Under the pieces are notes generated by a model. It saw only the letters and a program-made list of their open reading frames with translations, was not told the DNA's origin and did no database searches. A program made the position numbers and the translations under genes. A stretch of 64,000 nt of DNA from a virus: IMG/VR virus record IMGVR_UViG_3300014501_000002, positions 47,515 through 111,514 of that record; one strand, written 5' to 3'. Below, one piece after another: positions 1 to 64,000 of this stretch (position 1 is its first letter; every line of letters begins with the position of its first letter).

Positions 1-2
1 CG

Positions 3-2174
3 TTGGCCGGACCGGGAGGCACACCTCCAGCTGCGGCCGCTCCAGATACTGCGGCTCCCGATGCAGGACAAGGCGCCCTCGGTGCTCCGGATTCAACTCA
101 GGAGCCCGTCAACGCGTCCAATCCAAAGTCGTTGTTCGCGCAGAAATTAGGCCGCGCTCTAGATAAACCAGAGAACTCAATTCCGCTGCAGGCGAATGGT
201 AAGCCTCAGCCCGGCGGATGGGCGAAGTCGTTGCTCGGCGCCGCGCAAGGTGTGTTGTCCGGTCTCGGTGATGCTCCGCAAGGAAAGGCCCCAGTCGGCG
301 GCGGAATCCTGAGTGGAATCACGGGCACGATTGCGAATCGCAATCAGCGTCTTGCTGCGCAGAAAGAGCAAGCTCAAAAGGCCCAGCACGAAAATGCCGA
401 AGATCAACGCGCACAGGAAAAACAAGATGATGCGCATCAGAAGGCACAGCTGGATAATACCGAAGCGAATCTGCGCATGATCCACACGCAGAATTTGAAC
501 CATCAAATCGGCGTCGTCGATCCAATGATTGCCGATGGAAACAAGACGCTCAAAATGTTGGAAGATCCCGATAGCGGACATCCTACGCCGGTTCTCGCAC
601 GAGATGTCACGTACGCCGACCTACAGAAGGGTGTTGTCGACGGTAAGTGGAACCTGCATGATATGACGCCGTTCCCATCTGGTAAGAAGGCAATCGGCAC
701 GGACGCGAACGGTGAGCCGCAGTACGCGACTACGTACACGCTTGTGGATGCGCACGGTAAGGTCACGCCGAACGAAGATGAGATCAAGTACCTAAACGCC
801 AATAAAGCGACCGACCAGCCCATTAAGCCGGGTCAGGAATTCGATTTCAGTTCATGGAATTCTCTGCATCAGAAGGCCGATGATATCAAGGCTCAGACAG
901 ATGCGCGAAACAAGACGTTGATCAATAACAAATTGTCCGATGCGGACGATGCTTATAAATTAGAGAAGGTCGACTTTCCTCCGGTATGGTCGAAGGCGCT
1001 GTCCGATCCTCGCGCGAAAGGCAAGGATGGTTTGCCTGATCCGATTAAAGCACGTAACCTGATCCTAAGCGACCCGGCATCGTTGAAGCAATTCCCGGAC
1101 GTTGCAAAGCTTGTTCCCGAAGCTTACCCTGGATTCGACAAACTCGAGTCTCAGGCTCAGGAAGCAGGATTTAAGGCTACGGAAGATGCTGCGAAGAAAG
1201 CGGCAGACAAGGCCGATGACATTCGTAATCTCATGACAGATGATATGAAAGCGAGTATTGCACAGCTTTCTCCGGATCGACAGAAGTTCCTTGGTCAGTA
1301 TAACCCGGAAGAACAAGGCGCGATCGTATCTCTCGGCACGAGCCCCGGCGATGTAAACTTCCGCGATGTGTTCACACGTATGGCGAAGGGCCAGAAAGGT
1401 CTCACGCCACAAGACGCGGAAAACGCCATCAAGCAAGTTTACCCGCACTGGAGCATGGCTGCGTACGCGAACACTCAAAAGATGTACAAGGACATCACGG
1501 GTGGCGGTCCGTTGTCCAAGCAGATCGCACAGTACAACAACGTTCTACAGCACGCATCCATCGCGCAAGATGCAATCACCGAAGCGACCGGTCGCGCAAA
1601 CAACCCGCGGTTCGTGAACACCGCTTTGAACCAACTCGAGAAACAGGGTTGGGGAGCCGAAGCCGGTAAATTGAATATCGCGCTCGGTACGGTCAAGGAT
1701 GAATATGCGTTGTTGCAGTCCGGCGGATACAAACCGTCTGAACAAGAACAAGCAACTCTCGACGCAGCACTAAAGCCTACCGCTACTGCTGGACAGATTT
1801 CCGGTGCATTGAAAGCCTTAGCCGACGTCGGAGCCGTTCGATTGAACCAGATCAACGATCAGTACAAGCGTAGCTCTGGTCGCAACGTTCCCGGAATGTT
1901 GAATCAGGATTCGGTGGACGCCGCAAACCACCTCAACGTCAACCCGGCTACGAGAAAGGTTCTCGGACGCATGAACGTCGCGGGCGATTTGTTCGGAAAC
2001 GACGATGGACATCTAGCGTCGCAGGATTTAGAGCAGAAGAATACGCAGGCGCCTAATGCCGCAGCCGCCCCGACACAACCAGTTGCGGGAATTCCTCACA
2101 ATGTCATTATCAACGGAAAGGTTGCAGGAGTCACGACAGATGGTGGTAAGACTTACAAGCCGGTCGCGCAATAA
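3..2174 (+). CDS. Large virion-associated protein, 5'-partial
   Basis: At least 723 residues; the frame is open to the window edge and begins at a TTG, so the true start probably lies upstream. The N-terminal ~60 residues are rich in Ala, Pro and Gly. Residues ~110-170 are a highly charged Gln/Lys/Glu stretch that should form a coiled coil. The rest is helical and Lys/Asp-rich with no enzyme motif that I recognise. Size, composition and position first in a rightward run of large proteins fit an internal or ejected virion protein, but this is inference. The stop lies 12 nt before the next start. Confidence 0.6.
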   Translation: MAGPGGTPPAAAAPDTAAPDAGQGALGAPDSTQEPVNASNPKSLFAQKLGRALDKPENSIPLQANGKPQPGGWAKSLLGAAQGVLSGLGDAPQGKAPVGGGILSGITGTIANRNQRLAAQKEQAQKAQHENAEDQRAQEKQDDAHQKAQLDNTEANLRMIHTQNLNHQIGVVDPMIADGNKTLKMLEDPDSGHPTPVLARDVTYADLQKGVVDGKWNLHDMTPFPSGKKAIGTDANGEPQYATTYTLVDAHGKVTPNEDEIKYLNANKATDQPIKPGQEFDFSSWNSLHQKADDIKAQTDARNKTLINNKLSDADDAYKLEKVDFPPVWSKALSDPRAKGKDGLPDPIKARNLILSDPASLKQFPDVAKLVPEAYPGFDKLESQAQEAGFKATEDAAKKAADKADDIRNLMTDDMKASIAQLSPDRQKFLGQYNPEEQGAIVSLGTSPGDVNFRDVFTRMAKGQKGLTPQDAENAIKQVYPHWSMAAYANTQKMYKDITGGGPLSKQIAQYNNVLQHASIAQDAITEATGRANNPRFVNTALNQLEKQGWGAEAGKLNIALGTVKDEYALLQSGGYKPSEQEQATLDAALKPTATAGQISGALKALADVGAVRLNQINDQYKRSSGRNVPGMLNQDSVDAANHLNVNPATRKVLGRMNVAGDLFGNDDGHLASQDLEQKNTQAPNAAAAPTQPVAGIPHNVIINGKVAGVTTDGGKTYKPVAQ

Positions 2175-2186
2175 TAGGAAATGATT

Positions 2187-3911
2187 ATGGCAGACACCAA
2201 CAATATCCCCGTCCCCACCGGTGCAACATTTGCGCCGGTAGAATCAGAAGCTGTTCCCGTTCCCCAAGGTGCGACATTTTCGCCGGTCACGCCTGTGTCC
2301 GATGTAAATCCCGGCACGATGTCTGCGCCTCCGAAGACAACCCCGGGCGGTCTTTTAGATACGGCGGCTCAGGCAGTAATCGATCCCATCGGCTCGGTGA
2401 GCAAAGCTTTGGATCATGTGACGTCGTCCATCGAGAATTATACGCAACAGGGACGTGCAGAACATCCGATCCTGTCCCGCATCGGTGACGCTACACGCGA
2501 AGCTAAAGAGTTGTTGACCGGCGGACAGTCGGCAGGTAAACCTCTCGGTACGTCAAGCGGCGTGACCAATAATCCCGTGACTATCGCGATGTCGACGGCT
2601 CCAGGTGCGGCTGAACTAGGCGCCGAGGCAGAACAAAGATTGACGCAAGGTTTGGAAGCGATTAAGTCAGCGCGGGTCGCGCGCACTGCAACCGCGGCAC
2701 AGGAAGCGGCTGCGAAGGTTGCAACCGTGAAACCCGTGGACCCGGCTCAGTTTGTGTATCGCGAGCCTTCCCCGGTGCCCCAACACGGCGCGCCGGTACA
2801 GGTCGACAGCCCATTGGATAATGCAACGATCAATAAACTCCCCGGTGGAAAAGATTTGAGCGCGAATGCCATCGAGACTCTCAAACAGCATGTCGGCGGC
2901 ACACCTGGCGCGGAGATTGAGGCTGGAAGCAGCCCGAAGAACACGCTCATGAAGGCCGTCGAGCCTGTCCAGCAGACCATCAAAGATACGGGTATCAAGA
3001 TGAATGACCTGATACAGAATTCACCTCCGTTTCGATCCACCGTGAAGGACGACGGCACGTTGGTTGATGTGATGGACGAACTGAAGAACAACATACCCGC
3101 GAGCGATCGCGCGAAGCTGAGTCTAGATGTGGACGATGAATTGAAGAATGCAAACGACGCGATGATTTCGTTCGATCCGAACGAAGTGCTCGCGTATCGT
3201 CGGAAGCTCGGCAGTCAGATCGATTGGAACGATATCCCGCGCAACCCGCAGACTCCGGGAGAAGTGCAGAATGTCGCGAAGGTAAAAATTTACAAGGCAT
3301 TGGGCGATAAGATTCACACCGAAGTCCCAGGCGCCGCGGAACTGGATAAAGTCTTCCAGCCGAACCTGGAATTGCAATCGCACCTCGACGCGAAGCTTGG
3401 ACGCACAGTTAGTCGCGACCCAGTGGAAGCGAACGCACAACAGCGGTCCGAATTGCTCAAGGGCAAGGCGCAGCTGGAGAACAAGGCGCACAATGATATC
3501 GTTGCGAAGAACCGCGACCTCGCCGGGCTGTCAGAGAGCGACATAAAGCCGACCATCACCGGGGCGAATGTTCCTAAGACTCCGGTAGACGTGGCAGTCG
3601 ACAAGGCTCTGGACCAGTTTAATGTACCCGTCACAGAGAAGCCCGCGTTGCGAGACATCCTTGATGTAAAGGCCGGGACTTATTACGGCACGAACACCGA
3701 TTGGGTAAACGCGAGAAATACTTTCGATAAACTGTCCCCGGCTGAGCGTGCGGCCCGATTCTCTAACCCCGAAGAGGTGCGATCGGTGCTACAGAAACAA
3801 GCTAAAAGGCAAGCTGTTAAGGCGATCCTTAAATATGGTAGTATCGGAGCGGCAGCCATCGGCACGGGTATCGACAGGTACATTCTGCACGCAGCGGCGA
3901 CGGGAGAATAA
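2187..3911 (+). CDS. Virion-associated protein with PxGATFxPV repeats
   Basis: 574 residues. ATG 2187 is preferred to ATG 2181 because AGGAA is then correctly spaced. The N-terminus carries two copies of a short repeat, PTGATFAPV and PQGATFSPV. Next comes a segment (DPIG-V-KALD...HPIL...LL) that recurs near the start of the following gene, so the two genes share a duplicated module. The remainder is helical. A hydrophobic Gly/Ala stretch near the C-terminus (YGSIGAAAIGTGI) could touch membrane. I infer a structural or ejection protein; no catalytic signature is visible. Confidence 0.6.
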   Translation: MADTNNIPVPTGATFAPVESEAVPVPQGATFSPVTPVSDVNPGTMSAPPKTTPGGLLDTAAQAVIDPIGSVSKALDHVTSSIENYTQQGRAEHPILSRIGDATREAKELLTGGQSAGKPLGTSSGVTNNPVTIAMSTAPGAAELGAEAEQRLTQGLEAIKSARVARTATAAQEAAAKVATVKPVDPAQFVYREPSPVPQHGAPVQVDSPLDNATINKLPGGKDLSANAIETLKQHVGGTPGAEIEAGSSPKNTLMKAVEPVQQTIKDTGIKMNDLIQNSPPFRSTVKDDGTLVDVMDELKNNIPASDRAKLSLDVDDELKNANDAMISFDPNEVLAYRRKLGSQIDWNDIPRNPQTPGEVQNVAKVKIYKALGDKIHTEVPGAAELDKVFQPNLELQSHLDAKLGRTVSRDPVEANAQQRSELLKGKAQLENKAHNDIVAKNRDLAGLSESDIKPTITGANVPKTPVDVAVDKALDQFNVPVTEKPALRDILDVKAGTYYGTNTDWVNARNTFDKLSPAERAARFSNPEEVRSVLQKQAKRQAVKAILKYGSIGAAAIGTGIDRYILHAAATGE

Positions 3912-4571
3912 ATGTCATCCACGAATGTTATGCCTAAGAATGCCGATCCGATCGGGGACGTGGCTAAGGCGCTCGATAGCGTCGTAGGCGAAATCACTCA
4001 GTATCCCGAACAAGACGTCAAGCAGCATCCTATCCTGATCCACATCGCGAACACGTTGCGCGCGGCAACCGATATGCTGCGTAAGGAAACCGGCGCGGAG
4101 GGAACAAACCTCACGCAGAATCAAGTTTCGCCGGGCACGGACGAACAGGCGGCCAAGGGCGTTCAGAATTTGCCGGAGTTTGCGGCGGCGCACGGCGGCG
4201 ACGAAGACCTCGCCGGTCTGTCCAAGGCCACGAAGCTTGTGGCGCTCGCGAAGAAATATCCGCAAGTCGCGGAGACGTTGAATATGGCGAAGGATCATCC
4301 GCTGCTCTCGAAGATCATCACCACGCCTCCGAAGCCGGAGCCTGCAGCGAAGTCTCCCGCAGCGAAACCGGCTGCGAAGAAAGATAAGACTGCGGCGAAG
4401 CCATCCGCTCCGGAAGCTAAGAACGAAGAGCAGCCCGAAGCCCCGCCTCCAGTCGAGGCAGGATTCGTGCGCGTGCAGGATAGTCGCGGCGGAATCCACG
4501 ACATCCCCGAGCAGGCGATCGCTGCGGCGCAACAGCGCGATCCAGGTCTCAAGATCATGGGCGGTAAATAA
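3912..4571 (+). CDS. Small virion-associated protein sharing a module with the preceding gene
   Basis: 219 residues. The ATG follows the previous stop directly. Residues ~10-50 (DPIGDVAKALDSVVGEITQY then HPIL and an LRAATDML helix) match the N-terminal module of the upstream protein. The centre is helical. Residues ~130-185 are a low-complexity Ala/Pro/Lys linker. The C-terminus is compact and ends in a predicted helix. The TAA overlaps the ATG of the next gene (TAATG), so the two are translationally coupled. Probably a minor virion component; function unknown. Confidence 0.6.
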   Translation: MSSTNVMPKNADPIGDVAKALDSVVGEITQYPEQDVKQHPILIHIANTLRAATDMLRKETGAEGTNLTQNQVSPGTDEQAAKGVQNLPEFAAAHGGDEDLAGLSKATKLVALAKKYPQVAETLNMAKDHPLLSKIITTPPKPEPAAKSPAAKPAAKKDKTAAKPSAPEAKNEEQPEAPPPVEAGFVRVQDSRGGIHDIPEQAIAAAQQRDPGLKIMGGK

Positions 4572-6634
4572 TGGCTGACGATAAGGACTATCAACAGTCC
4601 GCGGAGTTTACGCCTACTCCGGAAGATACCAGAAGTTTCCAATCGTGGACGCCCACCGGCCCCACGCAAGTTGACGGAATGGTTTCACCGGGGAACATTG
4701 ATTTGACTGCGCGCCCGATCGTTCATCACTCGGACGGATCGTCCAGTTCTTTGTATTCGTCCAGCTTCAATGAGGACGGCCGCGAAATCCTGGTCCCGCA
4801 AGTGAGCTCCGACGGCCACATGATGACCGAGCAAGAATCTCGAGATGAATACCATAAAACCGGAAAGCATCTCGGTATGTTCAAGAGCCCCGATGACGCG
4901 GATAAGTACGCGTCGATGCTTCATTTGAAACAGGGCGCGTTCCAGACATACAAGAACGGCGGGAAGTATAACCCATCCGTCGAGACTTATGACGATTGGA
5001 AAGAGCCTAAAGATGGAGCTCCGGAAAGCAGCCGATTGGTGGGCGATCGAGCACTAGCCAGCACTCAAGCACAAGCCAAAGCTGATCTTCCGCAACCGAA
5101 AACTCAATCCGCATTCGACTTCTCCGATCTAGGTGGGAAGAAAATTTCTGCGGGCGATGCGCTCAAAAAGAACGAAGCGGATGCCGCGGCAGATAACGAA
5201 CTGTACGGCACAAATCCCCAGGCGTATAAAGTCAAGCATCCGATCGATTACCAAATTCGTAAAGCACACGACTTCATGTCGAATGCGATCACCGGTCTCG
5301 CGATGCACGATCAGGCCGCAAGCACGAAGGCATTGGCTGAAGCGCCTGTACGTAAAGTGGTCAGCGGCGCGATGGGTCTCGCGGGTGTGCCGACCGGCGA
5401 ACAGGAAGGCGGGATACTGAAATCTACGTTACCAGTTAGGCCCGGTGGCGGTGAATTAGGCAACATTGAGCGCGGCCCGGATCGCCGCGTCGGCGGCGAT
5501 GAGCTACCCGTGGAAGGCGAGCGTCGTCTCGGGCCACGTCGGCAAGTCACATATTCAGATGCGCAGAGTCGCGCGATCAAGAACGTAGATGCACAAATCG
5601 CCAAGCCTGGTATAACTCCTGAAGACCATTCTTCTTTGACTCGACAGAGACAGGAAATTCTCGATCACCCGGAAGACTTCGGTGTGGTCAGCGAGGCGCG
5701 GAAAGAGCCCAACGAGCCCGGCCTTGAGCAACAGATCAACGCGGTGCGCGGCCAGATCGGTCGTGGAAAGTCTCCGGAGTCCTTGGAGCCTGGCGCCCGG
5801 TACCTGTACCAGAAGTACGTGTCGCCTCTAGGCGGCGAAATTTCTAAATCGTACAAGCCGGTTGCCGGTTTGGACCCCGAAGAGGTAGAAGCGATCGGCG
5901 GAAAGACCATCGTTCCGCCTACGCCGCACCCCGATGTGATCAAAGACGGGTGGATCACGGACCAGGGATTCGTCGAGAACCCGCACGGAACAAATCACAA
6001 ACAGAATGCACCGGACAATGATACGCAAGCTGCGATTAAAAACGGCCACGTACGTGTCGCGACGCTGGGAACGAACGGAGAGAATCTCCATTTCGAAGCA
6101 CACGACTACAGCAACCCTGTTACTCGCAAGCGCATCGCGGACGCGATTCAGCATGGGCCGCGTGCACAAAACATCAGTATGGAGTTCACGAAGTCTCAAG
6201 CTTATAAAAATGCAATGAGCATGAGCCCGGAAGATGCAATGAAATGGCTCGACTCACACGGCGGTGTCTCCGGAGTGACCGAAGAGGTTAAACCCGGCCC
6301 GGCTACCGACCCGCACGAGTATACGGAGTCTGCGAAGTACAACGGAGTGGAATACCGCGGTTTACAGAAACCAATCCTGGATGATACCGGGAAAGTTTTG
6401 CATCCCGGTGTGGCAATGTTCCAAGACCCGAAATCGGGCACGTCCGTCGCGGTGCGATTGGATGAATGGACCCCGGCGAAGCTGCACGAGCACGTAGAGG
6501 CGGCGCGCGAGCGTATGAAGGGTACGCCCAATGTTGTGAAGCCGACGTACGGCGTGGTACTGAAAAAGCTTGACAAGAAGCCGAAGATTAAGCTAGACTC
6601 TGATGAGGCTGGAAGAAAAGCCCTTTACGAATAA
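4571..6634 (+). CDS. Large virion-associated protein with conserved phage N-terminal domain
   Basis: 687 residues. Residues ~38-118 form a domain I recognise from many tailed-phage internal or ejection proteins: GNIDLTARPIV, then DGSSSS, ILVPQVSSDG, and a TGKHLGMFKSPDDADKYA helix. The domain has no proven enzymatic activity that I know of. The rest is hydrophilic, with a charged segment at ~285-320 (RGPDRRVGGDELPVEGERR) and a Lys-rich C-terminus. Coupled to the upstream gene by TAATG; the next gene follows 9 nt downstream behind AAAGGAGG. Most likely a virion protein delivered with the DNA. Confidence 0.65.
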   Translation: MADDKDYQQSAEFTPTPEDTRSFQSWTPTGPTQVDGMVSPGNIDLTARPIVHHSDGSSSSLYSSSFNEDGREILVPQVSSDGHMMTEQESRDEYHKTGKHLGMFKSPDDADKYASMLHLKQGAFQTYKNGGKYNPSVETYDDWKEPKDGAPESSRLVGDRALASTQAQAKADLPQPKTQSAFDFSDLGGKKISAGDALKKNEADAAADNELYGTNPQAYKVKHPIDYQIRKAHDFMSNAITGLAMHDQAASTKALAEAPVRKVVSGAMGLAGVPTGEQEGGILKSTLPVRPGGGELGNIERGPDRRVGGDELPVEGERRLGPRRQVTYSDAQSRAIKNVDAQIAKPGITPEDHSSLTRQRQEILDHPEDFGVVSEARKEPNEPGLEQQINAVRGQIGRGKSPESLEPGARYLYQKYVSPLGGEISKSYKPVAGLDPEEVEAIGGKTIVPPTPHPDVIKDGWITDQGFVENPHGTNHKQNAPDNDTQAAIKNGHVRVATLGTNGENLHFEAHDYSNPVTRKRIADAIQHGPRAQNISMEFTKSQAYKNAMSMSPEDAMKWLDSHGGVSGVTEEVKPGPATDPHEYTESAKYNGVEYRGLQKPILDDTGKVLHPGVAMFQDPKSGTSVAVRLDEWTPAKLHEHVEAARERMKGTPNVVKPTYGVVLKKLDKKPKIKLDSDEAGRKALYE

Positions 6635-6643
6635 AGGAGGCTT

Positions 6644-6922
6644 ATGCTCTACAGAATCTATGCAGCAAATATTTTATTTGATGATGTGGCGGTCATTTTA
6701 TGCGGCCGCGGCATTCGGTCGTTCTCGCTGATTAAGCAAGAGGGTTACTGGCGCGGCGTACCTGAAGCATCGATTGTAATCGATGTGTTCGATCAGGGTG
6801 GAGAACTTGAGAATCGGATATATGCGGCCGCAGAAGATATTCGTGCGCTCACCGGTCAAGAGATTGTGTACGTGATCGAATCCAAGGCACATGCGGTCCG
6901 ATCGATAAAACAAAAGTCTTGA
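6644..6922 (+). CDS. Hypothetical protein, 92 aa
   Basis: Strong ribosome binding site (AAAGGAGG) before the ATG. Short alternating hydrophobic and polar segments suggest a small alpha/beta fold. No family recognised. Same direction as the late genes, so probably co-transcribed with them. Confidence 0.6.
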   Translation: MLYRIYAANILFDDVAVILCGRGIRSFSLIKQEGYWRGVPEASIVIDVFDQGGELENRIYAAAEDIRALTGQEIVYVIESKAHAVRSIKQKS

Positions 6923-6979
6923 CATCAGTTTTGTAATTTCGGCTCCACCATTTCTCGGTAGCTAAAGAAAGGAGGACCA

Positions 6980-7129
6980 ATGAGTGAGAATAAGGGCGGG
7001 GACGTTCTAGCTCGCGGGAATGTGCGGTGCACATTTCAGCCAGCCGGTTCGAAAGTCTCGCAAAAGAAGTGGGATAAGATTTGGGATATCTCCACGAAGA
7101 AAGCGCCTCGCAAAAACCGCAAGAGCTAA
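6980..7129 (+). CDS. Small basic protein, 49 aa
   Basis: ATG preceded by AAAGGAGG at good spacing. The protein is very basic, with a Lys/Arg-rich C-terminus (KKAPRKNRKS) and a central KKWDKIWDI helix. No family recognised. It could bind nucleic acid or the virion interior. Confidence 0.6.
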   Translation: MSENKGGDVLARGNVRCTFQPAGSKVSQKKWDKIWDISTKKAPRKNRKS

Positions 7130-7148
7130 CCTAAAATGATCGTATCTG

Positions 7149-7179
7149 GTGCCGGGTAACTGTCCCGCAGGCCCGGCAC
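7149..7179 (+). other. Perfect 8-bp hairpin between small late genes
   Basis: GTGCCGGG and CCCGGCAC flank a 15-nt loop, lying between the 49-aa gene and the 119-aa gene. There is no T-run downstream, so it is probably not a strong intrinsic terminator. It could be an mRNA processing or stability element. Confidence 0.55.
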
Positions 7180-7204
7180 AATCCCTTGAACTGAGGAGGC
7201 TCAG

Positions 7205-7564
7205 ATGTCAAGTTTATTGGCAGTGAATTACGATGAGCGCCACAAGGCGTTCGCGGATTTCAAACAGGATATTGAAACACGGCTCGAAGCATGGCTCTTG
7301 GAACATCCTGTCCAGGAACAGAAATTGCTCACCACAGCCTTCGGGAAAAACATGATCGTGAAAGTGCTGCCGTCCAATTTCGCGTATGGCGGGTGGATCG
7401 TGTACAAGAACGGGGAGATTATGGAGACGTTCACCGGCGAGAACGCATGGTCGGACGCGACCGCGTACGGAAACAGTCTATTGAATCCAACTCTGCAAGA
7501 AGAAAATCGACAGCGAGACGAACAAGAAGAGAGGCGTCGGAGAGACGAAGGTTACATTTATTAA
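7205..7564 (+). CDS. Hypothetical protein, 119 aa
   Basis: Start supported by GAGGAGG upstream. The N-terminal helix is followed by a beta-rich centre (NMIVKVLPS, GGWIVYKNGE) and a very charged C-terminal helix of Glu/Arg repeats (RQRDEQEERRRRDEG). It is the last rightward gene before the convergent integrase. No family recognised. Confidence 0.6.
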   Translation: MSSLLAVNYDERHKAFADFKQDIETRLEAWLLEHPVQEQKLLTTAFGKNMIVKVLPSNFAYGGWIVYKNGEIMETFTGENAWSDATAYGNSLLNPTLQEENRQRDEQEERRRRDEGYIY

Positions 7565-7570
7565 GCTTAG

Positions 7571-7618
7571 GGTGCGGGCACAGTAGATCCCAGAAATGGG
7601 CACGTGTCATCCCGCACC
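7571..7618 (+). ncRNA. Conserved hairpin RNA motif, copy 1
   Basis: Stem GGTGCGGG/CCCGCACC encloses a loop starting CACAGTAGATCC, with an inner CCC-AGAAAT-GGG mini-hairpin and a second GGGCAC. The loop sequence is identical to that of copy 2 at 47266-47313 on the other strand, whose stem is AATCCGGG/CCCGGATT. Both are followed by AATTTTAA. Different stem bases that still pair point to a structured RNA or DNA hairpin. Here it closes the rightward operon against the convergent integrase, so it may act in termination or 3'-end processing. Confidence 0.6.
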
Positions 7619-7624
7619 ACAATT

Positions 7625-8539
7625 TTAAAGAACGGGCACACTCGATCCCAGAATATCAAACCCCAGCCCGGCCTTTTTGGCCCATTCCTTGCGCAGCGTA
7701 GTGTTCTGTGCAAGCTTAGAATACCGATCGGTGATATCTCGGTTGGCCGAGTGGCCGATCCAGAACTTCAGGATGTCCTCGGGTGTCCCGACTTCCCGGA
7801 GCCGCGTGGTGCGAAACCGGCGAAGGCTGTGATGTCCAGGCACGCCGTCCGCTTTCAGCGTCCGGTACGTATTATCACGTTTCATGTTGAATAGTTTGCC
7901 TGTCGGGCCACTTATCGCGCGCAGCGTATCACTGATCTCTGGGATGATATCCACCTCGCGCGTGCCTGCGGCCGTCTTCGGCGTCGCGCTTCGTCCGTCC
8001 TGTACCTGATCCCGGATAATCAGCTTGCCTTGCTCTGGGAGCCAGAACGACCCTTTGCCGTCGTCCAGGCCCGCCCGTAGCGCCAAGCATTCGCTGATTC
8101 TAAGCCCAGTACCAGCCAGAGTGATATACAGAGGCTTAAACAGCCCTTCCGCCTCGGAAATCGCCTCCTGGAGGGCTTCCCGGCCTATGCTAGGCGATGA
8201 TTGATCCGATGGATTCACTTCCGGAAGGTCGATAAAGTCTGCATTCCACGTACGCGGGTACAATTCGTTGCCATTCGCGTCCGTCGCGGAGGCTATAACC
8301 CCCTTTAAACAGTTCACGATACCACACACCGACGCCGGTTTTAGTTCCCCGGCGATCGAAGACACAAACTTCTTCATGCTTCCGTTATCGAAGTTCGCCA
8401 AGTCTTCGGCGCCGCAGAGGGGAACGATCCATGTCCGGAGGTAACTCTGGTATCTTTGCAGGGTTCCCGGCTTGGGCGGCTTCCGGCGCCGAGACTCTAA
8501 GGCTTTGATGAATGCGACCGATTGTTCTTGGATGGTCAT
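7625..8539 (-). CDS. int: Tyrosine recombinase / phage integrase
   Basis: 304 residues from ATG 8539, chosen because CAGGAGG precedes it; a longer frame starts at 8575. It catalyses site-specific strand exchange for integration and excision. An N-terminal SAM-like core-binding region precedes the catalytic domain. Catalytic residues visible: Arg147 (TGLRIS), Lys188 (TPK), His237 and Arg240 (HSLRRFR), His263 (WIGHS) and Tyr273 (RYSKL). The set is complete, so it should be active. It is the leftmost leftward gene with its own promoter, and implies a temperate lifestyle. No attP core could be assigned with certainty. Confidence 0.95.
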   Translation of the reverse strand: MTIQEQSVAFIKALESRRRKPPKPGTLQRYQSYLRTWIVPLCGAEDLANFDNGSMKKFVSSIAGELKPASVCGIVNCLKGVIASATDANGNELYPRTWNADFIDLPEVNPSDQSSPSIGREALQEAISEAEGLFKPLYITLAGTGLRISECLALRAGLDDGKGSFWLPEQGKLIIRDQVQDGRSATPKTAAGTREVDIIPEISDTLRAISGPTGKLFNMKRDNTYRTLKADGVPGHHSLRRFRTTRLREVGTPEDILKFWIGHSANRDITDRYSKLAQNTTLRKEWAKKAGLGFDILGSSVPVL

Positions 8540-8557
8540 TGTATCCTCCTGTAAACG

Positions 8558-8586
8558 AAGGTAGCATTGATTCACAGGCGGGTCAA
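8558..8586 (-). promoter_or_regulatory. Sigma70-like promoter for the integrase
   Basis: Leftward TTGACC - 17 bp - TACCTT, ending about 20 nt before the integrase ATG. The integrase can therefore be expressed independently of the long early operon. Confidence 0.6.
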
Positions 8587-8587
8587 G

Positions 8588-8806
8588 CTAATTTATTTTG
8601 ATGTTCGGATTCGGACACAACTCTTGTTTCTGTTTAATTATTTCGAGCCATACGACGGCAGCTGTAGCCGGTACTAACCCGGATGGATAGATGTCGCCCC
8701 TCTGGTATTCTTCGTCGTATTTTTTGTATAGCTTTGCACATTCTTCGCAACACTCCATATACCTCTTTTCCAACTCGTTCAATTTCCTCCGCTTCTTTTG
8801 GTCCAT
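8588..8806 (-). CDS. Small coiled-coil protein, 72 aa
   Basis: Strong TAGGAGG upstream. Residues 1-40 are a charged helix with Cys-rich ECCEECAKLYKKY, then a hydrophobic helix (AAVVWLEIIKQKQ). No family recognised. Confidence 0.6.
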   Translation of the reverse strand: MDQKKRRKLNELEKRYMECCEECAKLYKKYDEEYQRGDIYPSGLVPATAAVVWLEIIKQKQELCPNPNIKIN

Positions 8807-8814
8807 GACGCCTC

Positions 8815-8988
8815 CTAGAGATTAACGTGCCCGGTCGGACTGACCAGGTTGCGTCGGTCAGGGTGCTTCTTGCAAAAGATGATTTCGCGGCCCCATTTAT
8901 CAGCGCGGCGTTGTCTTGCTTTCGAACCGTGATAGCGCTCATTACCGCATGCAGAACACCCCGAAGTTCGATGCCTCTGTATCCACAT
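8815..8988 (-). CDS. Possible small Cys-containing protein, perhaps frameshifted
   Basis: 57 residues from ATG 8988 with CSACGNERYHG and a basic tail. No good ribosome binding site precedes this ATG. A well-placed site (AAGGAGAAG) lies before ATG 9068 in another frame, whose product begins MIDDFGVRRRPYC. A single-base slip near 8990-9020 would join both into one ~89-residue protein. It is either a small gene or a frameshifted remnant. Confidence 0.35.
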   Translation of the reverse strand: MWIQRHRTSGCSACGNERYHGSKARQRRADKWGREIIFCKKHPDRRNLVSPTGHVNL

Positions 8989-9064
8989 GGATGGCTTAAT
9001 TGGTTTCTTATGCTTCGCGGCTTGAACGCGCAGTACGGGCGTCGTCGCACGCCAAAATCATCAA

Positions 9065-9211
9065 TCATGACTTCTCCTTATACATCGCCTTATACATCGC
9101 CTTCTTGACTAGGTCGTCGAGAGTCTTGGCCGTATGCCACAAACCAGCTTCTCGTAGATCCAGGACCGCCTTTTGAATGCGGTGAATCGAGTTAATCTGT
9201 TCTCGGGTCAT
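9065..9211 (-). CDS. Small helical protein, 48 aa
   Basis: ATG overlaps the stop of the upstream 28-aa gene (ATGA), and its own stop overlaps ATG 9068. The C-terminus contains a direct repeat of the peptide KAMY from a duplicated 12-nt sequence. Function unknown. Confidence 0.55.
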   Translation of the reverse strand: MTREQINSIHRIQKAVLDLREAGLWHTAKTLDDLVKKAMYKAMYKEKS

Positions 9212-9294
9212 CGGAGCACTCCCACGAAGACAAATCCCCAGCTAATCAGAGTCTTGAACAGGTAGAACACGACCAGTAGTTTCTTCGATTTCAC
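9208..9294 (-). CDS. Single-span membrane micropeptide, 28 aa
   Basis: GTG start 9 nt after AAGGAGG. Sequence MKSKKLLVVFYLFK then a hydrophobic run ending FVFVGVLR: a positively charged N-terminus and one transmembrane helix. First gene behind the promoter at 9322-9350. Small phage membrane peptides often modify host membrane functions, but nothing specific can be claimed. Confidence 0.5.
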   Translation of the reverse strand: MKSKKLLVVFYLFKTLISWGFVFVGVLR

Positions 9295-9321
9295 AAAATG
9301 TGACCTCCTTCCATCATAGAT

Positions 9322-9350
9322 AGAATAACTCAGTCAAGGTGCAATGTCAA
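9322..9350 (-). promoter_or_regulatory. Sigma70-like promoter
   Basis: Leftward TTGACA - 17 bp - TATTCT, about 28 nt before the GTG start at 9294. A second TTGAC lies inside the spacer. Confidence 0.65.
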
Positions 9351-9356
9351 GTTCTT

Positions 9357-9611
9357 TTAGATACAAATGGAGTAAAACCCCACAGGCTCGGAACCGAGGA
9401 TCAGGAACACTCCAGCATCAGTATGCACACGCAGGACATCGAGAATACCGGAAGATGAGATTGAAAGTCGGCGCACGTCCTCTGGGAAAGAAAACGTGTG
9501 CTCGTTCCACAACTTCGTTCGACCGGCGTTCCAATCGTCGAGAGTTACGTACCCTAGTTCATTCCCGCACGCGAACCACTTCAGACCGCAGTAATCAATT
9601 GTGTTTGTCAT
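9357..9611 (-). CDS. Hypothetical protein, 84 aa
   Basis: TAGGAGG precedes the ATG. Beta-rich sequence with Trp and Cys (KWFACGNELGYVTLDDW), reminiscent of a small beta-barrel. No family recognised. It lies just after the terminator hairpin at 9636-9660. Confidence 0.6.
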   Translation of the reverse strand: MTNTIDYCGLKWFACGNELGYVTLDDWNAGRTKLWNEHTFSFPEDVRRLSISSSGILDVLRVHTDAGVFLILGSEPVGFYSICI

Positions 9612-9635
9612 GTTCCCTCCTAACTACATCTAGAA

Positions 9636-9660
9636 ATTTTAGGGCGGTGGGTCGCCGCCC
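9636..9660 (-). terminator. Intrinsic terminator-like hairpin
   Basis: Leftward GGGCGG-loop-CCGCCC followed by TAAAATTTCTA, directly after the exported-protein gene. A near-copy with the same tail sits at 10119-10150. Confidence 0.55.
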
Positions 9661-9671
9661 TAGACAACTGT

Positions 9672-10097
9672 TTAGAATACTATTGTGAGTCCGACATGAG
9701 CGCCAGGATAGAACGGATTGTACATGTAGTACGCCCCATCTGGGCCTTCATCCACGTAAACGCCGTCAGAATATGCCCAACCTACGGGCCATTCCTCGAA
9801 GTCGAACTGAAATCCACCATAGTAGAATCCCCATCCGCCGTCAATGCCGAACGGTGAACATACGAACACATGGCCTCGACCGAAATAGCGTCCGCGATAG
9901 TCGGCGTCAAAATGACGCCCATCGAAATGACCTCGTTCACGATCATGGTCTCCGCGAAATGCGCGATCGTCGCCTCTGTGCTGCTGTTGTGCGTGCTGAC
10001 CCCCTCGTCGATTCCCGCCTCCGTGTTCCTGGCGTTGCGCATAAACTGGCGCGGCCAGCAATGCCAATGTTAGTACAAATAGTACGATTGCTTTCAT
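9672..10097 (-). CDS. Exported Gly/Arg/His-rich protein
   Basis: 141 residues. A clear signal peptide (MKAIVLFVLTLALLAAPVYA) is followed by a His/Arg/Gly/Gln-rich segment (~21-75), then an aromatic domain (GGWGFYYGGFQFDFEEWP...YMYNPFYPGAHVGL). The composition resembles small exported proteins I associate with Acidobacteriota, which hints at the host. Flanked on both sides by intrinsic-terminator-like hairpins, so it may be a separately transcribed cargo gene acquired from a host. Role unknown; it probably acts in the periplasm or outside the cell. Confidence 0.7.
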   Translation of the reverse strand: MKAIVLFVLTLALLAAPVYAQRQEHGGGNRRGGQHAQQQHRGDDRAFRGDHDRERGHFDGRHFDADYRGRYFGRGHVFVCSPFGIDGGWGFYYGGFQFDFEEWPVGWAYSDGVYVDEGPDGAYYMYNPFYPGAHVGLTIVF

Positions 10098-10118
10098 TTG
10101 TTCTCCTTTGTGGTAGAA

Positions 10119-10150
10119 ATTTTAGGGCGGCCCTACACTCGGCGCCGCCC
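10119..10150 (-). terminator. Intrinsic terminator-like hairpin
   Basis: Leftward GGGCGGC-loop-GCCGCCC followed by TAAAATTTCTA. With the hairpin at 9636-9660 it brackets the exported-protein gene. Confidence 0.55.
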
Positions 10151-10243
10151 AACCGGTTTAACGTCTGACCGGTACTCGACGCGGGCCTTTACGTTGATCA
10201 GCCTATGTGGTGCGGGCGGCATTACCCGGTCGACACCTCGCAT
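10133..10243 (-). CDS. Possible 36-aa basic peptide
   Basis: MRGVDRVMPP then RLINVKARVEY and a basic end. There is no good ribosome binding site and the end overlaps the terminator hairpin, so support is weak. Nothing else is seen in this ~150-nt stretch. Confidence 0.25.
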   Translation of the reverse strand: MRGVDRVMPPAPHRLINVKARVEYRSDVKPVGRRRV

Positions 10244-10293
10244 AGCCAACGTCGTGCCCTTTTATCCTGAGCCCTCGATGAAGCATCACCAGT

Positions 10294-10467
10294 TTACCCA
10301 GGTAAATTCGTATGAACCTTTCGGACCTTAATCTTGATATCGCTGTTCCGGACCGAGAATTCGTTGCCTCGACTGTCCTTGATGCGGGACAGGATCGCGC
10401 CCGACGCCAGTATACACACCGGCAGTCCTTGAAAGAACGCCACCTCCACGGTTCGTGTCCCGGTCAT
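10294..10467 (-). CDS. Small beta-rich protein, 57 aa
   Basis: ATG overlaps the stop of the upstream gene (ATGA). Sequence alternates hydrophobic residues (VEVAFFQGLPVCILASGAIL) and ends in a basic stretch. Resembles a small OB- or SH3-like fold by pattern only; no family recognised. Confidence 0.5.
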   Translation of the reverse strand: MTGTRTVEVAFFQGLPVCILASGAILSRIKDSRGNEFSVRNSDIKIKVRKVHTNLPG

Positions 10468-10712
10468 TCGGCCTCCATCGGTGCATTCAGTTCACGCCTC
10501 ACGTCGGCCAGCCAATAGTGTGCAGCGCAAACATATGAGGGTTGCATATCATCGCACGGTGTGCCCTCGCAGTTGCCGCACATATAGCCGATGTAATCAG
10601 GCAAGAACTTTAAGCCTCGCCGCAATAGCTTTTCTGCGTTGCTCGTGTCTTTCGGAAAAGTGATCGGGCCGTTTTGGATAACCATATCTTTGTATCGAAT
10701 CACCTTAGTCAT
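10464..10712 (-). CDS. Hypothetical protein, 82 aa
   Basis: Contains MCGNCEGTPCDD and a later CAAHYW, a possible metal site. Overlaps both neighbours by 4 nt. Function unknown. Confidence 0.6.
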   Translation of the reverse strand: MTKVIRYKDMVIQNGPITFPKDTSNAEKLLRRGLKFLPDYIGYMCGNCEGTPCDDMQPSYVCAAHYWLADVRRELNAPMEAE

Positions 10713-10909
10713 GGTTTCTCCAATGTGTGCACGCCTAAAACTTCTCTACAATACTTCAGAAGCATCGTTCGGCATTCCTCTTCAGTACTGTAAGGTCCGT
10801 TTTCATCCGCCCACGTCTCTTCATAAAACCACCATGTACTGTCGGGATGTGAATGTACTGGGTCCGGAGGTTTCACGGAGTCGCAATCGTTTCTTTTTAA
10901 TTCACTCAT
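10709..10909 (-). CDS. Hypothetical protein, 66 aa
   Basis: Acidic, with WWFYEETWADENG in the centre and a C-terminal helix. The stop overlaps the next ATG. No family recognised. Confidence 0.6.
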   Translation of the reverse strand: MSELKRNDCDSVKPPDPVHSHPDSTWWFYEETWADENGPYSTEEECRTMLLKYCREVLGVHTLEKP

Positions 10910-11144
10910 AATTTTCCACCTCCATTACGGCGCTGGTTATAATTAACCGGCCGTCGGCTTTGTCGTGATAGGGCTCGCAGTTCAGGATCGCTGGGTAACC
11001 CAGTTGAATCTCCGGTATCTCAAGCAGCGCTCCGTTGTCGCCGCGCACGTATCCGGACTTTTCGGTCTCCGTGACGCGCGCCCACCGAAGATGCTCGGAG
11101 TCGATTTCGTAAATGCTTCCTGTACGAGTCTTGAATCGAATCAT
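10902..11144 (-). CDS. Hypothetical protein, paralogue of the next gene upstream
   Basis: 80 residues. The segment LLEIPEIQLGYPAIL matches LFEIPDIQMGHIY in the 74-aa protein encoded at 11141-11365, and both share an N-terminal beta-rich half. The pair looks like a tandem duplication. Function unknown. Confidence 0.6.
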   Translation of the reverse strand: MIRFKTRTGSIYEIDSEHLRWARVTETEKSGYVRGDNGALLEIPEIQLGYPAILNCEPYHDKADGRLIITSAVMEVENYE

Positions 11145-11365
11145 AGATCGCTCCTCAACACGCTGGCATCTATGTAGATATATCGCACCGGCACATGTTG
11201 GATTAGCATGGGCTCGAAGCCATCGATGTGTAACACGCGCCAGTTTGACCGATAGATGTGCCCCATTTGAATATCCGGTATCTCAAACAGCATTGCCTCG
11301 CGTCCAACCACGTATGTACGATATGGTGCGCCTGTTACAGTCGGTTGCGTAAGATGAATCGTCAT
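11141..11365 (-). CDS. Hypothetical protein, paralogue of the next gene downstream
   Basis: 74 residues, beta-rich, sharing the EIP-IQ-G core with its neighbour. Start and stop overlap adjacent genes by 4 nt. Function unknown. Confidence 0.6.
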   Translation of the reverse strand: MTIHLTQPTVTGAPYRTYVVGREAMLFEIPDIQMGHIYRSNWRVLHIDGFEPMLIQHVPVRYIYIDASVLRSDL

Positions 11366-11703
11366 ACGAATTTCCTCCCGTAAAACTTGATGATGACTTG
11401 TTCCATGCGCGCTTTGCCTGCTGGATTCGCGGAATGTACACGCACGCCGCCGCTCGGCCAGAATTGCGGATGTTGCTTCAGGAACAGGACGACATCGTAG
11501 CCGGACAGTTGGCCGTCTTCGTAAATCTTACCTAGGTAGCCGCCTAGGGTCATCTGACCTTCGGACAGGTCGTGGTCTAGCGACGCCACAGTCACCACTC
11601 CGGTACGGAATATGGAGACCGCTTCCTCCGCGGTCTTGGCCCAGTACCAATCCGGTCTGCCAAAATCCACCGGGTCACGGATGTCATCCAACCAAAGTTT
11701 CAT
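11362..11703 (-). CDS. Cyclic-phosphate-processing receiver (cREC) domain protein
   Basis: 113 residues covering a whole cREC domain: LWLDDIRDP at the N-terminus, the LDHDLSEG motif in the middle, GYDVVLFLK, and RVHSANPAGKARM near the end. The family looks like a response-regulator receiver. Aravind and colleagues linked it to RNA repair, where it is predicted to remove or process cyclic phosphates on cut RNA. Here it has no fused output domain. With the RNA ligase (21.4 kb) and RlaP-like protein (49.6 kb) it may belong to a dispersed RNA-repair set. The motifs are clear; the substrate is inference. Confidence 0.75.
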   Translation of the reverse strand: MKLWLDDIRDPVDFGRPDWYWAKTAEEAVSIFRTGVVTVASLDHDLSEGQMTLGGYLGKIYEDGQLSGYDVVLFLKQHPQFWPSGGVRVHSANPAGKARMEQVIIKFYGRKFV

Positions 11704-11893
11704 CGTTTTCCTCCATGTGAATCGTCAGGATTCGTCTACGAGATTCATTATCCACGAGCGCGTTGAAGATGTCAAGCCATTTTTTCATGTGTTTATTTGC
11801 CTCGTACATGTTGTGCACCTTCGGTTCGTCAAAAGTCGAGGTCCACGGCTCACCGACGCATTCTTCCGTGTGGAACCGGACGTCGAACTTCAC
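11684..11893 (-). CDS. Hypothetical protein, 69 aa
   Basis: Overlaps the cREC gene by 20 nt. A beta strand (MKFDVRFHTEE) is followed by a long helix (NKHMKKWLDIFNALV). No family recognised. Confidence 0.55.
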   Translation of the reverse strand: MKFDVRFHTEECVGEPWTSTFDEPKVHNMYEANKHMKKWLDIFNALVDNESRRRILTIHMEENDETLVG

Positions 11894-12078
11894 AGAGTTT
11901 TCCGAATTGCAGTAAAAAGACGATTCAAGGCATCGGCGTGATTTTGTGCGTCGTCCTTTAAACCGTATTTTATGCTACTCACAAATCCACCTGATCCGAT
12001 CACCACCCACGTGCTGCCTTCCCCGCAATTCGGACAACCTAGATGTTCATGCTGAACTTCGTATTTACCAGAGGTCAT
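11890..12078 (-). CDS. Hypothetical protein with CPxCG motif, 62 aa
   Basis: GCPNCGEG could be half of a zinc site. It ends in a helix. Overlaps both neighbours. Confidence 0.55.
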   Translation of the reverse strand: MTSGKYEVQHEHLGCPNCGEGSTWVVIGSGGFVSSIKYGLKDDAQNHADALNRLFTAIRKTL

Positions 12079-12463
12079 GGAACGCTCCTTGTTTAGCTTT
12101 ATCCATCATGCAATCCTGAAAAGCTACGCCGTGATCACCATCGGGCAACGGTTGCTCTACGTTCTCTTCGACCCACACGTGGCACATTTCGTGGATCAGG
12201 CTCTCCTGCGTCGTAACCGTCGCGAGATTCGTCACCGTGTCGATCTGAATTACATAGCGCTGGTCTATGACGCTGGTCAGCCCCATTGCTTTCCGCGACG
12301 TTAAATCGTCCCACTTAACGATTGTGTTCTGTGGCAGACTGTCCCCGAAGTACCGGATATTGTACCAAGCGTACCACGGTTGCAGCGCCAGGCGTTCCGG
12401 GCGGGCGTACAGTGCGGCGCCCATGAGAACGGACAGTATCGCGAGCATCCGAAGCATCTTCAT
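12065..12463 (-). CDS. Exported SprT-like metallopeptidase
   Basis: 132 residues. A hydrophobic N-terminus (MLRMLAILSVLMGAALYA) looks like a signal peptide or anchor. The body has the SprT-like pattern: WYNIRYFGDSLPQNTIVKW, then the zinc-binding HEMCH (HExxH), and a downstream HGVAF segment where the third ligand may lie. SprT-like enzymes are zinc peptidases; those of eukaryotes cut DNA-protein crosslinks. An exported version would act in the periplasm or on cell-envelope targets, perhaps in lysis or exclusion. A second, cytoplasmic-looking relative lies at 12721-13083. Confidence 0.7.
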   Translation of the reverse strand: MKMLRMLAILSVLMGAALYARPERLALQPWYAWYNIRYFGDSLPQNTIVKWDDLTSRKAMGLTSVIDQRYVIQIDTVTNLATVTTQESLIHEMCHVWVEENVEQPLPDGDHGVAFQDCMMDKAKQGAFHDLW

Positions 12464-12711
12464 ACGGACCAGTTGTACTTGATCACAGGAACCGGAACCG
12501 CCACGGATTCCGCGACGCTAAATACCCCGTATTCCTCATGCCGGTTTAAAATGAACGCATTCGTGTATTTGCACGGATAGGATTCTAAGTGCTCCCGAGC
12601 CTCGACTGCGGACCTAAAATTTCCTAGGGTGCGGAATCTATTGCACAAAATTTCGTTGTTCGGATCGTAAATAATTAACGCAAATTGCTTGATTGCTCCA
12701 TTGTCTCTCAT
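12460..12711 (-). CDS. Hypothetical protein, 83 aa
   Basis: Alternating pattern (FALIIYDPNNEILCNRF) followed by a helix and beta strands. No family recognised. It lies between the two SprT-like genes. Confidence 0.55.
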   Translation of the reverse strand: MRDNGAIKQFALIIYDPNNEILCNRFRTLGNFRSAVEAREHLESYPCKYTNAFILNRHEEYGVFSVAESVAVPVPVIKYNWSV

Positions 12712-12720
12712 GGTTCCTCC

Positions 12721-13083
12721 TTAGAGTAAATTGTCGTACGCGCCGATTCGAATCAACCGACGTTTGTTCGCTTCGAAAGTCTCATCATGATGCACATGCA
12801 ACCCGGCCGCCAGATGGAGCATTTCATGCTGCAGGACGATGAACACGATCCTCCGGCCGCAGTTCCATACCGCCTTGCTGAACGTGATCTTATAGTACAG
12901 CAACGCGTGCGCCTGATCAGCCATGCGTGCACACTCTCCGGACTGGCCGTAACCCATTCGATCCACTCCGAAGGTTACGTTCTTCGGTAGCGAGTCCGAG
13001 AAGCACATCCGATTGATCTGTGCGTACCGCCGTTGCACATCCTTAACTGTTACTCGGCGTACTCGCTTCCGTGGTTTGACCAT
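12721..13083 (-). CDS. SprT-like metallopeptidase, cytoplasmic
   Basis: 120 residues. A basic N-terminus is followed by VQRRYAQINRMCFSDSLPK, the typical SprT entry, and by the zinc motif QHEMLHLAAG (HExxH) with HVHHDETF downstream. No signal peptide. Could be a zinc peptidase acting on DNA-bound proteins. It shares the fold and the FxDSLP core with the exported relative at 12065-12463. Confidence 0.7.
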   Translation of the reverse strand: MVKPRKRVRRVTVKDVQRRYAQINRMCFSDSLPKNVTFGVDRMGYGQSGECARMADQAHALLYYKITFSKAVWNCGRRIVFIVLQHEMLHLAAGLHVHHDETFEANKRRLIRIGAYDNLL

Positions 13084-13273
13084 GTTCCTCCTTGTCTTCG
13101 GGCCAGATTTGGGGAATCAGGAGCCGCGTAATGTCTCGGCCGTCGTCACTTGTGAGTAGCGGCGCCGCGTACACGTTCTCTTTCAGGATCATGCCGCCGC
13201 GCTTGAACCGCTCTGGATACGCGTCCCAATTGTCTCCGTACCGCTCTTTCATTCTGTCGCCGATGTTGTCCAT
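13043..13273 (-). CDS. Hypothetical protein, 76 aa
   Basis: Start set at ATG 13273 because AAAGGAGG precedes it. Begins MDNIGDRMKERYG, followed by an amphipathic middle and an acidic tail. Overlaps the SprT-like gene by 41 nt. No family recognised. Confidence 0.55.
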   Translation of the reverse strand: MDNIGDRMKERYGDNWDAYPERFKRGGMILKENVYAAPLLTSDDGRDITRLLIPQIWPEDKEEHGQTTEASTPSNS

Positions 13274-13283
13274 GATGCCTCCT

Positions 13284-14360
13284 TTAAATATTTGTGTCGA
13301 GCAGTGCGAGCAGTGCCACTTTCTCGTAATCTTGATATACGCTAAAGGCCGCACTGTCTCCTAATTTGAAAAGTGTCGTTGGTTCCTTGATTTGCTTGAT
13401 CCCACCGTCTTCCACTGCCTTTAAAAATTTCTCCACGTAGCTCGTATTCTTGATATCGAATATCCGGGTGTAGTTCATCGTCGCGAACTCCCGGAACCAA
13501 CCGCTACACAGATTCGTACATATACGCATAAGCGCCCAATCGAATGCATCTTGCGAGTTGGAAATCTTCCCGCCCGCGAAAAGCATCGGGATGATGCACC
13601 GTTCAAGAGCAATCACGTACGCCTCTTCGAGCACGCCTCGGCATTGGTCATCGATCGGTAACGCGAAGAACTTTTCCTTCGAACATTTAACTGAGCCCTC
13701 GGGCTCGCCGTCCTTCTTGTAATACGTGAACATTGGGCGGGTTCGGTACGCCATGACCTGATGGATTTCATCGTGCACGAAAGTCTTGTTGGACACATTG
13801 TCGTTGAAGAATTCACCGGCCACTTTATTGAGACTCGGAGTCTTCAACTTCCCTTCGCACAATTCAGTCTCACCTTCTCGGATTTTGGTGATTAACGGGA
13901 GGCGGTCCACAAGTTGATATGGGCGGGCACCGGGATATCCACCAAGGTGTTCGTGCATGAGCATCAGGTCTTGAATGTGTTTCTTCCACGCGCGCGGGTA
14001 ATGCCGGTGCGCTTTCTTGATCGAATACAGCACTTCCAACGGCGCGTAGATCATTTTGATCGGGGCACCATGCGCTCTGAACAAATAGCGTGTGAATGGG
14101 TTTGTTTCCGCGACGTAACTCATGTACATTCTGCCGGATTCAGACTGGTGAAGCATTTCAAATTCAACAGTCACATTATTGGCATGCTCGAATCCTTGCC
14201 ATTTGTACTCGGCGATTTGTTTTAGCGCGAGCCCGTTGCCGTCCGCGTAGTCGTTCATTTCCGCCTCGGTGCAGATTACGTCTAGGTCGGCGGGCACCCG
14301 AAACGGTTGCCTTAGACTGAACATAACCTGCGCCAGAGCGGTGCTACCGATTACGAGCAT
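13284..14360 (-). CDS. Nucleotidyltransferase-fold protein
   Basis: 358 residues. The N-terminus has the signature of the polymerase-beta/NTase fold: GSTAL, then ADLDVI, and later VTVEFEML, where the third acidic residue could sit. Such proteins transfer a nucleotide to RNA, protein or small molecules. The ~250 C-terminal residues are helical and include MYAPLEVLYSIKKAHRHYPR. I recognise the general type from phages but not a specific function. Start and stop overlap neighbours (TAATG upstream). Possibly linked to RNA end processing, given the cREC gene nearby. Confidence 0.6.
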   Translation of the reverse strand: MLVIGSTALAQVMFSLRQPFRVPADLDVICTEAEMNDYADGNGLALKQIAEYKWQGFEHANNVTVEFEMLHQSESGRMYMSYVAETNPFTRYLFRAHGAPIKMIYAPLEVLYSIKKAHRHYPRAWKKHIQDLMLMHEHLGGYPGARPYQLVDRLPLITKIREGETELCEGKLKTPSLNKVAGEFFNDNVSNKTFVHDEIHQVMAYRTRPMFTYYKKDGEPEGSVKCSKEKFFALPIDDQCRGVLEEAYVIALERCIIPMLFAGGKISNSQDAFDWALMRICTNLCSGWFREFATMNYTRIFDIKNTSYVEKFLKAVEDGGIKQIKEPTTLFKLGDSAAFSVYQDYEKVALLALLDTNI

Positions 14361-14929
14361 TAATAGCTCGGCTTGTACGACGAATTGTACGAATATTCCG
14401 TCGCCGTCCCGATTTCGGACTCCTTAAGGTCTTCCTCGTCGATATTGATGTTGAACGGAAGTCCGGCCGCGAGAGCGTCCCGGTTGAGCGCATAGATCAG
14501 TTCGGCCGTGGGCTCGCTGGTAACGTCGTTGTTCCGAAAATCGGCCAGGATTTTATCCAGCCGCTTGTACGCCTCGATGATTGTGAGTTTCTTGGGTGCC
14601 ATGTATTCCTCCTTTGGTTTCGATAGAATTTTATTCAAGTTCCCGAGAAAAGTCAACATGTAAGATGGTGCGTCGTGCATCGTTGACAAATTCGGCATAG
14701 ACTCTTTCAGTTCGGTCATGGTGAGTTGCCGGTAGCCGATCAACTTGGACAGGTAGTCCTTGTCAACCAATTCTATGCCGTCCGGAGCGATGATTATCGG
14801 CACACTGAATGTCATGTTCAGTATCTTACCTGCCTTCTTTAGTCTCTCGGCGGCTTCGGACGTCTTGACTACCAGGATATCTCCCGGCGCCAACTTAAGC
14901 TGTTTTACTTCGTGAGTAGTCACGGTCAT
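14360..14929 (-). CDS. Hypothetical protein, 189 aa
   Basis: The N-terminal half is alpha/beta (LKLAPGDILVVKTSEAAERL). The C-terminal half is acidic, ending in a Tyr/Ser-rich tail. Coupled to both neighbours by overlapping start and stop codons. No family recognised. Confidence 0.6.
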   Translation of the reverse strand: MTVTTHEVKQLKLAPGDILVVKTSEAAERLKKAGKILNMTFSVPIIIAPDGIELVDKDYLSKLIGYRQLTMTELKESMPNLSTMHDAPSYMLTFLGNLNKILSKPKEEYMAPKKLTIIEAYKRLDKILADFRNNDVTSEPTAELIYALNRDALAAGLPFNINIDEEDLKESEIGTATEYSYNSSYKPSY

Positions 14930-15153
14930 AGCCCTTCCTTTTCCACGCGTCGTTGTACTTCCTTAATGTGTTCACATTTCATGCGTGGATGAAACATCTT
15001 GTGCGTACAGTCGCACCGGAACGTGAGCCCAGTACCCCGACGGCTGGCCGTCACTAGATGACGGCTTAGGGGATTCGATCGGGATTCGGTCTCCGCGTAA
15101 AGCACGATCCCCGATTTGGCATCCTTCGCTCTCTTGAACCGATAAATTTTCAT
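14926..15153 (-). CDS. SWIM-like zinc-finger protein, 75 aa
   Basis: CDC followed 13 residues later by CEH fits the CxC...CxH pattern of SWIM zinc fingers, which bind DNA or proteins. The remainder is basic. First gene after the promoter at 15170-15198. Confidence 0.55.
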   Translation of the reverse strand: MKIYRFKRAKDAKSGIVLYAETESRSNPLSRHLVTASRRGTGLTFRCDCTHKMFHPRMKCEHIKEVQRRVEKEGL

Positions 15154-15169
15154 GTGCCCTCCATCACCG

Positions 15170-15198
15170 AGTCTATGTTAATTTCGAACCCTTGTCAA
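15170..15198 (-). promoter_or_regulatory. Sigma70-like promoter
   Basis: Leftward TTGACA - 17 bp - TAGACT, about 17 nt before ATG 15153. The -35 overlaps the stop of the upstream gene. Confidence 0.7.
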
Positions 15199-15794
15199 GC
15201 TTTTTCTTCATCTCTCGTTATTTCGGCCCCGACATACCTGCCGCCGATTTCAGTCGTCGAAGACAAATATTCTACGCTCCCGGCGACCGCAGCTTCTGTT
15301 CGCGCTTCAATCTCATCATACGACATGCCGTCCGGATCAACCCATTTTCCATCTGTGGTCGACACAAACTTGAATATGCCGTGCGGGTCCGTATCCCATC
15401 CACCGCGATTTAAGTATTCCACGGCGATTTCCTCAACCTGGCCGAGGTAGTTCGTCGGGCACGTGTGTTCATTATAGTGGTATCGTTGATGTTCGGCATA
15501 CTCTTCTAGGCTATCTTTCTGGCAATGCCTGTATTTCCACGCGTTCAGTGTGAGTCGGATTCTTGGAACCGTATCAGACATAAGAACCACCGTGACTGGT
15601 GTCTCTACTTCGCCGCTCGGAGACACTGTCATTTCTACGAACGCGCCCAACCGTTTTCCTCGGACGTACACGTGACATTGATTGCAGGCCCAGGGACCGA
15701 AAGCGGAGTTGGCCGGTATCTGGTCGATCTGGAATTCTCCATCCTTGCAGTTCGGGCATTGCGCATACAGCTTCACAATCGGTCGCGTGACCAT
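15195..15794 (-). CDS. Zinc-ribbon protein, 199 aa
   Basis: An N-terminal zinc ribbon is visible (CPNCKDGE then ACNQC, residues ~13-39), followed by beta-rich and acidic helical segments. No enzyme motif. Function unknown. Confidence 0.6.
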   Translation of the reverse strand: MVTRPIVKLYAQCPNCKDGEFQIDQIPANSAFGPWACNQCHVYVRGKRLGAFVEMTVSPSGEVETPVTVVLMSDTVPRIRLTLNAWKYRHCQKDSLEEYAEHQRYHYNEHTCPTNYLGQVEEIAVEYLNRGGWDTDPHGIFKFVSTTDGKWVDPDGMSYDEIEARTEAAVAGSVEYLSSTTEIGGRYVGAEITRDEEKA

Positions 15795-15991
15795 CAGTAT
15801 TTCCTCACGCGCAAAAGAGCATGAAGTTCCTTTAAGAGCTCAGCACGACCGGCTTCCATAGCTCGGTCGAGAAGCACCGCGATTTCTTCGGTGACCTTGA
15901 CAGTAACCGTGTTGTTACTTTCGGGAGAGTATGTATACGTGCACTGCCAGTCATTCAATTCTGGACCCGCTTTGTAAATTTGGAACGTCAT
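15794..15991 (-). CDS. Hypothetical protein, 65 aa
   Basis: N-terminal beta hairpin and C-terminal helix (LLDRAMEAGRAELLKELHALL). ATG overlaps the upstream stop. No family recognised. Confidence 0.55.
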   Translation of the reverse strand: MTFQIYKAGPELNDWQCTYTYSPESNNTVTVKVTEEIAVLLDRAMEAGRAELLKELHALLRVRKY

Positions 15992-16173
15992 AATTCCTCC
16001 ACTTCGATCACTTCGAATTTGTTTCCTGATTCTTCGATGTCATACCACGTGCGTAAGCAACGGGTGCACACATTGTCGGACAGCGAATGCCTGTACGTCG
16101 TGATCTTCTTACCGTCCGCGGTATACGTTAGTTTACGCGCGCACGGACTTTCGAATCTAAGTTCTCCAGTCAT
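15988..16173 (-). CDS. Hypothetical protein with CxxC, 61 aa
   Basis: Contains SDNVCTRCLRTWYD, possibly half of a metal site with the earlier Cys. Overlaps both neighbours. Confidence 0.55.
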   Translation of the reverse strand: MTGELRFESPCARKLTYTADGKKITTYRHSLSDNVCTRCLRTWYDIEESGNKFEVIEVEEL

Positions 16174-16508
16174 TATTCCACCTTTCCGAGTGTCCGGGAA
16201 TACTCTTTATATTTTTCGATCTTATCCCACTTAGCGTTCTTAATCTTCACCAATTCTATAGGGCTCACAGACGGGATCTCTCCGCAAAATGTTAGAAAAT
16301 CGATTATCGCGAGAAGATCGTTGATTTCGCCACGCAGCCGCTGCGCATTGGTCTTCCTCATTTCATCCGTCATCGCTCGGCCCGCATTGATTACGTTCGT
16401 CGCCTGGGATTCCTCGGCGCCGAATTGAATCTGTTTCAGGGCACGCTGTGCAACTTCGGTGCACTCTTCGGCAAGCTTCGTGAGTAAGAACTGTGCGTGA
16501 TCAAGCAT
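16173..16508 (-). CDS. MazG-like NTP pyrophosphohydrolase
   Basis: 111 residues. The pattern KLAEECTEVAQRALKQ plus EINDLLAIIDFL fits the all-alpha NTP pyrophosphatase (MazG/dUTPase-2-like) family, whose acidic residues hold Mg2+. Phage MazG proteins hydrolyse (d)NTPs or lower ppGpp-type signals. One domain only, so probably a dimer or tetramer. Coupled to the upstream 40-aa gene by TAATG. Confidence 0.65.
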   Translation of the reverse strand: MLDHAQFLLTKLAEECTEVAQRALKQIQFGAEESQATNVINAGRAMTDEMRKTNAQRLRGEINDLLAIIDFLTFCGEIPSVSPIELVKIKNAKWDKIEKYKEYSRTLGKVE

Positions 16509-16630
16509 TATTTAATCTCCTTGTCGCGGGCCTTCACGATTGTAAGGCACGGTTTGCAGTACACGAAACGGCCGTACTTAACCTTCTCGCCTTCGATGAT
16601 TTTGGTACAGCGTGCGCAGCCCTGGTTCAT
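16508..16630 (-). CDS. Zinc-ribbon micropeptide, 40 aa
   Basis: CARCTK and CKPC spaced for a four-Cys zinc site, with a basic Lys-rich background. Overlaps both neighbours by a few nt, as real genes do here. Confidence 0.55.
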   Translation of the reverse strand: MNQGCARCTKIIEGEKVKYGRFVYCKPCLTIVKARDKEIK

Positions 16631-16848
16631 TGGCGGCTTTCCAGGTCGACATACGTGGTGGGTATGTGGTACGACGATCCCGTTTTGTCCCAGCCACCAC
16701 GAATCTCACCGCTCTGCTGGTCGATGATTTCCACGTAATGTTGCTTCGGACGACCGACTTTCTTTGCGGCCATCCACAACTCGTTCGCGCGTGGATTCTT
16801 GCGCTTGGTGTGATCCTTGGACTTCCCTACTCTGATATCGGTTGTCAT
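16627..16848 (-). CDS. Hypothetical basic protein, 73 aa
   Basis: Lys/Arg-rich first half (GKSKDHTKRKNPRANELW) followed by a beta-rich second half. ATG overlaps the stop of the pentapeptide gene. Could bind nucleic acid. Confidence 0.55.
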   Translation of the reverse strand: MTTDIRVGKSKDHTKRKNPRANELWMAAKKVGRPKQHYVEIIDQQSGEIRGGWDKTGSSYHIPTTYVDLESRQ

Positions 16849-17465
16849 TAGTATCTCTCTGCCTCAAGACGAGTAATGAAGAAATGAATGCCTCCGCCGC
16901 ATTCTTCCCAGCGATTCTCATCCCACTGACCGCACTTTACAATCTGTCCCTTTCGATATTCAGTAAATCCGTCATGTTTAGAGATTCCGACTTCTCCACC
17001 GAAGACCTGAAGTACCTGAACGTATTCAGCCCGGCATTTTCGACTTGTAGAATTAGACCTTCGAGCCTTTTGAGGAACTAAAACTTTCACGATGATATCA
17101 TTCCGACATTTCTTCCATCCCACCAAGTTGCCCTCTGGAAGCAGAGTTGTAACGGCTGCCGCGTATTCAAAGTTTTTGGCGAATTGCAAGTTGGCGAATT
17201 GCAAGTTGGCGAATTGCAAGTTGGCGAATTGCAAGTCGGCGAATTGCAAGTTGGCGAATTGCAAGTCGGCGGATCGCAAGTTGGCGAATCGCAAGTCGGC
17301 GGATCGCAAGTCGGCGGATCGCAAGTCGGCGGATCGCAAGTCGGCGGATCGCAAGTCGGCGGATCGCAAGTCTATTTTTGCCTTAATCGCTTCTAATACT
17401 AATTCTTTTACTGTGCTGACTGCAGCTGAGAATAGTACGTCTCCAAATATATTTTTAAGATCCAT
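16848..17465 (-). CDS. Pentapeptide-repeat protein
   Basis: 205 residues. Residues ~30-100 are about 13 tandem A-(D/N)-L-(R/Q)-(S/F) pentapeptides, which fold into a right-handed square beta-helix. Some family members (Qnr, MfpA) mimic DNA and protect or inhibit gyrase; others have no known role. The C-terminal ~100 residues are an additional domain with a Trp/Gly-rich end. A structured leader RNA and strong promoter lie directly upstream, so expression is probably regulated at RNA level. Start supported by TAGGAGG. Confidence 0.8.
   Translation of the reverse strand: MDLKNIFGDVLFSAAVSTVKELVLEAIKAKIDLRSADLRSADLRSADLRSADLRSADLRFANLRSADLQFANLQFADLQFANLQFANLQFANLQFAKNFEYAAAVTTLLPEGNLVGWKKCRNDIIVKVLVPQKARRSNSTSRKCRAEYVQVLQVFGGEVGISKHDGFTEYRKGQIVKCGQWDENRWEECGGGIHFFITRLEAERY
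17170..17372 (-). repeat. 15-bp DNA repeats encoding the pentapeptides
   Basis: About 13 direct repeats of 15 bp, in two sub-families (gaattgcaagttggc-like and gatcgcaagtcggcg-like). The near-identity suggests recent expansion by slippage or recombination. Confidence 0.8.
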
Positions 17466-17498
17466 TAGGTGTCCTCCTAGAATTTTGTGGTGGCGAAG

Positions 17499-17593
17499 GT
17501 TGTGCCCGTAACAGGTCCAATTGGGTCTAAAGGCCCAATGAATCTACAGCGGCGTCTTCGCCCGTCCGAGTGCTACTCGGCGACTCCCACAAC
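17499..17593 (-). ncRNA. Multi-stem leader RNA of the pentapeptide-repeat gene
   Basis: Read leftward, an outer helix GTTGTG/CACAAC (17593-17588 with 17504-17499) encloses three hairpins: CCGAG-TAGCA-CTCGG, GGCG-AAGA-CGCC and ATTGGG-loop-CCCAAT. The 5' end of the outer helix coincides with the start predicted from the promoter at 17597-17625. This resembles a cloverleaf or riboswitch, yet the T-loop and other tRNA invariants are absent, and I do not recognise a known riboswitch class. Confidence 0.55.
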
Positions 17594-17596
17594 TGA

Positions 17597-17625
17597 ATAG
17601 TCTCAAATTTCTTTCTTCTTGTCAA
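17597..17625 (-). promoter_or_regulatory. Sigma70-like promoter upstream of the leader RNA
   Basis: Leftward TTGACA - 17 bp - GACTAT (or 18 bp - ACTATT). The -35 is excellent and the -10 weak. It lies within the end of the SNF2 helicase gene. Confidence 0.55.
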
Positions 17626-19069
17626 GCAAATTATCGGCGCGCTCCTGCTTCGCTACGAGCATCTGAACTTGTCGCTCGGACAGCGAACCCTCCATGACTA
17701 GATGCTTGTACATGACTTGCTCAGTCTGACCGCGCCGGTGAATGCGATCTTCCATTTGCGTTACGTCACCGGGGACAAAAGATCGCTCCGGGAAGATCAT
17801 TAATTTGCTAGCCGTCATGGTGAATCCTACGCCTCCCGCGCCGATCGTACAAACCAGGACCGTGAATCCCGGATCGGTTTGAAACCAATCAACAATCGCC
17901 TGCCTGGTTTTCGCGGGAACCTCGCCGGTGATCAGCAGAGACTTGCTTCCGAACGCGTCGGCGATTTTCTGCGCAACTTCTTTGTGGTAGCAGGCTATAA
18001 CAATCTTGTTATATTCTTCCAAATCCGATTCCGCTATTTCTATGCACGGGTCGACCATCACTAGCCCGACTTCCAACATCTTCGTGCTGAATCCACCGAA
18101 ATCGGTCTCCAGAAGTAATTCCTCGCGGCCCTTGGCGTACGCGTCGTACTCCTTCATCTGCTTGTCCAGAACCTTGCGCAGCGCCTTGCCCGGTTGGATG
18201 GGCACGATCATCCGCCGCTTCGGCTTAAGCTGCGGCATGATATCGGCCTTGAGGCGCCGGATCATGAACTTTGCGCGCATGTACTCCTGCAACTCTTGCT
18301 CGTTTTCACAGCCATCCCACATCCATCCGACGTGCGTCTCTTTGCGCTGCCCGTTGACAAATTCGAAACCGGTGATTTCCTGCAGGCTGCAATAACGCTT
18401 CGCGTAAGTGAACCAGTCCGCGCCTAGGCCGGTCGGGTCCATGACCTGAATCAGGTTCCACAATTCCTTTGGCTTGCCGTTCAGCGTAGGCGTGCCGGTA
18501 AGGCAGAGTTGTCGCTTGCAGGGGATTGGCGACACGCGCTCTACGATCTTCTTGGTGGAACTGTCTCGGCGGATGCCGCCCCACGTCTCGCGCGTGCGAT
18601 CCGCTTTCTTGGACTTCAGCTTGTGCACTTCGTCGATAATCATCAAGTCCCACGGCTGCGCGCGCAACGGGGCTCGGTAGGCCTTCAAAATTTCATAATT
18701 TACTATACATACGTCGGTCCCAGGAAACGTTCCGTGAATGCCTTCCGCTATACCGACACTGAGGCCTTTGATGTCCCACTTGAGAAATTCGCGACGCCAG
18801 TGCGGTTTTAGGAAGCCGGGGCAGATGATCAGGACGCGACGAATGTCTAGGAGCAGGTTGCATAGGCCGATCGCCTGGATCGTTTTCCCGGAGCCTGGGT
18901 CATCGCCGTTGAGGGAGTTTTGACGCAGCGAAGAGTATTCAATTCCGGCTATTTGATATGGGTCGTACGAGAGCCCGGACGGGCAAGGAACAACAAGGTC
19001 AGAGGTGAGCGCGCGACTTGGATCGCGGCGAGCAGCGGCGAGGCCGCGGATGTGCTTCAAACGAATCAA
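17603..19069 (-). CDS. SNF2/DEAD-like superfamily 2 helicase
   Basis: 488 residues covering both RecA-like domains. Walker A is GDDPGSGKT (~54-62). The DExH box is IDEVH. Motif III is LTGTP. The C-terminal domain has GAGGVGFTM and EDRIHRRGQ (motif VI, SNF2 type). These ATPases translocate on double-stranded DNA. Phage versions are thought to help replication, recombination or counter-restriction. No extra nuclease domain is fused. It overlaps the next gene by 4 nt, so it is an early-operon gene. Confidence 0.85.
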   Translation of the reverse strand: MIRLKHIRGLAAARRDPSRALTSDLVVPCPSGLSYDPYQIAGIEYSSLRQNSLNGDDPGSGKTIQAIGLCNLLLDIRRVLIICPGFLKPHWRREFLKWDIKGLSVGIAEGIHGTFPGTDVCIVNYEILKAYRAPLRAQPWDLMIIDEVHKLKSKKADRTRETWGGIRRDSSTKKIVERVSPIPCKRQLCLTGTPTLNGKPKELWNLIQVMDPTGLGADWFTYAKRYCSLQEITGFEFVNGQRKETHVGWMWDGCENEQELQEYMRAKFMIRRLKADIMPQLKPKRRMIVPIQPGKALRKVLDKQMKEYDAYAKGREELLLETDFGGFSTKMLEVGLVMVDPCIEIAESDLEEYNKIVIACYHKEVAQKIADAFGSKSLLITGEVPAKTRQAIVDWFQTDPGFTVLVCTIGAGGVGFTMTASKLMIFPERSFVPGDVTQMEDRIHRRGQTEQVMYKHLVMEGSLSERQVQMLVAKQERADNLLDKKKEI

Positions 19070-19233
19070 CGGCGTTTTCTCTTCCTGAATTTCTGTATCG
19101 CTCTATGAAGCACCGGGTCGGTGAAGCTTAAGTAGTCATGCCATTCGCCAATCACGGCATCAGTCCACGTGCTTTCGATCAGGAAGATGCGGCCACGGTC
19201 TAGGATGTATTGTTGCAGTTCAGTTAGTTTCAT
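19066..19233 (-). CDS. Hypothetical protein, 55 aa
   Basis: Start placed at ATG 19233, which overlaps the stop of the upstream small gene. Helical with a basic C-terminus (KFRKRKRR). No family recognised. Confidence 0.5.
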   Translation of the reverse strand: MKLTELQQYILDRGRIFLIESTWTDAVIGEWHDYLSFTDPVLHRAIQKFRKRKRR

Positions 19234-19346
19234 AGCCAGCCTAGCGTAGTCGCGAGATTCGCGCATTGGGTGCAGTCCTTCGCTTCGCCCGAGTGGTTCA
19301 GGTCGTTGTGCAGTTTCGTGATTGCTTGCTCGCGAGTCTCGCTCAT
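19230..19346 (-). CDS. Hypothetical protein, 38 aa
   Basis: Overlaps neighbours on both sides (ATGA). Contains CTQC. Start and stop coupling is the main support. Confidence 0.45.
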   Translation of the reverse strand: MSETREQAITKLHNDLNHSGEAKDCTQCANLATTLGWL

Positions 19347-19585
19347 GCCTGCGGACCCCAAGCTTCCTGTTTAGCTTTCTCAAGAAGTTCCTCAAGCTCG
19401 ACGATTTTATCGATCGCCTGCATGAATGCCTCAGTCGTGTACCAGTTCTCGAAAAGAGTGCGGTTCTCATGGCTTCCAGAATCGCGGCCTAGCTCGACAG
19501 CCTCGGACTTCCCCGGTCGCAGTCTCCGATGACGTGCGTAATAAAGATTGTTCACAACTTCGAATCGTGCAGTGTAGTTGGCCAT
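19343..19585 (-). CDS. Hypothetical protein, 80 aa
   Basis: ATG 19585 follows AGGAGG. Beta-rich N-terminus and an acidic coiled-coil-like C-terminus (AIDKIVELEELLEKAKQ). No family recognised. Confidence 0.55.
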   Translation of the reverse strand: MANYTARFEVVNNLYYARHRRLRPGKSEAVELGRDSGSHENRTLFENWYTTEAFMQAIDKIVELEELLEKAKQEAWGPQA

Positions 19586-19773
19586 TATTTTACCTCCTGA
19601 GAGTATCCGCGAAACACATCTTGGATCGCCGGTTCGAATTTTCCCTTCCGGTTTTTCCAGACGTACACGCCCTGTGCCTCTAAATACTTCAGCGCGTGGC
19701 GACATCGGTAACACAAGCCACATCGAGTACACTGATACTCTATCAGACATCCGCAGCTTTGTCTAGCGTTCAT
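19585..19773 (-). CDS. Cys-rich small protein, 62 aa
   Basis: CGC, QCTRCGLCYRC: seven Cys in the first half suggest one or two zinc sites. TAATG overlap with the next gene. Confidence 0.55.
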   Translation of the reverse strand: MNARQSCGCLIEYQCTRCGLCYRCRHALKYLEAQGVYVWKNRKGKFEPAIQDVFRGYSQEVK

Positions 19774-20194
19774 TATCTTCGGCCCATATGGTTATCCGGG
19801 CGATGTCACTCGACGGAATGAATGTGACCGCCGCACTCGCGCCTTGGTCGACCCAGAACCCGTGTTTGCGCATGCTCTTCACGGTGCTCGCGGTATGGTC
19901 GATGGGTAGGTCCACGGGAATGCTGACCGGGAACCCGTCGTCGTAGTGGTCGCGCAGATATACAATCGCCCGGACCCGCTTGGGCCTATGTGCCAGGATT
20001 AAGGCCTCCATCCGCGAGCTTAACTTTCGGGTAGGACAGTTCCGGGCGCACTTCTGTCCTTTACAAACTAGCGCGTGCGCCTCGTACATCACAATCTCGG
20101 CATGAACTTGTTTTTTGTCCGCCTCCAATCCTCTCTTCTTGGACTCCAATGCGCGTTTCTTGATCAGGTCTCTTCGACGTCGCGCAGCGTTCAT
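19763..20194 (-). CDS. Hypothetical protein, 143 aa, coiled coil plus winged-helix-like region
   Basis: The N-terminal 40 residues are a very charged helix. CKGQKCARNC may bind metal. The C-terminal half (VSIPVDLPIDHTASTVKSMRKHGFWVDQGASAAVTFIP) has the pattern of a small winged helix: helix, helix and beta hairpin. Possibly a DNA-binding regulator; inference only. Confidence 0.55.
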   Translation of the reverse strand: MNAARRRRDLIKKRALESKKRGLEADKKQVHAEIVMYEAHALVCKGQKCARNCPTRKLSSRMEALILAHRPKRVRAIVYLRDHYDDGFPVSIPVDLPIDHTASTVKSMRKHGFWVDQGASAAVTFIPSSDIARITIWAEDNER

Positions 20195-20443
20195 TTAGGC
20201 CTCCTCGTGACAACTACATTCACATCCCATCCTCTTGCGGTCTCTGCATCCGCAGTTTTGGCAGGCGATCTTGCCAGGCGTGTCTATCATCGTACTTGTG
20301 CTCGATTTCGCAACATCCTTTTCTGTGAACCGATACGGTTGAACAATCCAATTGCCGCCGCAACTACAATCTAAATCCAGTTCTCGCTGGCGTTCAGACT
20401 CTATTGCGTCACAGTCTTCGCAAATAAATGGGTCGGGGATCAT
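20195..20443 (-). CDS. Double zinc-site protein, 82 aa
   Basis: CEDC...CSC in the N-terminal half and CQNCGCRDRKRMGCECSC in the C-terminal half. Unknown function. Confidence 0.55.
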   Translation of the reverse strand: MIPDPFICEDCDAIESERQRELDLDCSCGGNWIVQPYRFTEKDVAKSSTSTMIDTPGKIACQNCGCRDRKRMGCECSCHEEA

Positions 20444-21036
20444 ATGCTTCTCCTAAGCCGAATACGCTTCGGCAATCTCTCATCTTGCAAACCGTTTCCT
20501 ACTTCGTCTGATGCCGCTAAATTGGTAATCTCATCGATCATTCCGAGACTGAACATGACGGATGATAACGAGCCGAACGATACATTCTCACCGGCCTCAA
20601 TCTTTGTTAACGTCTGTCTAGTTATTCCGGCTCGTTCAGATAATAACTTCATAGGAATGCCCCGACGTTTTCTAGCGTTTCCAATTTGCTCTCCAACTAG
20701 GCGTAAAGCACGCTGAACAGGAATTGGAAGAGGCGCCCTTGGACCCATTCTAGGATTTCCCCCAATCCCGCCCTGCCTCAGATTATAGCATTTCTCGTTG
20801 CCCAGAGTATCTTTGATGATTTTTCTTTCGTGTTCGTATGCCTCTTCTTTAAGCTGATAAGTTTTAACCGTACTTTTCTTAAACGCCTGAGCGCCATACC
20901 GGCGAATCGCTTTACGTAGCGCTGAACCGGACCCTAAATAATTGTCATCCACCTGAGAAGTTTTGTGGACCCCGTAATAAAACTCGTCGGTTATAAGGTT
21001 TGTTGTCATATAGACTTCGTAGAAAAAATTTAGCAT
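20440..21036 (-). CDS. GIY-YIG nuclease fused to an XRE/HipB-like HTH
   Basis: 198 residues. Residues ~1-95 match phage GIY-YIG homing endonucleases: TNLITDEFYYGVHKTSQVDD, YLGSGSAL, AIRRYG, EAYEHERKII and the terminal YNLRQGGIGG. Residues ~110-180 are a Cro/C1-type helix-turn-helix (GEQIGNARKRRGIP...SERAGITRQTLTKIEAGENVS), as in HipB antitoxins. A homing nuclease joined to a lambda-repressor-type DNA-binding domain is unusual: it could target cutting or repress its own gene. Alternatively two genes have fused by deletion. The start codon overlaps the upstream gene. Confidence 0.75.
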   Translation of the reverse strand: MLNFFYEVYMTTNLITDEFYYGVHKTSQVDDNYLGSGSALRKAIRRYGAQAFKKSTVKTYQLKEEAYEHERKIIKDTLGNEKCYNLRQGGIGGNPRMGPRAPLPIPVQRALRLVGEQIGNARKRRGIPMKLLSERAGITRQTLTKIEAGENVSFGSLSSVMFSLGMIDEITNLAASDEVGNGLQDERLPKRIRLRRSI

Positions 21037-21173
21037 ATCTTATTCCTTATCCACATCCACGTGAGTTGCGCCTGCATAACCAATCCTTGCCAGGACGCAG
21101 CGATCATCGGCCAGTTGTCCGTCCTCAAAATACCGTGCTGAGGACACAGAAAAAATTCGAAAAGTTGATTCAT
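21030..21173 (-). CDS. Hypothetical protein, 47 aa
   Basis: ATG overlaps the upstream stop (TAATG) and its stop overlaps the next start. Hydrophobic, Trp/Met-rich. Function unknown. Confidence 0.45.
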   Translation of the reverse strand: MNQLFEFFLCPQHGILRTDNWPMIAASWQGLVMQAQLTWMWIRNKIC

Positions 21174-21379
21174 TAGCACATCCATCCATTCGAAAGCTTC
21201 TTCATGACTTCCATGAGCCCGTCGAGTTCCCTAGCGATCAACATCGCCGTATCGTAACCGATTTCCTCAAGCGTTAGTTCGTCCTGAATCTTTGTCATCC
21301 TATAAACAGATTTCGTCGTAAACCGAAACCAACCTAAATTATCGACGTACAAATCCGCAATAAGCGTCTCATCTGTCAT
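21173..21379 (-). CDS. Hypothetical protein, 68 aa
   Basis: Beta strands followed by an amphipathic helix (AMLIARELDGLMEVMKKL). ATG overlaps the RNA ligase stop. No family recognised. Confidence 0.55.
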   Translation of the reverse strand: MTDETLIADLYVDNLGWFRFTTKSVYRMTKIQDELTLEEIGYDTAMLIARELDGLMEVMKKLSNGWMC

Positions 21380-22530
21380 TCACCCTCCGTCCGAAAGGTT
21401 TGGTCATCGCCTCGCGGCTTAATGCTTTTCCAGATTAGCACAGACGGATCTTTCTTGTCAAGCATTGCGAAAAGAACTGATCGCAATTCGACCGGCTGTT
21501 CGGACACGAATTTCGCGAATTTAGCTCGGTACTCTCGATCTTGCAATTCCTCCGTCGGCAAATTCGTGACCCAGCGGTACGGGCGTTTGTCGTAGGCATT
21601 AATGGACCGCTGTAAAATATCGTCGTGCTCTTGAGTAAGCTTGTTTGCCCATGATGATAACCATCGTTTGAAATTCTCCGGCGCCGTGACAAACTCATCT
21701 AAACTCTTTCCTTCGGACAGCAACTCCCACACGCTGCGCGCGTTCATGCCGGTCACGATCTTGTGCAGCCGGACGTAGTCGGCCATCTTAATTTTGACCT
21801 TGAGCGGCGGACATAGCGGAAGGTTGTACGTTACGACGTAACCCTCCTCATTCGGGATGTTGTCCTGCATGCAGTCGTGGATGTTGCGACCCTCGATTCG
21901 CTGGGCCACGCGGAAACCATCGCGCTCTCCGATATGCTTCACGATGTGGTGCGGCCGCTCCTGCCCGGTCGCGCGGTCGATCATTCCGATCAGGACCAGG
22001 CCTTCGTACGGATACTGCACGACGATCCGATTCTCGTTGTAGATGATTTCGAACAGCCACGTGTAATCGTCTCCGCGAGGCAAGAATGCGTATTCTGCCC
22101 CTCCTACGCGACCTTGCACGCGGTCGGTCAGCCACTTCGTCGCCCATACAGCTTGCGGACTCGTGAAGCTGCCGCGCGTGGCAACGCCGTACTGGTCGTC
22201 GAACTGCCACAGAATGCCGAGACTACCGTCAAGCTTCTCAAGGATTGTTGGCGTCGTCTTCGGGAGATTTATTTCAAGCGTATCCGGAACGCTTAAGGTG
22301 TTCAGGTTATGAAATTTAGGAAAAGGGCGTGAAATGATATTGTCATCATCGTCGACAATTAGTCCGCGGCAATATGCAAGAGTGCCGTCACGCCAGTCTC
22401 CTTCGAATTGAGCATGCTGTGTGTAGTTGTAGATTCTCAAAGGGAGCGTTGGGTGTCGTTGCGCGCCCACAAGATGATTGTGCGCGTGCTTCACAAGGAG
22501 ATCGGTGTCCAAGAGGTCGTAAAGCTTCAC
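21376..22530 (-). CDS. T4 Rnl1-like RNA ligase
   Basis: 384 residues. The nucleotidyltransferase motif I is EKLDGSLG with the adenylated Lys99. Upstream, CRGLIVDDDDNIISRPFPKF is the typical Rnl1 segment. Motif IIIa-like YTWLFEIIY and motif IV EEGYVV, with KVKIKMADY as motif V, follow. It joins 5'-phosphate and 3'-OH RNA ends with ATP. In T4 the enzyme repairs tRNA cut by host anticodon nucleases. No kinase/phosphatase gene (Pnkp) is seen nearby, but cREC and RlaP proteins are encoded elsewhere in the window. Overlaps both neighbours by 4 nt. Confidence 0.88.
   Translation of the reverse strand: MKLYDLLDTDLLVKHAHNHLVGAQRHPTLPLRIYNYTQHAQFEGDWRDGTLAYCRGLIVDDDDNIISRPFPKFHNLNTLSVPDTLEINLPKTTPTILEKLDGSLGILWQFDDQYGVATRGSFTSPQAVWATKWLTDRVQGRVGGAEYAFLPRGDDYTWLFEIIYNENRIVVQYPYEGLVLIGMIDRATGQERPHHIVKHIGERDGFRVAQRIEGRNIHDCMQDNIPNEEGYVVTYNLPLCPPLKVKIKMADYVRLHKIVTGMNARSVWELLSEGKSLDEFVTAPENFKRWLSSWANKLTQEHDDILQRSINAYDKRPYRWVTNLPTEELQDREYRAKFAKFVSEQPVELRSVLFAMLDKKDPSVLIWKSIKPRGDDQTFRTEGE
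21432..21461 (-). promoter_or_regulatory. Possible internal promoter
   Basis: Leftward TTGACA - 18 bp - TAATCT inside the end of the RNA ligase gene, 53 nt before ATG 21379. Lies in coding sequence, so moderate support only. Confidence 0.35.
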
Positions 22531-22685
22531 GGCCGCGTCCAGAAATTCACGATCTTAGTCACACCCGGCTGCAGCGGACCCCAATCGAATACGGGTGGAT
22601 GTATCGTGAAAAAGATGGCTAGCGTCGCCACAATCACCACAGTCAGGATCACGTAAAGTATACTAAGCCATTTGATCAAAGCCAT
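22527..22685 (-). CDS. Single-span membrane protein, 52 aa
   Basis: ATG 22685 follows AGGAGG. The N-terminal hydrophobic helix (LSILYVILTVVIVATLAIFF) is followed by a polar tail ending WTRP. Sits upstream of the RNA ligase. Function unknown. Confidence 0.6.
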   Translation of the reverse strand: MALIKWLSILYVILTVVIVATLAIFFTIHPPVFDWGPLQPGVTKIVNFWTRP

Positions 22686-22687
22686 GT

Positions 22688-22882
22688 TTACCTCCTTCTG
22701 TTTATTCGATTTTCCATATCCTCGACGCACGCCGGGCAGCTTCGAAAGAAATGGTCCGAGTCTAATTCGCGGTGATTATGCTTCGCCGGTTCGATGGACG
22801 TCAGTACGGTGTCTATGATCCGCCACGCGGATAACGCCGCGCCCAGCACAATTAGGATAACAATTTGGTCGTCGCGTGTCAA
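22688..22882 (-). CDS. Membrane-anchored protein with CPAC motif, 64 aa
   Basis: TTG start follows AAGGAATAA, right after the previous stop. One hydrophobic helix (IVILIVLGAALSAWRII), then a polar tail with FFRSCPACVEDM. Function unknown. Confidence 0.5.
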   Translation of the reverse strand: MTRDDQIVILIVLGAALSAWRIIDTVLTSIEPAKHNHRELDSDHFFRSCPACVEDMENRINRRR

Positions 22883-22883
22883 G

Positions 22884-23114
22884 TTATTCCTTGTGTGTCG
22901 TAGTTTGAGCCTCAAGAAAATCGGCGATCTGCCGGAGGCAACCTTCGTCGAATATAGCTTGCGACGCCTGGAATGTATACTTACGCCACGGCGCGTACCA
23001 ATAGACTCCACCGAGGTCTGCACCGCCGGGTGACGCCTGGACGGTCCAGCGCTTTGTTTTCCCGGACGGGCTAGTGCCCGCGTCCGTGAATTTGATGAAT
23101 GTCTTTTCGGTCAT
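22884..23114 (-). CDS. Hypothetical protein, 76 aa
   Basis: ATG 23114 behind GAGGAAAG. Beta-rich (KRWTVQASPGGADLGGVYWY), then a C-terminal helix. No family recognised. Confidence 0.55.
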   Translation of the reverse strand: MTEKTFIKFTDAGTSPSGKTKRWTVQASPGGADLGGVYWYAPWRKYTFQASQAIFDEGCLRQIADFLEAQTTTHKE

Positions 23115-23172
23115 TTCTTTCCTCCACAAACGAATTTAAATACTTTATCGGTCAAGTATCCCAAATGGTAAG

Positions 23173-23580
23173 CTACGGTTTAGGATACACGATCAGGATA
23201 CGTTTGTCAACCTGTGTTCTTGCGAACCGTACGGTGGACCAGGTTCCGGACCGAATCACTTCATACGGTAGTGCGGGCGCCGCGATCAGAACTTGGGACT
23301 GATTCACGATCTTCCGGTTGCGTACCAGGAAATCGTCTTCCGGCTCGACGCGATCCCACAACGCGTACGCGCGGAGCCGGGGAATTTTTCCGGGGAACAC
23401 CCACTGCTTGTATCCGATCTTCGTCGACATTATTGCCGCGGTCTGGTCTGCACCGATGCAATCTCCGTGCAAGAACCAATTCGGCGTCCACGCTGTATAA
23501 AACTTGAACAGAAGGTTACGCACACCCTCGGTTTGTTTCGCGGTCGTGCCGCGCTGTGTACCGGTGAATCCAACGTTCAT
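23173..23580 (-). CDS. SLOG/DprA-like nucleotide-binding protein
   Basis: 135 residues. GFTGTQRG near the start, HGDCIGAD in the middle and RNRKIV...VLIAAP form the Rossmann-like pattern of the SLOG (YpsA/DprA/DUF2493-like) superfamily. Such proteins bind nucleotides or derivatives. Phage copies are common but not understood. The stop overlaps nothing; the start codon overlaps the endolysin stop. Confidence 0.65.
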   Translation of the reverse strand: MNVGFTGTQRGTTAKQTEGVRNLLFKFYTAWTPNWFLHGDCIGADQTAAIMSTKIGYKQWVFPGKIPRLRAYALWDRVEPEDDFLVRNRKIVNQSQVLIAAPALPYEVIRSGTWSTVRFARTQVDKRILIVYPKP

Positions 23581-24044
23581 GAATTTATCCGGTTAACCCA
23601 TCCGATAACGAATCCCCGCTCTGATGGCTTCTCTGCTCCGATCGCAAATGCGCGACGAACAAATTCAGTCCTATACTTGAGCAATAAAGTAACAGGCTCT
23701 GCGCTGTTGACCGCCGCGAGAGTCTCCTCACCGAAAACTCCGTCCGCAGTTATGTCAAGAGCGGTTTGGATCGCTTCGATCGCGGTACGGACACCAAACA
23801 GGACGCCCAAATCGAAAAGCTTCGACGCGATGGATTGGCTTTCAATTTGGCTATAAAATGGTTTCCAGTAACTTTGAACGTAATAATTCTCGGCCTGTTC
23901 CACGGTCAACGCGCGCATGTCTTGGCCGGGCATGTCCGCTTGCGTGATACCCATATTCGTGACGCCGCCCGGATCATTGGGGTTATTAACGTACCCGCCT
24001 TCGTGCACGAGTGTTAAAGCTATCGCTATTTTCGGATCGGCCAT
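23577..24044 (-). CDS. Endolysin, glycosyl hydrolase family 108
   Basis: 155 residues. The N-terminal domain has the family signature: HEGGYVNNPNDPGGVTNMGIT, where Glu of HEGG is the expected catalytic acid. The C-terminal third (LFDLGVLFGVRTAIEAIQTAL...GVFGEETLAAV) is the peptidoglycan-binding part. Family members are N-acetylmuramidases that cut the cell-wall glycan. No signal peptide, so a holin or other export is needed. Unusually, it sits deep inside the leftward early-type gene run, not with the late genes. Candidate holins are the small membrane proteins at 22527 and 48892. Confidence 0.9.
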   Translation of the reverse strand: MADPKIAIALTLVHEGGYVNNPNDPGGVTNMGITQADMPGQDMRALTVEQAENYYVQSYWKPFYSQIESQSIASKLFDLGVLFGVRTAIEAIQTALDITADGVFGEETLAAVNSAEPVTLLLKYRTEFVRRAFAIGAEKPSERGFVIGWVNRINS

Positions 24045-24045
24045 G

Positions 24046-24687
24046 TTACTCTCCTGTGTTTAGTTCGTACGTCGATAATTCTGCGACGCACGTGAACTTC
24101 GTATCGTAAAACGGTGTTGCGAATGAATGGTTTATATGGTAGTGCCCGAACACCCATTCCTTCGGTTGGTGCGCATCCAACATACACTGCAGCGCTTGCG
24201 CGGTCCGGCTGTACTGGCAATCGCCTTTTGCCGCGAAGTACGTGCCATCAAGGCCGTGTAGAAGCACCGCGGCCGCTTTCGATGGCGCCTCGTGACTCAG
24301 CACATAATCTGGTTTGGTCGAGGTGTAGAGTTGAATCGCCTTGTCTAGTTCTGCGTAGCTCAATTCCTCATCATTCCACCAGCTTACGCCTTCGACACGA
24401 ATCGCACGGTCGATAGACCAGGCCCCCGCGAGATAGAACAATCGGTCGGCGGGCAAGTATCCGTAATCTCCGAGATAATTCGGATTCGCACGACACTTTT
24501 CTGGATTGTCGTGATTGCCGCGGAACCAATGATGATTTTGCGTCATTTCATGTAATCCCACGCCGGGGAAACCAATTCCCATATCCCCAACTTGAAATGT
24601 GCGTACACCCTCATACTTCTGCCGCAGCATCTTCTGATACTGCTGAGTCTTACCGTGAACGTCACCGATCACTACTATTCTTGCCAT
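24046..24687 (-). CDS. Calcineurin-like metallophosphoesterase
   Basis: 213 residues from ATG 24687, chosen for GGGAGG upstream. All family motifs are present: GDVHG, GDMGIGF, GNHD, SHEAP and GHYH, which bind two metal ions. Size fits a small serine/threonine-phosphatase or Ap4A-hydrolase-like enzyme; the substrate may be RNA or nucleotide. It lies two bases before the endolysin start region. A second, larger phosphoesterase is at 44672. Confidence 0.85.
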   Translation of the reverse strand: MARIVVIGDVHGKTQQYQKMLRQKYEGVRTFQVGDMGIGFPGVGLHEMTQNHHWFRGNHDNPEKCRANPNYLGDYGYLPADRLFYLAGAWSIDRAIRVEGVSWWNDEELSYAELDKAIQLYTSTKPDYVLSHEAPSKAAAVLLHGLDGTYFAAKGDCQYSRTAQALQCMLDAHQPKEWVFGHYHINHSFATPFYDTKFTCVAELSTYELNTGE

Positions 24688-24688
24688 G

Positions 24689-24844
24689 TTAAAACCTCCC
24701 GCAGGGCTGTCCATACACCCCACCTGTTCTTTCACAATATTCTTCGGTTTCGCCGCAAAACGGACAATGTTTCTTCATTGCGTTACGCCGATTCAACTCT
24801 TCTTGTAATTCTTGTTCCGTAAAATCCTTAAGTTCTTTTTCCAT
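24689..24844 (-). CDS. Zinc-finger micropeptide, 51 aa
   Basis: HCPFCGETEEYC and a later C suggest a zinc site behind an acidic helix. The stop lies just before the phosphoesterase start. Confidence 0.55.
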   Translation of the reverse strand: MEKELKDFTEQELQEELNRRNAMKKHCPFCGETEEYCERTGGVYGQPCGRF

Positions 24845-24862
24845 GTTCAGATTCTCCAGTGT

Positions 24863-24976
24863 TTATTTACTTTTCGTGCCATGAATTCTCTCCCTCCACC
24901 ATTTACTCAAACGTCGCGCAATTTCCACAATAACCAGCCATAATATCGCGGCCCAAAACATTATCTCTGTGCTCAC
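24863..24976 (-). CDS. Membrane micropeptide, 37 aa
   Basis: GTG start 24976. A hydrophobic helix (MFWAAILWLVIVEIA) followed by a very basic tail (RRLSKWWRERIHGTKSK), a shape seen in small phage membrane toxins or holin partners. Function unknown. Confidence 0.45.
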   Translation of the reverse strand: MSTEIMFWAAILWLVIVEIARRLSKWWRERIHGTKSK

Positions 24977-24981
24977 TGGAT

Positions 24982-25527
24982 TCACGGCCGGGTACCGGGT
25001 TGAACGAGTCCGGCGTTGATGCGACGGCTCACATCGGTTTGACGTTGCGCATGCCTACGCTTCGCGTGAAATCTAAAGCGTATAATGTCCGCGGCCTTAT
25101 CGACGCATCGAGTGATGTCGGGTTGGTTCTTGTCACCCTTAATCTCTGCTCGCAAGCTGACGAGGTCAAAGAACAGGTTCGTTAGATGCAGCAATTCCAA
25201 GGTCAGAGGATGACGATGCGGCCGAAACCTCTGTTTTGCAACGGATGCGGCGCCTAACACGCCCTTGCGTGTGGTCTGCGATGCTAGCACCGGAGATTCG
25301 TCTTCGAAGTACGGGTCGCCTTCCTTGTCATGCGTTGCATAGACTGGTGTGCAAATCTTCGTCGAGTAATGTCGGTCGCCACAGATGGCGCACTTATACA
25401 TCTTGCCGAGTTGTGGATTGCGGTCGGTGTAAGACTTCGCGCGACGGTCGTTGATAAATTTCGCGATCTGAGCCTGTAACGCTTTCTGTTTCGGATCGAC
25501 ACTATCCAGCATGTTTATTTTAATCAT
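24982..25527 (-). CDS. Hypothetical protein, 181 aa, with CxxC
   Basis: YKCAICGDRHYSTKIC suggests a zinc site at ~45-60. The C-terminal half is helical and basic (LLHLTNLFFDLVSLRAEIKGDK, then Arg-rich). No family recognised. Confidence 0.55.
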   Translation of the reverse strand: MIKINMLDSVDPKQKALQAQIAKFINDRRAKSYTDRNPQLGKMYKCAICGDRHYSTKICTPVYATHDKEGDPYFEDESPVLASQTTRKGVLGAASVAKQRFRPHRHPLTLELLHLTNLFFDLVSLRAEIKGDKNQPDITRCVDKAADIIRFRFHAKRRHAQRQTDVSRRINAGLVQPGTRP

Positions 25528-25535
25528 ATGCCTCC

Positions 25536-25781
25536 TTATGGTTTGATCAGCATGCCCTTCAACATTTTACGGTCGTACTCGTTTAACCGGAGAACATTCA
25601 CATCATCGTACACGGTTTGTTTGAACGCGCTCCCAGCAAGTTTATTAACCCGTTCGTAGTAGGTTGTTCCGTCTGCACACACATGATCCGATGGGCGACC
25701 GGTGTATTCTGCCCGGCAATGAAAACAAACGAACGGGGACGGTTCAAACAGCATTGACGCGTGCTTTTTCTTCCTGCGCAA
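25536..25781 (-). CDS. Hypothetical protein, 81 aa, with CxxC
   Basis: VCFHCRAEY and a later Cys could bind zinc. The start is uncertain: ATG 25781 overlaps the upstream gene by 38 nt, and ATG 25754 is an alternative with a shorter overlap. Confidence 0.5.
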   Translation of the reverse strand: MRRKKKHASMLFEPSPFVCFHCRAEYTGRPSDHVCADGTTYYERVNKLAGSAFKQTVYDDVNVLRLNEYDRKMLKGMLIKP

Positions 25782-25965
25782 CCTGATATAACAACGCGTC
25801 GTACTGCGCGAGCAAGAAGCGTGTATCGTCGCCTGTGACCGCCAGCTTACTGTTTAGGTTGTTGCGAATCCCGGAAATGATTTGCTCCGGAGTCCGGTCC
25901 GCTAGCTTCTGCTTGTTGCTCTTGTTAACCGCGTTCTCGGCGGCCTTTCCTACATTATGTCCCAT
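25744..25965 (-). CDS. Hypothetical helical protein, 73 aa
   Basis: Ribosome binding site AAAGGAGG. Helical, with LADRTPEQIISGIRNNLNSKL. No family recognised. Confidence 0.55.
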   Translation of the reverse strand: MGHNVGKAAENAVNKSNKQKLADRTPEQIISGIRNNLNSKLAVTGDDTRFLLAQYDALLYQVAQEEKARVNAV

Positions 25966-25985
25966 GTATCCTCCTTTGTTTACAA

Positions 25986-26234
25986 TTAAAGATGCCTTTC
26001 TCTAGCAACGGCGAACGGCCACAAGACCAAATTCCCATCAAAATCAAAATGTGATGGGTAACCCTCGACTGCCAAACGATCCTGTAACTTTTTCAATTCG
26101 ATCATTCCGACTCGTTTCTCTCGTGCTAGCTCAGCCTTATGGGCATCGACGGCGGCTTTCTTTACTGGATTGCACGGCGAGCCTCGGTGAAAATCGTTCT
26201 CATGACAGAACTCACAAAATTCATGATTTCCCAT
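25986..26234 (-). CDS. Small zinc-finger-like protein, 82 aa
   Basis: MGNHEFCEFCHENDFHRGSPC gives a Cys/His cluster at the N-terminus, followed by a charged helix and a hydrophobic end. AAAGGAGG upstream. Confidence 0.55.
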   Translation of the reverse strand: MGNHEFCEFCHENDFHRGSPCNPVKKAAVDAHKAELAREKRVGMIELKKLQDRLAVEGYPSHFDFDGNLVLWPFAVARERHL

Positions 26235-26245
26235 GTATCCTCCTT

Positions 26246-26551
26246 TTATTTCTCGTATGCTGGGTCGAGCGGATGACGTTCAAAACCATGACGCCGCAGC
26301 TTCGTTGCACAATCTCGACACTTCTTGATTTCCGTGATGGCTGTTTCTCGGAAAATATAAGTGTTGCTGGTAAGTGGTATCGGCACCTTACTAACCGACC
26401 CGTGCGGACACTTAATGAAAATTACCGAAAGAAAACCTGGGTCGGACGCTGGCGGCGCGAGTGTCGCCGCCCCTAATTCTAGAAACTCTTGCATGTCCTT
26501 AATCGCGCTTATTGCGCTAGACGTAATGCCGTACACATGACTGAACGCCAT
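26246..26551 (-). CDS. Hypothetical protein, 101 aa
   Basis: Beta-rich centre, with KCP and CRDC as possible metal ligands. GGAGG upstream of the ATG. No family recognised. Confidence 0.55.
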   Translation of the reverse strand: MAFSHVYGITSSAISAIKDMQEFLELGAATLAPPASDPGFLSVIFIKCPHGSVSKVPIPLTSNTYIFRETAITEIKKCRDCATKLRRHGFERHPLDPAYEK

Positions 26552-26559
26552 TTGCCCTC

Positions 26560-27234
26560 CTATTCTTTCGGCCGAATTCCGTGAAATATATCGCTCAGTC
26601 TGAGGCCACCCTCATAACACCCGCTAATGTCCGCGGATGGCGATCGACCATTATTCAACGAATCATACCCGGTTGTCAAGAACAAAACGCGACCTTGTTG
26701 CGGATCAGGTTCGAATGGCACAACCATCTTACCACGTTCTTCCAGCGTAATCAAGTTAACTAATTCGATGTAATCGATGAATTCTTTCTGCCGAGCGCTG
26801 ATCTTCTCGTGCTTTAACCCGTACGCGCGCTGCACATCGGCCTTGCTGATCAAATCAATGCGGGGCACCTTCTCGCGTACCACGGGGCGCCATATATGCC
26901 CTAGGTTGTCCGACGCGGGAAAGCCGGGCTCGCACCGCGCGACGATGCCTTTCTTCTTTTTGAACGCCCATAAAGCTTGCCCGATCTTCGTCAGTTCTAC
27001 AGCCTCATGGTAAGTGGTCCATTTCCTGCACTTACAGTGCACCGGCATCCGATAGTACTCCGGAATTTTCTTCAGTTCTTCGAGATAGGGTTTCTCCTCC
27101 TTCTCATCTTTGCGCGCGTTCTTGACGCAAATGTAGCGCTCGTTTGGCATCATATCGTCTTCGAGCACTTGACCGCGGTTCCGTAACGGGTTGCAAGTGT
27201 GAACCTTGACCGAAAAATATACGACATGGCCCAT
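26560..27234 (-). CDS. Hypothetical protein, 224 aa
   Basis: Contains HCKCRKW and many Lys-rich segments; mixed alpha/beta. No recognised motif. It follows the HTH gene closely, so it is probably co-transcribed with it. Confidence 0.55.
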   Translation of the reverse strand: MGHVVYFSVKVHTCNPLRNRGQVLEDDMMPNERYICVKNARKDEKEEKPYLEELKKIPEYYRMPVHCKCRKWTTYHEAVELTKIGQALWAFKKKKGIVARCEPGFPASDNLGHIWRPVVREKVPRIDLISKADVQRAYGLKHEKISARQKEFIDYIELVNLITLEERGKMVVPFEPDPQQGRVLFLTTGYDSLNNGRSPSADISGCYEGGLRLSDIFHGIRPKE

Positions 27235-27241
27235 CGGAGTC

Positions 27242-27685
27242 CTACCTTTCGGAGCTATCTTCCTCTCCTAATATAGGTTCTGATCTAGGCACGCTTTTCG
27301 GGCGCCCTTTAGGCTTTCCAAGTGGGCCGGAACCGTTGGCGCGCTGCCCTTGCGAAACCCTTTTTATAGAACGGATCAGGGACCGAACCGCAACAATGGA
27401 AAGCGGTAAATCCTCCGCGATCTGGCCTTCTGTGTAATGTTTGCGGTAATAAAGTTGAATCACGCGCATCCACCGACCTGCGCGAGCCCGTTGCTTAGGA
27501 TTATGCGCCAGCTTCGGAAACGATTTGAGCAGTATTTCACGAATGCTCGTATCACTCTTCGTCCACTCCGGATCTTCACGTTCGCTTTGACGAACGATGA
27601 TGATCTGATGCCCTGAAGTGAATACGTCATTGTGATCGATTTTCCGACGCAATCTTCCAGCGATCCCTCGCGGGCTATTATTCAT
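27242..27685 (-). CDS. Helix-turn-helix protein, sigma-region-4-like
   Basis: 147 residues. Residues ~68-112 (RWMRVIQLYYRKHYTEGQIAEDLPLSIVAVRSLIRSIKR) have the helix-turn-helix spacing of sigma factor region 4. The N-terminus is basic. It may bind DNA as a phage regulator. The C-terminal codons contain the 34-bp dispersed repeat (27264-27297), so the end of the protein may be a later addition. Confidence 0.55.
   Translation of the reverse strand: MNNSPRGIAGRLRRKIDHNDVFTSGHQIIIVRQSEREDPEWTKSDTSIREILLKSFPKLAHNPKQRARAGRWMRVIQLYYRKHYTEGQIAEDLPLSIVAVRSLIRSIKRVSQGQRANGSGPLGKPKGRPKSVPRSEPILGEEDSSER
27264..27297 (-). repeat. 34-bp dispersed repeat, copy 1
   Basis: Leftward sequence begins AAAGCGTGCCTAGATC and ends ATATTAGGAGA; 32 of 34 bases match the copies at 48407-48440 and 48859-48892. 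Here it is read as coding sequence. Confidence 0.85.
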
Positions 27686-28012
27686 TTATACTCCGGGTTT
27701 AAGTTCTTCGATATCCTGACACACGTCCGATGTATCGTCTAATTCTGTGTTGACACCGGCGCGACCGTCACCACGTGAATGATCAAGTTCTCGGTCAAAC
27801 TGATGGCTCTGGAAATGAACTAGCTTATCGGCTTCGTCCGTTGTTGGATTGTACCGGCGACCGATCGTCTTCAATTGATCCTGCCGTTCGTGAATCAGTG
27901 TATCATCACCGTACGCCGAACGTCCGCTGCAAATATAGCGAAAATTCGGTGAGACCGCCCCGTCGATCTCGATAAAATTAGGGCACTTCTCGACTTCACA
28001 TTGTATTTTCAT
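27686..28012 (-). CDS. Hypothetical protein, 108 aa
   Basis: CEVEKCPNF near the N-terminus and an acidic C-terminus. The start overlaps the stop of the exonuclease. No family recognised. Confidence 0.55.
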   Translation of the reverse strand: MKIQCEVEKCPNFIEIDGAVSPNFRYICSGRSAYGDDTLIHERQDQLKTIGRRYNPTTDEADKLVHFQSHQFDRELDHSRGDGRAGVNTELDDTSDVCQDIEELKPGV

Positions 28013-29217
28013 TACTCTTCCTCCGGTCCATCATCGTCTGCGAATAGCTCGTCCAATTCGCTACTGTCAGACTTTTTAAAATTTAAATCTCTGTAATTCT
28101 TATCGTTCAACACGAATGCTTGGAAGTACGGATCACGTGTGTCGTCATGCGGGTACTTTACCCCGAACGTATCGTCCCACGTATTCGTGGCCCACGCATT
28201 CACGATCCCTTGAATCTGCCGCCCGGCAACGCGGCCCGCGACCGCTGCCTCTTCGGCTGTGATGAGCGCGGCATTGAACTGCACACGGCAACACGTCAGC
28301 GATGATTCTTGTACCTTGACGGCGTTGGTCTCTAACCACTCGAACTTACGCGCCTGGGACAACTTTGTGTTCTCTAACGCACCTTTGGCGTTGCGGCCTT
28401 GTGCCTTATCCATCTCCGTGATGAAATAGTCATTCACGACGAGGTAAATGAAGTCGTCGCCTTCTGCAGCTACGACGGCCTCCGATCCCGCCTTAAACAC
28501 GCCCGCATCCTCCAGAAGCATCACGCTCTTGCCCTTGGAGAAGTTGCTGTTCGCTTTCTTGAACCACAAAAACGCGACCGTGCGAATGTTCGAGAGCCAC
28601 GAGTACCGACGCAACTGCATGTCGTACCGCGACATCCCCTGCGCCTCATGGAAATCTTTGGCGCCGGTCTTGATGTCGACAATCAACGGGCGAAAAATCC
28701 CGAACTCCGGCTTCCATTCCATCTTCGGAAGCATCGGATGATTCGGTTGCACGTAGCACACGATGTCCAGCTTCCCCGCGTCTTCAATTTCACCGTACGT
28801 CTGGTCGCCGGGGTAAACTTCCTTCGCATACTCGCGCTGAAAAATCGATTGGGCGCCCATGGGGATCGGGAACACCGGCTGCTTGATCATGTATAGCCGC
28901 ATCATATCGCGACCGCAGCGGTCCAAGTTCTCCCAAGTCTTCTCAGTCTTGGTGAACTTCAACTCCTTGTCGTCTTTATGCACGGCCCACTTCGCGATGA
29001 ACGTCTCTAGGCCTCGTGTGCCGTTGTTCTCGTGGTAGAACTGAATGGCCTCTTCAAGCGCGCGGCCGAACTTGAACGCGGCTTTATTATCCTTCTCGCG
29101 CCAGCCTAGCACACGTCGGAGATAATATTTCGACGGCGACTGGTCGAAGTCATTACCCGCGCTGTACGAGTGTTTCCGCCACGGAATTCCGCGGGTTGTT
29201 ATGTAAAGGAAGGGCAT
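28012..29217 (-). CDS. RecB/Cas4-like PD-(D/E)XK exonuclease
   Basis: 401 residues. The nuclease core is GKLDIV...LIVDIKTGAKDF (Asp, then Asp-x-Lys), with the following QLRRYSWL (Q-x3-Y), the pattern of the RecB-like family. An N-terminal SPSKYYLRRVLGW lead and FGRALEEA fit phage versions. It probably degrades DNA ends for recombination. The gene lies next to a putative annealing protein and a helicase, a typical phage recombination set. The C-terminus is acidic (DELFADDDGPEEE). Its start overlaps an HNH homing gene by 19 nt. Confidence 0.8.
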   Translation of the reverse strand: MPFLYITTRGIPWRKHSYSAGNDFDQSPSKYYLRRVLGWREKDNKAAFKFGRALEEAIQFYHENNGTRGLETFIAKWAVHKDDKELKFTKTEKTWENLDRCGRDMMRLYMIKQPVFPIPMGAQSIFQREYAKEVYPGDQTYGEIEDAGKLDIVCYVQPNHPMLPKMEWKPEFGIFRPLIVDIKTGAKDFHEAQGMSRYDMQLRRYSWLSNIRTVAFLWFKKANSNFSKGKSVMLLEDAGVFKAGSEAVVAAEGDDFIYLVVNDYFITEMDKAQGRNAKGALENTKLSQARKFEWLETNAVKVQESSLTCCRVQFNAALITAEEAAVAGRVAGRQIQGIVNAWATNTWDDTFGVKYPHDDTRDPYFQAFVLNDKNYRDLNFKKSDSSELDELFADDDGPEEE

Positions 29218-29732
29218 GATCTCTCCAAGTTTGCTACCAGCATTTTCAATTCACGCAGAGTAGCATTATTTTTGATCGTATTAGCTCTATGACTTATTAC
29301 CCAACAGTTTTCTTTGTTGTACCCTTTCGTTGAATCAATTCTGTCGACAGACGGACTGTTAAAGCTGGTTTTCTTGTTCGTAACCCGAATTTTGATTCCT
29401 AATAAAGGACAGTTTTTCGGCACAATTAAATCTATCGGATGAAGAGAGAAGTCGATTCCTAGCTCCTTCGCTCGATTCCTAGCTGAGTCCCACAACATCC
29501 AAGCTTTCGTGCCCCACAAACCGTGTTTGAAACCTTTCGGTTTGCAATATTTGCATGCTGAGACTCGGCCGGATCGAATCATATAGCCGCGATTGCTCAC
29601 GGTCATCCCACAATCGCACAACACTCTATACCACACCTCCGAATGACCGCCAGAGATTCGATCTTTCGCCCGGGAGACAACAGTTAGTTTCCCAAACTTT
29701 CTCCCGATAATGGGTATTAATGGACGCCCCAT
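29199..29732 (-). CDS. HNH homing endonuclease
   Basis: 177 residues. The N-terminus (GRKFGKLTVVSRA then CDCG and SACKYC) is the zinc-binding module of phage HNH homing enzymes. The C-terminus holds SPSVDRIDSTKGYNKENCWVISHRANTIKNNAT, the recognised HNH core. It probably cuts at a site in related phages and copies itself. A similar C-terminal domain is encoded at 44153-44671. Confidence 0.8.
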   Translation of the reverse strand: MGRPLIPIIGRKFGKLTVVSRAKDRISGGHSEVWYRVLCDCGMTVSNRGYMIRSGRVSACKYCKPKGFKHGLWGTKAWMLWDSARNRAKELGIDFSLHPIDLIVPKNCPLLGIKIRVTNKKTSFNSPSVDRIDSTKGYNKENCWVISHRANTIKNNATLRELKMLVANLERSCPSFT

Positions 29733-29938
29733 TATTCACACCTCGGGTCAGTGAATGTGAACGTGCCGTCAATTCTATACTTCTCAAAATCCAGGTCAGT
29801 CTCTTTGTCGCCATCTGTAGCCGCGACCCACTCGTAAAACAAATCGGTCATGTCGATGTCAACCAGGATGAAGTAGTCGTGCCCACTGTTGTCGCTGTGA
29901 ATTGCGTAGCGTTGCGGCTCGTTAGTCTTCGTCTTCAT
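29732..29938 (-). CDS. Hypothetical acidic protein, 68 aa
   Basis: ATG 29938 follows GGAGAACG. Acidic beta-rich sequence (DYFILVDIDMTDLFYEW). The longer upstream frame overlaps the neighbour, so the shorter start is preferred. Confidence 0.55.
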   Translation of the reverse strand: MKTKTNEPQRYAIHSDNSGHDYFILVDIDMTDLFYEWVAATDGDKETDLDFEKYRIDGTFTFTDPRCE

Positions 29939-30131
29939 CGTTCTCCTCCGCAATACCGAATCCGTCGTGCATCCACTCTTCTTCAAAATCACTGATGTGG
30001 AACCCATCTGCAATCCGGTTCGCCTCGTCCAATTCTTCTTGACAACTGACGCAGATGTTGTACCCGTCCTCGACATAATCAGCGAAGGCGGTTTCATCCA
30101 AAAAGAAATTACAGATATCGCAGCGGTTCAT
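29922..30131 (-). CDS. Acidic zinc-binding protein, 69 aa
   Basis: CDIC and CVSC are placed to form a four-Cys zinc ribbon, followed by an acidic tail (EENDEDED). Acidic small phage proteins are often DNA mimics or adaptors; role unknown. Confidence 0.55.
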   Translation of the reverse strand: MNRCDICNFFLDETAFADYVEDGYNICVSCQEELDEANRIADGFHISDFEEEWMHDGFGIAEENDEDED

Positions 30132-30634
30132 GGTTTCTCCTTTGATTCTTTGAGTTTTCTTAGAGCCGGGCCTATAAACTCCATCATTTCGTCATATGAA
30201 AGATGGTCTAATTTTACTCTGTTGCACCTAATGCAACTGGGCACGACGTTGTGAGCCGCATAAGGAGTGCGGGGATCTACTTTATCGAGAGAATATCCCT
30301 TTAATCCCAGTGGTCCTAAACAATAATGGCAGCTATTGAGCCCGATAAGGTTAGAATAAAAATTTAAACTCCACAGCGGGTCTGATTTAGGCGTACACGC
30401 TTTCTTTAAAAAGAATTTTAATCTCCCGTGCCTAAAAGAAATAGTCTTTTGAAGATTAGATCGATAAGATGCGTGAGTGATGTAATAGTTTTTAGAATAC
30501 AAACGTAAGTCGTCTCGATGTTGAATACGATACTTTCCTTCGCACACTTTACACCATCCTTTCCGCTTTTTAAGAACGGAAGGTGTAGTATTGCTCCTTG
30601 TGAGAGCCTTCTTGCACTTATAGCATTTCATCAT
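30128..30634 (-). CDS. HNH homing endonuclease
   Basis: 168 residues. N-terminal zinc-ribbon pairs (CYKCKKAL, WCKVCEGKY) and a C-terminal HNH core (CHYCLGPLG, LDKVDP, AHNVVPSCIRCNRVK). Overlaps the UvrD gene by 17 nt. Probably a mobile gene inserted at the end of the helicase gene. Confidence 0.75.
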   Translation of the reverse strand: MMKCYKCKKALTRSNTTPSVLKKRKGWCKVCEGKYRIQHRDDLRLYSKNYYITHASYRSNLQKTISFRHGRLKFFLKKACTPKSDPLWSLNFYSNLIGLNSCHYCLGPLGLKGYSLDKVDPRTPYAAHNVVPSCIRCNRVKLDHLSYDEMMEFIGPALRKLKESKEKP

Positions 30635-33014
30635 TTAAAAACTCCAAAATGAACTGCGACGGTTGGTTAGTGTACGATATGTGAAGAAAATCCGCCGCTC
30701 TCGTACACCCGACAAAAAATATTCTTTCTTCCTCCATCAATTCTCCCTCTTTATGGGGCATCATACCCTGATCGCATCCTATTAAAAATACGTTGGAAAA
30801 TTCGCGACCTTTTGAGCCGTGCACCGTACTGAGCGTCAACCCCTTGGCCGACTTCCGGCCATGGGTTCTTTTTCTAAGATAATTCGTAAACTCGTGAATT
30901 GTTCCCTTACCCGCCGCCATGCGAACCAGGTCATTTAGGTTCTCAATCGGGTTTGAATCCTTGGTAGCGGAGTTGCGATACAAATAGACTAGGTTGTGCT
31001 GGTCGATTAGATTCTGCAACACGACATTCGCAGGCAACTGACTCCCTGAGTCTTTCGCTAATGCCAGCAGCTTACGAACCTCATTCAACTCGAAATAGTC
31101 CTTCTTCCCCAGGATCTTATATTTGATGCCTTTCATAGCGCAAACTTTCTGGAATTCGAACAGCTGTCGATTGGTCCGAGCGATCACAGCGCTGTTGGCT
31201 GGGTCGCTGATCTGCGCGAGCACCCAATACGCTTCCTCGTGTGAATCGCTGTACTTCTTGAACACCGGATCGACGCCCTCCTCATTATCGGTAATCATGT
31301 GCGACGCGATGCCGTTGTCCACCGGCAGAATCTTCTTAAAGAATTCCACAAGGCGCTTCGTGCTGCGGTAGTTCTGCCCAAGGTACAAAGATTTCGCGCC
31401 ACTGAACTTCTTAGAAAATCCGGACATATTCCCTGGCTGAGCACTGCGCCATTCGTAAATACAATTCCCGACCGGGATGCCGTCCGCTACGTAAGTATGA
31501 TCCTTTTCTACATCTAAAGAATAAACAAGCCCAGAATACATTTCTCTACTTACATCATTAATAATCGCGCTATCGTAAGAAATTTCAGTTGGTACACGCA
31601 TCAGCGCTGGTATAATATTTGCAGCGACTGTTTTAAAGTAACCGTGAAATTTTGTTAAGTGCTTCTTATGCGGCCATGATACCAATGGGTGTTCGAATAA
31701 CAAACGATGGTGCGATAAGCAATAGCGGCCCCCATCGGGGTTTGCTTCTCTGAAAATCTGATTAATCTGTTCTTGAGTTTTTTTAGAATTATTATATTTA
31801 TTATGAAAAGAGCATTCAGGGATGCCGTACCTCAAAGAGTAAACCTCTTCCCAAAATTCTGCTTCGGCTTGGGATGAAAGGACACGAAGAATCCACATCT
31901 TATTTGCCCCTTCTTGATATCCTCTATGAGACAACTGATTTGATCCGCTAACTCTTCGAAATCTACTAGTGCCCAATCTAAAACCTACATCTTTCTTCCA
32001 CATGAGATACACAAAATAGTTTCTTCCTTTATTTAATGCATCTTTATCAAATTTCACCCACATAAAATGATTGGGTGTGACCCTCGTCGTCTTCTTTCCA
32101 GAGTGAATCCGCAACATCCATCCTCTATAATACCTAACCGCCCGTTTAAATCTGCGGCCTGATCCAAGACGAATTCTTTTACCTTTTGAGTCCCAAGAGA
32201 CAAGCCTATCGGTACACGAACATATGTCTTCAATAGGAACACTTTTTACAATTGCGGGGCTCCGACCACATTTTTCCTTAACTAAAACACTCACTTCAGT
32301 CTCGGGCGGCTGACATTGATTTTCGTCTCCTACGACGAAGATATTGCCGTCGAAGATCAGTTGCAAAAGACGGAACTGAACGACGTCTGTATCCTGGCAC
32401 TCATCTACCGAAATGTACTTTCGCTTCCACCGGTCACGCACGTCCTCGTTGAATTCTAACAGAAGCACGGTCTCTCGAATCACACTATCGAAATCCAGCC
32501 AGCCTTGTTCGCGGCACTCCTTCTCGTAGTCTTCGTACGCGAGCGCGTAGAAAAATTCTTGATTGCTCGCTTGAGCCTTAGCCTGATGGGGCTCCACGTT
32601 CGTACGTTTCCAGGTTGAGATTTTCTCCATCAAAGTACGAAAGTTACTGATGGCTGGGTACCGCTTGACCAGGTCGAACACCAAAGTGTAATCCTCCATC
32701 CCGACCGGGATCACGGTGTCGCACAGCTTAAATGGCAGTTGATCTCGCTCCTTTTTCAGTAGCTCCATGGCGAAGCTATGGAATGTGCGGAACACAGCGT
32801 CCGCGTCCAGCAAGCCGACTTTGCGCGCCATTGTTTCCGCCGCCGCAGAAGTGAACGTCAGGTTCAGGATGTCCTTCGACTGTATGCCCTTAGTGAGCAT
32901 CCCAAGGTACCGCTGCACCAGCGTAGAGGTCTTCCCCGAGCCTGGACCGGCGATGACAACATGGACTCCTTCGACGGCGTCCAGGCATGCCTGTTGTTCA
33001 TCGTTGAACTTCAC
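30618..33014 (-). CDS. UvrD/PcrA-type superfamily 1 helicase containing an intein
   Basis: 798 residues before splicing, about 514 after. Walker A GPGSGKT (~23-29), DExx box VDECQD (~203-208), motif III VGDENQ, then the intein, then CIYEWRSA. Later motifs: YRST, TVHGSKGREF (motif V) and FFVGCTRAA (motif VI). It unwinds DNA 3' to 5' in replication or recombination. The intein interrupts motif III exactly between Gln233 and the extein Cys (usually Ser in this family), so activity needs splicing. It belongs with the exonuclease and annealing protein. Confidence 0.9.
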   Translation of the reverse strand: MKFNDEQQACLDAVEGVHVVIAGPGSGKTSTLVQRYLGMLTKGIQSKDILNLTFTSAAAETMARKVGLLDADAVFRTFHSFAMELLKKERDQLPFKLCDTVIPVGMEDYTLVFDLVKRYPAISNFRTLMEKISTWKRTNVEPHQAKAQASNQEFFYALAYEDYEKECREQGWLDFDSVIRETVLLLEFNEDVRDRWKRKYISVDECQDTDVVQFRLLQLIFDGNIFVVGDENQCQPPETEVSVLVKEKCGRSPAIVKSVPIEDICSCTDRLVSWDSKGKRIRLGSGRRFKRAVRYYRGWMLRIHSGKKTTRVTPNHFMWVKFDKDALNKGRNYFVYLMWKKDVGFRLGTSRFRRVSGSNQLSHRGYQEGANKMWILRVLSSQAEAEFWEEVYSLRYGIPECSFHNKYNNSKKTQEQINQIFREANPDGGRYCLSHHRLLFEHPLVSWPHKKHLTKFHGYFKTVAANIIPALMRVPTEISYDSAIINDVSREMYSGLVYSLDVEKDHTYVADGIPVGNCIYEWRSAQPGNMSGFSKKFSGAKSLYLGQNYRSTKRLVEFFKKILPVDNGIASHMITDNEEGVDPVFKKYSDSHEEAYWVLAQISDPANSAVIARTNRQLFEFQKVCAMKGIKYKILGKKDYFELNEVRKLLALAKDSGSQLPANVVLQNLIDQHNLVYLYRNSATKDSNPIENLNDLVRMAAGKGTIHEFTNYLRKRTHGRKSAKGLTLSTVHGSKGREFSNVFLIGCDQGMMPHKEGELMEEERIFFVGCTRAADFLHISYTNQPSQFILEFLNDEML
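31464..32315 (-). other. Intein within the UvrD helicase
   Basis: 284 residues (234-517). It starts with Cys (CQPPETEVSVLV), has the block B-like TRVTPNHFMW, block F-like YSLDVEKDHTYVADG and ends VGN followed by extein Cys. The penultimate residue is Gly instead of the usual His. In place of a LAGLIDADG or HNH nuclease there is a region with EAEFWEEVYSLRYGIPE, a segment I know from other helicase inteins. Probably a splicing-only intein. The region is more AT-rich than its flanks. Confidence 0.85.
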
Positions 33015-34438
33015 GCTTTAACCCCTAACTTCTGGTCGATCAGTGCTACAAGGCCCGGTTGACCTAGCTCCGCAAGCTTCTCATCCATGTAGCCCAGGAA
33101 AATCTCCCACTGGTTCACGGTCAGATGCTTAACTTCTTGCGTCTGCGGGAACATCAGACTCACGAACGCTTTGATTTTGTACTCTACGCCGCCGATGCCT
33201 TCGCTGCCCTTCATGCCGCCTTTAGGCAGAATATCGTTGGTGTACGCGAACAGTCGATTCTTGAATTCCTTCATCTGCACATCTTTCGGTAAATCTTTGA
33301 TCACTAGGGGTGGTCCACCCGCCACCATTGTAACAGATGCGGCTGGGGCAACCACTGTCGGGAGGGTGAAGGTTGCCACTTCGGGATAAAACACCGGCTC
33401 AGTCGGCGCCGCCGCTTTCTTGGCCTTGAGTGCGTCCGTGCGTTTCTTTGCTTTTGCAGCCGCAAGCGCAGCTTCCATTTGAATGATTTCGTCGTCCTCT
33501 GCAGAAACTTCTTTCAGCTTCGGCAAACTACGTTTCAATGCTTCACACGCCTCAAGTTGTGCAGGAGTGAAATCAACCTTTCCGACGTTCAGGGCGGGAG
33601 TCATATCGCATGGAACATTATCCGACTCTTCGATCTTCAAACCCGGTGTTTCAAGAACAACCGCTGTACTGCGGCGACGCCGTTTCTTCTTGACGGGTTC
33701 TTCACTATGGAGGTCGGCAATCTTCTCCTCGATTCGGGTAATGACGGGCGCAAAGGTCGCGGGAACGTGTTCTTCGACAACCGGTGCAGCTTTCGCGGCA
33801 GCTTCGGCGGCAAAGAAGGCGGCAGCTTTTGCTTCTAGCGCATCGATTGGGGCAGCAATTTGAGTTTGGGTAATTGCTCCCATGACTTGCTCTGTGATAT
33901 CCCTGCCCGGCGCTTCGTTCGGATGTGCAGTCGGGATGTGGATGATGTTCTTCAACGGCTCGGACACCGTACTGACTGTTTGGCTCCCGCCGGTAACTTC
34001 GGATTCGTCGAGCAAGCCGCCGCCCACGAACTGCAACGTGAGGCGCCGGGATGCGCGTGTCTGTGCGGTCATTATCGCATCGGAAATCGCGCGGCCATGC
34101 TTGTCCCGCGTGAACGCGGAACCCACGGCGACGTCAGTTCGACCGGACTTATCATGCCCCTTGGCCGTAAACATGATAAATCCGTCGCCAACGGTCTCCT
34201 TCATTTCATCCACACTGATGCCGTGGTTTGAGCGCATGACGTCAGTAAAGCCACGGCGAGCATAAAGAACAAGATTCTTACCGTTACCTTCAGAATTCTC
34301 CAACCAAATAAACTGCAGCAAATTCAGTTCAGGAGGAACGCCGTAATGCTCACAAGCATCGTAGTAATATCGGCGCTTCTCGTCTTCTGTCATGAGGTCT
34401 AACCCGTGCATCGGGGAAAACTTTTTCTTATCCGGCAT
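33011..34438 (-). CDS. Putative phage recombination/annealing-associated protein
   Basis: 475 residues. Residues ~35-160 have a pattern found in many siphophages beside exonucleases: LLQFIWLENSEGNGKNLVLYA, GFTDVMR, VGDGFIMFTAKG, and the signature AIMTAQTRASRRLTLQFVGG. Whether it is a single-strand annealing protein is not proven; the placement between helicase and polymerase supports a recombination role. The middle is Ala/Lys-rich and basic (KKKRRRRS). The C-terminal ~100 residues are a separate helical domain. Expressed from the promoter at 34455-34483. Confidence 0.55.
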   Translation of the reverse strand: MPDKKKFSPMHGLDLMTEDEKRRYYYDACEHYGVPPELNLLQFIWLENSEGNGKNLVLYARRGFTDVMRSNHGISVDEMKETVGDGFIMFTAKGHDKSGRTDVAVGSAFTRDKHGRAISDAIMTAQTRASRRLTLQFVGGGLLDESEVTGGSQTVSTVSEPLKNIIHIPTAHPNEAPGRDITEQVMGAITQTQIAAPIDALEAKAAAFFAAEAAAKAAPVVEEHVPATFAPVITRIEEKIADLHSEEPVKKKRRRRSTAVVLETPGLKIEESDNVPCDMTPALNVGKVDFTPAQLEACEALKRSLPKLKEVSAEDDEIIQMEAALAAAKAKKRTDALKAKKAAAPTEPVFYPEVATFTLPTVVAPAASVTMVAGGPPLVIKDLPKDVQMKEFKNRLFAYTNDILPKGGMKGSEGIGGVEYKIKAFVSLMFPQTQEVKHLTVNQWEIFLGYMDEKLAELGQPGLVALIDQKLGVKA

Positions 34439-34454
34439 ATTGCCTCCAATTGGA

Positions 34455-34483
34455 TAGTATCAAAAGTACTAGTACTTGTCAAA
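34455..34483 (-). promoter_or_regulatory. Sigma70-like promoter with GTAC palindrome in the spacer
   Basis: Leftward TTGACA - 17 bp - TACTAT. The spacer contains AGTACTAGTACT, a perfect palindrome with two GTAC units, so a regulator probably binds here. Drives the recombination gene at 33011-34438. Confidence 0.7.
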
Positions 34484-34970
34484 CTTTATTTCTGGCGTAT
34501 GCCGCTATCGCTTCCAACTTTTCTGGGTTATCTTTAACGTATCCGAGGCACAAATTACAACTGTGACAAATGATTCCTCTAAATTTATTATCCTTGTGGT
34601 CTACGCAAAACTCTCCGTATGAACTTCCCGGATCGGTGCCACCACATGACTCGCATGTCCCATCAAATTTGTCTAGCGCGTCGGAGGCCCGTTTTATTTC
34701 GAACTCAGAAACCCCAAGTTTTCGCAGTCTATCTAGTTTTCTTTTAAGACCGCAAGCAGCGCACGTAGTTTTACCGGGGCGAGCCGAAACGATCAAATGA
34801 TTTAGACACATATTGTTTTTGCGCGCTCTCGCCCTGGTTACCTTTGTGTAATCTACACAATTCTGGCATTCGGTTCTTCCAAGTAGCGCTTTATTTCTCC
34901 AATGCCGAATACATCTCCCTGTTCTCTTCGCCGCTATGATTCTCTTTCGTTTATATTTTGCATTACTCAT
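34479..34970 (-). CDS. Endonuclease VII-like HNH nuclease
   Basis: 163 residues. The C-terminal half has CESCGGTD, FCVDHKDN, FRGIICHSCNLCLGYVKDNPE, the endonuclease VII zinc/HNH core. The N-terminal half has two more Cys pairs (CQNC, CAAC). It may resolve branched DNA or act as a homing enzyme. Lies between polymerase and recombination genes. Confidence 0.75.
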   Translation of the reverse strand: MSNAKYKRKRIIAAKRTGRCIRHWRNKALLGRTECQNCVDYTKVTRARARKNNMCLNHLIVSARPGKTTCAACGLKRKLDRLRKLGVSEFEIKRASDALDKFDGTCESCGGTDPGSSYGEFCVDHKDNKFRGIICHSCNLCLGYVKDNPEKLEAIAAYARNKV

Positions 34971-34973
34971 TAT

Positions 34974-37175
34974 TCACCCTTTTTTATAAAATTTAGACTC
35001 AAATCCGTCGCCCTTTAAAGGAAGACCGGGAGCCCAATCTATATTTTGTTTCATAACCCACTCCATAACTCGAACGCCGGGAACAAATGAGTCGTCATCC
35101 TTTTCAGCAATCCCCTCGTCGTGAACATGAGCGACAAGTTTTAATCCACGCTCATTTTCTAAAATAAGAAGAATGTGTGCAAGAACATCGCGAGCTATGC
35201 CCTGAACAATGTTCTCGAATACCTTACCTCCGTGTGAAGTAATCGGCCCCCATTGCTTCGTTTTTTGATCTTGTCCAGAATAAACTAGAGTCGGTTTATA
35301 AACATCAACAGTATTTTCGCCTGCCTCATCTCTTGTCTTCCAGGGCATCATTGTCGGCTGGATGCTCGAATCAAGATAATGCAGAAAACGACCGCTCGGA
35401 AGCTGAATTCTAAGAATAGGATCGCGACCCTGAATCGTTATCTTATCAATCTTAATACAATCATTGGGACCACAATAACGAACAACTCTTGAAGTTCCTT
35501 CTTCCATAACTTCAGCAATCAATTTTTCTAATAGAAACCACATTTCAACTACTTCTTTATAGCTCTCACGAAACACACGCACCACTTCGTGCGCTGTCTC
35601 ACGCTCCATGTCAACCCCCATCGATTCGCTATAACCCCACAACCCGAACTTCGTGGGTACCCCGTCCTTCGTACCCATATCGCCGCCGCCGAGCCTGTAA
35701 ACAGCGCCGAGCACCCCAGGCTTCGCAACCTGTCGATGACGCTTCGCTGCGGCCTTGATCGCCGGGTCTTTTGATTTGATGTCGCGCGCCAACGTCTCGT
35801 ACGGGATTTGCGTCATCTTGACCGCGAAGTCCAAATACGGGTCGCGACCTTTGTGGAATACGTCGAGCAACGGCCCGCAATTCGCGACCCACGCGGCGAC
35901 TCGTGTTTCGATCGCGTTTAAGTCCGATACGCAAAATTCCTTACTGTCCGTCGCAACGAACACCGTACGGATTATCGACTTCACGACGGACAACACCGTG
36001 CCGGGCGACGGCAGACTCATGTCTCCCGCGGGATCGCGGAACCATGCCTCAAGCGAATCGTAATCTTCCGCGTAGATTATCGCGCGAGCCCATGCGACGT
36101 TTTCCTCGTCTTCGAACCGTTCTTCCGGGCGGGCCATGTTATGAAACTGCAGCGAGTTGCTCGACCACCGGCCGCAACGGGGGCTGCCCATGTAGTTGAA
36201 CAGATTACGCAGCCGTTGATCCGGCCCGAGTTGACGTAAAATGGTCTCCATCTTCTTGTACGAAGTGGACGACGCCATCTTTCGGTTCGATAAAACTTCG
36301 ATGCACAACGGCGTAAGTTCAGTATTGTACTTCAGTTCTGCGGCGACGTGCTCTTTCGCGAGCGACGTCGGCTCATACCCGCGGTCATTCGCCCAAGCAA
36401 GCATCTGCGAGTTTGAGTTTGCATTCTCGAGCCCGGTCAGTTCATTTTGAATTTCGATAGCCTTAGCTTTCGCGATCGATGCAAGCTTGTACGCTTTCTG
36501 CACAAACCCCAAGTCCACGGGAATGCCGCGGTCGTTGATCGTCTGGTCCATGATCCAGATCGCCCGCTCGCGCGGCGGAAGCGGCGCAACGCCTAACAAT
36601 TCGAGGCGCCGGAGAACCTCTCGTTCTGCAACCACGTCCTGTCCGCAATACGCGCAAAACTTCTCCCACAAGGGCATATCGGTGGTATGATCGCGCCAGA
36701 AGTAGGTTCGCTCCTGCCCCTTCTTTTTCTTCATGGGCGTCGGCTTGCAGAACGTTTTAATCAGTTCTTTGCCTTCTTTGTCTTTTGCAAAATCGTGCGG
36801 GAGCCCAAGAATATCTGAAACTTCATCCAGGTTTGCAGGTAGAGACAGGTACCGCGCGCTGGCTTGTGGGTCTTGGAAGCGATGCGCCGGGATCGTCACG
36901 CCTAACACGTACATGAAGATGTATCGCTCAAACGCGCTGTTGAACGCGACGATATCAATCTCCGGGTCGTTCAGATACTCGCGCAGTTCCGCGGGCATCT
37001 CTTCCCACATCGGAAACCACATCTGAATCTTTCCTTCGTCTATCGCCCACCCAAGCATGAGCGCACGCGTAGATAGATGTGTGGCGTAGATGTAGATACC
37101 TACACCATTCGGTCCGCCGAGCTCCACTTCGCAGCGGGTTTCAAAGTCTATGTACAATCGTCGACGTCGGCGCAT
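34974..37175 (-). CDS. polA: Family A DNA polymerase
   Basis: 733 residues. An N-terminal 3'-5' exonuclease-like domain starts with DFET (10-13). Motif A is VSDLNAIETRV (Asp418). Motif B is the RQVAKPGVLGAVYRLG stretch. Motif C is HDE (685-687). The exonuclease-plus-polymerase size fits T7/T5-like replicative enzymes without the 5'-nuclease domain. Motif A has Asn where many have Ser/Gln, not a catalytic change. It is the main replicative polymerase of this phage. The start overlaps the stop of the primase-helicase by one base. Confidence 0.93.
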   Translation of the reverse strand: MRRRRRLYIDFETRCEVELGGPNGVGIYIYATHLSTRALMLGWAIDEGKIQMWFPMWEEMPAELREYLNDPEIDIVAFNSAFERYIFMYVLGVTIPAHRFQDPQASARYLSLPANLDEVSDILGLPHDFAKDKEGKELIKTFCKPTPMKKKKGQERTYFWRDHTTDMPLWEKFCAYCGQDVVAEREVLRRLELLGVAPLPPRERAIWIMDQTINDRGIPVDLGFVQKAYKLASIAKAKAIEIQNELTGLENANSNSQMLAWANDRGYEPTSLAKEHVAAELKYNTELTPLCIEVLSNRKMASSTSYKKMETILRQLGPDQRLRNLFNYMGSPRCGRWSSNSLQFHNMARPEERFEDEENVAWARAIIYAEDYDSLEAWFRDPAGDMSLPSPGTVLSVVKSIIRTVFVATDSKEFCVSDLNAIETRVAAWVANCGPLLDVFHKGRDPYLDFAVKMTQIPYETLARDIKSKDPAIKAAAKRHRQVAKPGVLGAVYRLGGGDMGTKDGVPTKFGLWGYSESMGVDMERETAHEVVRVFRESYKEVVEMWFLLEKLIAEVMEEGTSRVVRYCGPNDCIKIDKITIQGRDPILRIQLPSGRFLHYLDSSIQPTMMPWKTRDEAGENTVDVYKPTLVYSGQDQKTKQWGPITSHGGKVFENIVQGIARDVLAHILLILENERGLKLVAHVHDEGIAEKDDDSFVPGVRVMEWVMKQNIDWAPGLPLKGDGFESKFYKKG

Positions 37176-39238
37176 TAGTCGTTGTCCTCATCGATCGATT
37201 CAAGTAACCGTACAATCTTCGGATCGCCCTTTGTGCCCGCGCCTTCGATCCGGATCACACCATTCTTTACCATACCGAAATACGCCTGACTCCACAACGT
37301 CGTGCCGTGTCGATCCGCGTGCATTTCACGCTTAAGATCGCGCTCCAGAAGAATGCCCTCATGACGCGCGAGAAGATTCTTCAACTCCATCTGAATGCCG
37401 CCCTCCTTCGTCGTCGCTTCGTACGTGCACAACCATTTCTTGACCGCACGTTCGTAGTCGACCAGAGCGAGGCCACGTTCGATGCATTCCAAATCAATCT
37501 CTTCGAGCCCCATGTCGATCGCGATACCTAACGCGAATTTCTCCGCGCGAATTTCTTCACGGTTACCAAGATCGCCGCGCGCGTTTAACGGGGAACTATT
37601 TTCAATCTCAAATGTTCCTTGAAGAATGGCCTTATCGATCAGCTTTTGAGTCTCCCTCGCTCCCTCAAGCGTATTGACATGAATGTATGGTGAACGTTCT
37701 TTCAACGTCCTAGGCTGGAACAAGAAGAAAAATCGATCGTCAAGGCCGGATGATTTTCCGGACAGCTTTGCCCAATGCGGCAGGAAGTTTTTATCCGTGC
37801 AGCATGCGATCAGCGTTACGCAATACGTGTTCGGCTCGAACGAGAAACTTTCCTTGCGCGACTTGATCACATTCTGGAATTTACCGGATTCGTACATTGC
37901 CAACAACCGGGAGTTTAACGTGCTGCCGTCAATGCCCGCCTTGTTCGTCAGCGTCGACAATTCATCATAATATAGAATTCCGTTCTTACATTGCAGCCGG
38001 GACATCTGCATACCGAAGCCTTCCGGCGAACCGATTTCCCACACCAATGACTTTCCGTTCGCGTTATCCATCGCGTCGTTCGCGTGCGCGACCATGCCAA
38101 CATTTTGAAAATACTCAATGGCCGATTCAGCGGACGCTGATTTCATCATTTCGCCGCGCTTTCCGATCATGACCATGAATATTGACGGGATGAGCATCTT
38201 GCCTTTAACTTGGACGCGCATAGCGACGCAATTCAGCAGTATCGCAAGCGCGGGCATGAACATGAACTCTTCCTGGCGACTGTTTACGTCGCAGAATGGT
38301 TTGACGAGGCCCTTGTAAATGGACGTGCCAGCCATAACCCACTTAGGGAAGGTGGGATAGGGCGGCAGGGTGATTACAGGCGCCTCTAGAGGCTCCGTGA
38401 CGGTCTCTTGGATCGGTTTTGATGGTTGCACCGCATATGGGGTGCTAACGGGCTGTAAACCGCCCGGAACGCCACCGAACAGCACGGATTCGTCCTTCCC
38501 GACGGGGTACCGGCTAATGGACGCCGCGATCACCCGGACGTCGTTGTCCGTCATAGGCGGAACACAGCGCGCGGCATTGATTTCGTGCAGATGTTCCTCA
38601 ATGTCTTCGCGGCGAAGGCCTGCATTCCGAAGCCTACCCGCGATGCTCGCCAACGTGCTATTCCGCTTGCCATCGGGGATTGGACCGCCATCATCTTCAA
38701 CGGCCTTCTTTTTCTCGACGCGCTGCGTTTTGATCCACTCAATCAGAAACGCCGGAGCGTCCGTGATAGGAGCAGTGCATACGACTTCGTACGGTACTCC
38801 CGTTTTTTGGTGAATCGATCCTGCGGCAACTACGTACTCGTGATGGACGCGAACAGAGAAGTCTCCATTCTTAACGAACGGCTGCGCGACGTTGCCCAAG
38901 GCTATAGACTCAGGGGTTTGTTTCCAGTAATAGTGCCCGCGCCCCGGCGAACTGCGGACGCGATACGTGAGAGGAATCTTTTGGCCGGTTTCTACTTCGA
39001 TGCGCGACACAACCGACGGATCGTCGATTTCAAAAAACCATGTTCCACCGATCTGTGCTTTCGCGACCGCCGCGCAACCGGCATCGGGTGTCTCAATGCT
39101 CCATCGCGAAATAGTTTCCATATCGGTCGTAGCCAGGGTCGGCCAGTCTGAGTCCAACGCAATCTTCGAACGCGGTTTCAGCCGAATAACTGGCGCACCT
39201 TTTGCGATAGTCGCCGTGGCCCGCTCAAGAAAATTCAT
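37175..39238 (-). CDS. Bifunctional primase-polymerase / DUF3987-like helicase
   Basis: 687 residues from ATG 39238, chosen because it overlaps the upstream stop (ATGA). Residues ~1-170 form an archaeo-eukaryotic-type prim-pol domain: FFEIDDPS, RSSPGRGHYYWK, SVRVHHEYVVAAGS. Residues ~190-250 are the primase C-terminal linker (IPDGKRNSTLASIAGRLRNAG). The rest is a P-loop region (GKRGEMMKSAS) as in DUF3987 proteins, with FEPNTYCVTLIACC and a sensor-like end. It synthesises primers and probably unwinds at the fork. It is immediately upstream of the DNA polymerase gene. Confidence 0.8.
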   Translation of the reverse strand: MNFLERATATIAKGAPVIRLKPRSKIALDSDWPTLATTDMETISRWSIETPDAGCAAVAKAQIGGTWFFEIDDPSVVSRIEVETGQKIPLTYRVRSSPGRGHYYWKQTPESIALGNVAQPFVKNGDFSVRVHHEYVVAAGSIHQKTGVPYEVVCTAPITDAPAFLIEWIKTQRVEKKKAVEDDGGPIPDGKRNSTLASIAGRLRNAGLRREDIEEHLHEINAARCVPPMTDNDVRVIAASISRYPVGKDESVLFGGVPGGLQPVSTPYAVQPSKPIQETVTEPLEAPVITLPPYPTFPKWVMAGTSIYKGLVKPFCDVNSRQEEFMFMPALAILLNCVAMRVQVKGKMLIPSIFMVMIGKRGEMMKSASAESAIEYFQNVGMVAHANDAMDNANGKSLVWEIGSPEGFGMQMSRLQCKNGILYYDELSTLTNKAGIDGSTLNSRLLAMYESGKFQNVIKSRKESFSFEPNTYCVTLIACCTDKNFLPHWAKLSGKSSGLDDRFFFLFQPRTLKERSPYIHVNTLEGARETQKLIDKAILQGTFEIENSSPLNARGDLGNREEIRAEKFALGIAIDMGLEEIDLECIERGLALVDYERAVKKWLCTYEATTKEGGIQMELKNLLARHEGILLERDLKREMHADRHGTTLWSQAYFGMVKNGVIRIEGAGTKGDPKIVRLLESIDEDND

Positions 39239-39900
39239 TTGGGTACCCTCAACAAATCGCAATATTTACAACCGAGTTTCAAAATACCTGGTTTAACATG
39301 ATGATTAGCGTGCACTCCTAATCCTGATATTCTTGCGCAATGCCCGCTTTTGGCATTTGTTCTTCCTCCGACTCCGATGCATAAAAGTCGCGCACGAGCT
39401 AGAAGTCCGCTTTCCACATTTTTACGACCCTGAATAGGCCCAGATATGCGGCCCGCAACTCTGCCTCCAGATGCGGAAATTTTAGTAAGGTGGCCGGACT
39501 CTACATTTTTACGTCCTCCCTTGCGCCCATTTTCTTTACTCAGATTGGGGTACAACTCTTGAGTTCTAAAACCTCCGAGAGATGCTAAAGACCCCGCATC
39601 AGGTACGCCGTTCAGAGGCAATTGAATATTTCTCAGCGGATGCTTAGATTCTTTGTACCCACTCTGCAATATGTGCTGCTGTTCTTTTACATACAGATGC
39701 CATCTAAAAAGATCGTCGGGCTCATTAGCTTGCTGCCCGATTCTAAACGCCTCAATAAGGCCGTAGCCCGAATATTTTCCCTTGCCATTCAGGTAGTGTT
39801 TTTGCGCCCATCTTTCTGATAATTTTTGCGTCGTGCTACCGCCTTTAACACATTCTCCAGTTGATAGATTCACAACGTCGTATACAATTCCGATTTTCAC
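39235..39900 (-). CDS. GIY-YIG-like homing endonuclease with NUMOD-type repeats
   Basis: 221 residues. The N-terminus (GIVYDVVNLSTGECVKGGST, SERWAQKHYLNG) is like a GIY-YIG domain. The middle contains three GRKNVESGHL-type repeats as in NUMOD3 DNA-binding modules. The C-terminus (VHANHHVKPGILKLGCKYC) is a small zinc motif. Homing enzyme, probably selfish. The stop overlaps the primase-helicase start. Confidence 0.65.
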   Translation of the reverse strand: MKIGIVYDVVNLSTGECVKGGSTTQKLSERWAQKHYLNGKGKYSGYGLIEAFRIGQQANEPDDLFRWHLYVKEQQHILQSGYKESKHPLRNIQLPLNGVPDAGSLASLGGFRTQELYPNLSKENGRKGGRKNVESGHLTKISASGGRVAGRISGPIQGRKNVESGLLARARLLCIGVGGRTNAKSGHCARISGLGVHANHHVKPGILKLGCKYCDLLRVPK

Positions 39901-39912
39901 CGAGGCCGCCTT

Positions 39913-40077
39913 TTACTCAAAGTATTTATGAATTTCGTGAATCCAATGGTCCGCATGCAAACCACTCAACAGCTTACTATGCGTGACTCGCCATGTCAAC
40001 CATAAAATAAAGAACGACGCCTCAAAGCCGAAGCCGGTCCACAGACCGTACCACATGTAACTGAGAATCAGTCTCAT
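39913..40077 (-). CDS. Small membrane protein, 54 aa
   Basis: Hydrophobic N-terminal half (LILSYMWYGLWTGFGFEASFFILWLTW) with a His-rich end. The promoter at 39971-39999 lies inside it. Function unknown. Confidence 0.5.
   Translation of the reverse strand: MRLILSYMWYGLWTGFGFEASFFILWLTWRVTHSKLLSGLHADHWIHEIHKYFE
39971..39999 (-). promoter_or_regulatory. Sigma70-like promoter
   Basis: Leftward TTGACA - 17 bp - TAAGCT, about 70 nt before the homing endonuclease at 39900. Possibly serves the replication genes. Confidence 0.5.
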
Positions 40078-40545
40078 TTACGTCTTACTCGGTGACGAAT
40101 ATCCCTGAGTTTCATCCCACGACGCCAATTCTGCCCGAAGAACGGAAAGTTCTCCGACGTACGGAGGAGTTTCAGATGACGACGGGCGGTTCGACGATAA
40201 ATCATGCATCTTAATCGCTTCGAGCCAGTCTGCGGATTCTGGAGTCCATATCTTGCCACAGTTACCACAACGTATCCTCACACTTTTATCGATGTAAGTG
40301 TGCTGCATGACGTTGTAATCTTTAAAGCCACAGTATGCCCCGCCCTTCAAATGCGTGCACCGATCTTGTCTTTTAATAATATGGTCGCGGATGGCCTGGT
40401 GCTCAAGCCCACTACGTTTATAATATTTCGGAACATAGTTCTTGATCGAGGCTAGAAGGAGTTGGTACTTATGATCTTCCCTAAGCCTGCGAAGAAGTAT
40501 TCGAAATTGGGTTTTGATTATCGCTAGGTACCGTCGCAAGATCAT
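40078..40545 (-). CDS. Zinc-ribbon protein, 155 aa
   Basis: Basic N-terminal helices, then CTHLKGGAYCGF and CGNCGKIW as a zinc site. The C-terminus is Ser/Pro-rich. No family recognised. Confidence 0.55.
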   Translation of the reverse strand: MILRRYLAIIKTQFRILLRRLREDHKYQLLLASIKNYVPKYYKRSGLEHQAIRDHIIKRQDRCTHLKGGAYCGFKDYNVMQHTYIDKSVRIRCGNCGKIWTPESADWLEAIKMHDLSSNRPSSSETPPYVGELSVLRAELASWDETQGYSSPSKT

Positions 40546-40642
40546 AATGTTCTCCAGTGGTACAGCTTTCGCAGACTACGTAATCCGCCCAATCATGCGC
40601 TAATGTTTCCCGTTCGCATTTCGCACAGTGCAAGATTTTCAT
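40481..40642 (-). CDS. Zinc-finger micropeptide, 53 aa
   Basis: HCAKCERETLAHDWADYVVCESC is a CxxC...CxxC site. It overlaps the next gene by 65 nt in another frame. Preceded by the 3' fragment of a gene split by an insertion element. Confidence 0.5.
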   Translation of the reverse strand: MKILHCAKCERETLAHDWADYVVCESCTTGEHYDLATVPSDNQNPISNTSSQA

Positions 40643-40720
40643 AGTGCGTCCCAATTAAAAGCCCATGCAAGAATCATATAAAACCCAGCAAACAAGCCGA
40701 GCGCTGGCACCCATAGTGGG
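40639..40720 (-). pseudogene. 3' fragment of a small membrane gene split by an IS element
   Basis: In-frame NLPLWVPALGLFAGFYMILA... ending WDAL, with a stop that overlaps the next ATG (ATGA). No start codon remains. Its 5' part appears to be at 42118-42163 across the inserted element; joining them gives a protein of about 42 residues with one membrane helix. Confidence 0.55.
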
Positions 40721-40757
40721 AGATTGATACTCCCCACGCCTGAAGGCGGGGGATTCT

Positions 40758-41867
40758 TCAGGCTACGCATGGGCTTAATCTCCCTACGTTGACGCCTGAC
40801 GGCTCTATCCGAGCCGAAATATTTACCGACGCTATGAAGTCTGCGTTGGCTTCAAAACCGCAATCCAAGCATTTGAACTCCGCTTGCGTTGGTCTGTTCT
40901 TTGCATCTTTGTATCCGCAGCACGGGCACGTTTGACTTGTGAACCTCGGGTCTACCGCGACGATACGTCTTCCAGCCTCTTCCGCTTTGAAGACGAGCAT
41001 TCGCAGCCACGTTCCCCATGATGCATCCAGAATCTGTTTGCTACAGTTGCCCTGAACCATTCCGGCGATGTTTAGATTCTCCACGCCGATGGTGCCGTAC
41101 TTCCGAATCAACGCCGTAGTTTGCTTGTGAAGAAAATCATTCCGCTTGTTCGCAATACGCTCGTGCAGTTTCCGAAGCAGCGCAACTGCCTTCCGTCTGC
41201 GATGCGAACCGCGCTTGCGGCGGGCGACTCTGCGCTGTGAACGTCGCAACTCGGCTTGAGCATTCTCGTAGAAGCGGGGGTTCTTGATAGGCGAGCTACC
41301 GTCGCTGAATGTGGCGTACTGAACCACGCCAACATCAATGCCAACCCGCGCATCACTGTGCGGCAAATGCACAGGAGAAAACTCTACAGCAAGGCATGCG
41401 TACCAATTCTGCCCGCTGCGTTTGACTACCAGCGACTTGACAGCCGAGCCTTCGGGCAAGGGACGGGAGAGCCGCAACTTCACAGCACCAATCTTGGAGA
41501 TTTGCAAATACCGTCCCGCGAGTTTGAATCCAGTGTTGTTGAAGGCAAAGGAATCAAATCGGTCTTTGCCTTTGAATCGTGGGAATCCTGCTTTTTGCCC
41601 GTGCTTGATGCGACGGAAGAATCCTTGAAACGCTCGGTCTAATTTCTTAATCACGTTCTGCAAAATGTGAACGTGGACGCCTTGGTACTCAGGGAAAGCC
41701 GCTCGTACTTCGGTGACTTCTCGCATTTGTGCAAACTGACCGATACGCCGCATCTTGCGTTGTTCAAGAGCGCAGTTGTACAAAAATCGGCAGGAATCCA
41801 GCAGGGTCTGCAACGCAGCCTGCTGCTTGCGAGTTGGCACCAACCGATACTTGAATGTCTTTATCAT
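40758..41867 (-). CDS. tnpB: TnpB-family RNA-guided nuclease (IS605 accessory)
   Basis: 369 residues from ATG 41867, which overlaps the stop of the tnpA remnant (TGATG). The typical N-terminus is MIKTFKYRLVPTRKQQAAL. RuvC residues: Asp in VGIDVGVVQYA, Glu in IGVENLNI and Asp in ANADFIASVNI. Zinc finger: CPCCGYKD and CLDCG. Such proteins use the element's 3'-end RNA to cut DNA and favour element retention. The active residues look intact. The right-end hairpin follows the stop and would form the end of the guide RNA. Confidence 0.9.
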   Translation of the reverse strand: MIKTFKYRLVPTRKQQAALQTLLDSCRFLYNCALEQRKMRRIGQFAQMREVTEVRAAFPEYQGVHVHILQNVIKKLDRAFQGFFRRIKHGQKAGFPRFKGKDRFDSFAFNNTGFKLAGRYLQISKIGAVKLRLSRPLPEGSAVKSLVVKRSGQNWYACLAVEFSPVHLPHSDARVGIDVGVVQYATFSDGSSPIKNPRFYENAQAELRRSQRRVARRKRGSHRRRKAVALLRKLHERIANKRNDFLHKQTTALIRKYGTIGVENLNIAGMVQGNCSKQILDASWGTWLRMLVFKAEEAGRRIVAVDPRFTSQTCPCCGYKDAKNRPTQAEFKCLDCGFEANADFIASVNISARIEPSGVNVGRLSPCVA

Positions 41868-42019
41868 CAGACGTTCTTTTGATTCTCCACATACTGCTTG
41901 ATTACCAGTCGCTTCGCTATAGCACCTTCCAGAACCTTGCGGCGATACTTCGGACACCACACAACGTGGTACTTGCTGCTGTAAACCACGTTGTTATTCG
42001 ACTTGTATCCTTGGAGCAT
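41867..42019 (-). pseudogene. tnpA: Internally deleted TnpA (Y1/HUH transposase)
   Basis: 50 residues: the N-terminus VVYSSKYHVVWCPKYRRKVL joins directly to the C-terminal IKQYVENQ, which carries the catalytic Tyr. The central HUH motif is missing, so it cannot transpose. Start ATG 42019. Confidence 0.8.
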
Positions 42020-42117
42020 GACACATTAGACCATAGCCCGCTGTCTAATGCAATAGTTTTCTTTGAGCGGACTACTAATCGCTTACCCCATCCCTGAAGG
42101 GAGGGGCTTGCGCTCAC

Positions 42118-42163
42118 TCTTGGTCATCATGACATAACACAGAATACGAACTAGCCGTTTCAT
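42118..42163 (-). pseudogene. 5' fragment of a small gene split by an IS element
   Basis: GGAGG followed by ATG gives MKRLVRILCYVMMTK, then runs into the left end of the IS. Its 3' part is at 40639-40720. Confidence 0.5.
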
Positions 42164-42177
42164 AGTGGCCTCCAGAT

Positions 42178-42210
42178 AAAGAAAGTGGCCCTGTCCGACG
42201 CCGGGCCACT
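42178..42210 (-). terminator. Intrinsic terminator
   Basis: Leftward AGTGGCCC-loop-GGGCCACT followed by TTTCTTT, after the ssDNA-binding-like gene. An 8-bp perfect stem and U-rich tail make this a good terminator. Confidence 0.7.
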
Positions 42211-42244
42211 CTGATCGCCGCGCTTAAACGGACGGCGTATTGTT

Positions 42245-42841
42245 CTAGAACGATTTGTCAAGGACGACATCAGGCGCAGGCGCCACGGGTGGCGCAACCT
42301 GTGCTTGTCCCTGAATCCCAGCCGCGAGAACAGCCTGGCCTTGCGGGCTGGCCGGAGTGCTCATTTGACCGCGGTTGTCCTTCTTGTCCTTGAGCCGGAC
42401 GAAGTCTGCCGGGATCGCAAGGGGTGTCAGTGTAGCCGGGTACGGCAGGATGCCCTTCACGTTCGCGTACATCTTCGTGCCGTCCTTACTCGGTTCCAGG
42501 ACGATGAAAAGTTGATTATTGCGACCGATCAACTGTTCAACGTCGTACGGACCGGCGGGTGGCGGTGTGCCGAGAATGCCCCGGATAGCTTTGTATAGGT
42601 CTGACTTCTCGTTAGTGGTTTGGTTCATTTCCGACATCACGCGGAACGGCTTTCCTTCGGAGTCAGTCGCGTAACCGGTGCCGTCAAGCTTGCCGAGAAC
42701 CCACACGAACCGGACCTTCATTTTGTCGCCGAACTGCGTCTTAATCAAGCCGAGGTCGGCCGTGTCGACTAGGACGCCGTTGTAGGCTCCAGATGCTGGC
42801 TTCTCAAATTCCTTCTTGTTGTCATTGACTATTAACGCCAT
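42245..42841 (-). CDS. DUF669-like ssDNA-binding protein
   Basis: 198 residues. The N-terminal OB-like part (KPASGAYNGVLVDTADLGLIKTQFGDKMKVRFVW) and the middle segment EGKPFRVMSEMNQTTNEKS are typical of phage proteins of the DUF669/ssDNA-binding group. The C-terminus is a flexible Pro/Gln-rich linker ending DVVLDKSF, an acidic-aromatic tip like that of SSB. Probably binds single-stranded DNA at the fork. Followed by a terminator hairpin. Confidence 0.65.
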   Translation of the reverse strand: MALIVNDNKKEFEKPASGAYNGVLVDTADLGLIKTQFGDKMKVRFVWVLGKLDGTGYATDSEGKPFRVMSEMNQTTNEKSDLYKAIRGILGTPPPAGPYDVEQLIGRNNQLFIVLEPSKDGTKMYANVKGILPYPATLTPLAIPADFVRLKDKKDNRGQMSTPASPQGQAVLAAGIQGQAQVAPPVAPAPDVVLDKSF

Positions 42842-42883
42842 TTGTTTCTCCTTGGGCTATGCCCGTTTCTGAGTTTAAGGCTA

Positions 42884-43081
42884 CTACGATTCGCGGCTTA
42901 TTGCGTGTACCGCAAACATCTTGGACTGCAACAACAACTTCAAAGCAGAATCTCGAAAATCCGTGTCTTCAACGAATCGCACAATGTCGATCGCGAGAGA
43001 AGCATATTTATCTGCAAGTTCACTGACACGATTTAATTGCTCTTGTCTTAAAGTTCGCGATTGAAAATCTGAATAATCCAT
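42884..43081 (-). CDS. Hypothetical helical protein, 65 aa
   Basis: ATG 43081 follows GGAGG. Two helices (NRVSELADKYASLAIDIVRF and a second). No family recognised. Confidence 0.55.
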   Translation of the reverse strand: MDYSDFQSRTLRQEQLNRVSELADKYASLAIDIVRFVEDTDFRDSALKLLLQSKMFAVHAISRES

Positions 43082-43089
43082 AATTCCTC

Positions 43090-43818
43090 CTATGAGTACC
43101 AAAGCTTCTCAACTGGAACATCTTCGACAAACGACACATCGAACTCGTTATGGCTGGTCTCGAGTTTGACGTCGGACTTCTTCACGACCTTGTACCAGAA
43201 CTTCGTGCCCTTCTTATCATCGTACCAACCGTACTTTCGAGTCTTCGCGAGCCCGTTGTTCTCGAAGCCCACGTGAGCCTTGAGTATGACCGTCGGCTCC
43301 TTTGCGCGCGCGACAACGACGTCGATGTCGTACATTGTGACTATTTTCAACGTGGTCTGAACGTCAGCTAGCGCTGAGTGAGGGAAAAGGTTCAAGAAGC
43401 CGTGGTCGGCTGCCATGTACGTCAGCGTCTTGGACTCCACACCGGGTAAATCCGTACGGGAGTCGATCCACAGCTTCTCGGGAATAATTATGCCGTGACG
43501 TGATGCCCACGATCCTAGCATGCGCTTATCGAACCGAATCACATTTTGTCCTACAACAGCGTCCGCCTGGCCCATCATATCGATTACTGTCTCCAATGCG
43601 TCCTTCGAATCATACCCGTACTTATCCACTGCGGACTGTGTTATCCCTGTGAGGGTCGTGATGTATGGGCACACAGGAACGTCCGACTTGACCAAGAAGC
43701 CTGACGACTCAAGACATTTCTTTTGACCGGTGGTGTAAAGGATCGCACCGATTTCGATCGGCCGGTCATTCTGGATATCCAAGCCGGTTGTTTCCATGTC
43801 GAATCCAAGCAAAATCAT
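43090..43818 (-). CDS. DnaQ-like 3'-5' exonuclease
   Basis: 242 residues. DEDDh motifs: DMETTG (Exo I), GQNVIRFD (Exo II) and FPHSALADV (Exo III with His). The C-terminal ~70 residues are an added beta-rich domain. It could proofread, act as RNase T-like nuclease or process ends. The cluster with phosphoesterase and ssDNA-binding protein suggests DNA metabolism. Confidence 0.85.
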   Translation of the reverse strand: MILLGFDMETTGLDIQNDRPIEIGAILYTTGQKKCLESSGFLVKSDVPVCPYITTLTGITQSAVDKYGYDSKDALETVIDMMGQADAVVGQNVIRFDKRMLGSWASRHGIIIPEKLWIDSRTDLPGVESKTLTYMAADHGFLNLFPHSALADVQTTLKIVTMYDIDVVVARAKEPTVILKAHVGFENNGLAKTRKYGWYDDKKGTKFWYKVVKKSDVKLETSHNEFDVSFVEDVPVEKLWYS

Positions 43819-43826
43819 AATGGCTC

Positions 43827-44153
43827 CTAGCTTACGTTTGTCTTCTCAACCACGGCTTTATTAACGTCTCCGGTCAGTGCTATAGTCTCGGTAGTTATGT
43901 GTGAGATCATAGACATTGGAACAAAGTACTGCGTATCAGGGACAAATTTTGAGTCGTCGATTCGCTCCTTATCTTTGTAGATAAACATGCCGTGAATACC
44001 GCGGCAATAAAACCCCATCTTCTGATCAGTTTGTAACTTGAGGCCATCCAAGTTATCGACGTGTATAACGTACTCGTCGATTACTTCCGCCGGGAAATCG
44101 GGCGGCCTCATGAGCGGCACGATATGCCCGGTGAACCGTACGATATAGTCCAT
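43827..44153 (-). CDS. Hypothetical beta-rich protein, 108 aa
   Basis: Mixed beta pattern (YIVRFTGHIVPLMRPP; YVIHVDNLDGLKL). The start overlaps the HNH stop. No family recognised. Confidence 0.55.
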   Translation of the reverse strand: MDYIVRFTGHIVPLMRPPDFPAEVIDEYVIHVDNLDGLKLQTDQKMGFYCRGIHGMFIYKDKERIDDSKFVPDTQYFVPMSMISHITTETIALTGDVNKAVVEKTNVS

Positions 44154-44671
44154 TAGAGTCTCTTCCTAAGATATATGACGACTTTTTCAATCTCTTCTAA
44201 GGACGCATTAGTTTTGATTCTATTTGCTTTATCAGACATCACTTCAATATTTCCAATCACGTAGCCTTTACTGGGTACTATTCGGTCGAGTGATGGAGAA
44301 TTATCGGTCTTATCTCCAGTTCCTATTTGAAGAGGAATTCCTAACACCGGACAAAATGTAGGAATGACAATATCCTCTTTCGTAATATTGAATGGTACGT
44401 TATGCTTTAACGATCGAGTCCTAGCTCTAGAGAGCATAAAACATCTTGGATCTCGTAAATACTGCTGACGTTGAATTTTACTGTAGCGAACCGGATCAGC
44501 GGCCCGGTATCGAACAGACTTTTCGTTATAGCAAGCCCTACACCTAAGATCTCCTGACGGGCATGACGGCATGCTTGGTCGCCGCACTTTTAAAATTCCG
44601 TGCTTCGGACAAAGATCGGGCTCCTTCAATTCCTTCTTCTTTCTGGGCTTCAAATCCATCCCGCGCGCCAT
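44153..44671 (-). CDS. HNH homing endonuclease
   Basis: 172 residues. N-terminal Cys pairs (LCPKHG, CRACYNEK) and a C-terminal CPVLGIPLQIG, NSPSLDRIVPSKGYVIGN, VMSDKANRIK, as in the enzyme at 29199-29732. Lies between a phosphoesterase and a small gene, with direct abutment on both sides. Confidence 0.8.
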   Translation of the reverse strand: MARGMDLKPRKKKELKEPDLCPKHGILKVRRPSMPSCPSGDLRCRACYNEKSVRYRAADPVRYSKIQRQQYLRDPRCFMLSRARTRSLKHNVPFNITKEDIVIPTFCPVLGIPLQIGTGDKTDNSPSLDRIVPSKGYVIGNIEVMSDKANRIKTNASLEEIEKVVIYLRKRL

Positions 44672-45544
44672 TTAAAGCCTCTTCCCACGAGCATGCACCG
44701 TAATATCTATACGCCCGTCCTCTTGCAACTTACAAACGGATAGACCGCGGACGCCTGGGGTCATCCTCATTTTAGCCGCATATCCTCCGTGGTATTTTAA
44801 ATAAGAGGGCGAAATCAAGACTACACAAGACCGCTCAAAAGACCGCCCCGTCTTCTGGTCTACGTCCATTGTGTACACTACGTCGGCAAGAGCCGCGTGT
44901 AAATGCCCCGTCCACAAAATATCGATACGAGGAGCCCAAGATAGCTCTTTACGGGCCGCGTTCCGTTGCGCACCAGGAGTCTGCGCACCACCCGCGCCGT
45001 GGTGAGTTAATAGACGGAAATTATTACCTCTCCATCTCAAATTTGCGAGAACGTAATCTCCAAAGTGAGGAACCTTAAGAATATCCGCGATCCGCCGACT
45101 AGTCGACGTTTGCGTATGCTTATAGGTCCGGTCTTCATGGTTGCCCGCGAGTTTGAACCAAAGCTTGTGCTGCACGATCGCGAGCTTTTTCGACGCCGCG
45201 TAAACCTGTTCCTCATTCGACATGGGCGTATGGCCCATCTTGAAATCGGTGATGTTCTCGGTTACATCGCCACCATCCCACGAGAAAACGTTCGGTGTAT
45301 CCGCGATCCAATTCAGGTGCCGATCGAGAAGTTCCCCATCGTGTTGCGGGCTACCTATGTGTACGTCGAACAGAGGCGCCAATTCGGGAGACTCAATATC
45401 GTCCGGAATAGTGATGTCCAATTCTGGAAAATCGCTAACAGGCTTGAAACGACGGAACGCCTTTGGGCGAAATGTTTTTTGCAACGCATCAATTTCTGAC
45501 TGCCACTCAGACTCAAACGGTTCGTACCGTGTGTTCAAAGTCAT
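44672..45544 (-). CDS. Metallophosphoesterase, DNA-metabolism type
   Basis: 290 residues. Motifs DVHIGSP, DGGD, GNHED, THHG and GHLH place it in the calcineurin-like group, in a phage subfamily near Mre11/SbcD by length. Could be a DNA exonuclease or phosphatase. The gene follows directly the HNH gene. Confidence 0.8.
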   Translation of the reverse strand: MTLNTRYEPFESEWQSEIDALQKTFRPKAFRRFKPVSDFPELDITIPDDIESPELAPLFDVHIGSPQHDGELLDRHLNWIADTPNVFSWDGGDVTENITDFKMGHTPMSNEEQVYAASKKLAIVQHKLWFKLAGNHEDRTYKHTQTSTSRRIADILKVPHFGDYVLANLRWRGNNFRLLTHHGAGGAQTPGAQRNAARKELSWAPRIDILWTGHLHAALADVVYTMDVDQKTGRSFERSCVVLISPSYLKYHGGYAAKMRMTPGVRGLSVCKLQEDGRIDITVHARGKRL

Positions 45545-45552
45545 GCTGCCTC

Positions 45553-45762
45553 CTAGGCGAGTTTCTTTTTCAATATCCTTTTAAATGCTGGGTCGCGGAT
45601 TGTCGACATCGCGATAACGTACGAAGACACATTCTCAAGATGATACAACTCTGCTTCATCGATATCGTAACCCAGTTCATTAATCATCGCACGTAGGGCG
45701 GGGCTCTTGATAAGTATAGTTGCCCGGAAAAGAGCCCGCGCCTGCTTTAATGTCATCGACAT
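45553..45762 (-). CDS. Hypothetical helical protein, 69 aa
   Basis: ATG 45762 just after the upstream stop. Basic and helical (MTLKQARALFRATIL and a C-terminal KRILKKKLA). No family recognised. Confidence 0.5.
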   Translation of the reverse strand: MSMTLKQARALFRATILIKSPALRAMINELGYDIDEAELYHLENVSSYVIAMSTIRDPAFKRILKKKLA

Positions 45763-45763
45763 A

Positions 45764-46117
45764 CTAGCCCTTGACCACCTGAAGCTTTGTGGGCTTACCA
45801 CTCTTGATGGCCTTCGTAGCTTCCTCCGCTTGTTTCGCGGCGTTCGCGGCAATCTTCACGGCCTGGGAATCGCCTGATTCGACTTCGACGATCTTCTTTG
45901 GCACGATGAGATTGTGTTTTCCACCGGAAATACCCGCGACTTCACATTCATCCGAACAATACACGAAGTTACGACCATCGCCAGTTTGAACGACGCGGCT
46001 TGCTCCGAGCCACACGTTGTCCTTAAGGGCTTGCTGATGTTCCTTCATGTTGAACGTCGCGGTCTTGTCGCAAGTGTTGCACGTGATTGTACGTACAGAT
46101 ATGTCAATAATGCTCAA
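45764..46117 (-). CDS. Zinc-ribbon protein, 117 aa
   Basis: CNTC and CSDEC form a four-Cys zinc site. The C-terminus is an Ala/Lys-rich helix. No family recognised; possibly binds nucleic acid. Confidence 0.55.
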   Translation of the reverse strand: MSIIDISVRTITCNTCDKTATFNMKEHQQALKDNVWLGASRVVQTGDGRNFVYCSDECEVAGISGGKHNLIVPKKIVEVESGDSQAVKIAANAAKQAEEATKAIKSGKPTKLQVVKG

Positions 46118-46129
46118 GGTAGTTCTCCT

Positions 46130-46693
46130 TTAAAGTTGATTCGTTAGTTCGTAAAATCTACTTAAAAACATCGCCTTCGCTACATCCGGCAACCAGCACC
46201 GAATCTTGACGTCCGCTGCCGTTTGATCGGCTCCCCATTTTTGATCCCACTCCATCGGCGGCATTAATTGATTTTTCTCCGCGTACAACATTGCAGTATC
46301 TGCGATCGTAACGCTTTCCGGTTGCGTTGAATCTATGCGGAACTTCCGACAGATCGCGGCCATTATCTTTTCTTCGACTTGCATATACGCGGGACCGACG
46401 TCTGTAAAATGCTTGAGCGGTCGGTTCAGATCGGCTATGTAGCTCTCGCTCGCATCGTGCAAGAGCGCCCACAATGCATCTATTTCTGGTACTAAGTAGC
46501 TTGCATGCCATGAGTGTTCCGCGACGGAATAAAATCTGCGAACGTGTCCGGTGAACCGGCACATAAGACTTAGGGAATGCGCGATGTCCGTAACCAGGAT
46601 TTCATGTTGTCTCGGGTCCAAGATATGAAACATGCCGCCCGACACCGTTTGAATCCATGCCTTCGAGACGTCAACTCCTGCAACCGGCGTCAT
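46130..46693 (-). CDS. HD-domain 5'-deoxynucleotidase (YfbR-like)
   Basis: 187 residues. RFTGHVRRFYSVAEHS, LLHDASE and YIADLNRPLK are the HD motifs (His, His-Asp, Asp) of the YfbR-like family. These enzymes dephosphorylate dNMPs and shape the nucleotide pool. Stop and start overlap with the kinase gene, so both probably act together. Confidence 0.8.
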   Translation of the reverse strand: MTPVAGVDVSKAWIQTVSGGMFHILDPRQHEILVTDIAHSLSLMCRFTGHVRRFYSVAEHSWHASYLVPEIDALWALLHDASESYIADLNRPLKHFTDVGPAYMQVEEKIMAAICRKFRIDSTQPESVTIADTAMLYAEKNQLMPPMEWDQKWGADQTAADVKIRCWLPDVAKAMFLSRFYELTNQL

Positions 46694-47247
46694 CGGCGTG
46701 CCCTTTCGAATTCCGTGATGAGTACAGCTTGTTGCTCAACCAAGGAGACCTCACCGGTGTATGCTTTGATGAAGTAACTCCACGCATAGTCGTCAAGTTC
46801 GGTCTCTGACGGGTGATAGCGGTCGCGATCCGTAGAAACGTATGGAGTGCCGTCTTCGTTCAGACGAGAGACATTCACAGACACGCCGCGCCGTTGCCTG
46901 ACATACCGAACTTCGTTCAGGAAACGAACATCAGTGATTACAGCTATATCTGGCTTTTCGATTTCCAGTTGCGCGTCGATTTGCTTCACCCAATAATCCG
47001 CGTCTTCACCACGTCGTTTCATGCCGACGTTTTGTAACAGGGCCGGATCTTTTTCGGTCATACCATGTTGCTCGCGGCATTCGCGATACAGCGCGTCAGC
47101 GAACTTATACAACTTGACATTGAGTGGTTTGTGCCTACCGTAGAGCCCGGCGAGGCGAGCGTTCTGCTTCTGATAGTATTCGACGACCGCTTCACCGGCG
47201 GTATCCTTCCCGTGGCGAGCTTTGTTTCCAAAACCCAAAATTAACAT
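46690..47247 (-). CDS. Deoxynucleoside monophosphate kinase-like protein
   Basis: 185 residues. A P-loop variant GNKARHGKDTAGEAV is near the start, and DVRFLNEV later, as in T4 gp1-like dNMP kinases. It would convert dNMPs (from host DNA) to dNDPs. Preceded by the conserved hairpin motif copy 2. Confidence 0.75.
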   Translation of the reverse strand: MLILGFGNKARHGKDTAGEAVVEYYQKQNARLAGLYGRHKPLNVKLYKFADALYRECREQHGMTEKDPALLQNVGMKRRGEDADYWVKQIDAQLEIEKPDIAVITDVRFLNEVRYVRQRRGVSVNVSRLNEDGTPYVSTDRDRYHPSETELDDYAWSYFIKAYTGEVSLVEQQAVLITEFERARR

Positions 47248-47265
47248 TGGCGCTCCTTAAAATTT

Positions 47266-47313
47266 AATCCGGGATGTAATGTGCCCATTTCTGGGATCTA
47301 CTGTGCCCGGATT
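47266..47313 (-). ncRNA. Conserved hairpin RNA motif, copy 2
   Basis: Stem AATCCGGG/CCCGGATT with a loop identical over 25 nt to copy 1 (7571-7618), except for four variable bases near the 3' side. The stems of both copies differ in three base pairs, each compensated. It lies between a 9-codon ORF and the kinase gene, followed by AATTTTAAGGAG that contains the kinase ribosome binding site. Confidence 0.6.
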
Positions 47314-47316
47314 CTT

Positions 47317-47346
47317 TTAAAATCGTCTATTCAGCGGTCGTACCAT
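47317..47346 (-). CDS. Possible 9-codon leader peptide
   Basis: GGAGAATAAA before ATG, then MVRPLNRRF and stop, directly in front of the hairpin motif. Three Arg codons in nine. Could be an attenuator-like leader peptide; inference. Confidence 0.35.
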   Translation of the reverse strand: MVRPLNRRF

Positions 47347-47347
47347 T

Positions 47348-47611
47348 TTATTCTCCTAAGATATGCCCAGTTGGGCTGATCAGTTTGTAACCGATGCTTC
47401 GATTAAACAACTCAATCCCACGCATGCTATTGCCGTAAAATTTAGATCGACTCACGATTATTGCTTTGTACGCTTGCTTCAAATCACGTTTAATTCTGTG
47501 TGGCCTCAGTTTGCCGTTCAGTTTTACCTTCTCACACCGGCTACATCCCTGCGTCCGATTTCCACTTCGCCACTTCGACGGCTTGATCGGCCGCGCATGA
47601 TATTTACACAT
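47348..47611 (-). CDS. Zinc-finger-like basic protein, 87 aa
   Basis: Start proposed at ATG 47611, as the longer frame runs into the upstream gene. MCKYHARP and CSRCEK may form a zinc site. Lys/Arg-rich C-terminal half. No clear ribosome binding site. Confidence 0.5.
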   Translation of the reverse strand: MCKYHARPIKPSKWRSGNRTQGCSRCEKVKLNGKLRPHRIKRDLKQAYKAIIVSRSKFYGNSMRGIELFNRSIGYKLISPTGHILGE

Positions 47612-47633
47612 CCGCGCGTACGGTTCTGGTATC

Positions 47634-48404
47634 CTAGAACAAATGGCCGACGTAAGCGCCTGCGGCGAATCCGGCAACGAATCCGTATTCGAGACCGCGG
47701 ATGAACGCATGTTTAGTCTTGGCTTTCTCGACGTTGACGTCTTTGACGTGACTCTTTTTCTCATCTTTGAGCTCCGTGTTCAAGTTTCCAATCAGCGTAG
47801 TCTGCGTCGTGATGATTGACGCATCGTTGCTTAACTCGATTTGTAGCGCGGCCTTGTCGGCGGTCAGTTCCGGAATCACTTCTAGCTGCACCACGGTCGC
47901 TACGGCCGCGGCCTCGGTCACGGCAAATTGCTGGCCGGTCACCGGGTCGATCACACCATTCGGCGTCACAGCGCCGTTCGAGAGCCCGAGAATCGTCTCC
48001 CAACGCGATGCAAGCGCAGACGGCGGGAGGGTCCGGTCTATTTTCTGTTGCGCGATGGTGGTTACCGTGCGCTGCGCGATCTGCTTATTGATCATCGCGG
48101 TTTGTGTTGCGACCGTCTCCTGTAATGCCGCGAGTTGTGCGGCGGTCGCTTTAGTTGTAGCGTCATCCGTTTTTACGACCGCGGCGGCTGCCTGCGCGGT
48201 ACGTGAATCGTGCCTGTCCCATGCGGAGATGCCCTTAGAGTAGGTAAAGAACCCGGTGATCGCCAGGATACCCACAATGATGATCTTCTCATGGGCCTTG
48301 ATTATGGTTTCCCAGTTCGTCACCCAGGTTGGCAGTGCAATTTTTACCTGGGTACTGAGAGCGCCTATCGTGGCCGGGGGTGCTGTGCTTGTCGTCGTCA
48401 TCAT
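47634..48404 (-). CDS. Membrane protein with coiled coil and two hydrophobic segments
   Basis: 256 residues. Hydrophobic segment ~41-58 (IIIVGILAITGFFTY) and a glycine-rich C-terminal one (YGFVAGFAAGAYVGHLF). The region in between is Ala/Thr/Gln-rich and helical. The shape is compatible with an Rz-like spanin or a tail-related protein, but no motif proves it. It follows the 34-bp repeat directly. Confidence 0.5.
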   Translation of the reverse strand: MMTTTSTAPPATIGALSTQVKIALPTWVTNWETIIKAHEKIIIVGILAITGFFTYSKGISAWDRHDSRTAQAAAAVVKTDDATTKATAAQLAALQETVATQTAMINKQIAQRTVTTIAQQKIDRTLPPSALASRWETILGLSNGAVTPNGVIDPVTGQQFAVTEAAAVATVVQLEVIPELTADKAALQIELSNDASIITTQTTLIGNLNTELKDEKKSHVKDVNVEKAKTKHAFIRGLEYGFVAGFAAGAYVGHLF

Positions 48405-48406
48405 TC

Positions 48407-48440
48407 TCTCCTAATATGGGTTCCGATCTAGGCACGCTTT
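48407..48440 (-). repeat. 34-bp dispersed repeat, copy 2
   Basis: Leftward: encodes the end of the endonuclease VII gene (Lys-Arg-Ala-stop) and provides the AGGAGA ribosome binding site of the membrane-protein gene. Identical to copy 3. Confidence 0.85.
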
Positions 48441-48853
48441 AATGCGGCTTTTGCGGCCCGTTTAAGTGCTTTGCGATGTTCTTTTGTGCCTACTCGACCG
48501 GGGTACCCGAGCACGGCTTTTCCTAGAGCCTCGACGGCCGGTGGATGGGTAATGAATTCGATCAGTCGCTCTAATATCTCTCCTGTCCAATACGTATCGA
48601 TTGGCGGCCTCGCGGGGTGCCTCTTGATTGCATTCTCGATCTTCCCCAGTAAATGATTGCAGTGATTGCACAAAAGGCCGCGAATCAGGCCGGTGTCGTG
48701 ACAATGGTCCGTCGAGAGACGCTTCCCGGACTTCTGGCGCGTCTGACAAATGGCGCATAGACTGTTCTGGAATCGATCGATTGTCTCCCACTCTTCAATA
48801 GTTAGATTGAAGCAGTCGGCTAGGCGCTTCGCGCGTGCTTTTATGTTCTCCAT
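48428..48853 (-). CDS. Recombination endonuclease VII
   Basis: 141 residues. CAICQTRQKSGKRLSTDHCHDTGLIRG and LLCNHCNHLLG are the zinc/HNH core of endonuclease VII; it cuts branched DNA such as Holliday junctions and helps packaging. The C-terminus is a basic Ala/Lys helix partly encoded by the 34-bp repeat. Confidence 0.85.
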   Translation of the reverse strand: MENIKARAKRLADCFNLTIEEWETIDRFQNSLCAICQTRQKSGKRLSTDHCHDTGLIRGLLCNHCNHLLGKIENAIKRHPARPPIDTYWTGEILERLIEFITHPPAVEALGKAVLGYPGRVGTKEHRKALKRAAKAALKRA

Positions 48854-48858
48854 ATCCC

Positions 48859-48892
48859 TCTCCTAATATGGGTTCCGATCTAGGCACGCTTT
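48859..48892 (-). repeat. 34-bp dispersed repeat, copy 3
   Basis: Sits immediately before the endonuclease VII start and supplies its AGGAGA ribosome binding site. Identical over 34 bp to copy 2. Confidence 0.85.
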
Positions 48893-49056
48893 TAGGCGTG
48901 TTTACCCACTCGGAAAGCGAAATAATACGCTACATAACCCCACCCTAAAAGCACATGAAATATCAACCATCCAAGACTATGCCACTTCTGCCATGAGAGG
49001 ATTCCGGCGGCGACCGCCCCCAAAAGAGTTATAAAGTCTCTCATAAAGTCTCTCAT
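48892..49056 (-). CDS. Small membrane protein, holin candidate, 54 aa
   Basis: ATG overlaps the upstream stop (ATGA). The N-terminus has a duplicated MRDF. Two hydrophobic segments (FITLLGAVAAGILSW and LGWLIFHVLLGWGYVAYYFAF) with a basic tail. Could be a class II holin; inference from topology only. Confidence 0.5.
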   Translation of the reverse strand: MRDFMRDFITLLGAVAAGILSWQKWHSLGWLIFHVLLGWGYVAYYFAFRVGKHA

Positions 49057-49469
49057 AAATCCTTTGGGCTTACAGTATCACGTTCCTTCACGACCTCGGC
49101 AACGGCAGAATTAAAACGCACATCGGCATCGAAAGCGGTGTGCGGGCCGCATGTGCACTGTGGCACGCCCAGATTATAGGGTGCCGTGAGAGTATTGTCC
49201 CTAATAACGGCGCGGCATATAGCCACAATCTTCTCGCGGTCACGCGCAGCGGCCGCTTGTCGCTCTAAAGTCTCCACATGAGATTTGAAGAAAGAAAATA
49301 TATACTGCCCCGAATAGACGCTTAAGAAAGCATCGCCTCTACCGATTACCTCAAAGAATCGACGTATATTTTGTCGAAGTTCTACAATCGTTTCTTCACG
49401 TGTTTTGTTCTCTTGCTTCTGTACCCCCAATTCCTCTTCTAATCTCTTGATGCGTTTGTAATTGAACAT
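49053..49469 (-). CDS. Coiled-coil protein, 138 aa
   Basis: The first 40 residues are a charged coiled coil. CRAVIR and CTCG suggest metal sites further on. AAGGAGG upstream. No family recognised. Confidence 0.55.
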   Translation of the reverse strand: MFNYKRIKRLEEELGVQKQENKTREETIVELRQNIRRFFEVIGRGDAFLSVYSGQYIFSFFKSHVETLERQAAAARDREKIVAICRAVIRDNTLTAPYNLGVPQCTCGPHTAFDADVRFNSAVAEVVKERDTVSPKDL

Positions 49470-49609
49470 GTTTCCTCCTTACGTGCATAGCGGGCCGCAA
49501 GGCGCCGTCGCCTGCGTCCGGGTTCGATTCGGACATGCGGTTTCTGAGCCTCTCCGCATCGCTTGCAGACAAGTGCTTCGAAGTTATGACGCTTGAATGC
49601 TTGACACAT
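49439..49609 (-). CDS. Small zinc-finger basic protein, 56 aa
   Basis: ATG 49609 follows AAGGAGG. CKRCGEA plus Arg-rich GRRRRRLAAR. It overlaps the next gene by 31 nt in another frame. Confidence 0.5.
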   Translation of the reverse strand: MCQAFKRHNFEALVCKRCGEAQKPHVRIEPGRRRRRLAARYARKEETCSITNASRD

Positions 49610-49618
49610 GTTTCCTCC

Positions 49619-50401
49619 TTATACTGTTTCCCAAATCTGAGTTTGCCCGAACTTCCAAAACTCCTGATACACATCGGAGATGACTTCTGAGACTCTCCGT
49701 CTGTCAACCGTCTCCGGTAGAACGGAATGCTCGCTCGCATGCAGCGCTTCGCTTTGAAGTTCCGTTCCCCACTCTCGAATTTCATGAAGGGTGAACTTTC
49801 CAAGTCGAATATTAATTAACTCCGCGACATTCGGGCGAGGAAGTGTGATCCGCCCGGTTTCCATAAGTTCCTTCGCTTCACCGAATAACCGTATCACGTG
49901 CATCGCATACTTGGTATCGTAACCGTACTTGTGTTCCAGATCGGCGCGCTTACAATTCTTCTGACCTTTCTCCCCGAACAGTCGCTTAAGCTGCGCGTCC
50001 GCGAAGCCAATGAAAGGCTTGATGTGTTGTGCAGATAAGAATGCCTCAGACTGATACTGAATGATCTTCCATACCCGATCTTCCCATTCGGTCTTCGCGA
50101 ATAGGAAATGCAGTGACGATGGGTTTCCTTGCGCGGCGAGCCCTGCCCAACGACGCAACGAATAAAGACACACATCGACGTCACCCGGCTTGTTACCCGT
50201 CTCTCCGTCACCTGTGGTCTTGACAAAGTGGGTTACAGGGTCGAGCCCGAGCGCCTGCGATGCCGATTCGACGAACACGCCGTACCAATCCAGGTCTGCG
50301 GTTTCCGCGACACGTGCGCCGTGCGCGACGATGCCGCCGATGTAGGCCATGATTAGACTGTCCGGGTTCTTGAATCCGTACTCGCTGAAATCCGGCCTCA
50401 T
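49619..50401 (-). CDS. RlaP-like nucleotidyltransferase
   Basis: 260 residues. GGIVAHGARV...ADLDWYGVFV is a polymerase-beta-type NTase core (G-x-x-x-x-G and D-x-D). DVDVCLYSLRRWAGLAAQGNPSSLHFLF is typical for the RNA-repair-pathway NTase family (RlaP). Family members are predicted to add a nucleotide during RNA repair. The overall length fits. It is separated from the RNA ligase by about 28 kb. Confidence 0.75.
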   Translation of the reverse strand: MRPDFSEYGFKNPDSLIMAYIGGIVAHGARVAETADLDWYGVFVESASQALGLDPVTHFVKTTGDGETGNKPGDVDVCLYSLRRWAGLAAQGNPSSLHFLFAKTEWEDRVWKIIQYQSEAFLSAQHIKPFIGFADAQLKRLFGEKGQKNCKRADLEHKYGYDTKYAMHVIRLFGEAKELMETGRITLPRPNVAELINIRLGKFTLHEIREWGTELQSEALHASEHSVLPETVDRRRVSEVISDVYQEFWKFGQTQIWETV

Positions 50402-50664
50402 CGGATGACCGCCCCGTGTTCGCGCGCGTAGTCCACGATCTCTTGAATCTGTCTATGCGTCAAGACAATCTGTTCCGAGCGCGCCTCCAAGGCGAATCGA
50501 TCTTGAGAAACATAGATGTGTCCAACATCGCTGTGGTCCAATTGAATACGCACTTCTACCGGCTTTGGTTTACCTAAGACTTGACGGAAACCCGCAACAT
50601 CGACACATGCTTTACCGCCATGTTGTTTCTGTGTTCTTCCACAATATGTGCATCGTTGAGCCAT
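50398..50664 (-). CDS. Zinc-finger-like protein, 88 aa
   Basis: CTYCGRT and a later Cys. AAGGAGG upstream of the ATG; the tRNA-like sequence is directly upstream of that site. Overlaps the NTase by 4 nt. No family recognised. Confidence 0.55.
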   Translation of the reverse strand: MAQRCTYCGRTQKQHGGKACVDVAGFRQVLGKPKPVEVRIQLDHSDVGHIYVSQDRFALEARSEQIVLTHRQIQEIVDYAREHGAVIR

Positions 50665-50683
50665 TTTTATTACCTCCTTAAAA

Positions 50684-50747
50684 TAGCCGGGTGTCCTTCC
50701 GCTAGACGAGTATTACCCCTGGGATTCGAACCCAGGCTCTCCCGGTG
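50684..50747 (-). other. tRNA-like sequence with halves in reversed order
   Basis: Read leftward: CACCGGGAGAG, then a perfect T-arm CTGGG-TTCGAAT-CCCAG, GGGTAATA, and then a D-arm-like GTCTAGCGGAAGGAC followed by CACCCGG. The last CCCGG can pair with the first CCGGG as an anticodon stem. So a 3' half precedes a 5' half of a Glu-like tRNA. There is no sequence left to form a separate acceptor stem, so it is probably not a working permuted tRNA. Confidence 0.5.
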
Positions 50748-50749
50748 AA

Positions 50750-51802
50750 TTATTTCACATCAAAGTTATTATACAGATAACGTTGAAGCGATGCAACACG
50801 AAAAGTAGTGTCCAGAATCTGTACCCGAAGTAGAAATTCATCGGCCCGCAACTGGTTTCGAAACACGAGCGCGGCCGTTGTGCTGGAGTCCGCGATCGAC
50901 GCCATCGTATCCACGATTTTGACATCTTGAACAGTTAGTGCTTTCAGTTCATCCTGCTGAACTTTCAAGATTTTAATCACGACACCATGCTGAGCCTGTA
51001 CGTTCTGTATCACATCGCCGACTTGCGCTCGCTTCCACGTTGCGTATGCTTCAAGCGATGCGTCATAGTGCTTGTTCGCTGCACGTCTTCCCAAATCGTA
51101 CGTCACAGTGACCCCGGCGTACGGACTAGCGGCGGACAGGAACGGAGTCATGGGTTTCTCTATTCCCGTTGACACCGCGACGTCCCACTCGTTCATCTTG
51201 GCAAGACGATATTGACTCACTTGACTGCGGCCTGCACTCTGGTACTCAAACTCAGCTAGGTTTGTCAGTGATGCATCGGACAACTCTGGAACATAGATAT
51301 CTGCGACGGCGACGGCCGTGGCCTGTCTGTCCAATTCGAGCGCCAACCGTTGTTTGTCCAGCAAGTACACCGACTGCTTTGGAAGATTGTGCGAATCCAA
51401 AAGTTTTTGATTGTCCACGATTAGCGCGTTCACTGCTTGCGTGGCCTGCGCGATCAAGGACAGCCTGTTACTCAACGCAGCCCGGTCAAGGCTTAGCATG
51501 TCGTACTGAATCCGCTCTTGTACGGTCACTGTATCGATATACTGCACGCACGCTTCGTGTCCGATTTTTAAATCGAGCCGCCCTTTGCGTATGTTGTTGA
51601 TCGAATCGGTCACGCCGACGAACTGTTGGGGCGCCGTGCCTTGTGCCGGGGTGATGCCGGACGTTAGCACCGGTGATACGGACACAATTTCTTGTGCCTT
51701 GCCTTGTTCTTCCACGTACCGGCAATAAGCACTTGTATCTTGGTTGCTCTGAGCTCCTGCAACGGTGGCGAATAATGCGACAGCTATAATGAGTGCTTTC
51801 AT
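50750..51802 (-). CDS. TolC-like outer-membrane efflux protein
   Basis: 350 residues. Signal peptide MKALIIAVALFATVAGAQS. Two long helical coiled-coil regions (~100-170 and ~250-330) and a YAGVTVTYDLGRRAANKHYDA strand-turn typical of the outer-membrane factor family. It would form the outer-membrane channel. Upstream in the same operon are an HlyD-like adaptor and a glycosyltransferase, so it probably exports a polysaccharide. It is short for TolC (about 430-490 residues) but complete at both ends. Confidence 0.7.
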   Translation of the reverse strand: MKALIIAVALFATVAGAQSNQDTSAYCRYVEEQGKAQEIVSVSPVLTSGITPAQGTAPQQFVGVTDSINNIRKGRLDLKIGHEACVQYIDTVTVQERIQYDMLSLDRAALSNRLSLIAQATQAVNALIVDNQKLLDSHNLPKQSVYLLDKQRLALELDRQATAVAVADIYVPELSDASLTNLAEFEYQSAGRSQVSQYRLAKMNEWDVAVSTGIEKPMTPFLSAASPYAGVTVTYDLGRRAANKHYDASLEAYATWKRAQVGDVIQNVQAQHGVVIKILKVQQDELKALTVQDVKIVDTMASIADSSTTAALVFRNQLRADEFLLRVQILDTTFRVASLQRYLYNNFDVK

Positions 51803-51811
51803 ATTCCTCCT

Positions 51812-52861
51812 TTAGAACAACAGTGGCTTGTGATTAATCATCAGAGTCATAGACTCAGCGGACTGCGGACGCGTCAACTCAACTTGAGCTAGGAATCCAC
51901 GGATGTCTGAGCGAAACAGCGGATGCACGGCGTGTTCCTCTTCTGAAAAGATTTTCTTGACCGTGCCGACTTGACGGCACACGATCATGTTCAGGTAGCA
52001 ATCATACACGGGTGCACCGATTCGCGCGGAGCCTCGGTTCCCATAAGGGACAAACACGAAGTTCACATTGCGACCGCGGGTCATCGCGATGAAGTACGGA
52101 GTCTGCTGTGCCGTTTCCACCGCTCGATGCATTGTGTCTATCTGAGCCTGTTCGGTTCGAATCTGCCGTTGGGCGGTCGATGTACCGATGTCGAGTTGAA
52201 GCACTTCAGACGTCAACTCTGCTTGTTTATTCAAGGTGTCGAGAAGCAACGTGTTCACCGTACTCTTCTGCAGAATCGAATCGTTCACCACGACTTCTGC
52301 AATCTTGCTGTCGGTGAACGTGCTCTGCGCCTGATTGAGTGCCGTCTTCTGAATGGCCGCGTCTCCCTTCGTAATCAGCCCGGCCAGAACGTCCTGATCG
52401 ATTTCATCCTCAACTTCCTGAACCTGACCGATCACCGCACCTGTTTTGATATTGTCGAATCGCTTTTGGTGGGAGAGTGACATAAGTTCCTGCCCGGTCA
52501 CGTGACTATTCTGCCCCTCACGTCGAAGCGCTGAGACCAACTGTGGTTCCAACGCAGCCAACTGCGCACGATGGTGTGCAAATTCTGGCAAACTCTCTTG
52601 CAGTTTCTTCACATCCAGTTCGAGAACCTGCGATGCCGCCTCGGTCTGAACTATTTTGATCGTAAGATCGAGCGCCTTGTCATCAGACGGTGAAATGATC
52701 AGAGGAGCGACCCACGATGAGTCAACCGCGTAGAATCCCAGCAGAAAGATGTAACTGAAAAATCCAAGCAGTACTCCGTACAGCGTGAGGACCGCCGTGA
52801 TCCGGTACGACCAGATAAACGATTTGCGTACAGCTACAGGAACGAAATTGGTGTCATTCAT
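51812..52861 (-). CDS. HlyD-like membrane-fusion protein
   Basis: 349 residues. One N-terminal membrane helix (~18-45, LTLYGVLLGFFSYIFLLGFYAV), followed by a long alpha-hairpin (~70-240) and a C-terminal beta domain (NFVFVPYGNRGSARIGAPVYDC, GTVKKIF). This is the arrangement of periplasmic adaptors such as HlyD, EmrA or Alg44-like proteins. It would link the inner-membrane glycosyltransferase to the TolC-like channel. Lies 9 nt from the TolC-like gene and 11 nt from the glycosyltransferase. Confidence 0.75.
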   Translation of the reverse strand: MNDTNFVPVAVRKSFIWSYRITAVLTLYGVLLGFFSYIFLLGFYAVDSSWVAPLIISPSDDKALDLTIKIVQTEAASQVLELDVKKLQESLPEFAHHRAQLAALEPQLVSALRREGQNSHVTGQELMSLSHQKRFDNIKTGAVIGQVQEVEDEIDQDVLAGLITKGDAAIQKTALNQAQSTFTDSKIAEVVVNDSILQKSTVNTLLLDTLNKQAELTSEVLQLDIGTSTAQRQIRTEQAQIDTMHRAVETAQQTPYFIAMTRGRNVNFVFVPYGNRGSARIGAPVYDCYLNMIVCRQVGTVKKIFSEEEHAVHPLFRSDIRGFLAQVELTRPQSAESMTLMINHKPLLF

Positions 52862-52872
52862 TGTTGCCTCCT

Positions 52873-54066
52873 TTACCGATTACCCCAAGAGTCGCTGTCT
52901 AATGTGAACAGCGCTAGTGTCGTGATAAACAACCCGCTCGCGATCCACCACAACCCGAAGACTGCCAGCTTCAGCGGGTTACGAACCTTCTGTTCGGGAT
53001 GGTAATGGTTCACAATTAAGATCAGCACGAAAGACATGGCAATCATTAGTGTGACACCAAACACATTCACCCAAGCCGTCGGGTCCGCATTAAGAAACCA
53101 CGTCAAGATTTTCACGAGACATACAACCGTCGTGATGGGCACGAAAAAATTCGAATACAACGAGCCCGCATCTAAGTCCCAAATATGTTTGGGCAGCATT
53201 CTAATTGTGAAAAAGAAATCCCGAATACCACTACGCCGCCACCGGAGTTGCTGTGCCCAAAACTTCTCAAAACTGTTCGGCGCAATTGTCCAGCACATTG
53301 CTTTATCATCCATGAACGTCCCGTAACCGCGCAACAGAACTTGGTGCGTCAAGAAACGATCTTCTCCAGACTTGATCGGGACGCCCCACCAGTTACGATT
53401 TTGAATCTGTGGTCGAATCTCCTGTAGCAGGGTTCGGCGAATCGCCAGCATATACCCACCGATGCAGCCCACGTTGCGAGTGTATGACTCCGTGACTTTT
53501 GCCAGCTTGAACCACAGGAAATAAAAGTACACCTGAAACACGGTCAAGCTATTGTCGTTCGGGTTACGAACGCCCACGGGGCCGCCGCATGCGCCGATGC
53601 GCTTGTCCCCAAGGGATGACATTAGTTCCCGAATGCAATTCTTCCCGAGCACGATGTCAGAATCGACGATCAGCACAATCTCGTTAATGCAGCGGTCGAT
53701 GGCTCGAAGATAAGTATGGCTCTTGCCAATGTTCTTTTCATTCTGCACCGGCTCAACGATGGCGCCGAAATCCTGTTGTGCTGTCTGCATCCACTCAAAG
53801 CTGTCGTCGGTCGAACCGTCGTCCTGACAGCAAATCTGAATCTGTCCTGCGGGGTAGTCGCTCTCACAAACGCTTCGGATGGTCGTGTAGACCGCCTTCC
53901 CCTCGTTGTAGCAGGGGATGATGACGCTCACGGTCGGGGTGAAGGTGTAGTCCTTCGCTATGCCCGTGTCCTTTGGGTTAATGAACTTTACCCATAGAAT
54001 CACAGCAAAGCGAATTCCCTGCACAGTCAGTGGCACCGCCAGCATCAGCCAAAAGAGCGAAAGCAT
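52873..54066 (-). CDS. Family 2 processive glycosyltransferase, membrane-bound
   Basis: 397 residues. Membrane helices at the N-terminus (~1-28) and at ~305-325, 335-353 and 367-388. The catalytic domain has IIPCYNEG (49-56), DDGSTDD (82-88), DSD (135-137), GEDRFLT (234-240) and QQLRWRR (272-278), the full set of hyaluronan/chitin/cellulose-synthase-like enzymes. It would polymerise a polysaccharide from UDP-sugars and move it across the membrane. A phage copy with adaptor and outer-membrane channel is very unusual. Confidence 0.88.
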   Translation of the reverse strand: MLSLFWLMLAVPLTVQGIRFAVILWVKFINPKDTGIAKDYTFTPTVSVIIPCYNEGKAVYTTIRSVCESDYPAGQIQICCQDDGSTDDSFEWMQTAQQDFGAIVEPVQNEKNIGKSHTYLRAIDRCINEIVLIVDSDIVLGKNCIRELMSSLGDKRIGACGGPVGVRNPNDNSLTVFQVYFYFLWFKLAKVTESYTRNVGCIGGYMLAIRRTLLQEIRPQIQNRNWWGVPIKSGEDRFLTHQVLLRGYGTFMDDKAMCWTIAPNSFEKFWAQQLRWRRSGIRDFFFTIRMLPKHIWDLDAGSLYSNFFVPITTVVCLVKILTWFLNADPTAWVNVFGVTLMIAMSFVLILIVNHYHPEQKVRNPLKLAVFGLWWIASGLFITTLALFTLDSDSWGNR

Positions 54067-54368
54067 TAGAGTGCCTCTCCTTCATCCTTCTTAGCCTTGC
54101 GCGCCTTTATCAGTTGCGCAGTGCGCGAAGCTAAGATCGCCGGTGGAGTAATGTCTAGCTCGCGTAATTCATAAACCTGTCCGGGCATATGCTGCGGGGA
54201 CATCTGGACAAGTTCACGTATCATCTTAACGTGATCTTTTGCCTGGCGAGGTGCGGATGCAGCCGGACGCACACCATCGATGTACACAAGCACGGTGCGC
54301 GTGCCTACCGGTAGGTCACCGGACTCCACGAACGTACCGTCGGGTGCACGAGTGAATTTGATGCTCAC
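54066..54368 (-). CDS. Hypothetical protein, 100 aa
   Basis: GTG start overlaps the upstream stop; the TAA touches the glycosyltransferase ATG. Beta-rich N-terminus (GTRTVLVYIDGVRP) and a basic helical end. Tight coupling suggests it serves the glycosyltransferase, but no family is recognised. Confidence 0.55.
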   Translation of the reverse strand: MSIKFTRAPDGTFVESGDLPVGTRTVLVYIDGVRPAASAPRQAKDHVKMIRELVQMSPQHMPGQVYELRELDITPPAILASRTAQLIKARKAKKDEGEAL

Positions 54369-54469
54369 TTTACAGCCCCCATAATGCTTATGATGTACCA
54401 GTACGCGCTAATCGTGCAAAGGTACGCGAATGCGAATGCTATCACAGCACACAACAAGAATTTCTTCAT
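54365..54469 (-). CDS. Membrane micropeptide, 34 aa
   Basis: ATG 54469 after AGGAGG. KKFLLCAVIAFAFAYLC then ISAYWYIISIMGAVK: one or two short membrane helices. First gene of the likely polysaccharide operon. Confidence 0.5.
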   Translation of the reverse strand: MKKFLLCAVIAFAFAYLCTISAYWYIISIMGAVK

Positions 54470-54482
54470 TGTCCCTCCTATG

Positions 54483-55364
54483 TTACTCTGACATGTCTTC
54501 GGCGGCACGCAAGCCTTCCCACGTCGGGAAACGCGGCTTGTCCTTGCTACCCAAAGGAAAGTACCGGAACTTGACAATCTGCCCCATTAGCTTCTTGCGG
54601 TTCTTCCATATGTCGGCGCGCTCTACATCATCGAAACCACTGCCGATCTTAAACTCGACACCCTTATACGTGCCATTGACGCCGTTCACGATCAGCGCGC
54701 CTAGGTCGCCTCGACCGGTGAGCCCGGCCTGCGCGGTACTGCGTTCCGTACGGCCGACCGCGTTCTTCTTAGCTTCGTTACTATTGTGCATCCGTTCTTC
54801 GTACCCGATGATCTGCGCTTCGGCATCTTCGAACCGCTTGACCTTGAGGAGATAGCCTTCCTTCTCGGTGCTGCGGCCTTGTTTGTACGGGCCGTCAACG
54901 CTGCGAGCCATGATACCTTCGTGTCCGGCATCAACCGCTTGTTCTTCTAGTTCATTTAATTTGTCCGCGTCGTTACAAAGTACGTGCTCAAGAATCCGTA
55001 CCGAAGTTTTCTTTTGCATGATTCTCTCCCACCGTTCTTTAAATCCTCCGGGTGCGAGATAGTTATCGAATACCCAATATCGCAATCCTGTAACGTCGTT
55101 ACCATCACCCATTACGGCACTAACAGTCTTGCGGTACGCATCACTCGCTGTGGGATCGCCAACAATCAACTCACCATCATAACCTTCCGGAAGACCGGCG
55201 AACATTTCCTGAACCAGATGATTCGGAATCGGCTTAAGCGTGCGGCTCATTAGTCTGCCTCCGATCACAAGGCAGCGTACGCCGTCTAGCTTCAGCGACA
55301 CGAGCACCGGGTACTTCAGCTTGGTGACGTCGGTGCACTTCCCCGCAAGCATTGGTTTGAACAT
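54483..55364 (-). CDS. ATP-dependent DNA ligase
   Basis: 293 residues. Motif I is SLKLDGVRC with Lys25 as the adenylated residue. Further motifs: YDGELIVGD (motif III-like), EGIMAR (motif IV) and GYLLKVKRF (motif V). The short C-terminal OB part ends with VKFRYFPLG. Small T7/T4-like ligase for sealing nicks. ATG 55364 overlaps the upstream stop (TAATG). Confidence 0.88.
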   Translation of the reverse strand: MFKPMLAGKCTDVTKLKYPVLVSLKLDGVRCLVIGGRLMSRTLKPIPNHLVQEMFAGLPEGYDGELIVGDPTASDAYRKTVSAVMGDGNDVTGLRYWVFDNYLAPGGFKERWERIMQKKTSVRILEHVLCNDADKLNELEEQAVDAGHEGIMARSVDGPYKQGRSTEKEGYLLKVKRFEDAEAQIIGYEERMHNSNEAKKNAVGRTERSTAQAGLTGRGDLGALIVNGVNGTYKGVEFKIGSGFDDVERADIWKNRKKLMGQIVKFRYFPLGSKDKPRFPTWEGLRAAEDMSE

Positions 55365-55735
55365 TAGTGTGCCCCTGCCCATTTCTTAATGATTGCGGAA
55401 TTCTTTGGCCCGAAGAACTTGCAGCCGAGGCGCAGTCTGCCGTTTTTACCGCGACCTAAACAAACATACATCCGCACCGGGCGGCCCACGGCGGTAGTTC
55501 GTATCTTGAGAATCGACGTAAAATATACGTAATTGTATGGAGTACTTGGAGACTCTTGTTTCCCATATCTTGAATCTCTCCCGAATGTGGCATTCAAAGC
55601 AGCACGAACATCCGCTTTAGTGGCCCACCACCCATCTTTCTCCCCATCTGTAATGCATCCAGGTTGTAATTCTGCCGCGTATTTAGCGACTTGACTCCAT
55701 CCCGTAGATGCCTTTATCTCTGTTTTTAATTTCAT
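55364..55735 (-). CDS. Hypothetical protein, 123 aa
   Basis: ATG 55735 with AGGAGG. Beta-rich second half with basic residues (RMYVCLGRGKNGRLRLGCKFF). First gene behind the promoter at 55753-55781. No family recognised. Confidence 0.6.
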   Translation of the reverse strand: MKLKTEIKASTGWSQVAKYAAELQPGCITDGEKDGWWATKADVRAALNATFGRDSRYGKQESPSTPYNYVYFTSILKIRTTAVGRPVRMYVCLGRGKNGRLRLGCKFFGPKNSAIIKKWAGAH

Positions 55736-55752
55736 GTTACCTCCTTGTTTGA

Positions 55753-55781
55753 ATCGTACCAAATTTGGGTACGTTTGTCAA
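55753..55781 (-). promoter_or_regulatory. Sigma70-like promoter with GTAC palindrome
   Basis: Leftward TTGACA - 17 bp - TACGAT. The inverted repeat CGTACC-n7-GGTACG covers spacer and -10, so binding there would block transcription. Likely drives the ligase and polysaccharide genes. Confidence 0.7.
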
Positions 55782-55790
55782 GATAAATTA

Positions 55791-56525
55791 TTAGCGCCTT
55801 TTTCCTGCGAATGCCCCAAGAAGTATCAGACATATTAAACCTATACCGAGCAACGAAAGCGATGAAGATTCAGGTACTGGAGTTGGCACGGTTGGTGGCC
55901 GCGTGTCGGGTGGCACGAACAAGCAGCACGGGACGATATACTGTGGAACATTGCTCGCGACAGGCGGTGCGATCACCGGCGAGCCGAGCAAGTCTTGCAC
56001 CGTGTCATTGGCCGCGTACGGAATCTCCGGAGCATTCGGCGCGGACACAATATTATCCGGCGGGGCCGACACTGGATAGATATCCGATGGTTCGGTACCC
56101 GATGTTTCGATAGCTAGCGGAGCATCGAACCGCAACAGATTGCCACATTTCACGAGTATGACCGTGGTGCCGTCCGTGATGACGGGCTCTCCGGCATGAA
56201 TAAACCGCTGTTTCTTTGTCCAATACATAACCCCATTCTTCATGTACGAGACGTACGCGAAGCCGGATCGCTGCGTATTCGTGAAGATGGCTTTCGGGCC
56301 GAGCGTCGGGTACAGGTAGCGATGCAGACTTAGCTCCGTGTCGTTGTGGATGCCACCTGGGACCAACTCGTGCCCGAAGATATCCGACTCTGGAGTTGAC
56401 TTCTGGATGTCGGGCGCCGTGGGCGCGTCGTTGCGCGCTGTAAACCGCGAAGCATGGTAGGCGAGGTCTGCACCGAAGGATAATGCTACCGTGAGAACTA
56501 CAAACAAGAAAATTAGGTGTTTCAT
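55791..56525 (-). CDS. PEP-CTERM-type exported protein
   Basis: 244 residues from ATG 56525 (AAGGAATCACG upstream). An N-terminal signal peptide (HLIFLFVVLTVALSFG) and a C-terminal PEP-CTERM-like tail: PVPESSSLSLLGIGL, more hydrophobic residues, then GKRR. The tail is the sorting signal for exosortase, an enzyme found in Gram-negative hosts that make exopolysaccharide. The middle has CGNLLRF and a Pro-rich linker. An extracytoplasmic function is likely. Its neighbours include a polysaccharide synthase cassette. Confidence 0.75.
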   Translation of the reverse strand: MKHLIFLFVVLTVALSFGADLAYHASRFTARNDAPTAPDIQKSTPESDIFGHELVPGGIHNDTELSLHRYLYPTLGPKAIFTNTQRSGFAYVSYMKNGVMYWTKKQRFIHAGEPVITDGTTVILVKCGNLLRFDAPLAIETSGTEPSDIYPVSAPPDNIVSAPNAPEIPYAANDTVQDLLGSPVIAPPVASNVPQYIVPCCLFVPPDTRPPTVPTPVPESSSLSLLGIGLICLILLGAFAGKRR

Positions 56526-56710
56526 CGTGATTCCTTGGGTGAATACAACTCCCGCAACACAACACGCGCCTGATTTTGTAGGTCTATGGCGCTCACTTTG
56601 CAATTTGCTGCACACATATAGTGAAAACGATGGGCGTCAATATTCCAAAGTACTTGAATAGCTTTGAAAATCGATACTTCGATTCCATCCTCAACATTGT
56701 GACTCTTCAT
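56522..56710 (-). CDS. Hypothetical protein, 62 aa
   Basis: ATG 56710 after AAGGAGG. Helical, with CAANCKVSA. Overlaps the PEP-CTERM gene by 4 nt. Confidence 0.5.
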   Translation of the reverse strand: MKSHNVEDGIEVSIFKAIQVLWNIDAHRFHYMCAANCKVSAIDLQNQARVVLRELYSPKESR

Positions 56711-56748
56711 TGTTCCTCCTTGTTCCGCCTGGATTTGCGAAGTACGAT

Positions 56749-56919
56749 TCACCTGGGTGTTTTCATCGTCCGCCAACATTGAACATTGACGAGCGGATAA
56801 TTGAACGTGCTATCTCTCGTGTCGATCGTCAATACCCCGTTGTCAATTTTGACTTCGGTCACACCACGGACCGTGTGATTCAACTCCCCATTGTTTGTGA
56901 AAACGTGTACGGTCATCAT
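56749..56919 (-). CDS. Hypothetical beta-rich protein, 56 aa
   Basis: Two adjacent ATGs follow AAGGAGG; the second (56916) is better spaced. Beta-rich (MTVHVFTNNGELNHTVRGV). Confidence 0.5.
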   Translation of the reverse strand: MMTVHVFTNNGELNHTVRGVTEVKIDNGVLTIDTRDSTFNYPLVNVQCWRTMKTPR

Positions 56920-56999
56920 TTCCTCCTTAAGATTTGGTCAGCCAGCGACCAACATGCAACTACGGTGATTGCTAGCGCAACTACTGCCTCAGCGGTCAC
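56916..56999 (-). CDS. Membrane micropeptide, 27 aa
   Basis: GTG start at 56999 overlaps the end of the upstream gene. One hydrophobic helix (AEAVVALAITVVACWSLA) and a basic tail (QILRRK). Moderate support. Confidence 0.35.
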   Translation of the reverse strand: MTAEAVVALAITVVACWSLADQILRRK

Positions 57000-57144
57000 G
57001 ATACGACGCTGGCACCTTTGCGTCACGGTCACGAAAGAATTCCGCCTTGACCTTGCGTGCCTGATTGCTTTCCTTCTCTCTCGTGCGATTGTCACCTTTA
57101 AAGTCTTCGTCACGATACTGTTTGAATTTCTTAATCGTTTTCAT
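56989..57144 (-). CDS. Small basic protein, 51 aa
   Basis: ATG 57144 behind GGAGG, right after the strong promoter at 57162-57190. Very charged (KTIKKFKQYRDEDFKGDN...). May bind nucleic acid. Confidence 0.55.
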   Translation of the reverse strand: MKTIKKFKQYRDEDFKGDNRTREKESNQARKVKAEFFRDRDAKVPASYRDR

Positions 57145-57161
57145 AATTTCCTCCATGTGCA

Positions 57162-57190
57162 ATCTTAACCAATGCAACGATGCTTGTCAA
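57162..57190 (-). promoter_or_regulatory. Sigma70-like promoter
   Basis: Leftward TTGACA - 17 bp - TAAGAT, about 18 nt before ATG 57144. One of the strongest matches in the window. Confidence 0.75.
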
Positions 57191-57333
57191 GCTTTTTCTT
57201 TCGCATCCCTAGAGTCTACCACATTCACATCCGGCGGGACTACCGGAACCTGCACCGGACGACGCTGGATGCCTAACCAGACCAGCGCTTGCCGAATGTC
57301 TGACTCTAAATCTTGCAGCGTCTTAACGCTCAT
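57187..57333 (-). CDS. Hypothetical protein, 48 aa
   Basis: ATG overlaps the previous stop (ATGA). An N-terminal helix (SVKTLQDLESDIRQALVWLG) and a Pro/Val-rich end. The stop overlaps the -35 of the promoter. Confidence 0.5.
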   Translation of the reverse strand: MSVKTLQDLESDIRQALVWLGIQRRPVQVPVVPPDVNVVDSRDAKEKA

Positions 57334-57524
57334 TTAGTTTCCGCGAAGTTCGATTCAACCGGGTGCAACAAAGCAACGCGCGGAATTTGTACGGGTGCAA
57401 ACCGACCGATGTTTTCGGCCGTGAGCCACGCGCGTGTAAGCGCCAATTCATTATCTGAAATCGACACGGGAAGTGGTGTCGCGCTTGAAAAGAATTCCTG
57501 TCGTTTGTGTTCGAACAAATCCAT
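57330..57524 (-). CDS. Hypothetical protein, 64 aa
   Basis: ATG 57524 chosen for GAGGAGGC upstream. Helical (MDLFEHKRQEFFSSATPLP). Placed behind a long structured leader. Confidence 0.5.
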   Translation of the reverse strand: MDLFEHKRQEFFSSATPLPVSISDNELALTRAWLTAENIGRFAPVQIPRVALLHPVESNFAETK

Positions 57525-57558
57525 GCTTGCCTCCTCTGATTCTGCGAAGTATGAAACG

Positions 57559-57688
57559 CCCGGAGATAAATCCCTGAATCCATAAAATGTATCCGGGTAC
57601 GAAAAAGTTTTCGCGCGAGACCGGCTTGCGCCGCTGGTACCAGGACGAAAGTACCGGCGAACGCGAAACAAAGGGTTTATTCCCTTTG
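57559..57688 (-). ncRNA. Structured leader RNA with three-way junction
   Basis: Read leftward from the predicted start: 5' hairpin CAAAGGG-AATAAA-CCCTTTG; then helix TTTCGCG/CGCGAAA enclosing GGTAC-loop-GTACC and CGGC-GCAA-GCCG (GNRA tetraloop); then CCCGGA/TCCGGG. The following ORF starts at 57524. No known riboswitch recognised. The shape suggests a regulatory leader. Confidence 0.5.
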
Positions 57689-57690
57689 CA

Positions 57691-57719
57691 AGTTTATAGC
57701 CTTTCCCGATGCTTGTCAA
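57691..57719 (-). promoter_or_regulatory. Sigma70-like promoter upstream of a structured leader
   Basis: Leftward TTGACA - 17 bp - TAAACT (or 15 bp - TATAAA). Transcription would begin right before the 5' hairpin of the leader. Confidence 0.6.
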
Positions 57720-57725
57720 GTTCTA

Positions 57726-57923
57726 TTACCGGCTTAAGGATTCGAATCCTTCTGCCTCCCGTAGTGCCTCCGCTCGATACTCCGATGCCGGGTTGCACGT
57801 CGGTTGCGGCGGGTTGCACGTCGGCCGTGCCGATTGTGTCGGTACTTCGACAATCAATCCGCTTTTAGGCACGCGTACGGCTAATATGCTGTCTTCAGTC
57901 AGTACCCTACGCTTAATATTCAT
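57726..57923 (-). CDS. Hypothetical protein, 65 aa
   Basis: AAAGGAGG upstream. Beta-rich start (RRVLTEDSILAVRVPKSGLI), then a duplicated PTCNP element. Confidence 0.5.
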   Translation of the reverse strand: MNIKRRVLTEDSILAVRVPKSGLIVEVPTQSARPTCNPPQPTCNPASEYRAEALREAEGFESLSR

Positions 57924-57936
57924 GGCTGTGCCTCCT

Positions 57937-58077
57937 TTATGCCTCTACCGCGTACAATTCGCCTAGGTACTTGCGGTAGGGCATCGGCGCCTTGCGTATT
58001 GCCGCGCGCGCCGTTCTAGCCTGTACTACGGCAATGCATCGCCCTTCCGGGCTCCAATAGACTGAATAGGTTTTCAT
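57937..58077 (-). CDS. Hypothetical protein, 46 aa
   Basis: ATG 58077 after AAAGGAG. Basic with a beta strand (YSVYWSPEGRCIAVVQART). Overlaps the disrupted upstream gene by 4 nt. Confidence 0.5.
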   Translation of the reverse strand: MKTYSVYWSPEGRCIAVVQARTARAAIRKAPMPYRKYLGELYAVEA

Positions 58078-58232
58078 AATGCTCCTTTGTTTACGCATGG
58101 CGCGCCCGTGTAGCGATTGCGTCCGCAATCCGGACATACGGCCACACTTTCGCGCGCCGAGCCCGCATAACGCTCTAGACGCTCAAACCATGACTCTAGA
58201 ACCTGTAACATCCACACACGAAGCTTTCCTTT
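58074..58232 (-). pseudogene. 3' fragment of a gene split by an IS605 element
   Basis: In frame KGKLRVWMLQVLESW... with CPDCG and a final Cys. Joining to the 5' fragment MNRF (59760-59772) across the element restores a start and a protein of about 56 residues. Confidence 0.55.
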
Positions 58233-58285
58233 GATGCTCCCAGAGTGAACTCTGGGATTCTCCCTAACATCAGGGTTACGTTTGC

Positions 58286-59392
58286 TTAAGCACATTGCTG
58301 TGCCTCCGTTCCCGTAAACGGTGCCGTCAATAGCACCGAACGCGGTCGCACTGAGTCCCGCGCTAATCCACCGATAGGCTGGACTCGCTGTGATAGCGAG
58401 AAAGCCGCGTTAGCATCTCGGTGGTCATTGTGTCCGCAATGAGCGCAGCGGTAGAACTTTCCGTTGGGCTTGGTTAACTGATGGCAGCGAGAGCACTCCT
58501 GCGATGTGTACGCAGGGTCGACTTCGATTACCATTACTCCGCGCAAAGCGGCTTTGTACAGGATGTATTGGAGCAATTGATAGAAACTCCACTGGCTCTT
58601 TTCGGAGTAGCGGCGAATCTTTCCCTTGCGAACTGTATCCAATTTTTCCAGCACAATGCACCGACGATGTGATGCGGCGTAGTCCACTATCTGTTTGGAC
58701 ACGACGTGATTCTCATACTTGGTGCGTCTAGACTGTTTGTTGCGAATCTTGTGAAGCAGACGCCGCTTCCCAAGACGCTGTAAACTCGATTTTCTACGAC
58801 GCCACACTTCCTTGGTGTACGCTGGATTAAAACCTAGGTGCAACACTTTCCCCGTCTGCGGGTCGGCTAACGTTGCCACCGCGCCGACTGAGTTGCGGTC
58901 AACGCCCACTGTACCCGTTGGCTTGAGCGAAGACTGCGCTGGTGTGTTGTAACTAATGTGGGTGTACCAGACGCCTTTGCGTTGAATGAACTCGATGCTG
59001 CGAATGAATCCAGCGACAGGACGCATGAACACAACAGGTAGGACAAACTTCTTAAAGATGGCGGGTATGCGAATGCCGTTGCCTTCCAGTTTAACTACCT
59101 TACCCTTGTCCCCACAAATAGGAATGACGATGTTCGAGACAGACTTACATTTTTTGTTACGTTGATATTTAGTAATTAAACTCTTGCTTACGACACAAGG
59201 TATCGTGTTATAATACTTGCTAGAGGATTTATCCCGATGGGCGAGCATCTCGTGAACAGCAACACGGCAACGGTCTCGCAGGTCGTTGAGAGGTCCCGTA
59301 AACGAATCGGGAACCTTGACTTTGACCGTGCAAGCCACTGTGTTTACCACTTGGCTGTCCACGTCGTGTTTTGTGTTAAGTTTAGGCGTCAT
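58286..59392 (-). CDS. tnpB: TnpB-family RNA-guided nuclease
   Basis: 368 residues. RuvC residues: Asp in VGVDRNSVGAVATL, Glu in CIVLEKLD, Asp in HRDANAAFSL. Zinc finger CSRCHQLTK and CAHCGHND. The N-terminus (ACTVKVKVPDSFTGPLNDL) is typical of a different TnpB branch than the copy at 40758. Likely functional with the guide RNA formed from the 3' end. Overlaps tnpA by 156 nt on the other strand. Confidence 0.88.
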   Translation of the reverse strand: MTPKLNTKHDVDSQVVNTVACTVKVKVPDSFTGPLNDLRDRCRVAVHEMLAHRDKSSSKYYNTIPCVVSKSLITKYQRNKKCKSVSNIVIPICGDKGKVVKLEGNGIRIPAIFKKFVLPVVFMRPVAGFIRSIEFIQRKGVWYTHISYNTPAQSSLKPTGTVGVDRNSVGAVATLADPQTGKVLHLGFNPAYTKEVWRRRKSSLQRLGKRRLLHKIRNKQSRRTKYENHVVSKQIVDYAASHRRCIVLEKLDTVRKGKIRRYSEKSQWSFYQLLQYILYKAALRGVMVIEVDPAYTSQECSRCHQLTKPNGKFYRCAHCGHNDHRDANAAFSLSQRVQPIGGLARDSVRPRSVLLTAPFTGTEAQQCA

Positions 59393-59719
59393 ATACTCAC
59401 CGCAGAGCGGAGAGACTTTACTAATATCACTCTACGCGCAATTGCTGAATCTGTCAAGTGCGAAATTATCGAGTTTGGCGCAGAGGAAGACCACGTACAC
59501 TTTTTGCTCAGGTATCCACCAACGGTGGAACTGAGTGCGATTATTGGCACTCTCAAGAGCAAATCTGCTAAGGCGTTACTTGACAAGTTCGGCTCCTTCT
59601 TCTGGGGTAAACATCTTCGTACTGTTTGGAGCAGTGGTTTCTTTCTCTGCTCCGTCGGTGGTGCGACTCTCGAAATCCTCAAACAGTACGTTGAGAACCA
59701 AGGTAAATCACTCAGCTAG
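59237..59719 (+). CDS. tnpA: TnpA, Y1 HUH transposase (IS200/IS605)
   Basis: 160 residues as an open frame; the functional core starts around CVYHLAVHVVFCVKFRRHIL. HUH motif is DHVHFLL, catalytic Tyr in LKQYVENQ. It cuts and joins single-stranded DNA at the element's hairpins. The first ~25 residues overlap tnpB and may not be translated. It is one of few rightward genes in this region. Confidence 0.85.
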   Translation: MGEHLVNSNTATVSQVVERSRKRIGNLDFDRASHCVYHLAVHVVFCVKFRRHILTAERRDFTNITLRAIAESVKCEIIEFGAEEDHVHFLLRYPPTVELSAIIGTLKSKSAKALLDKFGSFFWGKHLRTVWSSGFFLCSVGGATLEILKQYVENQGKSLS

Positions 59720-59759
59720 AGACGCCGCTTACCCACCGTAAACGGAGGGATTGCGCGGC

Positions 59760-59772
59760 TAAATCTGTTCAT
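59760..59772 (-). pseudogene. 5' fragment (MNRF) of a gene split by an IS605 element
   Basis: CTAGGAGG before ATG, then MNRF and the element. See 58074-58232 for the other part. Confidence 0.45.
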
Positions 59773-59783
59773 CGCTATGCCTC

Positions 59784-60494
59784 CTAGGCAATTAGTGCGA
59801 GCGAAGTACCCGCTATCTGTACGAAACCCGATGCATCCTTCTTAGCTGGTCCCTTCGCACGTAACCCGATGACTGATCCTTTGTACCCATCCAAGAAACG
59901 CAAATCGTGCAAGTCTCCGTCAATCACTCGCGCGCCTAAAAACGTCTCCGGTAACGGGGCTCCGCGTTTCGTGTTAAAGACTACGGCCACATTGATGCCA
60001 TGATTTAACGCGTCGATTGCATGTGCCCGGTTAGACTCATGTAGCGAAAATGTAATGTGGTAATTCGGCCGCACGCGTAGTTGTGGCCTAGGTATCTTCG
60101 TGTAATCATAGAATTGCACGTGCGGGAATTCGGCACATATCGCGGCCGACAGTTCTGCTAGATCAGATGTGCCATTGATTCGGACGGCGGGTATCATATG
60201 AAGCTTTGCCGCGCGTCGGACCAATGCATGCACGTCCTTTCGCAGTTGCACCATAAACCCGGCTTTATCCCGTGTGTACCACTGTGTCTTGCGAATACGG
60301 GCTCCGTGAATCATTTCGGGAAACACCATTGCTCGCCCGGCATCGTCAAGACATCCCTTGATACAACCCGCCGATGCGAACGGACACACGTTACGCCCGC
60401 TTTCCTTCGATGGAGCAAGATACAGAATGCCCGTAAGGTATCCAAGTGACTCGCCCTTGCTAGTTTTCGCGTTCTGTACTGTAAGAAGCTTCAT
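59784..60494 (-). CDS. Conserved phage protein with CPFASAGC motif
   Basis: 236 residues. VCPFASAGCIKGCLDDAGR is a Cys cluster conserved in a phage protein family (DUF7227-like). RKTQWYTRDKAGFMVQLRKDVHALVRRA and VRINGTSDL follow. The Cys residues may hold an iron-sulfur cluster or metal; the function is unknown. First gene leftward of the control region after DUF932. Confidence 0.65.
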   Translation of the reverse strand: MKLLTVQNAKTSKGESLGYLTGILYLAPSKESGRNVCPFASAGCIKGCLDDAGRAMVFPEMIHGARIRKTQWYTRDKAGFMVQLRKDVHALVRRAAKLHMIPAVRINGTSDLAELSAAICAEFPHVQFYDYTKIPRPQLRVRPNYHITFSLHESNRAHAIDALNHGINVAVVFNTKRGAPLPETFLGARVIDGDLHDLRFLDGYKGSVIGLRAKGPAKKDASGFVQIAGTSLALIA

Positions 60495-60577
60495 CGGTTT
60501 CTTGCCTCCGCTTTCGTTCGATTGTCTAGCTTACTGTCACACGCTAACGCGTGCATGATGCATTCGCCGGTTTAGGG

Positions 60578-61393
60578 TTAGAGTAAACCTTTCAGTTCCG
60601 CCATTGCTTCGGCGCGCGTCCATAGTGCACGGTTCAAGCGGACGTCATTCGAAATAGACTTGACGGCGCGTGAAGTAACGCGTTCGCCATTCGAAAACGT
60701 CCGGATGCCCTTCGTGGTGTTCTCTTGGATGCGGTTAAAGGTATTCCACAAGCTATTACCCGCATCGTCTCGCCGACGTGGTGCGAGCAACATTTCGGGA
60801 GTGATACCCGTTTGCTTCTCTCCTTCCTTTTCTTCGAACCGGAGACGATGCGCGGACGTGGCAAGCGCCAATTGTTCATTGGTGCTCAATTCGACGCTCT
60901 GCCATTTGCCGATGACATCCAATATCTTCGGCGCTTGTTCGAAAACGTGCTGTGTACCGGCAATCACTTCGTCAATGATATTTCCAGTGTGACGGATTGA
61001 AACGGCCGCGAGCAAGCTATCTGCCACAACCATTCCGTTTGAGCACACGAAGCGAAACACACCACCCATAAGCTTATAGCGGCTTGTTCCGTCATGCGCG
61101 TTAATCAATACCACTTCGACGATTGACTCGCCGACGACGGCAAGCGTATTGAAGCTTTGAAGCGAACGGAAGCGAAGCATGTGTTTCGTGAAATCCTTCT
61201 TATCCGCGATACGTGTGCGAGACTGCGACGCGGATACGGGCACGAAACCCGCTTCCCGTAAACCTGAAATCACGTCGGACGTGGGGATAAACGTGTACCG
61301 ACCGCTTTGCGCGTGGTACGGTTCAGTTGCGAACGCGGACGGCGCAAAGTGTCTGATATCTTCGATGCTCATTTCATTGCGGTAGTTCGTCAT
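60578..61393 (-). CDS. DUF932 protein
   Basis: 271 residues. Central FRFVCSNGMVV and SIRHTGNIIDEV segments and YKLMGGVFRF are hallmarks of DUF932, a family found in phages and plasmids. Molecular function unknown. The promoter with GTAC boxes at 61458-61517 lies about 65 nt upstream. Confidence 0.75.
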   Translation of the reverse strand: MTNYRNEMSIEDIRHFAPSAFATEPYHAQSGRYTFIPTSDVISGLREAGFVPVSASQSRTRIADKKDFTKHMLRFRSLQSFNTLAVVGESIVEVVLINAHDGTSRYKLMGGVFRFVCSNGMVVADSLLAAVSIRHTGNIIDEVIAGTQHVFEQAPKILDVIGKWQSVELSTNEQLALATSAHRLRFEEKEGEKQTGITPEMLLAPRRRDDAGNSLWNTFNRIQENTTKGIRTFSNGERVTSRAVKSISNDVRLNRALWTRAEAMAELKGLL

Positions 61394-61457
61394 GTGATTG
61401 TCTCCGTTTTACCTTTGCTAGTGAATTCTAGGCTTCCTAGTGCCGTCTGACAGTTAC

Positions 61458-61517
61458 AGGATACGATGCGGCTTGCGAAACGTCAATGGTACGTTAGTAC
61501 TGATTATACCTTAGTAC
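61458..61517 (-). promoter_or_regulatory. GTAC-box promoter A
   Basis: Leftward: GTAC-n13-GTAC-n4-GTAC-CA-TTGACG-n17-TATCCT. It lies in front of the DUF932 gene. Same layout as promoters B-E. Confidence 0.7.
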
Positions 61518-61599
61518 TCTCATTTTGTGGGACTACCACGAATCGAAGTATTCGCGCGGACAGGATCAGCATGCAACCGAGAATGACTAGAGATATCAT
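61504..61599 (-). CDS. Membrane micropeptide, 31 aa
   Basis: GGAGGAAACTAGCC before ATG, a cassette shared with two other genes. ISLVILGCMLILSARILRFVVV is one membrane helix. The stop overlaps promoter A. Confidence 0.5.
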   Translation of the reverse strand: MISLVILGCMLILSARILRFVVVPQNESTKV

Positions 61600-61601
61600 G
61601 G

Positions 61602-61774
61602 CTAGTTTCCTCCATGTATCGTGAGATACTTATGGACGCGTTCTTTATACGTGATAATCCACGTGGGGTGTGCGTCGCGCATACTGTTAATGTACGGCCA
61701 TGCGTCGCAGTTTACTGCGAACGTGGCAAGGATACGTTTTCGTTTGCCTACTGTGCCATCGCGTAAACAGTTGT
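61602..61774 (-). CDS. ORF without a clear start, about 57 aa
   Basis: Ends with IHGGN before the GGAGGAAACTAG cassette, and reads DNCLRDGTVGKRKRILATFA... No usual start codon in frame until ATG (Met ~31). An ATG in another frame (61772) begins MTTVYAMAQ. Possible frameshift or rare start. Confidence 0.35.
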
Positions 61775-61778
61775 CATG

Positions 61779-61877
61779 TTAGTTGGCTCCGTTCCAGATG
61801 ATAACTCCCATAATGAAAGTTATCAAGAATCCTATTACCTGTACCGCGTCTAGTGGATTAACTGTTATCGTTATCAT
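61779..61877 (-). CDS. Membrane micropeptide, 32 aa
   Basis: MITITVNPLDAVQVIGFLIT and further hydrophobic residues. The ATG falls about where transcription from promoter B should start, so the message could be leaderless. Confidence 0.45.
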   Translation of the reverse strand: MITITVNPLDAVQVIGFLITFIMGVIIWNGAN

Positions 61878-61883
61878 GGCTCG

Positions 61884-61941
61884 ATTATGCCTGTAATCTG
61901 TCCGCGCGTCAATAGTACTTCCGTACTGAATTTCACAGTAC
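61884..61941 (-). promoter_or_regulatory. GTAC-box promoter B
   Basis: Leftward: GTAC-n11-GTAC-n4-GTAC-TA-TTGACG-n17-CATAAT. The first spacing is 2 bp shorter than in the others. Confidence 0.65.
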
Positions 61942-62177
61942 TAAACCTGTAAGTGTATGCGTGACTCCAGAACCAAGTTTGCGATATTGACGCGGCTTGG
62001 TGTTTCGTCGCGGTCCTTATCCCATGTAATATCCGCTAACGCGAACGTATCGGATAATGAGGAAATACCCGTTACGATGCCGCGTGCGAACGGAAGCGGA
62101 CCAGTGTAGGCCGATATGCTCCGCAAGAATTTAACAGAATATGCTACACGGCTACCTATTTCGATTTTCCCGCTCAT
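61941..62177 (-). CDS. Hypothetical beta-rich protein, 78 aa
   Basis: ATG follows GGAGG. Pattern KIEIGSRVAYSVKFL and FARGIVTGIS resembles a small SH3-like barrel. No family recognised. Confidence 0.55.
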   Translation of the reverse strand: MSGKIEIGSRVAYSVKFLRSISAYTGPLPFARGIVTGISSLSDTFALADITWDKDRDETPSRVNIANLVLESRIHLQV

Positions 62178-62302
62178 GATGCTTTCCTCCGTTTGAACTT
62201 GAGTATCACTACGGGCTCGCCAGTTCTGTCTAGCTTAAGCTTGCCCGTGGCGAGTTGGATAGCTACGAAAGCCGCGTGTGTCGGTTTGTTGTGCATTACC
62301 AT
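62174..62302 (-). CDS. Hypothetical small protein, 42 aa
   Basis: MVMHNKPTHAAFVAIQLATG with a basic end. The stop overlaps the next ATG. ATG 62302 lies close to the start of transcription from promoter C; ATG 62296 is an alternative. Confidence 0.5.
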   Translation of the reverse strand: MVMHNKPTHAAFVAIQLATGKLKLDRTGEPVVILKFKRRKAS

Positions 62303-62311
62303 GATGTATGC

Positions 62312-62371
62312 AGTCTATCCTATGGATAGTTTATCGTCAATGGTACAAAGGTACTGAATATTACTTAGTAC
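62312..62371 (-). promoter_or_regulatory. GTAC-box promoter C
   Basis: Leftward: GTAC-n13-GTAC-n4-GTAC-CA-TTGACG-n17-TAGACT. Confidence 0.7.
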
Positions 62372-62537
62372 CCTCTGCAATAGACTTGAACGCATAGAAT
62401 GCTTCGCCTAGGACGGGCATGGCAATGTCAGATTGAAAATCATCGGATTCGAACAGTGACTCGACGACATACTGCGCGCCGTCTTCGTTGACTTGTGTAA
62501 CGATGCTGTCGTTATAGATGCCTTGGATGATGTCCAT
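62361..62537 (-). CDS. Hypothetical acidic protein, 58 aa
   Basis: AAAGGAG before the ATG. Acidic (DIIQGIYNDSIVTQVNEDG, then FESDDF). The stop lies in promoter C. Confidence 0.55.
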   Translation of the reverse strand: MDIIQGIYNDSIVTQVNEDGAQYVVESLFESDDFQSDIAMPVLGEAFYAFKSIAEGTK

Positions 62538-62564
62538 TTGTTTCTCCTTTGTGTTACTGTGCCC

Positions 62565-62624
62565 ATGCTACGATATGAATAGTTTAATGTCTATAGTACG
62601 TTGGTACCGAATGTTACTTAGTAC
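62565..62624 (-). promoter_or_regulatory. GTAC-box promoter D
   Basis: Leftward: GTAC-n13-GTAC-n4-GTAC-TA-TAGACA-n17-TAGCAT. The start region reads ATGGGCACAGTAACA, shared with promoter E. Confidence 0.7.
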
Positions 62625-62625
62625 G

Positions 62626-62826
62626 TTATTTGTCCCATACCCGATCAACCAGACCAACATACTCGCGTTCGATATCATCGTTAAAGAACAGGGTTACAGA
62701 CTCGCACGATGCGCGGCTTCGCATTTCTTTGGACAGGCGAACGTACGCGCCGTACTTCATGCGCGCAGTGTGTTGGTTGTTTCCTTCGTACACTGTACCG
62801 ATGTTACCTACAATTACTTGGTACAT
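62626..62826 (-). CDS. Hypothetical protein, 66 aa
   Basis: GGAGGCAACTAGCC before ATG. Beta-rich N-terminus (MYQVIVGNIGTVYEG) and an acidic end. No family recognised. Confidence 0.55.
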   Translation of the reverse strand: MYQVIVGNIGTVYEGNNQHTARMKYGAYVRLSKEMRSRASCESVTLFFNDDIEREYVGLVDRVWDK

Positions 62827-62828
62827 GG

Positions 62829-62990
62829 CTAGTTGCCTCCTTTGATAGACTGATACACTTCGTCCGTCTCGCTTGTTCCGCCGTTACTCTCTACCACGTT
62901 GGATGCTACTTGATAACTCTCGCCGGTCAGTACGCGGCATCCATTATGTTCCACACCATAAAACCCATTTCCTTCGTTGATTAGTTTCAT
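62829..62990 (-). CDS. Hypothetical protein, 53 aa
   Basis: GGAGGTAACTAGCC before ATG. Ends with SIKGGN because the next gene's ribosome binding site is inside the coding sequence. No family recognised. Confidence 0.55.
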   Translation of the reverse strand: MKLINEGNGFYGVEHNGCRVLTGESYQVASNVVESNGGTSETDEVYQSIKGGN

Positions 62991-62992
62991 GG

Positions 62993-63190
62993 CTAGTTAC
63001 CTCCTTCGTTGAAACGCTGGATAGCATCGCGGTACTGCTTACGCTGTACGCGGCCGATGCTCGACTGCGGATCAGGCTCCTCAGTTCCGAATCGTTGCAC
63101 CGTGACGTGATGCATGCTCGGAAGTGAGACAGGGAACAGTAAGGATAACAGTTTTTCGAAGATGGCTCGCATTGCTAAGGTGCGTTTCAT
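62993..63190 (-). CDS. Hypothetical protein, 65 aa
   Basis: ATG 63190 follows AGGAGATATCAAA. N-terminal hydrophobic helix (MRAIFEKLLSLLFPVSL), then a basic tail ending EGGN. Confidence 0.55.
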   Translation of the reverse strand: MKRTLAMRAIFEKLLSLLFPVSLPSMHHVTVQRFGTEEPDPQSSIGRVQRKQYRDAIQRFNEGGN

Positions 63191-63215
63191 TTTGATATCT
63201 CCTGTTACTGTGCCC

Positions 63216-63276
63216 ATGATATGCCTTAGTCTCGTTTCCCGTCAATGGTACAATTGTACCGATTATGCCTTAGTAC
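63216..63276 (-). promoter_or_regulatory. GTAC-box promoter E
   Basis: Leftward: GTAC-n13-GTAC-n4-GTAC-CA-TTGACG-n18-TATCAT. Confidence 0.65.
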
Positions 63277-63381
63277 CCCTTGAACCGGATGCATGATGCC
63301 GGTTGTGGGAAAACTTTCCATACCTTAACCATACCTAACCATGCCGGGCGTCCGGGACGTGGTTTATTCGGAGCCCGTGAA

Positions 63382-63452
63382 TTGGTGACAGCATTGTGCA
63401 AATAGTGTCACCAAATAGGATTGGTGACAGAATAGCTAGATGCTGTCGCCAA
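63382..63452. repeat. Two inverted repeats of TTGGTGACA
   Basis: TTGGTGACA (63382-63390) faces TGTCACCAA (63406-63414), and TTGGTGACA (63421-63429) faces TGTCGCCAA (63444-63452). The two units are about 39 bp apart. No T-run, so regulator or replication-protein sites are more likely than terminators. The rest of 63277-63435 has no gene that I can support. Confidence 0.7.
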
Positions 63453-63849
63453 TTCGCTGTGCCTCCTTCCATCCGAATCTAACCCGATTCAAATACTCCG
63501 ATGTTTCGTTCGCGGTCGAAAGGATTGAATTACCTAAGCTAATACCTTGTTTAAAATCGTTGTAACCCTTTGAAAATGCTTTAGTTGAGTCATCAGATGA
63601 TAGGCCGATTTGCTCTTGCGGCTTAGCCGCTTCTTGTGGCTCGCGCCCGGCTAATTGAACGTGTGCTGAAAGGGACCAGTAATAGTTCTTTCCATCGTAT
63701 AGCGTCCATCCGTTGATATTGCGTAGCGCACGTTGCATCGTTCGCCATTCAACAACTGTAAGACGGTCGCTGTCCAAGCGCTGTAAGTCTTCGACGCGGA
63801 CGGCGCCATTCTGCAACTGTTCCCTAAGCCATTCTTCATTACGTTCCAT
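63436..63849 (-). CDS. Hypothetical protein, 137 aa
   Basis: First leftward gene after the tandem repeats. AAGGAGG upstream. The N-terminal half (EEWLREQLQNGAVRVEDLQRL) resembles a small helical domain; the C-terminal half is helical and Ser/Asn-rich. Position suggests an early regulator, but no HTH is certain. Confidence 0.6.
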   Translation of the reverse strand: MERNEEWLREQLQNGAVRVEDLQRLDSDRLTVVEWRTMQRALRNINGWTLYDGKNYYWSLSAHVQLAGREPQEAAKPQEQIGLSSDDSTKAFSKGYNDFKQGISLGNSILSTANETSEYLNRVRFGWKEAQRIGDSI

Positions 63850-63867
63850 CGTTCTGCCTCCTTAAGT

Positions 63868-64000
63868 CCATCAGCACTATATAGTATAGTGCATTAAACC
63901 CTAACCCTAACCATCAGCATTATATAGTATAGTGCATTAAACCCTAACCCTAACCATCAGCATTATATAGTATAGTGCATTAAACCCTAACCCTAACCAT
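63868..64000. repeat. 43-bp tandem repeats with palindrome and CCCTAA units
   Basis: Three copies (63868-63910, 63911-63953, 63954-63996) and the start of a fourth at the window edge. Each has CCCTAACCCTAA and a palindromic CACTATA-TAG-TATAGTG (perfect in copy 1, one mismatch in the others). Lies upstream of the first leftward gene. Operator array or replication iterons are possible. Confidence 0.85.

Follow-up and report, generated by a model that had tools for sequence, protein, structure and literature searches.

Which factor reads five near-identical promoters, each headed by repeated GTAC units near the end of a viral contig, and does it switch them on or off? The promoters lie on the minus strand at the right end of the window, the 64,000-nucleotide stretch analyzed here, which corresponds to positions 47515-111514 of a 111,514-bp IMG/VR viral contig (IMGVR_UViG_3300014501_000002; G000 below). 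A first-pass annotation had described a box of three GTACs before each -35 element and proposed a regulon under one phage or host factor that contacts RNA polymerase from upstream.

Five promoters with a common upstream box

The promoters, the genes around them and the repeat at the contig end are, in window coordinates:

61458-61517, minus strand: promoter A, GTACTAAGGTATAATCAGTACTAACGTAC-CA-TTGACG-17-TATCCT (dyad core 61489-61500; -35 61481-61486; -10 61458-61463)
61884-61941, minus strand: promoter B, GTAC-n11-GTAC-n4-GTAC-TA-TTGACG-17-CATAAT (dyad core 61915-61926)
62312-62371, minus strand: promoter C, TTGACG-17-TAGACT (dyad core 62343-62354)
62565-62624, minus strand: promoter D, TAGACA-17-TAGCAT (dyad core 62596-62607)
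63216-63276, minus strand: promoter E, with the first box of the cluster, TTGACG-18-TATCAT (dyad core 63248-63259)
60578-61393, minus strand: DUF932 protein, 271 aa, target of promoter A (PF06067, E=1.3e-39)
59784-60494, minus strand: GP88 protein, 236 aa, second gene after promoter A (PF17338, E=3.5e-40)
61779-61877, minus strand: 32-aa ORF after promoter B
62174-62302 and 61941-62177, minus strand: ORFs of 42 aa and 78 aa after promoter C
62361-62537, minus strand: 58-aa ORF after promoter D, no family
62993-63217, 62829-62990 and 62626-62826, minus strand: three small ORFs behind promoter E, none assigned to a Pfam family above cut-off
63436-63849, minus strand: 137-aa protein, first gene before box E, itself without a box
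63868-64000, no strand: 43-bp tandem repeat that closes the contig; the repeat unit also opens it

The exact pattern GTACN13GTACN4GTAC occurs at four minus-strand sites (61489-61517, 62343-62371, 62596-62624 and 63248-63276), the only ones in the whole genome, against none in 100 dinucleotide shuffles and a chance expectation of zero. The fifth box, that of promoter B (61915-61941), has n11 in place of n13, its upstream GTAC being 15 bp away rather than the 17 bp found elsewhere. In all five, the -35 begins two bases downstream of the box (TTGACG in four, TAGACA in D), and the spacer to the -10 is 17 bp in A-D and 18 bp in E. With a TTGACA-like -35, a spacer within 16-18 bp and a TATAAT-like -10, these are sigma70-like promoters; the -10 elements of C, D and E are weak. 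The first-pass annotation was right about the five promoters, which the four exact sites plus B and the empty shuffles bear out, about the placement of their -35 and -10 elements, and about spacings fixed in four of the five. Its statement that each precedes one to three tiny genes holds for B, C, D and E, but A precedes the DUF932 and GP88 genes. We considered a TATAAT within box A as a second promoter and rejected it, as there is no -35 at the right distance and the other boxes lack it. Box C is partly coding, since the 58-aa ORF upstream has its final codons in the box, at the first GTAC and the TAAGTAA behind it.

The cluster is located just inside the leftward early region, beside divergent structural genes. 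Because a 43-bp repeat is common to both contig ends (window 63868-64000; L005 1-130) and a close relative, G003 (IMGVR_UViG_3300050133_000063), is syntenic across the contig-end junction, the genome is probably circular or terminally redundant there. The repeat carries a CACTATATAGTATAGTG-like palindrome at both contig ends and adjoins TGTCATG-CATGACA inverted repeats; together these may be an origin or control region. Three other minus-strand loci of the window deserve mention. A UvrD-type helicase (30618-33014) has an apparent intein insert from about CQPPETEVSV to HTYVADGIPVGNC. A glycosyltransferase gene and two neighbors resembling export components (50750-54066), a set also present in the distantly related phage G006, are possibly a phage-borne polysaccharide export cassette. 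Finally, a secreted-type protein (55791-56615) ends in a PEP-CTERM-like sorting tail (VPESSSLSLLGIGLICLILLGAFAGKRR), which is unusual for a phage.

A 16-bp dyad adjoining the -35 element

The useful and statistically solid unit is not the three GTACs, but a 16-bp dyad, YRGTACN4GTACYR, adjoining the -35. Of the 45 GTACN4GTAC sites in eight phage contigs, 30 are followed after two bases by a 4-5/5 match to TTGAC. Counted from the dyad start, exact TTGAC occurs 23 times at offset +14 and nine times at -14, with no more than two occurrences at any other offset. A scan of the IMG/VR collection with the pattern GTACN4GTACYRTTGACN17-19TANNNT returned 54 stretches with dyad, TTGAC and -10, compared to none when the -35 was reversed, a control that covered this arrangement (register 1 below). 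Among 65 non-redundant register-1 sites, position -1 to the left of the dyad core is A or G in all and position -2 is C or T in about 94%; both positions were free in the main scan, and a minority of the 65 sites came from an earlier scan with TCR fixed there. This left-flank YR mirrors the right flank, and a 16-bp dyad with mirrored YR flanks leads us to expect a dimeric DNA-binding protein. The spacer is 17 bp in 43/65 sites. Most have TTGAC, several end in TGGTATAAT, and several carriers show a near-consensus extended -10.

Only 8 of the 65 sites have the upstream GTAC at -17. It represents an additional half-site, present mostly in five contigs that are related or similar (G000-G004), where it lies 21 bp, or two helical turns, from the dyad center on the same face of the DNA. 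The three-GTAC box described at first is present in A-E, with its upstream GTAC a lineage-specific addition.

A second register over the -10 element

The dyad takes two positions relative to the promoter. In register 1, it spans about -51 to -36, abuts the -35 and precedes small early genes; all five sites here are of this kind, the only one present in this genome. Register 2 reads TTGACA-N8-GTACN4G-TACTAT, with the dyad in the spacer and overlapping the -10. It precedes the ERF-type recombination operon, or that operon's first gene, in G001, G006, G009, L181, L210, L230, L236 and L246; a 255-aa membrane-type gene in G006, G009 and L217; a lysozyme-like gene in G009; and, in G001, G006 and L242, an operon with a SprT-like protein and/or a NusG-like-fold protein. 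Collection-wide, 24 of 43 register-2 matches have the YR flank, and the remainder, about half, may be chance matches. At position 42532 of G009, one dyad serves divergent promoters, in register 1 one way and in register 2 the other.

At register-2 sites such as L181 2470, L196 1114, L221 3230 and L242 376, the predicted start codon is about 21 bp from the dyad start. Transcription is expected to begin close to that point, so leaderless mRNAs may carry these operons. We also documented a phage protein of ~410-460 aa (L108:9067-10359 in G006, L231:1574-2821 in G001, L242:1283-2518 and L193:8951-10174), encoded in the operon behind the register-2 dyad in G001, G006 and L242. It has a helical, HTH-like N-terminus and a C-terminal predicted fold that matches NusG (best Foldseek E=1e-5), and matched no Pfam or PHROGs family.

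Distribution and conservation

A motif search of the genome and its relatives, suggested by the first-pass annotation, returned the four sites in the genome and, by exact-pattern scan of IMG/VR, four further contigs with the complete box (G001, G002, G003 and G004). A looser core of the box is found in G005, G006 and G009, and the dyad recurs widely, at either of two fixed promoter positions in dozens of viruses of bacteria. Some carriers (G004, L203 and L194) have few genes in common, and carriers differ in G+C (62% for L194, 48% for L203); L194, L203 and other carriers of different G+C may have other hosts. The isolate Tunturi_3 has no boxes at its promoters, and a literature search for the box string gave no match among open-licence papers.

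Between G000 and G003, in which boxes C, D and E are orthologous, 36/36 GTAC letters are kept versus 38/51 other box letters. All 12 GTAC letters are retained in C; in E all 12 are retained versus 9 of the 17 other box letters, and in D all 12 are retained while the -35 changes to a weak TTGCGC. The G003 counterpart of promoter B has lost the dyad and retains TTGACG-17-CATAAT.

Repression or activation

The firm part of the mechanism is a single dimeric regulator that reads the dyad. Such a protein, recognizing YRGTACN4GTACYR, would set phage promoters as a group. We give a probability of roughly 0.55 to the reading in which the dyads are operators of this one regulator, forming a phage-borne regulon, and in which a repressor or dual switch is likelier than a pure activator. 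In register 2, the regulator would repress by occlusion, since the dyad overlaps the -10 and a bound protein would block polymerase. In register 1, it would most likely repress too, or act as a dual switch, on the small early genes as a group; pure activation is less favored, given the TTGAC of most carriers and the near-consensus extended -10 of many. The third GTAC in this phage and a few others probably provides an extra cooperative contact.

Some observations count against a repressor. Repressor operators usually occupy many positions, and the dyad here keeps to two, one of which, at -43.5, is a classical activator position. Conservation of the dyad across phages of different G+C would also be unusual for an immunity repressor, and promoters C-E with their weak -10 elements and the G003 copy of D with its weak -35 resemble activator-dependent promoters. 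Because of these weak elements, activation stays under consideration: an activator contacting sigma region 4 or the alpha-CTD from about -43.5 could switch the small early genes on, with register 2 representing repression by the activator protein, as for lambda CI. The 2-bp gap to the -35 is fixed in many phages and places the dyad about where an activator would sit, which is consistent with this alternative, as is the orthologue of D in G003, where the box was kept and the -35 weakened. However, the promoters with TTGAC as -35, which are the majority, and the many with an extended, near-consensus -10 would not need activation, and the counterpart of B in G003 dispensed with the dyad while keeping its core promoter. 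We therefore regard the activator as rather unlikely. For the first-pass annotation, this means that its proposal of one factor and a regulon is strengthened by the recurrence of one dyad, in one register, at numerous promoters in numerous phages. Contact with RNA polymerase from upstream is less well supported: the good -35 of most carriers should make an activator unnecessary, and in relatives the dyad also lies across the -10.

A phage or a host factor

The TnpB protein (40758-41873) is 64% identical to TnpB of an Acidobacteria MAG. Among 50,697 phage records, the best match of the portal protein is Tunturiibacter phage Tunturi_3 (35.6%, 6e-98; next 2e-6), which also ranks first for the capsid of group II. 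Tunturiibacter is an acidobacterium (PMC11924767), and these similarities suggest that the hosts are likely Acidobacteriota. Register 1 is found in 3 of 396 Acidobacteriota genomes versus 5 for a control pattern, thus without enrichment, and register 2 in 1 of 399 versus 0 for the control, a chromosomal, chance-like match. Lacking enrichment in Acidobacteriota and with its single matches in chromosomal context, the element was rejected as a host regulon. The regulator would accordingly be phage-encoded, the likelier of the two origins that the first-pass annotation had left open, because the presumed host genomes show no enrichment.

A host regulator such as LexA, a single switch that unrelated phages would borrow, for example for SOS induction of prophages, nevertheless has points in its favor. 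The dyad resembles the cyanobacterial LexA box, RGTACNNNDGTWCB / AGTACWNWTGTACT (PMC3091678), some carriers share few genes (G004, L203 and L194), and integrase-like genes are present. In this genome, the integrase-like ORF (7625-8575) is below the Pfam cut-off, and Tunturi viruses of Acidobacteriota have integrase ORFs, yet lytic cycles have been observed (PMC11924767). Against a host LexA, 20 of 28 lexA upstream regions in Acidobacteriota contain TTCGN7TTCG and 0/28 contain GTACN4GTAC. The TTCGN7TTCG direct repeat (often TTCGCN6TTCGC) occurs upstream of most SLATVHKH-type lexA genes of Acidobacteriota (L126-L155, L263 and L266) and is absent from other lexA types there; it is likely the acidobacterial LexA box. 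This box, together with the lack of enrichment in host genomes, disfavors host LexA or another host regulon: the host LexA (SOS) regulon was rejected for Acidobacteriota, the inferred hosts, whose box differs from the site, and we consider a host regulator improbable. A methyltransferase that controls the promoters by methylating their GTACs, in the way Dam acts at Mu mom, is very improbable: GTAC is a self-complementary 4-mer with two or three copies per promoter, but it is neither rare nor strongly over-abundant by itself (496 in the 111.5-kb genome), and a 4-base methylase would not require a conserved unit extending to YR-GTAC-N4-GTAC-YR at fixed spacing.

Returning to a phage-encoded regulator, BLAST and profile comparison between phage groups recognized, at the sensitivity used, no regulator gene common to all carriers; the genes that the groups have in common are mostly for replication, structure and lysis, or HNH genes. 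A shared CI/XRE repressor was rejected, as the search, which rests on HTH_3, gave a match above cut-off only in G000 and none in G003, G005, G009, G004 or G002. G000 encodes a GIY-YIG type protein with a C-terminal XRE-like domain (window 20440-21036, minus strand; HTH_3 E=3.3e-8). Two further candidates were set aside: a roughly 430-aa group II protein, considered as an autoregulated regulator, is absent from this phage and has a predicted fold that matches NusG, and a DUF3102-like 212-aa protein occurs in group II alone. The 137-aa protein upstream of box E has a predicted N-terminal helix-helix-helix-hairpin (mean pLDDT 48); its low-confidence model had no fold match, and it is a weak candidate for the DNA-binding regulator.

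More tentatively, and at less than even odds, we suggest that one regulator or regulator family, a DNA-binding protein of unrecognized type, has a DNA target conserved despite a divergence that leaves the phages themselves barely recognizable as related. It would act at two locked positions on early, replication, lysis and NusG-paralogue operons, and form a cross-phage regulon in acidobacterial and other phages.

Relation to known systems

Acidobacteriota are a dominant soil phylum, and to our knowledge almost nothing is known about gene regulation in their phages. In uncultured phages, the element can serve as a signature by which early and replication promoters are readily spotted; it also names co-regulated genes, and the 16-bp dyad is a precise bait for finding the regulator. 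If distantly related phages have this protein in common, there could be cross-regulation or cross-immunity between them.

Among activator systems, the class II promoters of NtcA and CRP-FNR are similar in having a dyad near -42 upstream of a sigma70 promoter. Class II promoters are usually without a good -35, and NtcA needs GTAN8TAC, whereas every site here has the spacing GTAN6TAC. LexA operators are not known to keep to a single promoter register. The core and N4 spacing of the dyad are nearly identical to those of the cyanobacterial LexA box (PMC3091678), but the presumed hosts here are Acidobacteriota, with TTCGN7TTCG as LexA box.

With the lambda CI operators (OR), the sites share dyads for one dimeric protein that adjoin the -35 at one promoter and cover a second promoter, and an operator shared by divergent promoters, as with the G009 dyad. 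They are placed so as to block a promoter, register 2 overlapping the -10 and register 1 abutting the -35. They differ in that the HTH_3 search found no shared CI/XRE gene, and in that one operator sequence is spread over distantly related phages in two rigid registers only. The stoperators of Cluster A mycobacteriophages are many copies per genome of one short operator common to related phages, as here, but they are asymmetric and mostly away from promoters. The sites described here are symmetric and tied to promoter elements, with a 4-5/5 TTGAC match just downstream in 30/45 and exact TTGAC at -14 in nine cases. Because the defining features of both systems were looked for and a phage-encoded XRE/HTH_3 repressor, for the one, and many sites away from promoters, for the other, were absent, we file the element under neither. 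By analogy, its regulatory logic resembles that of lambda-type operators and stoperator systems.
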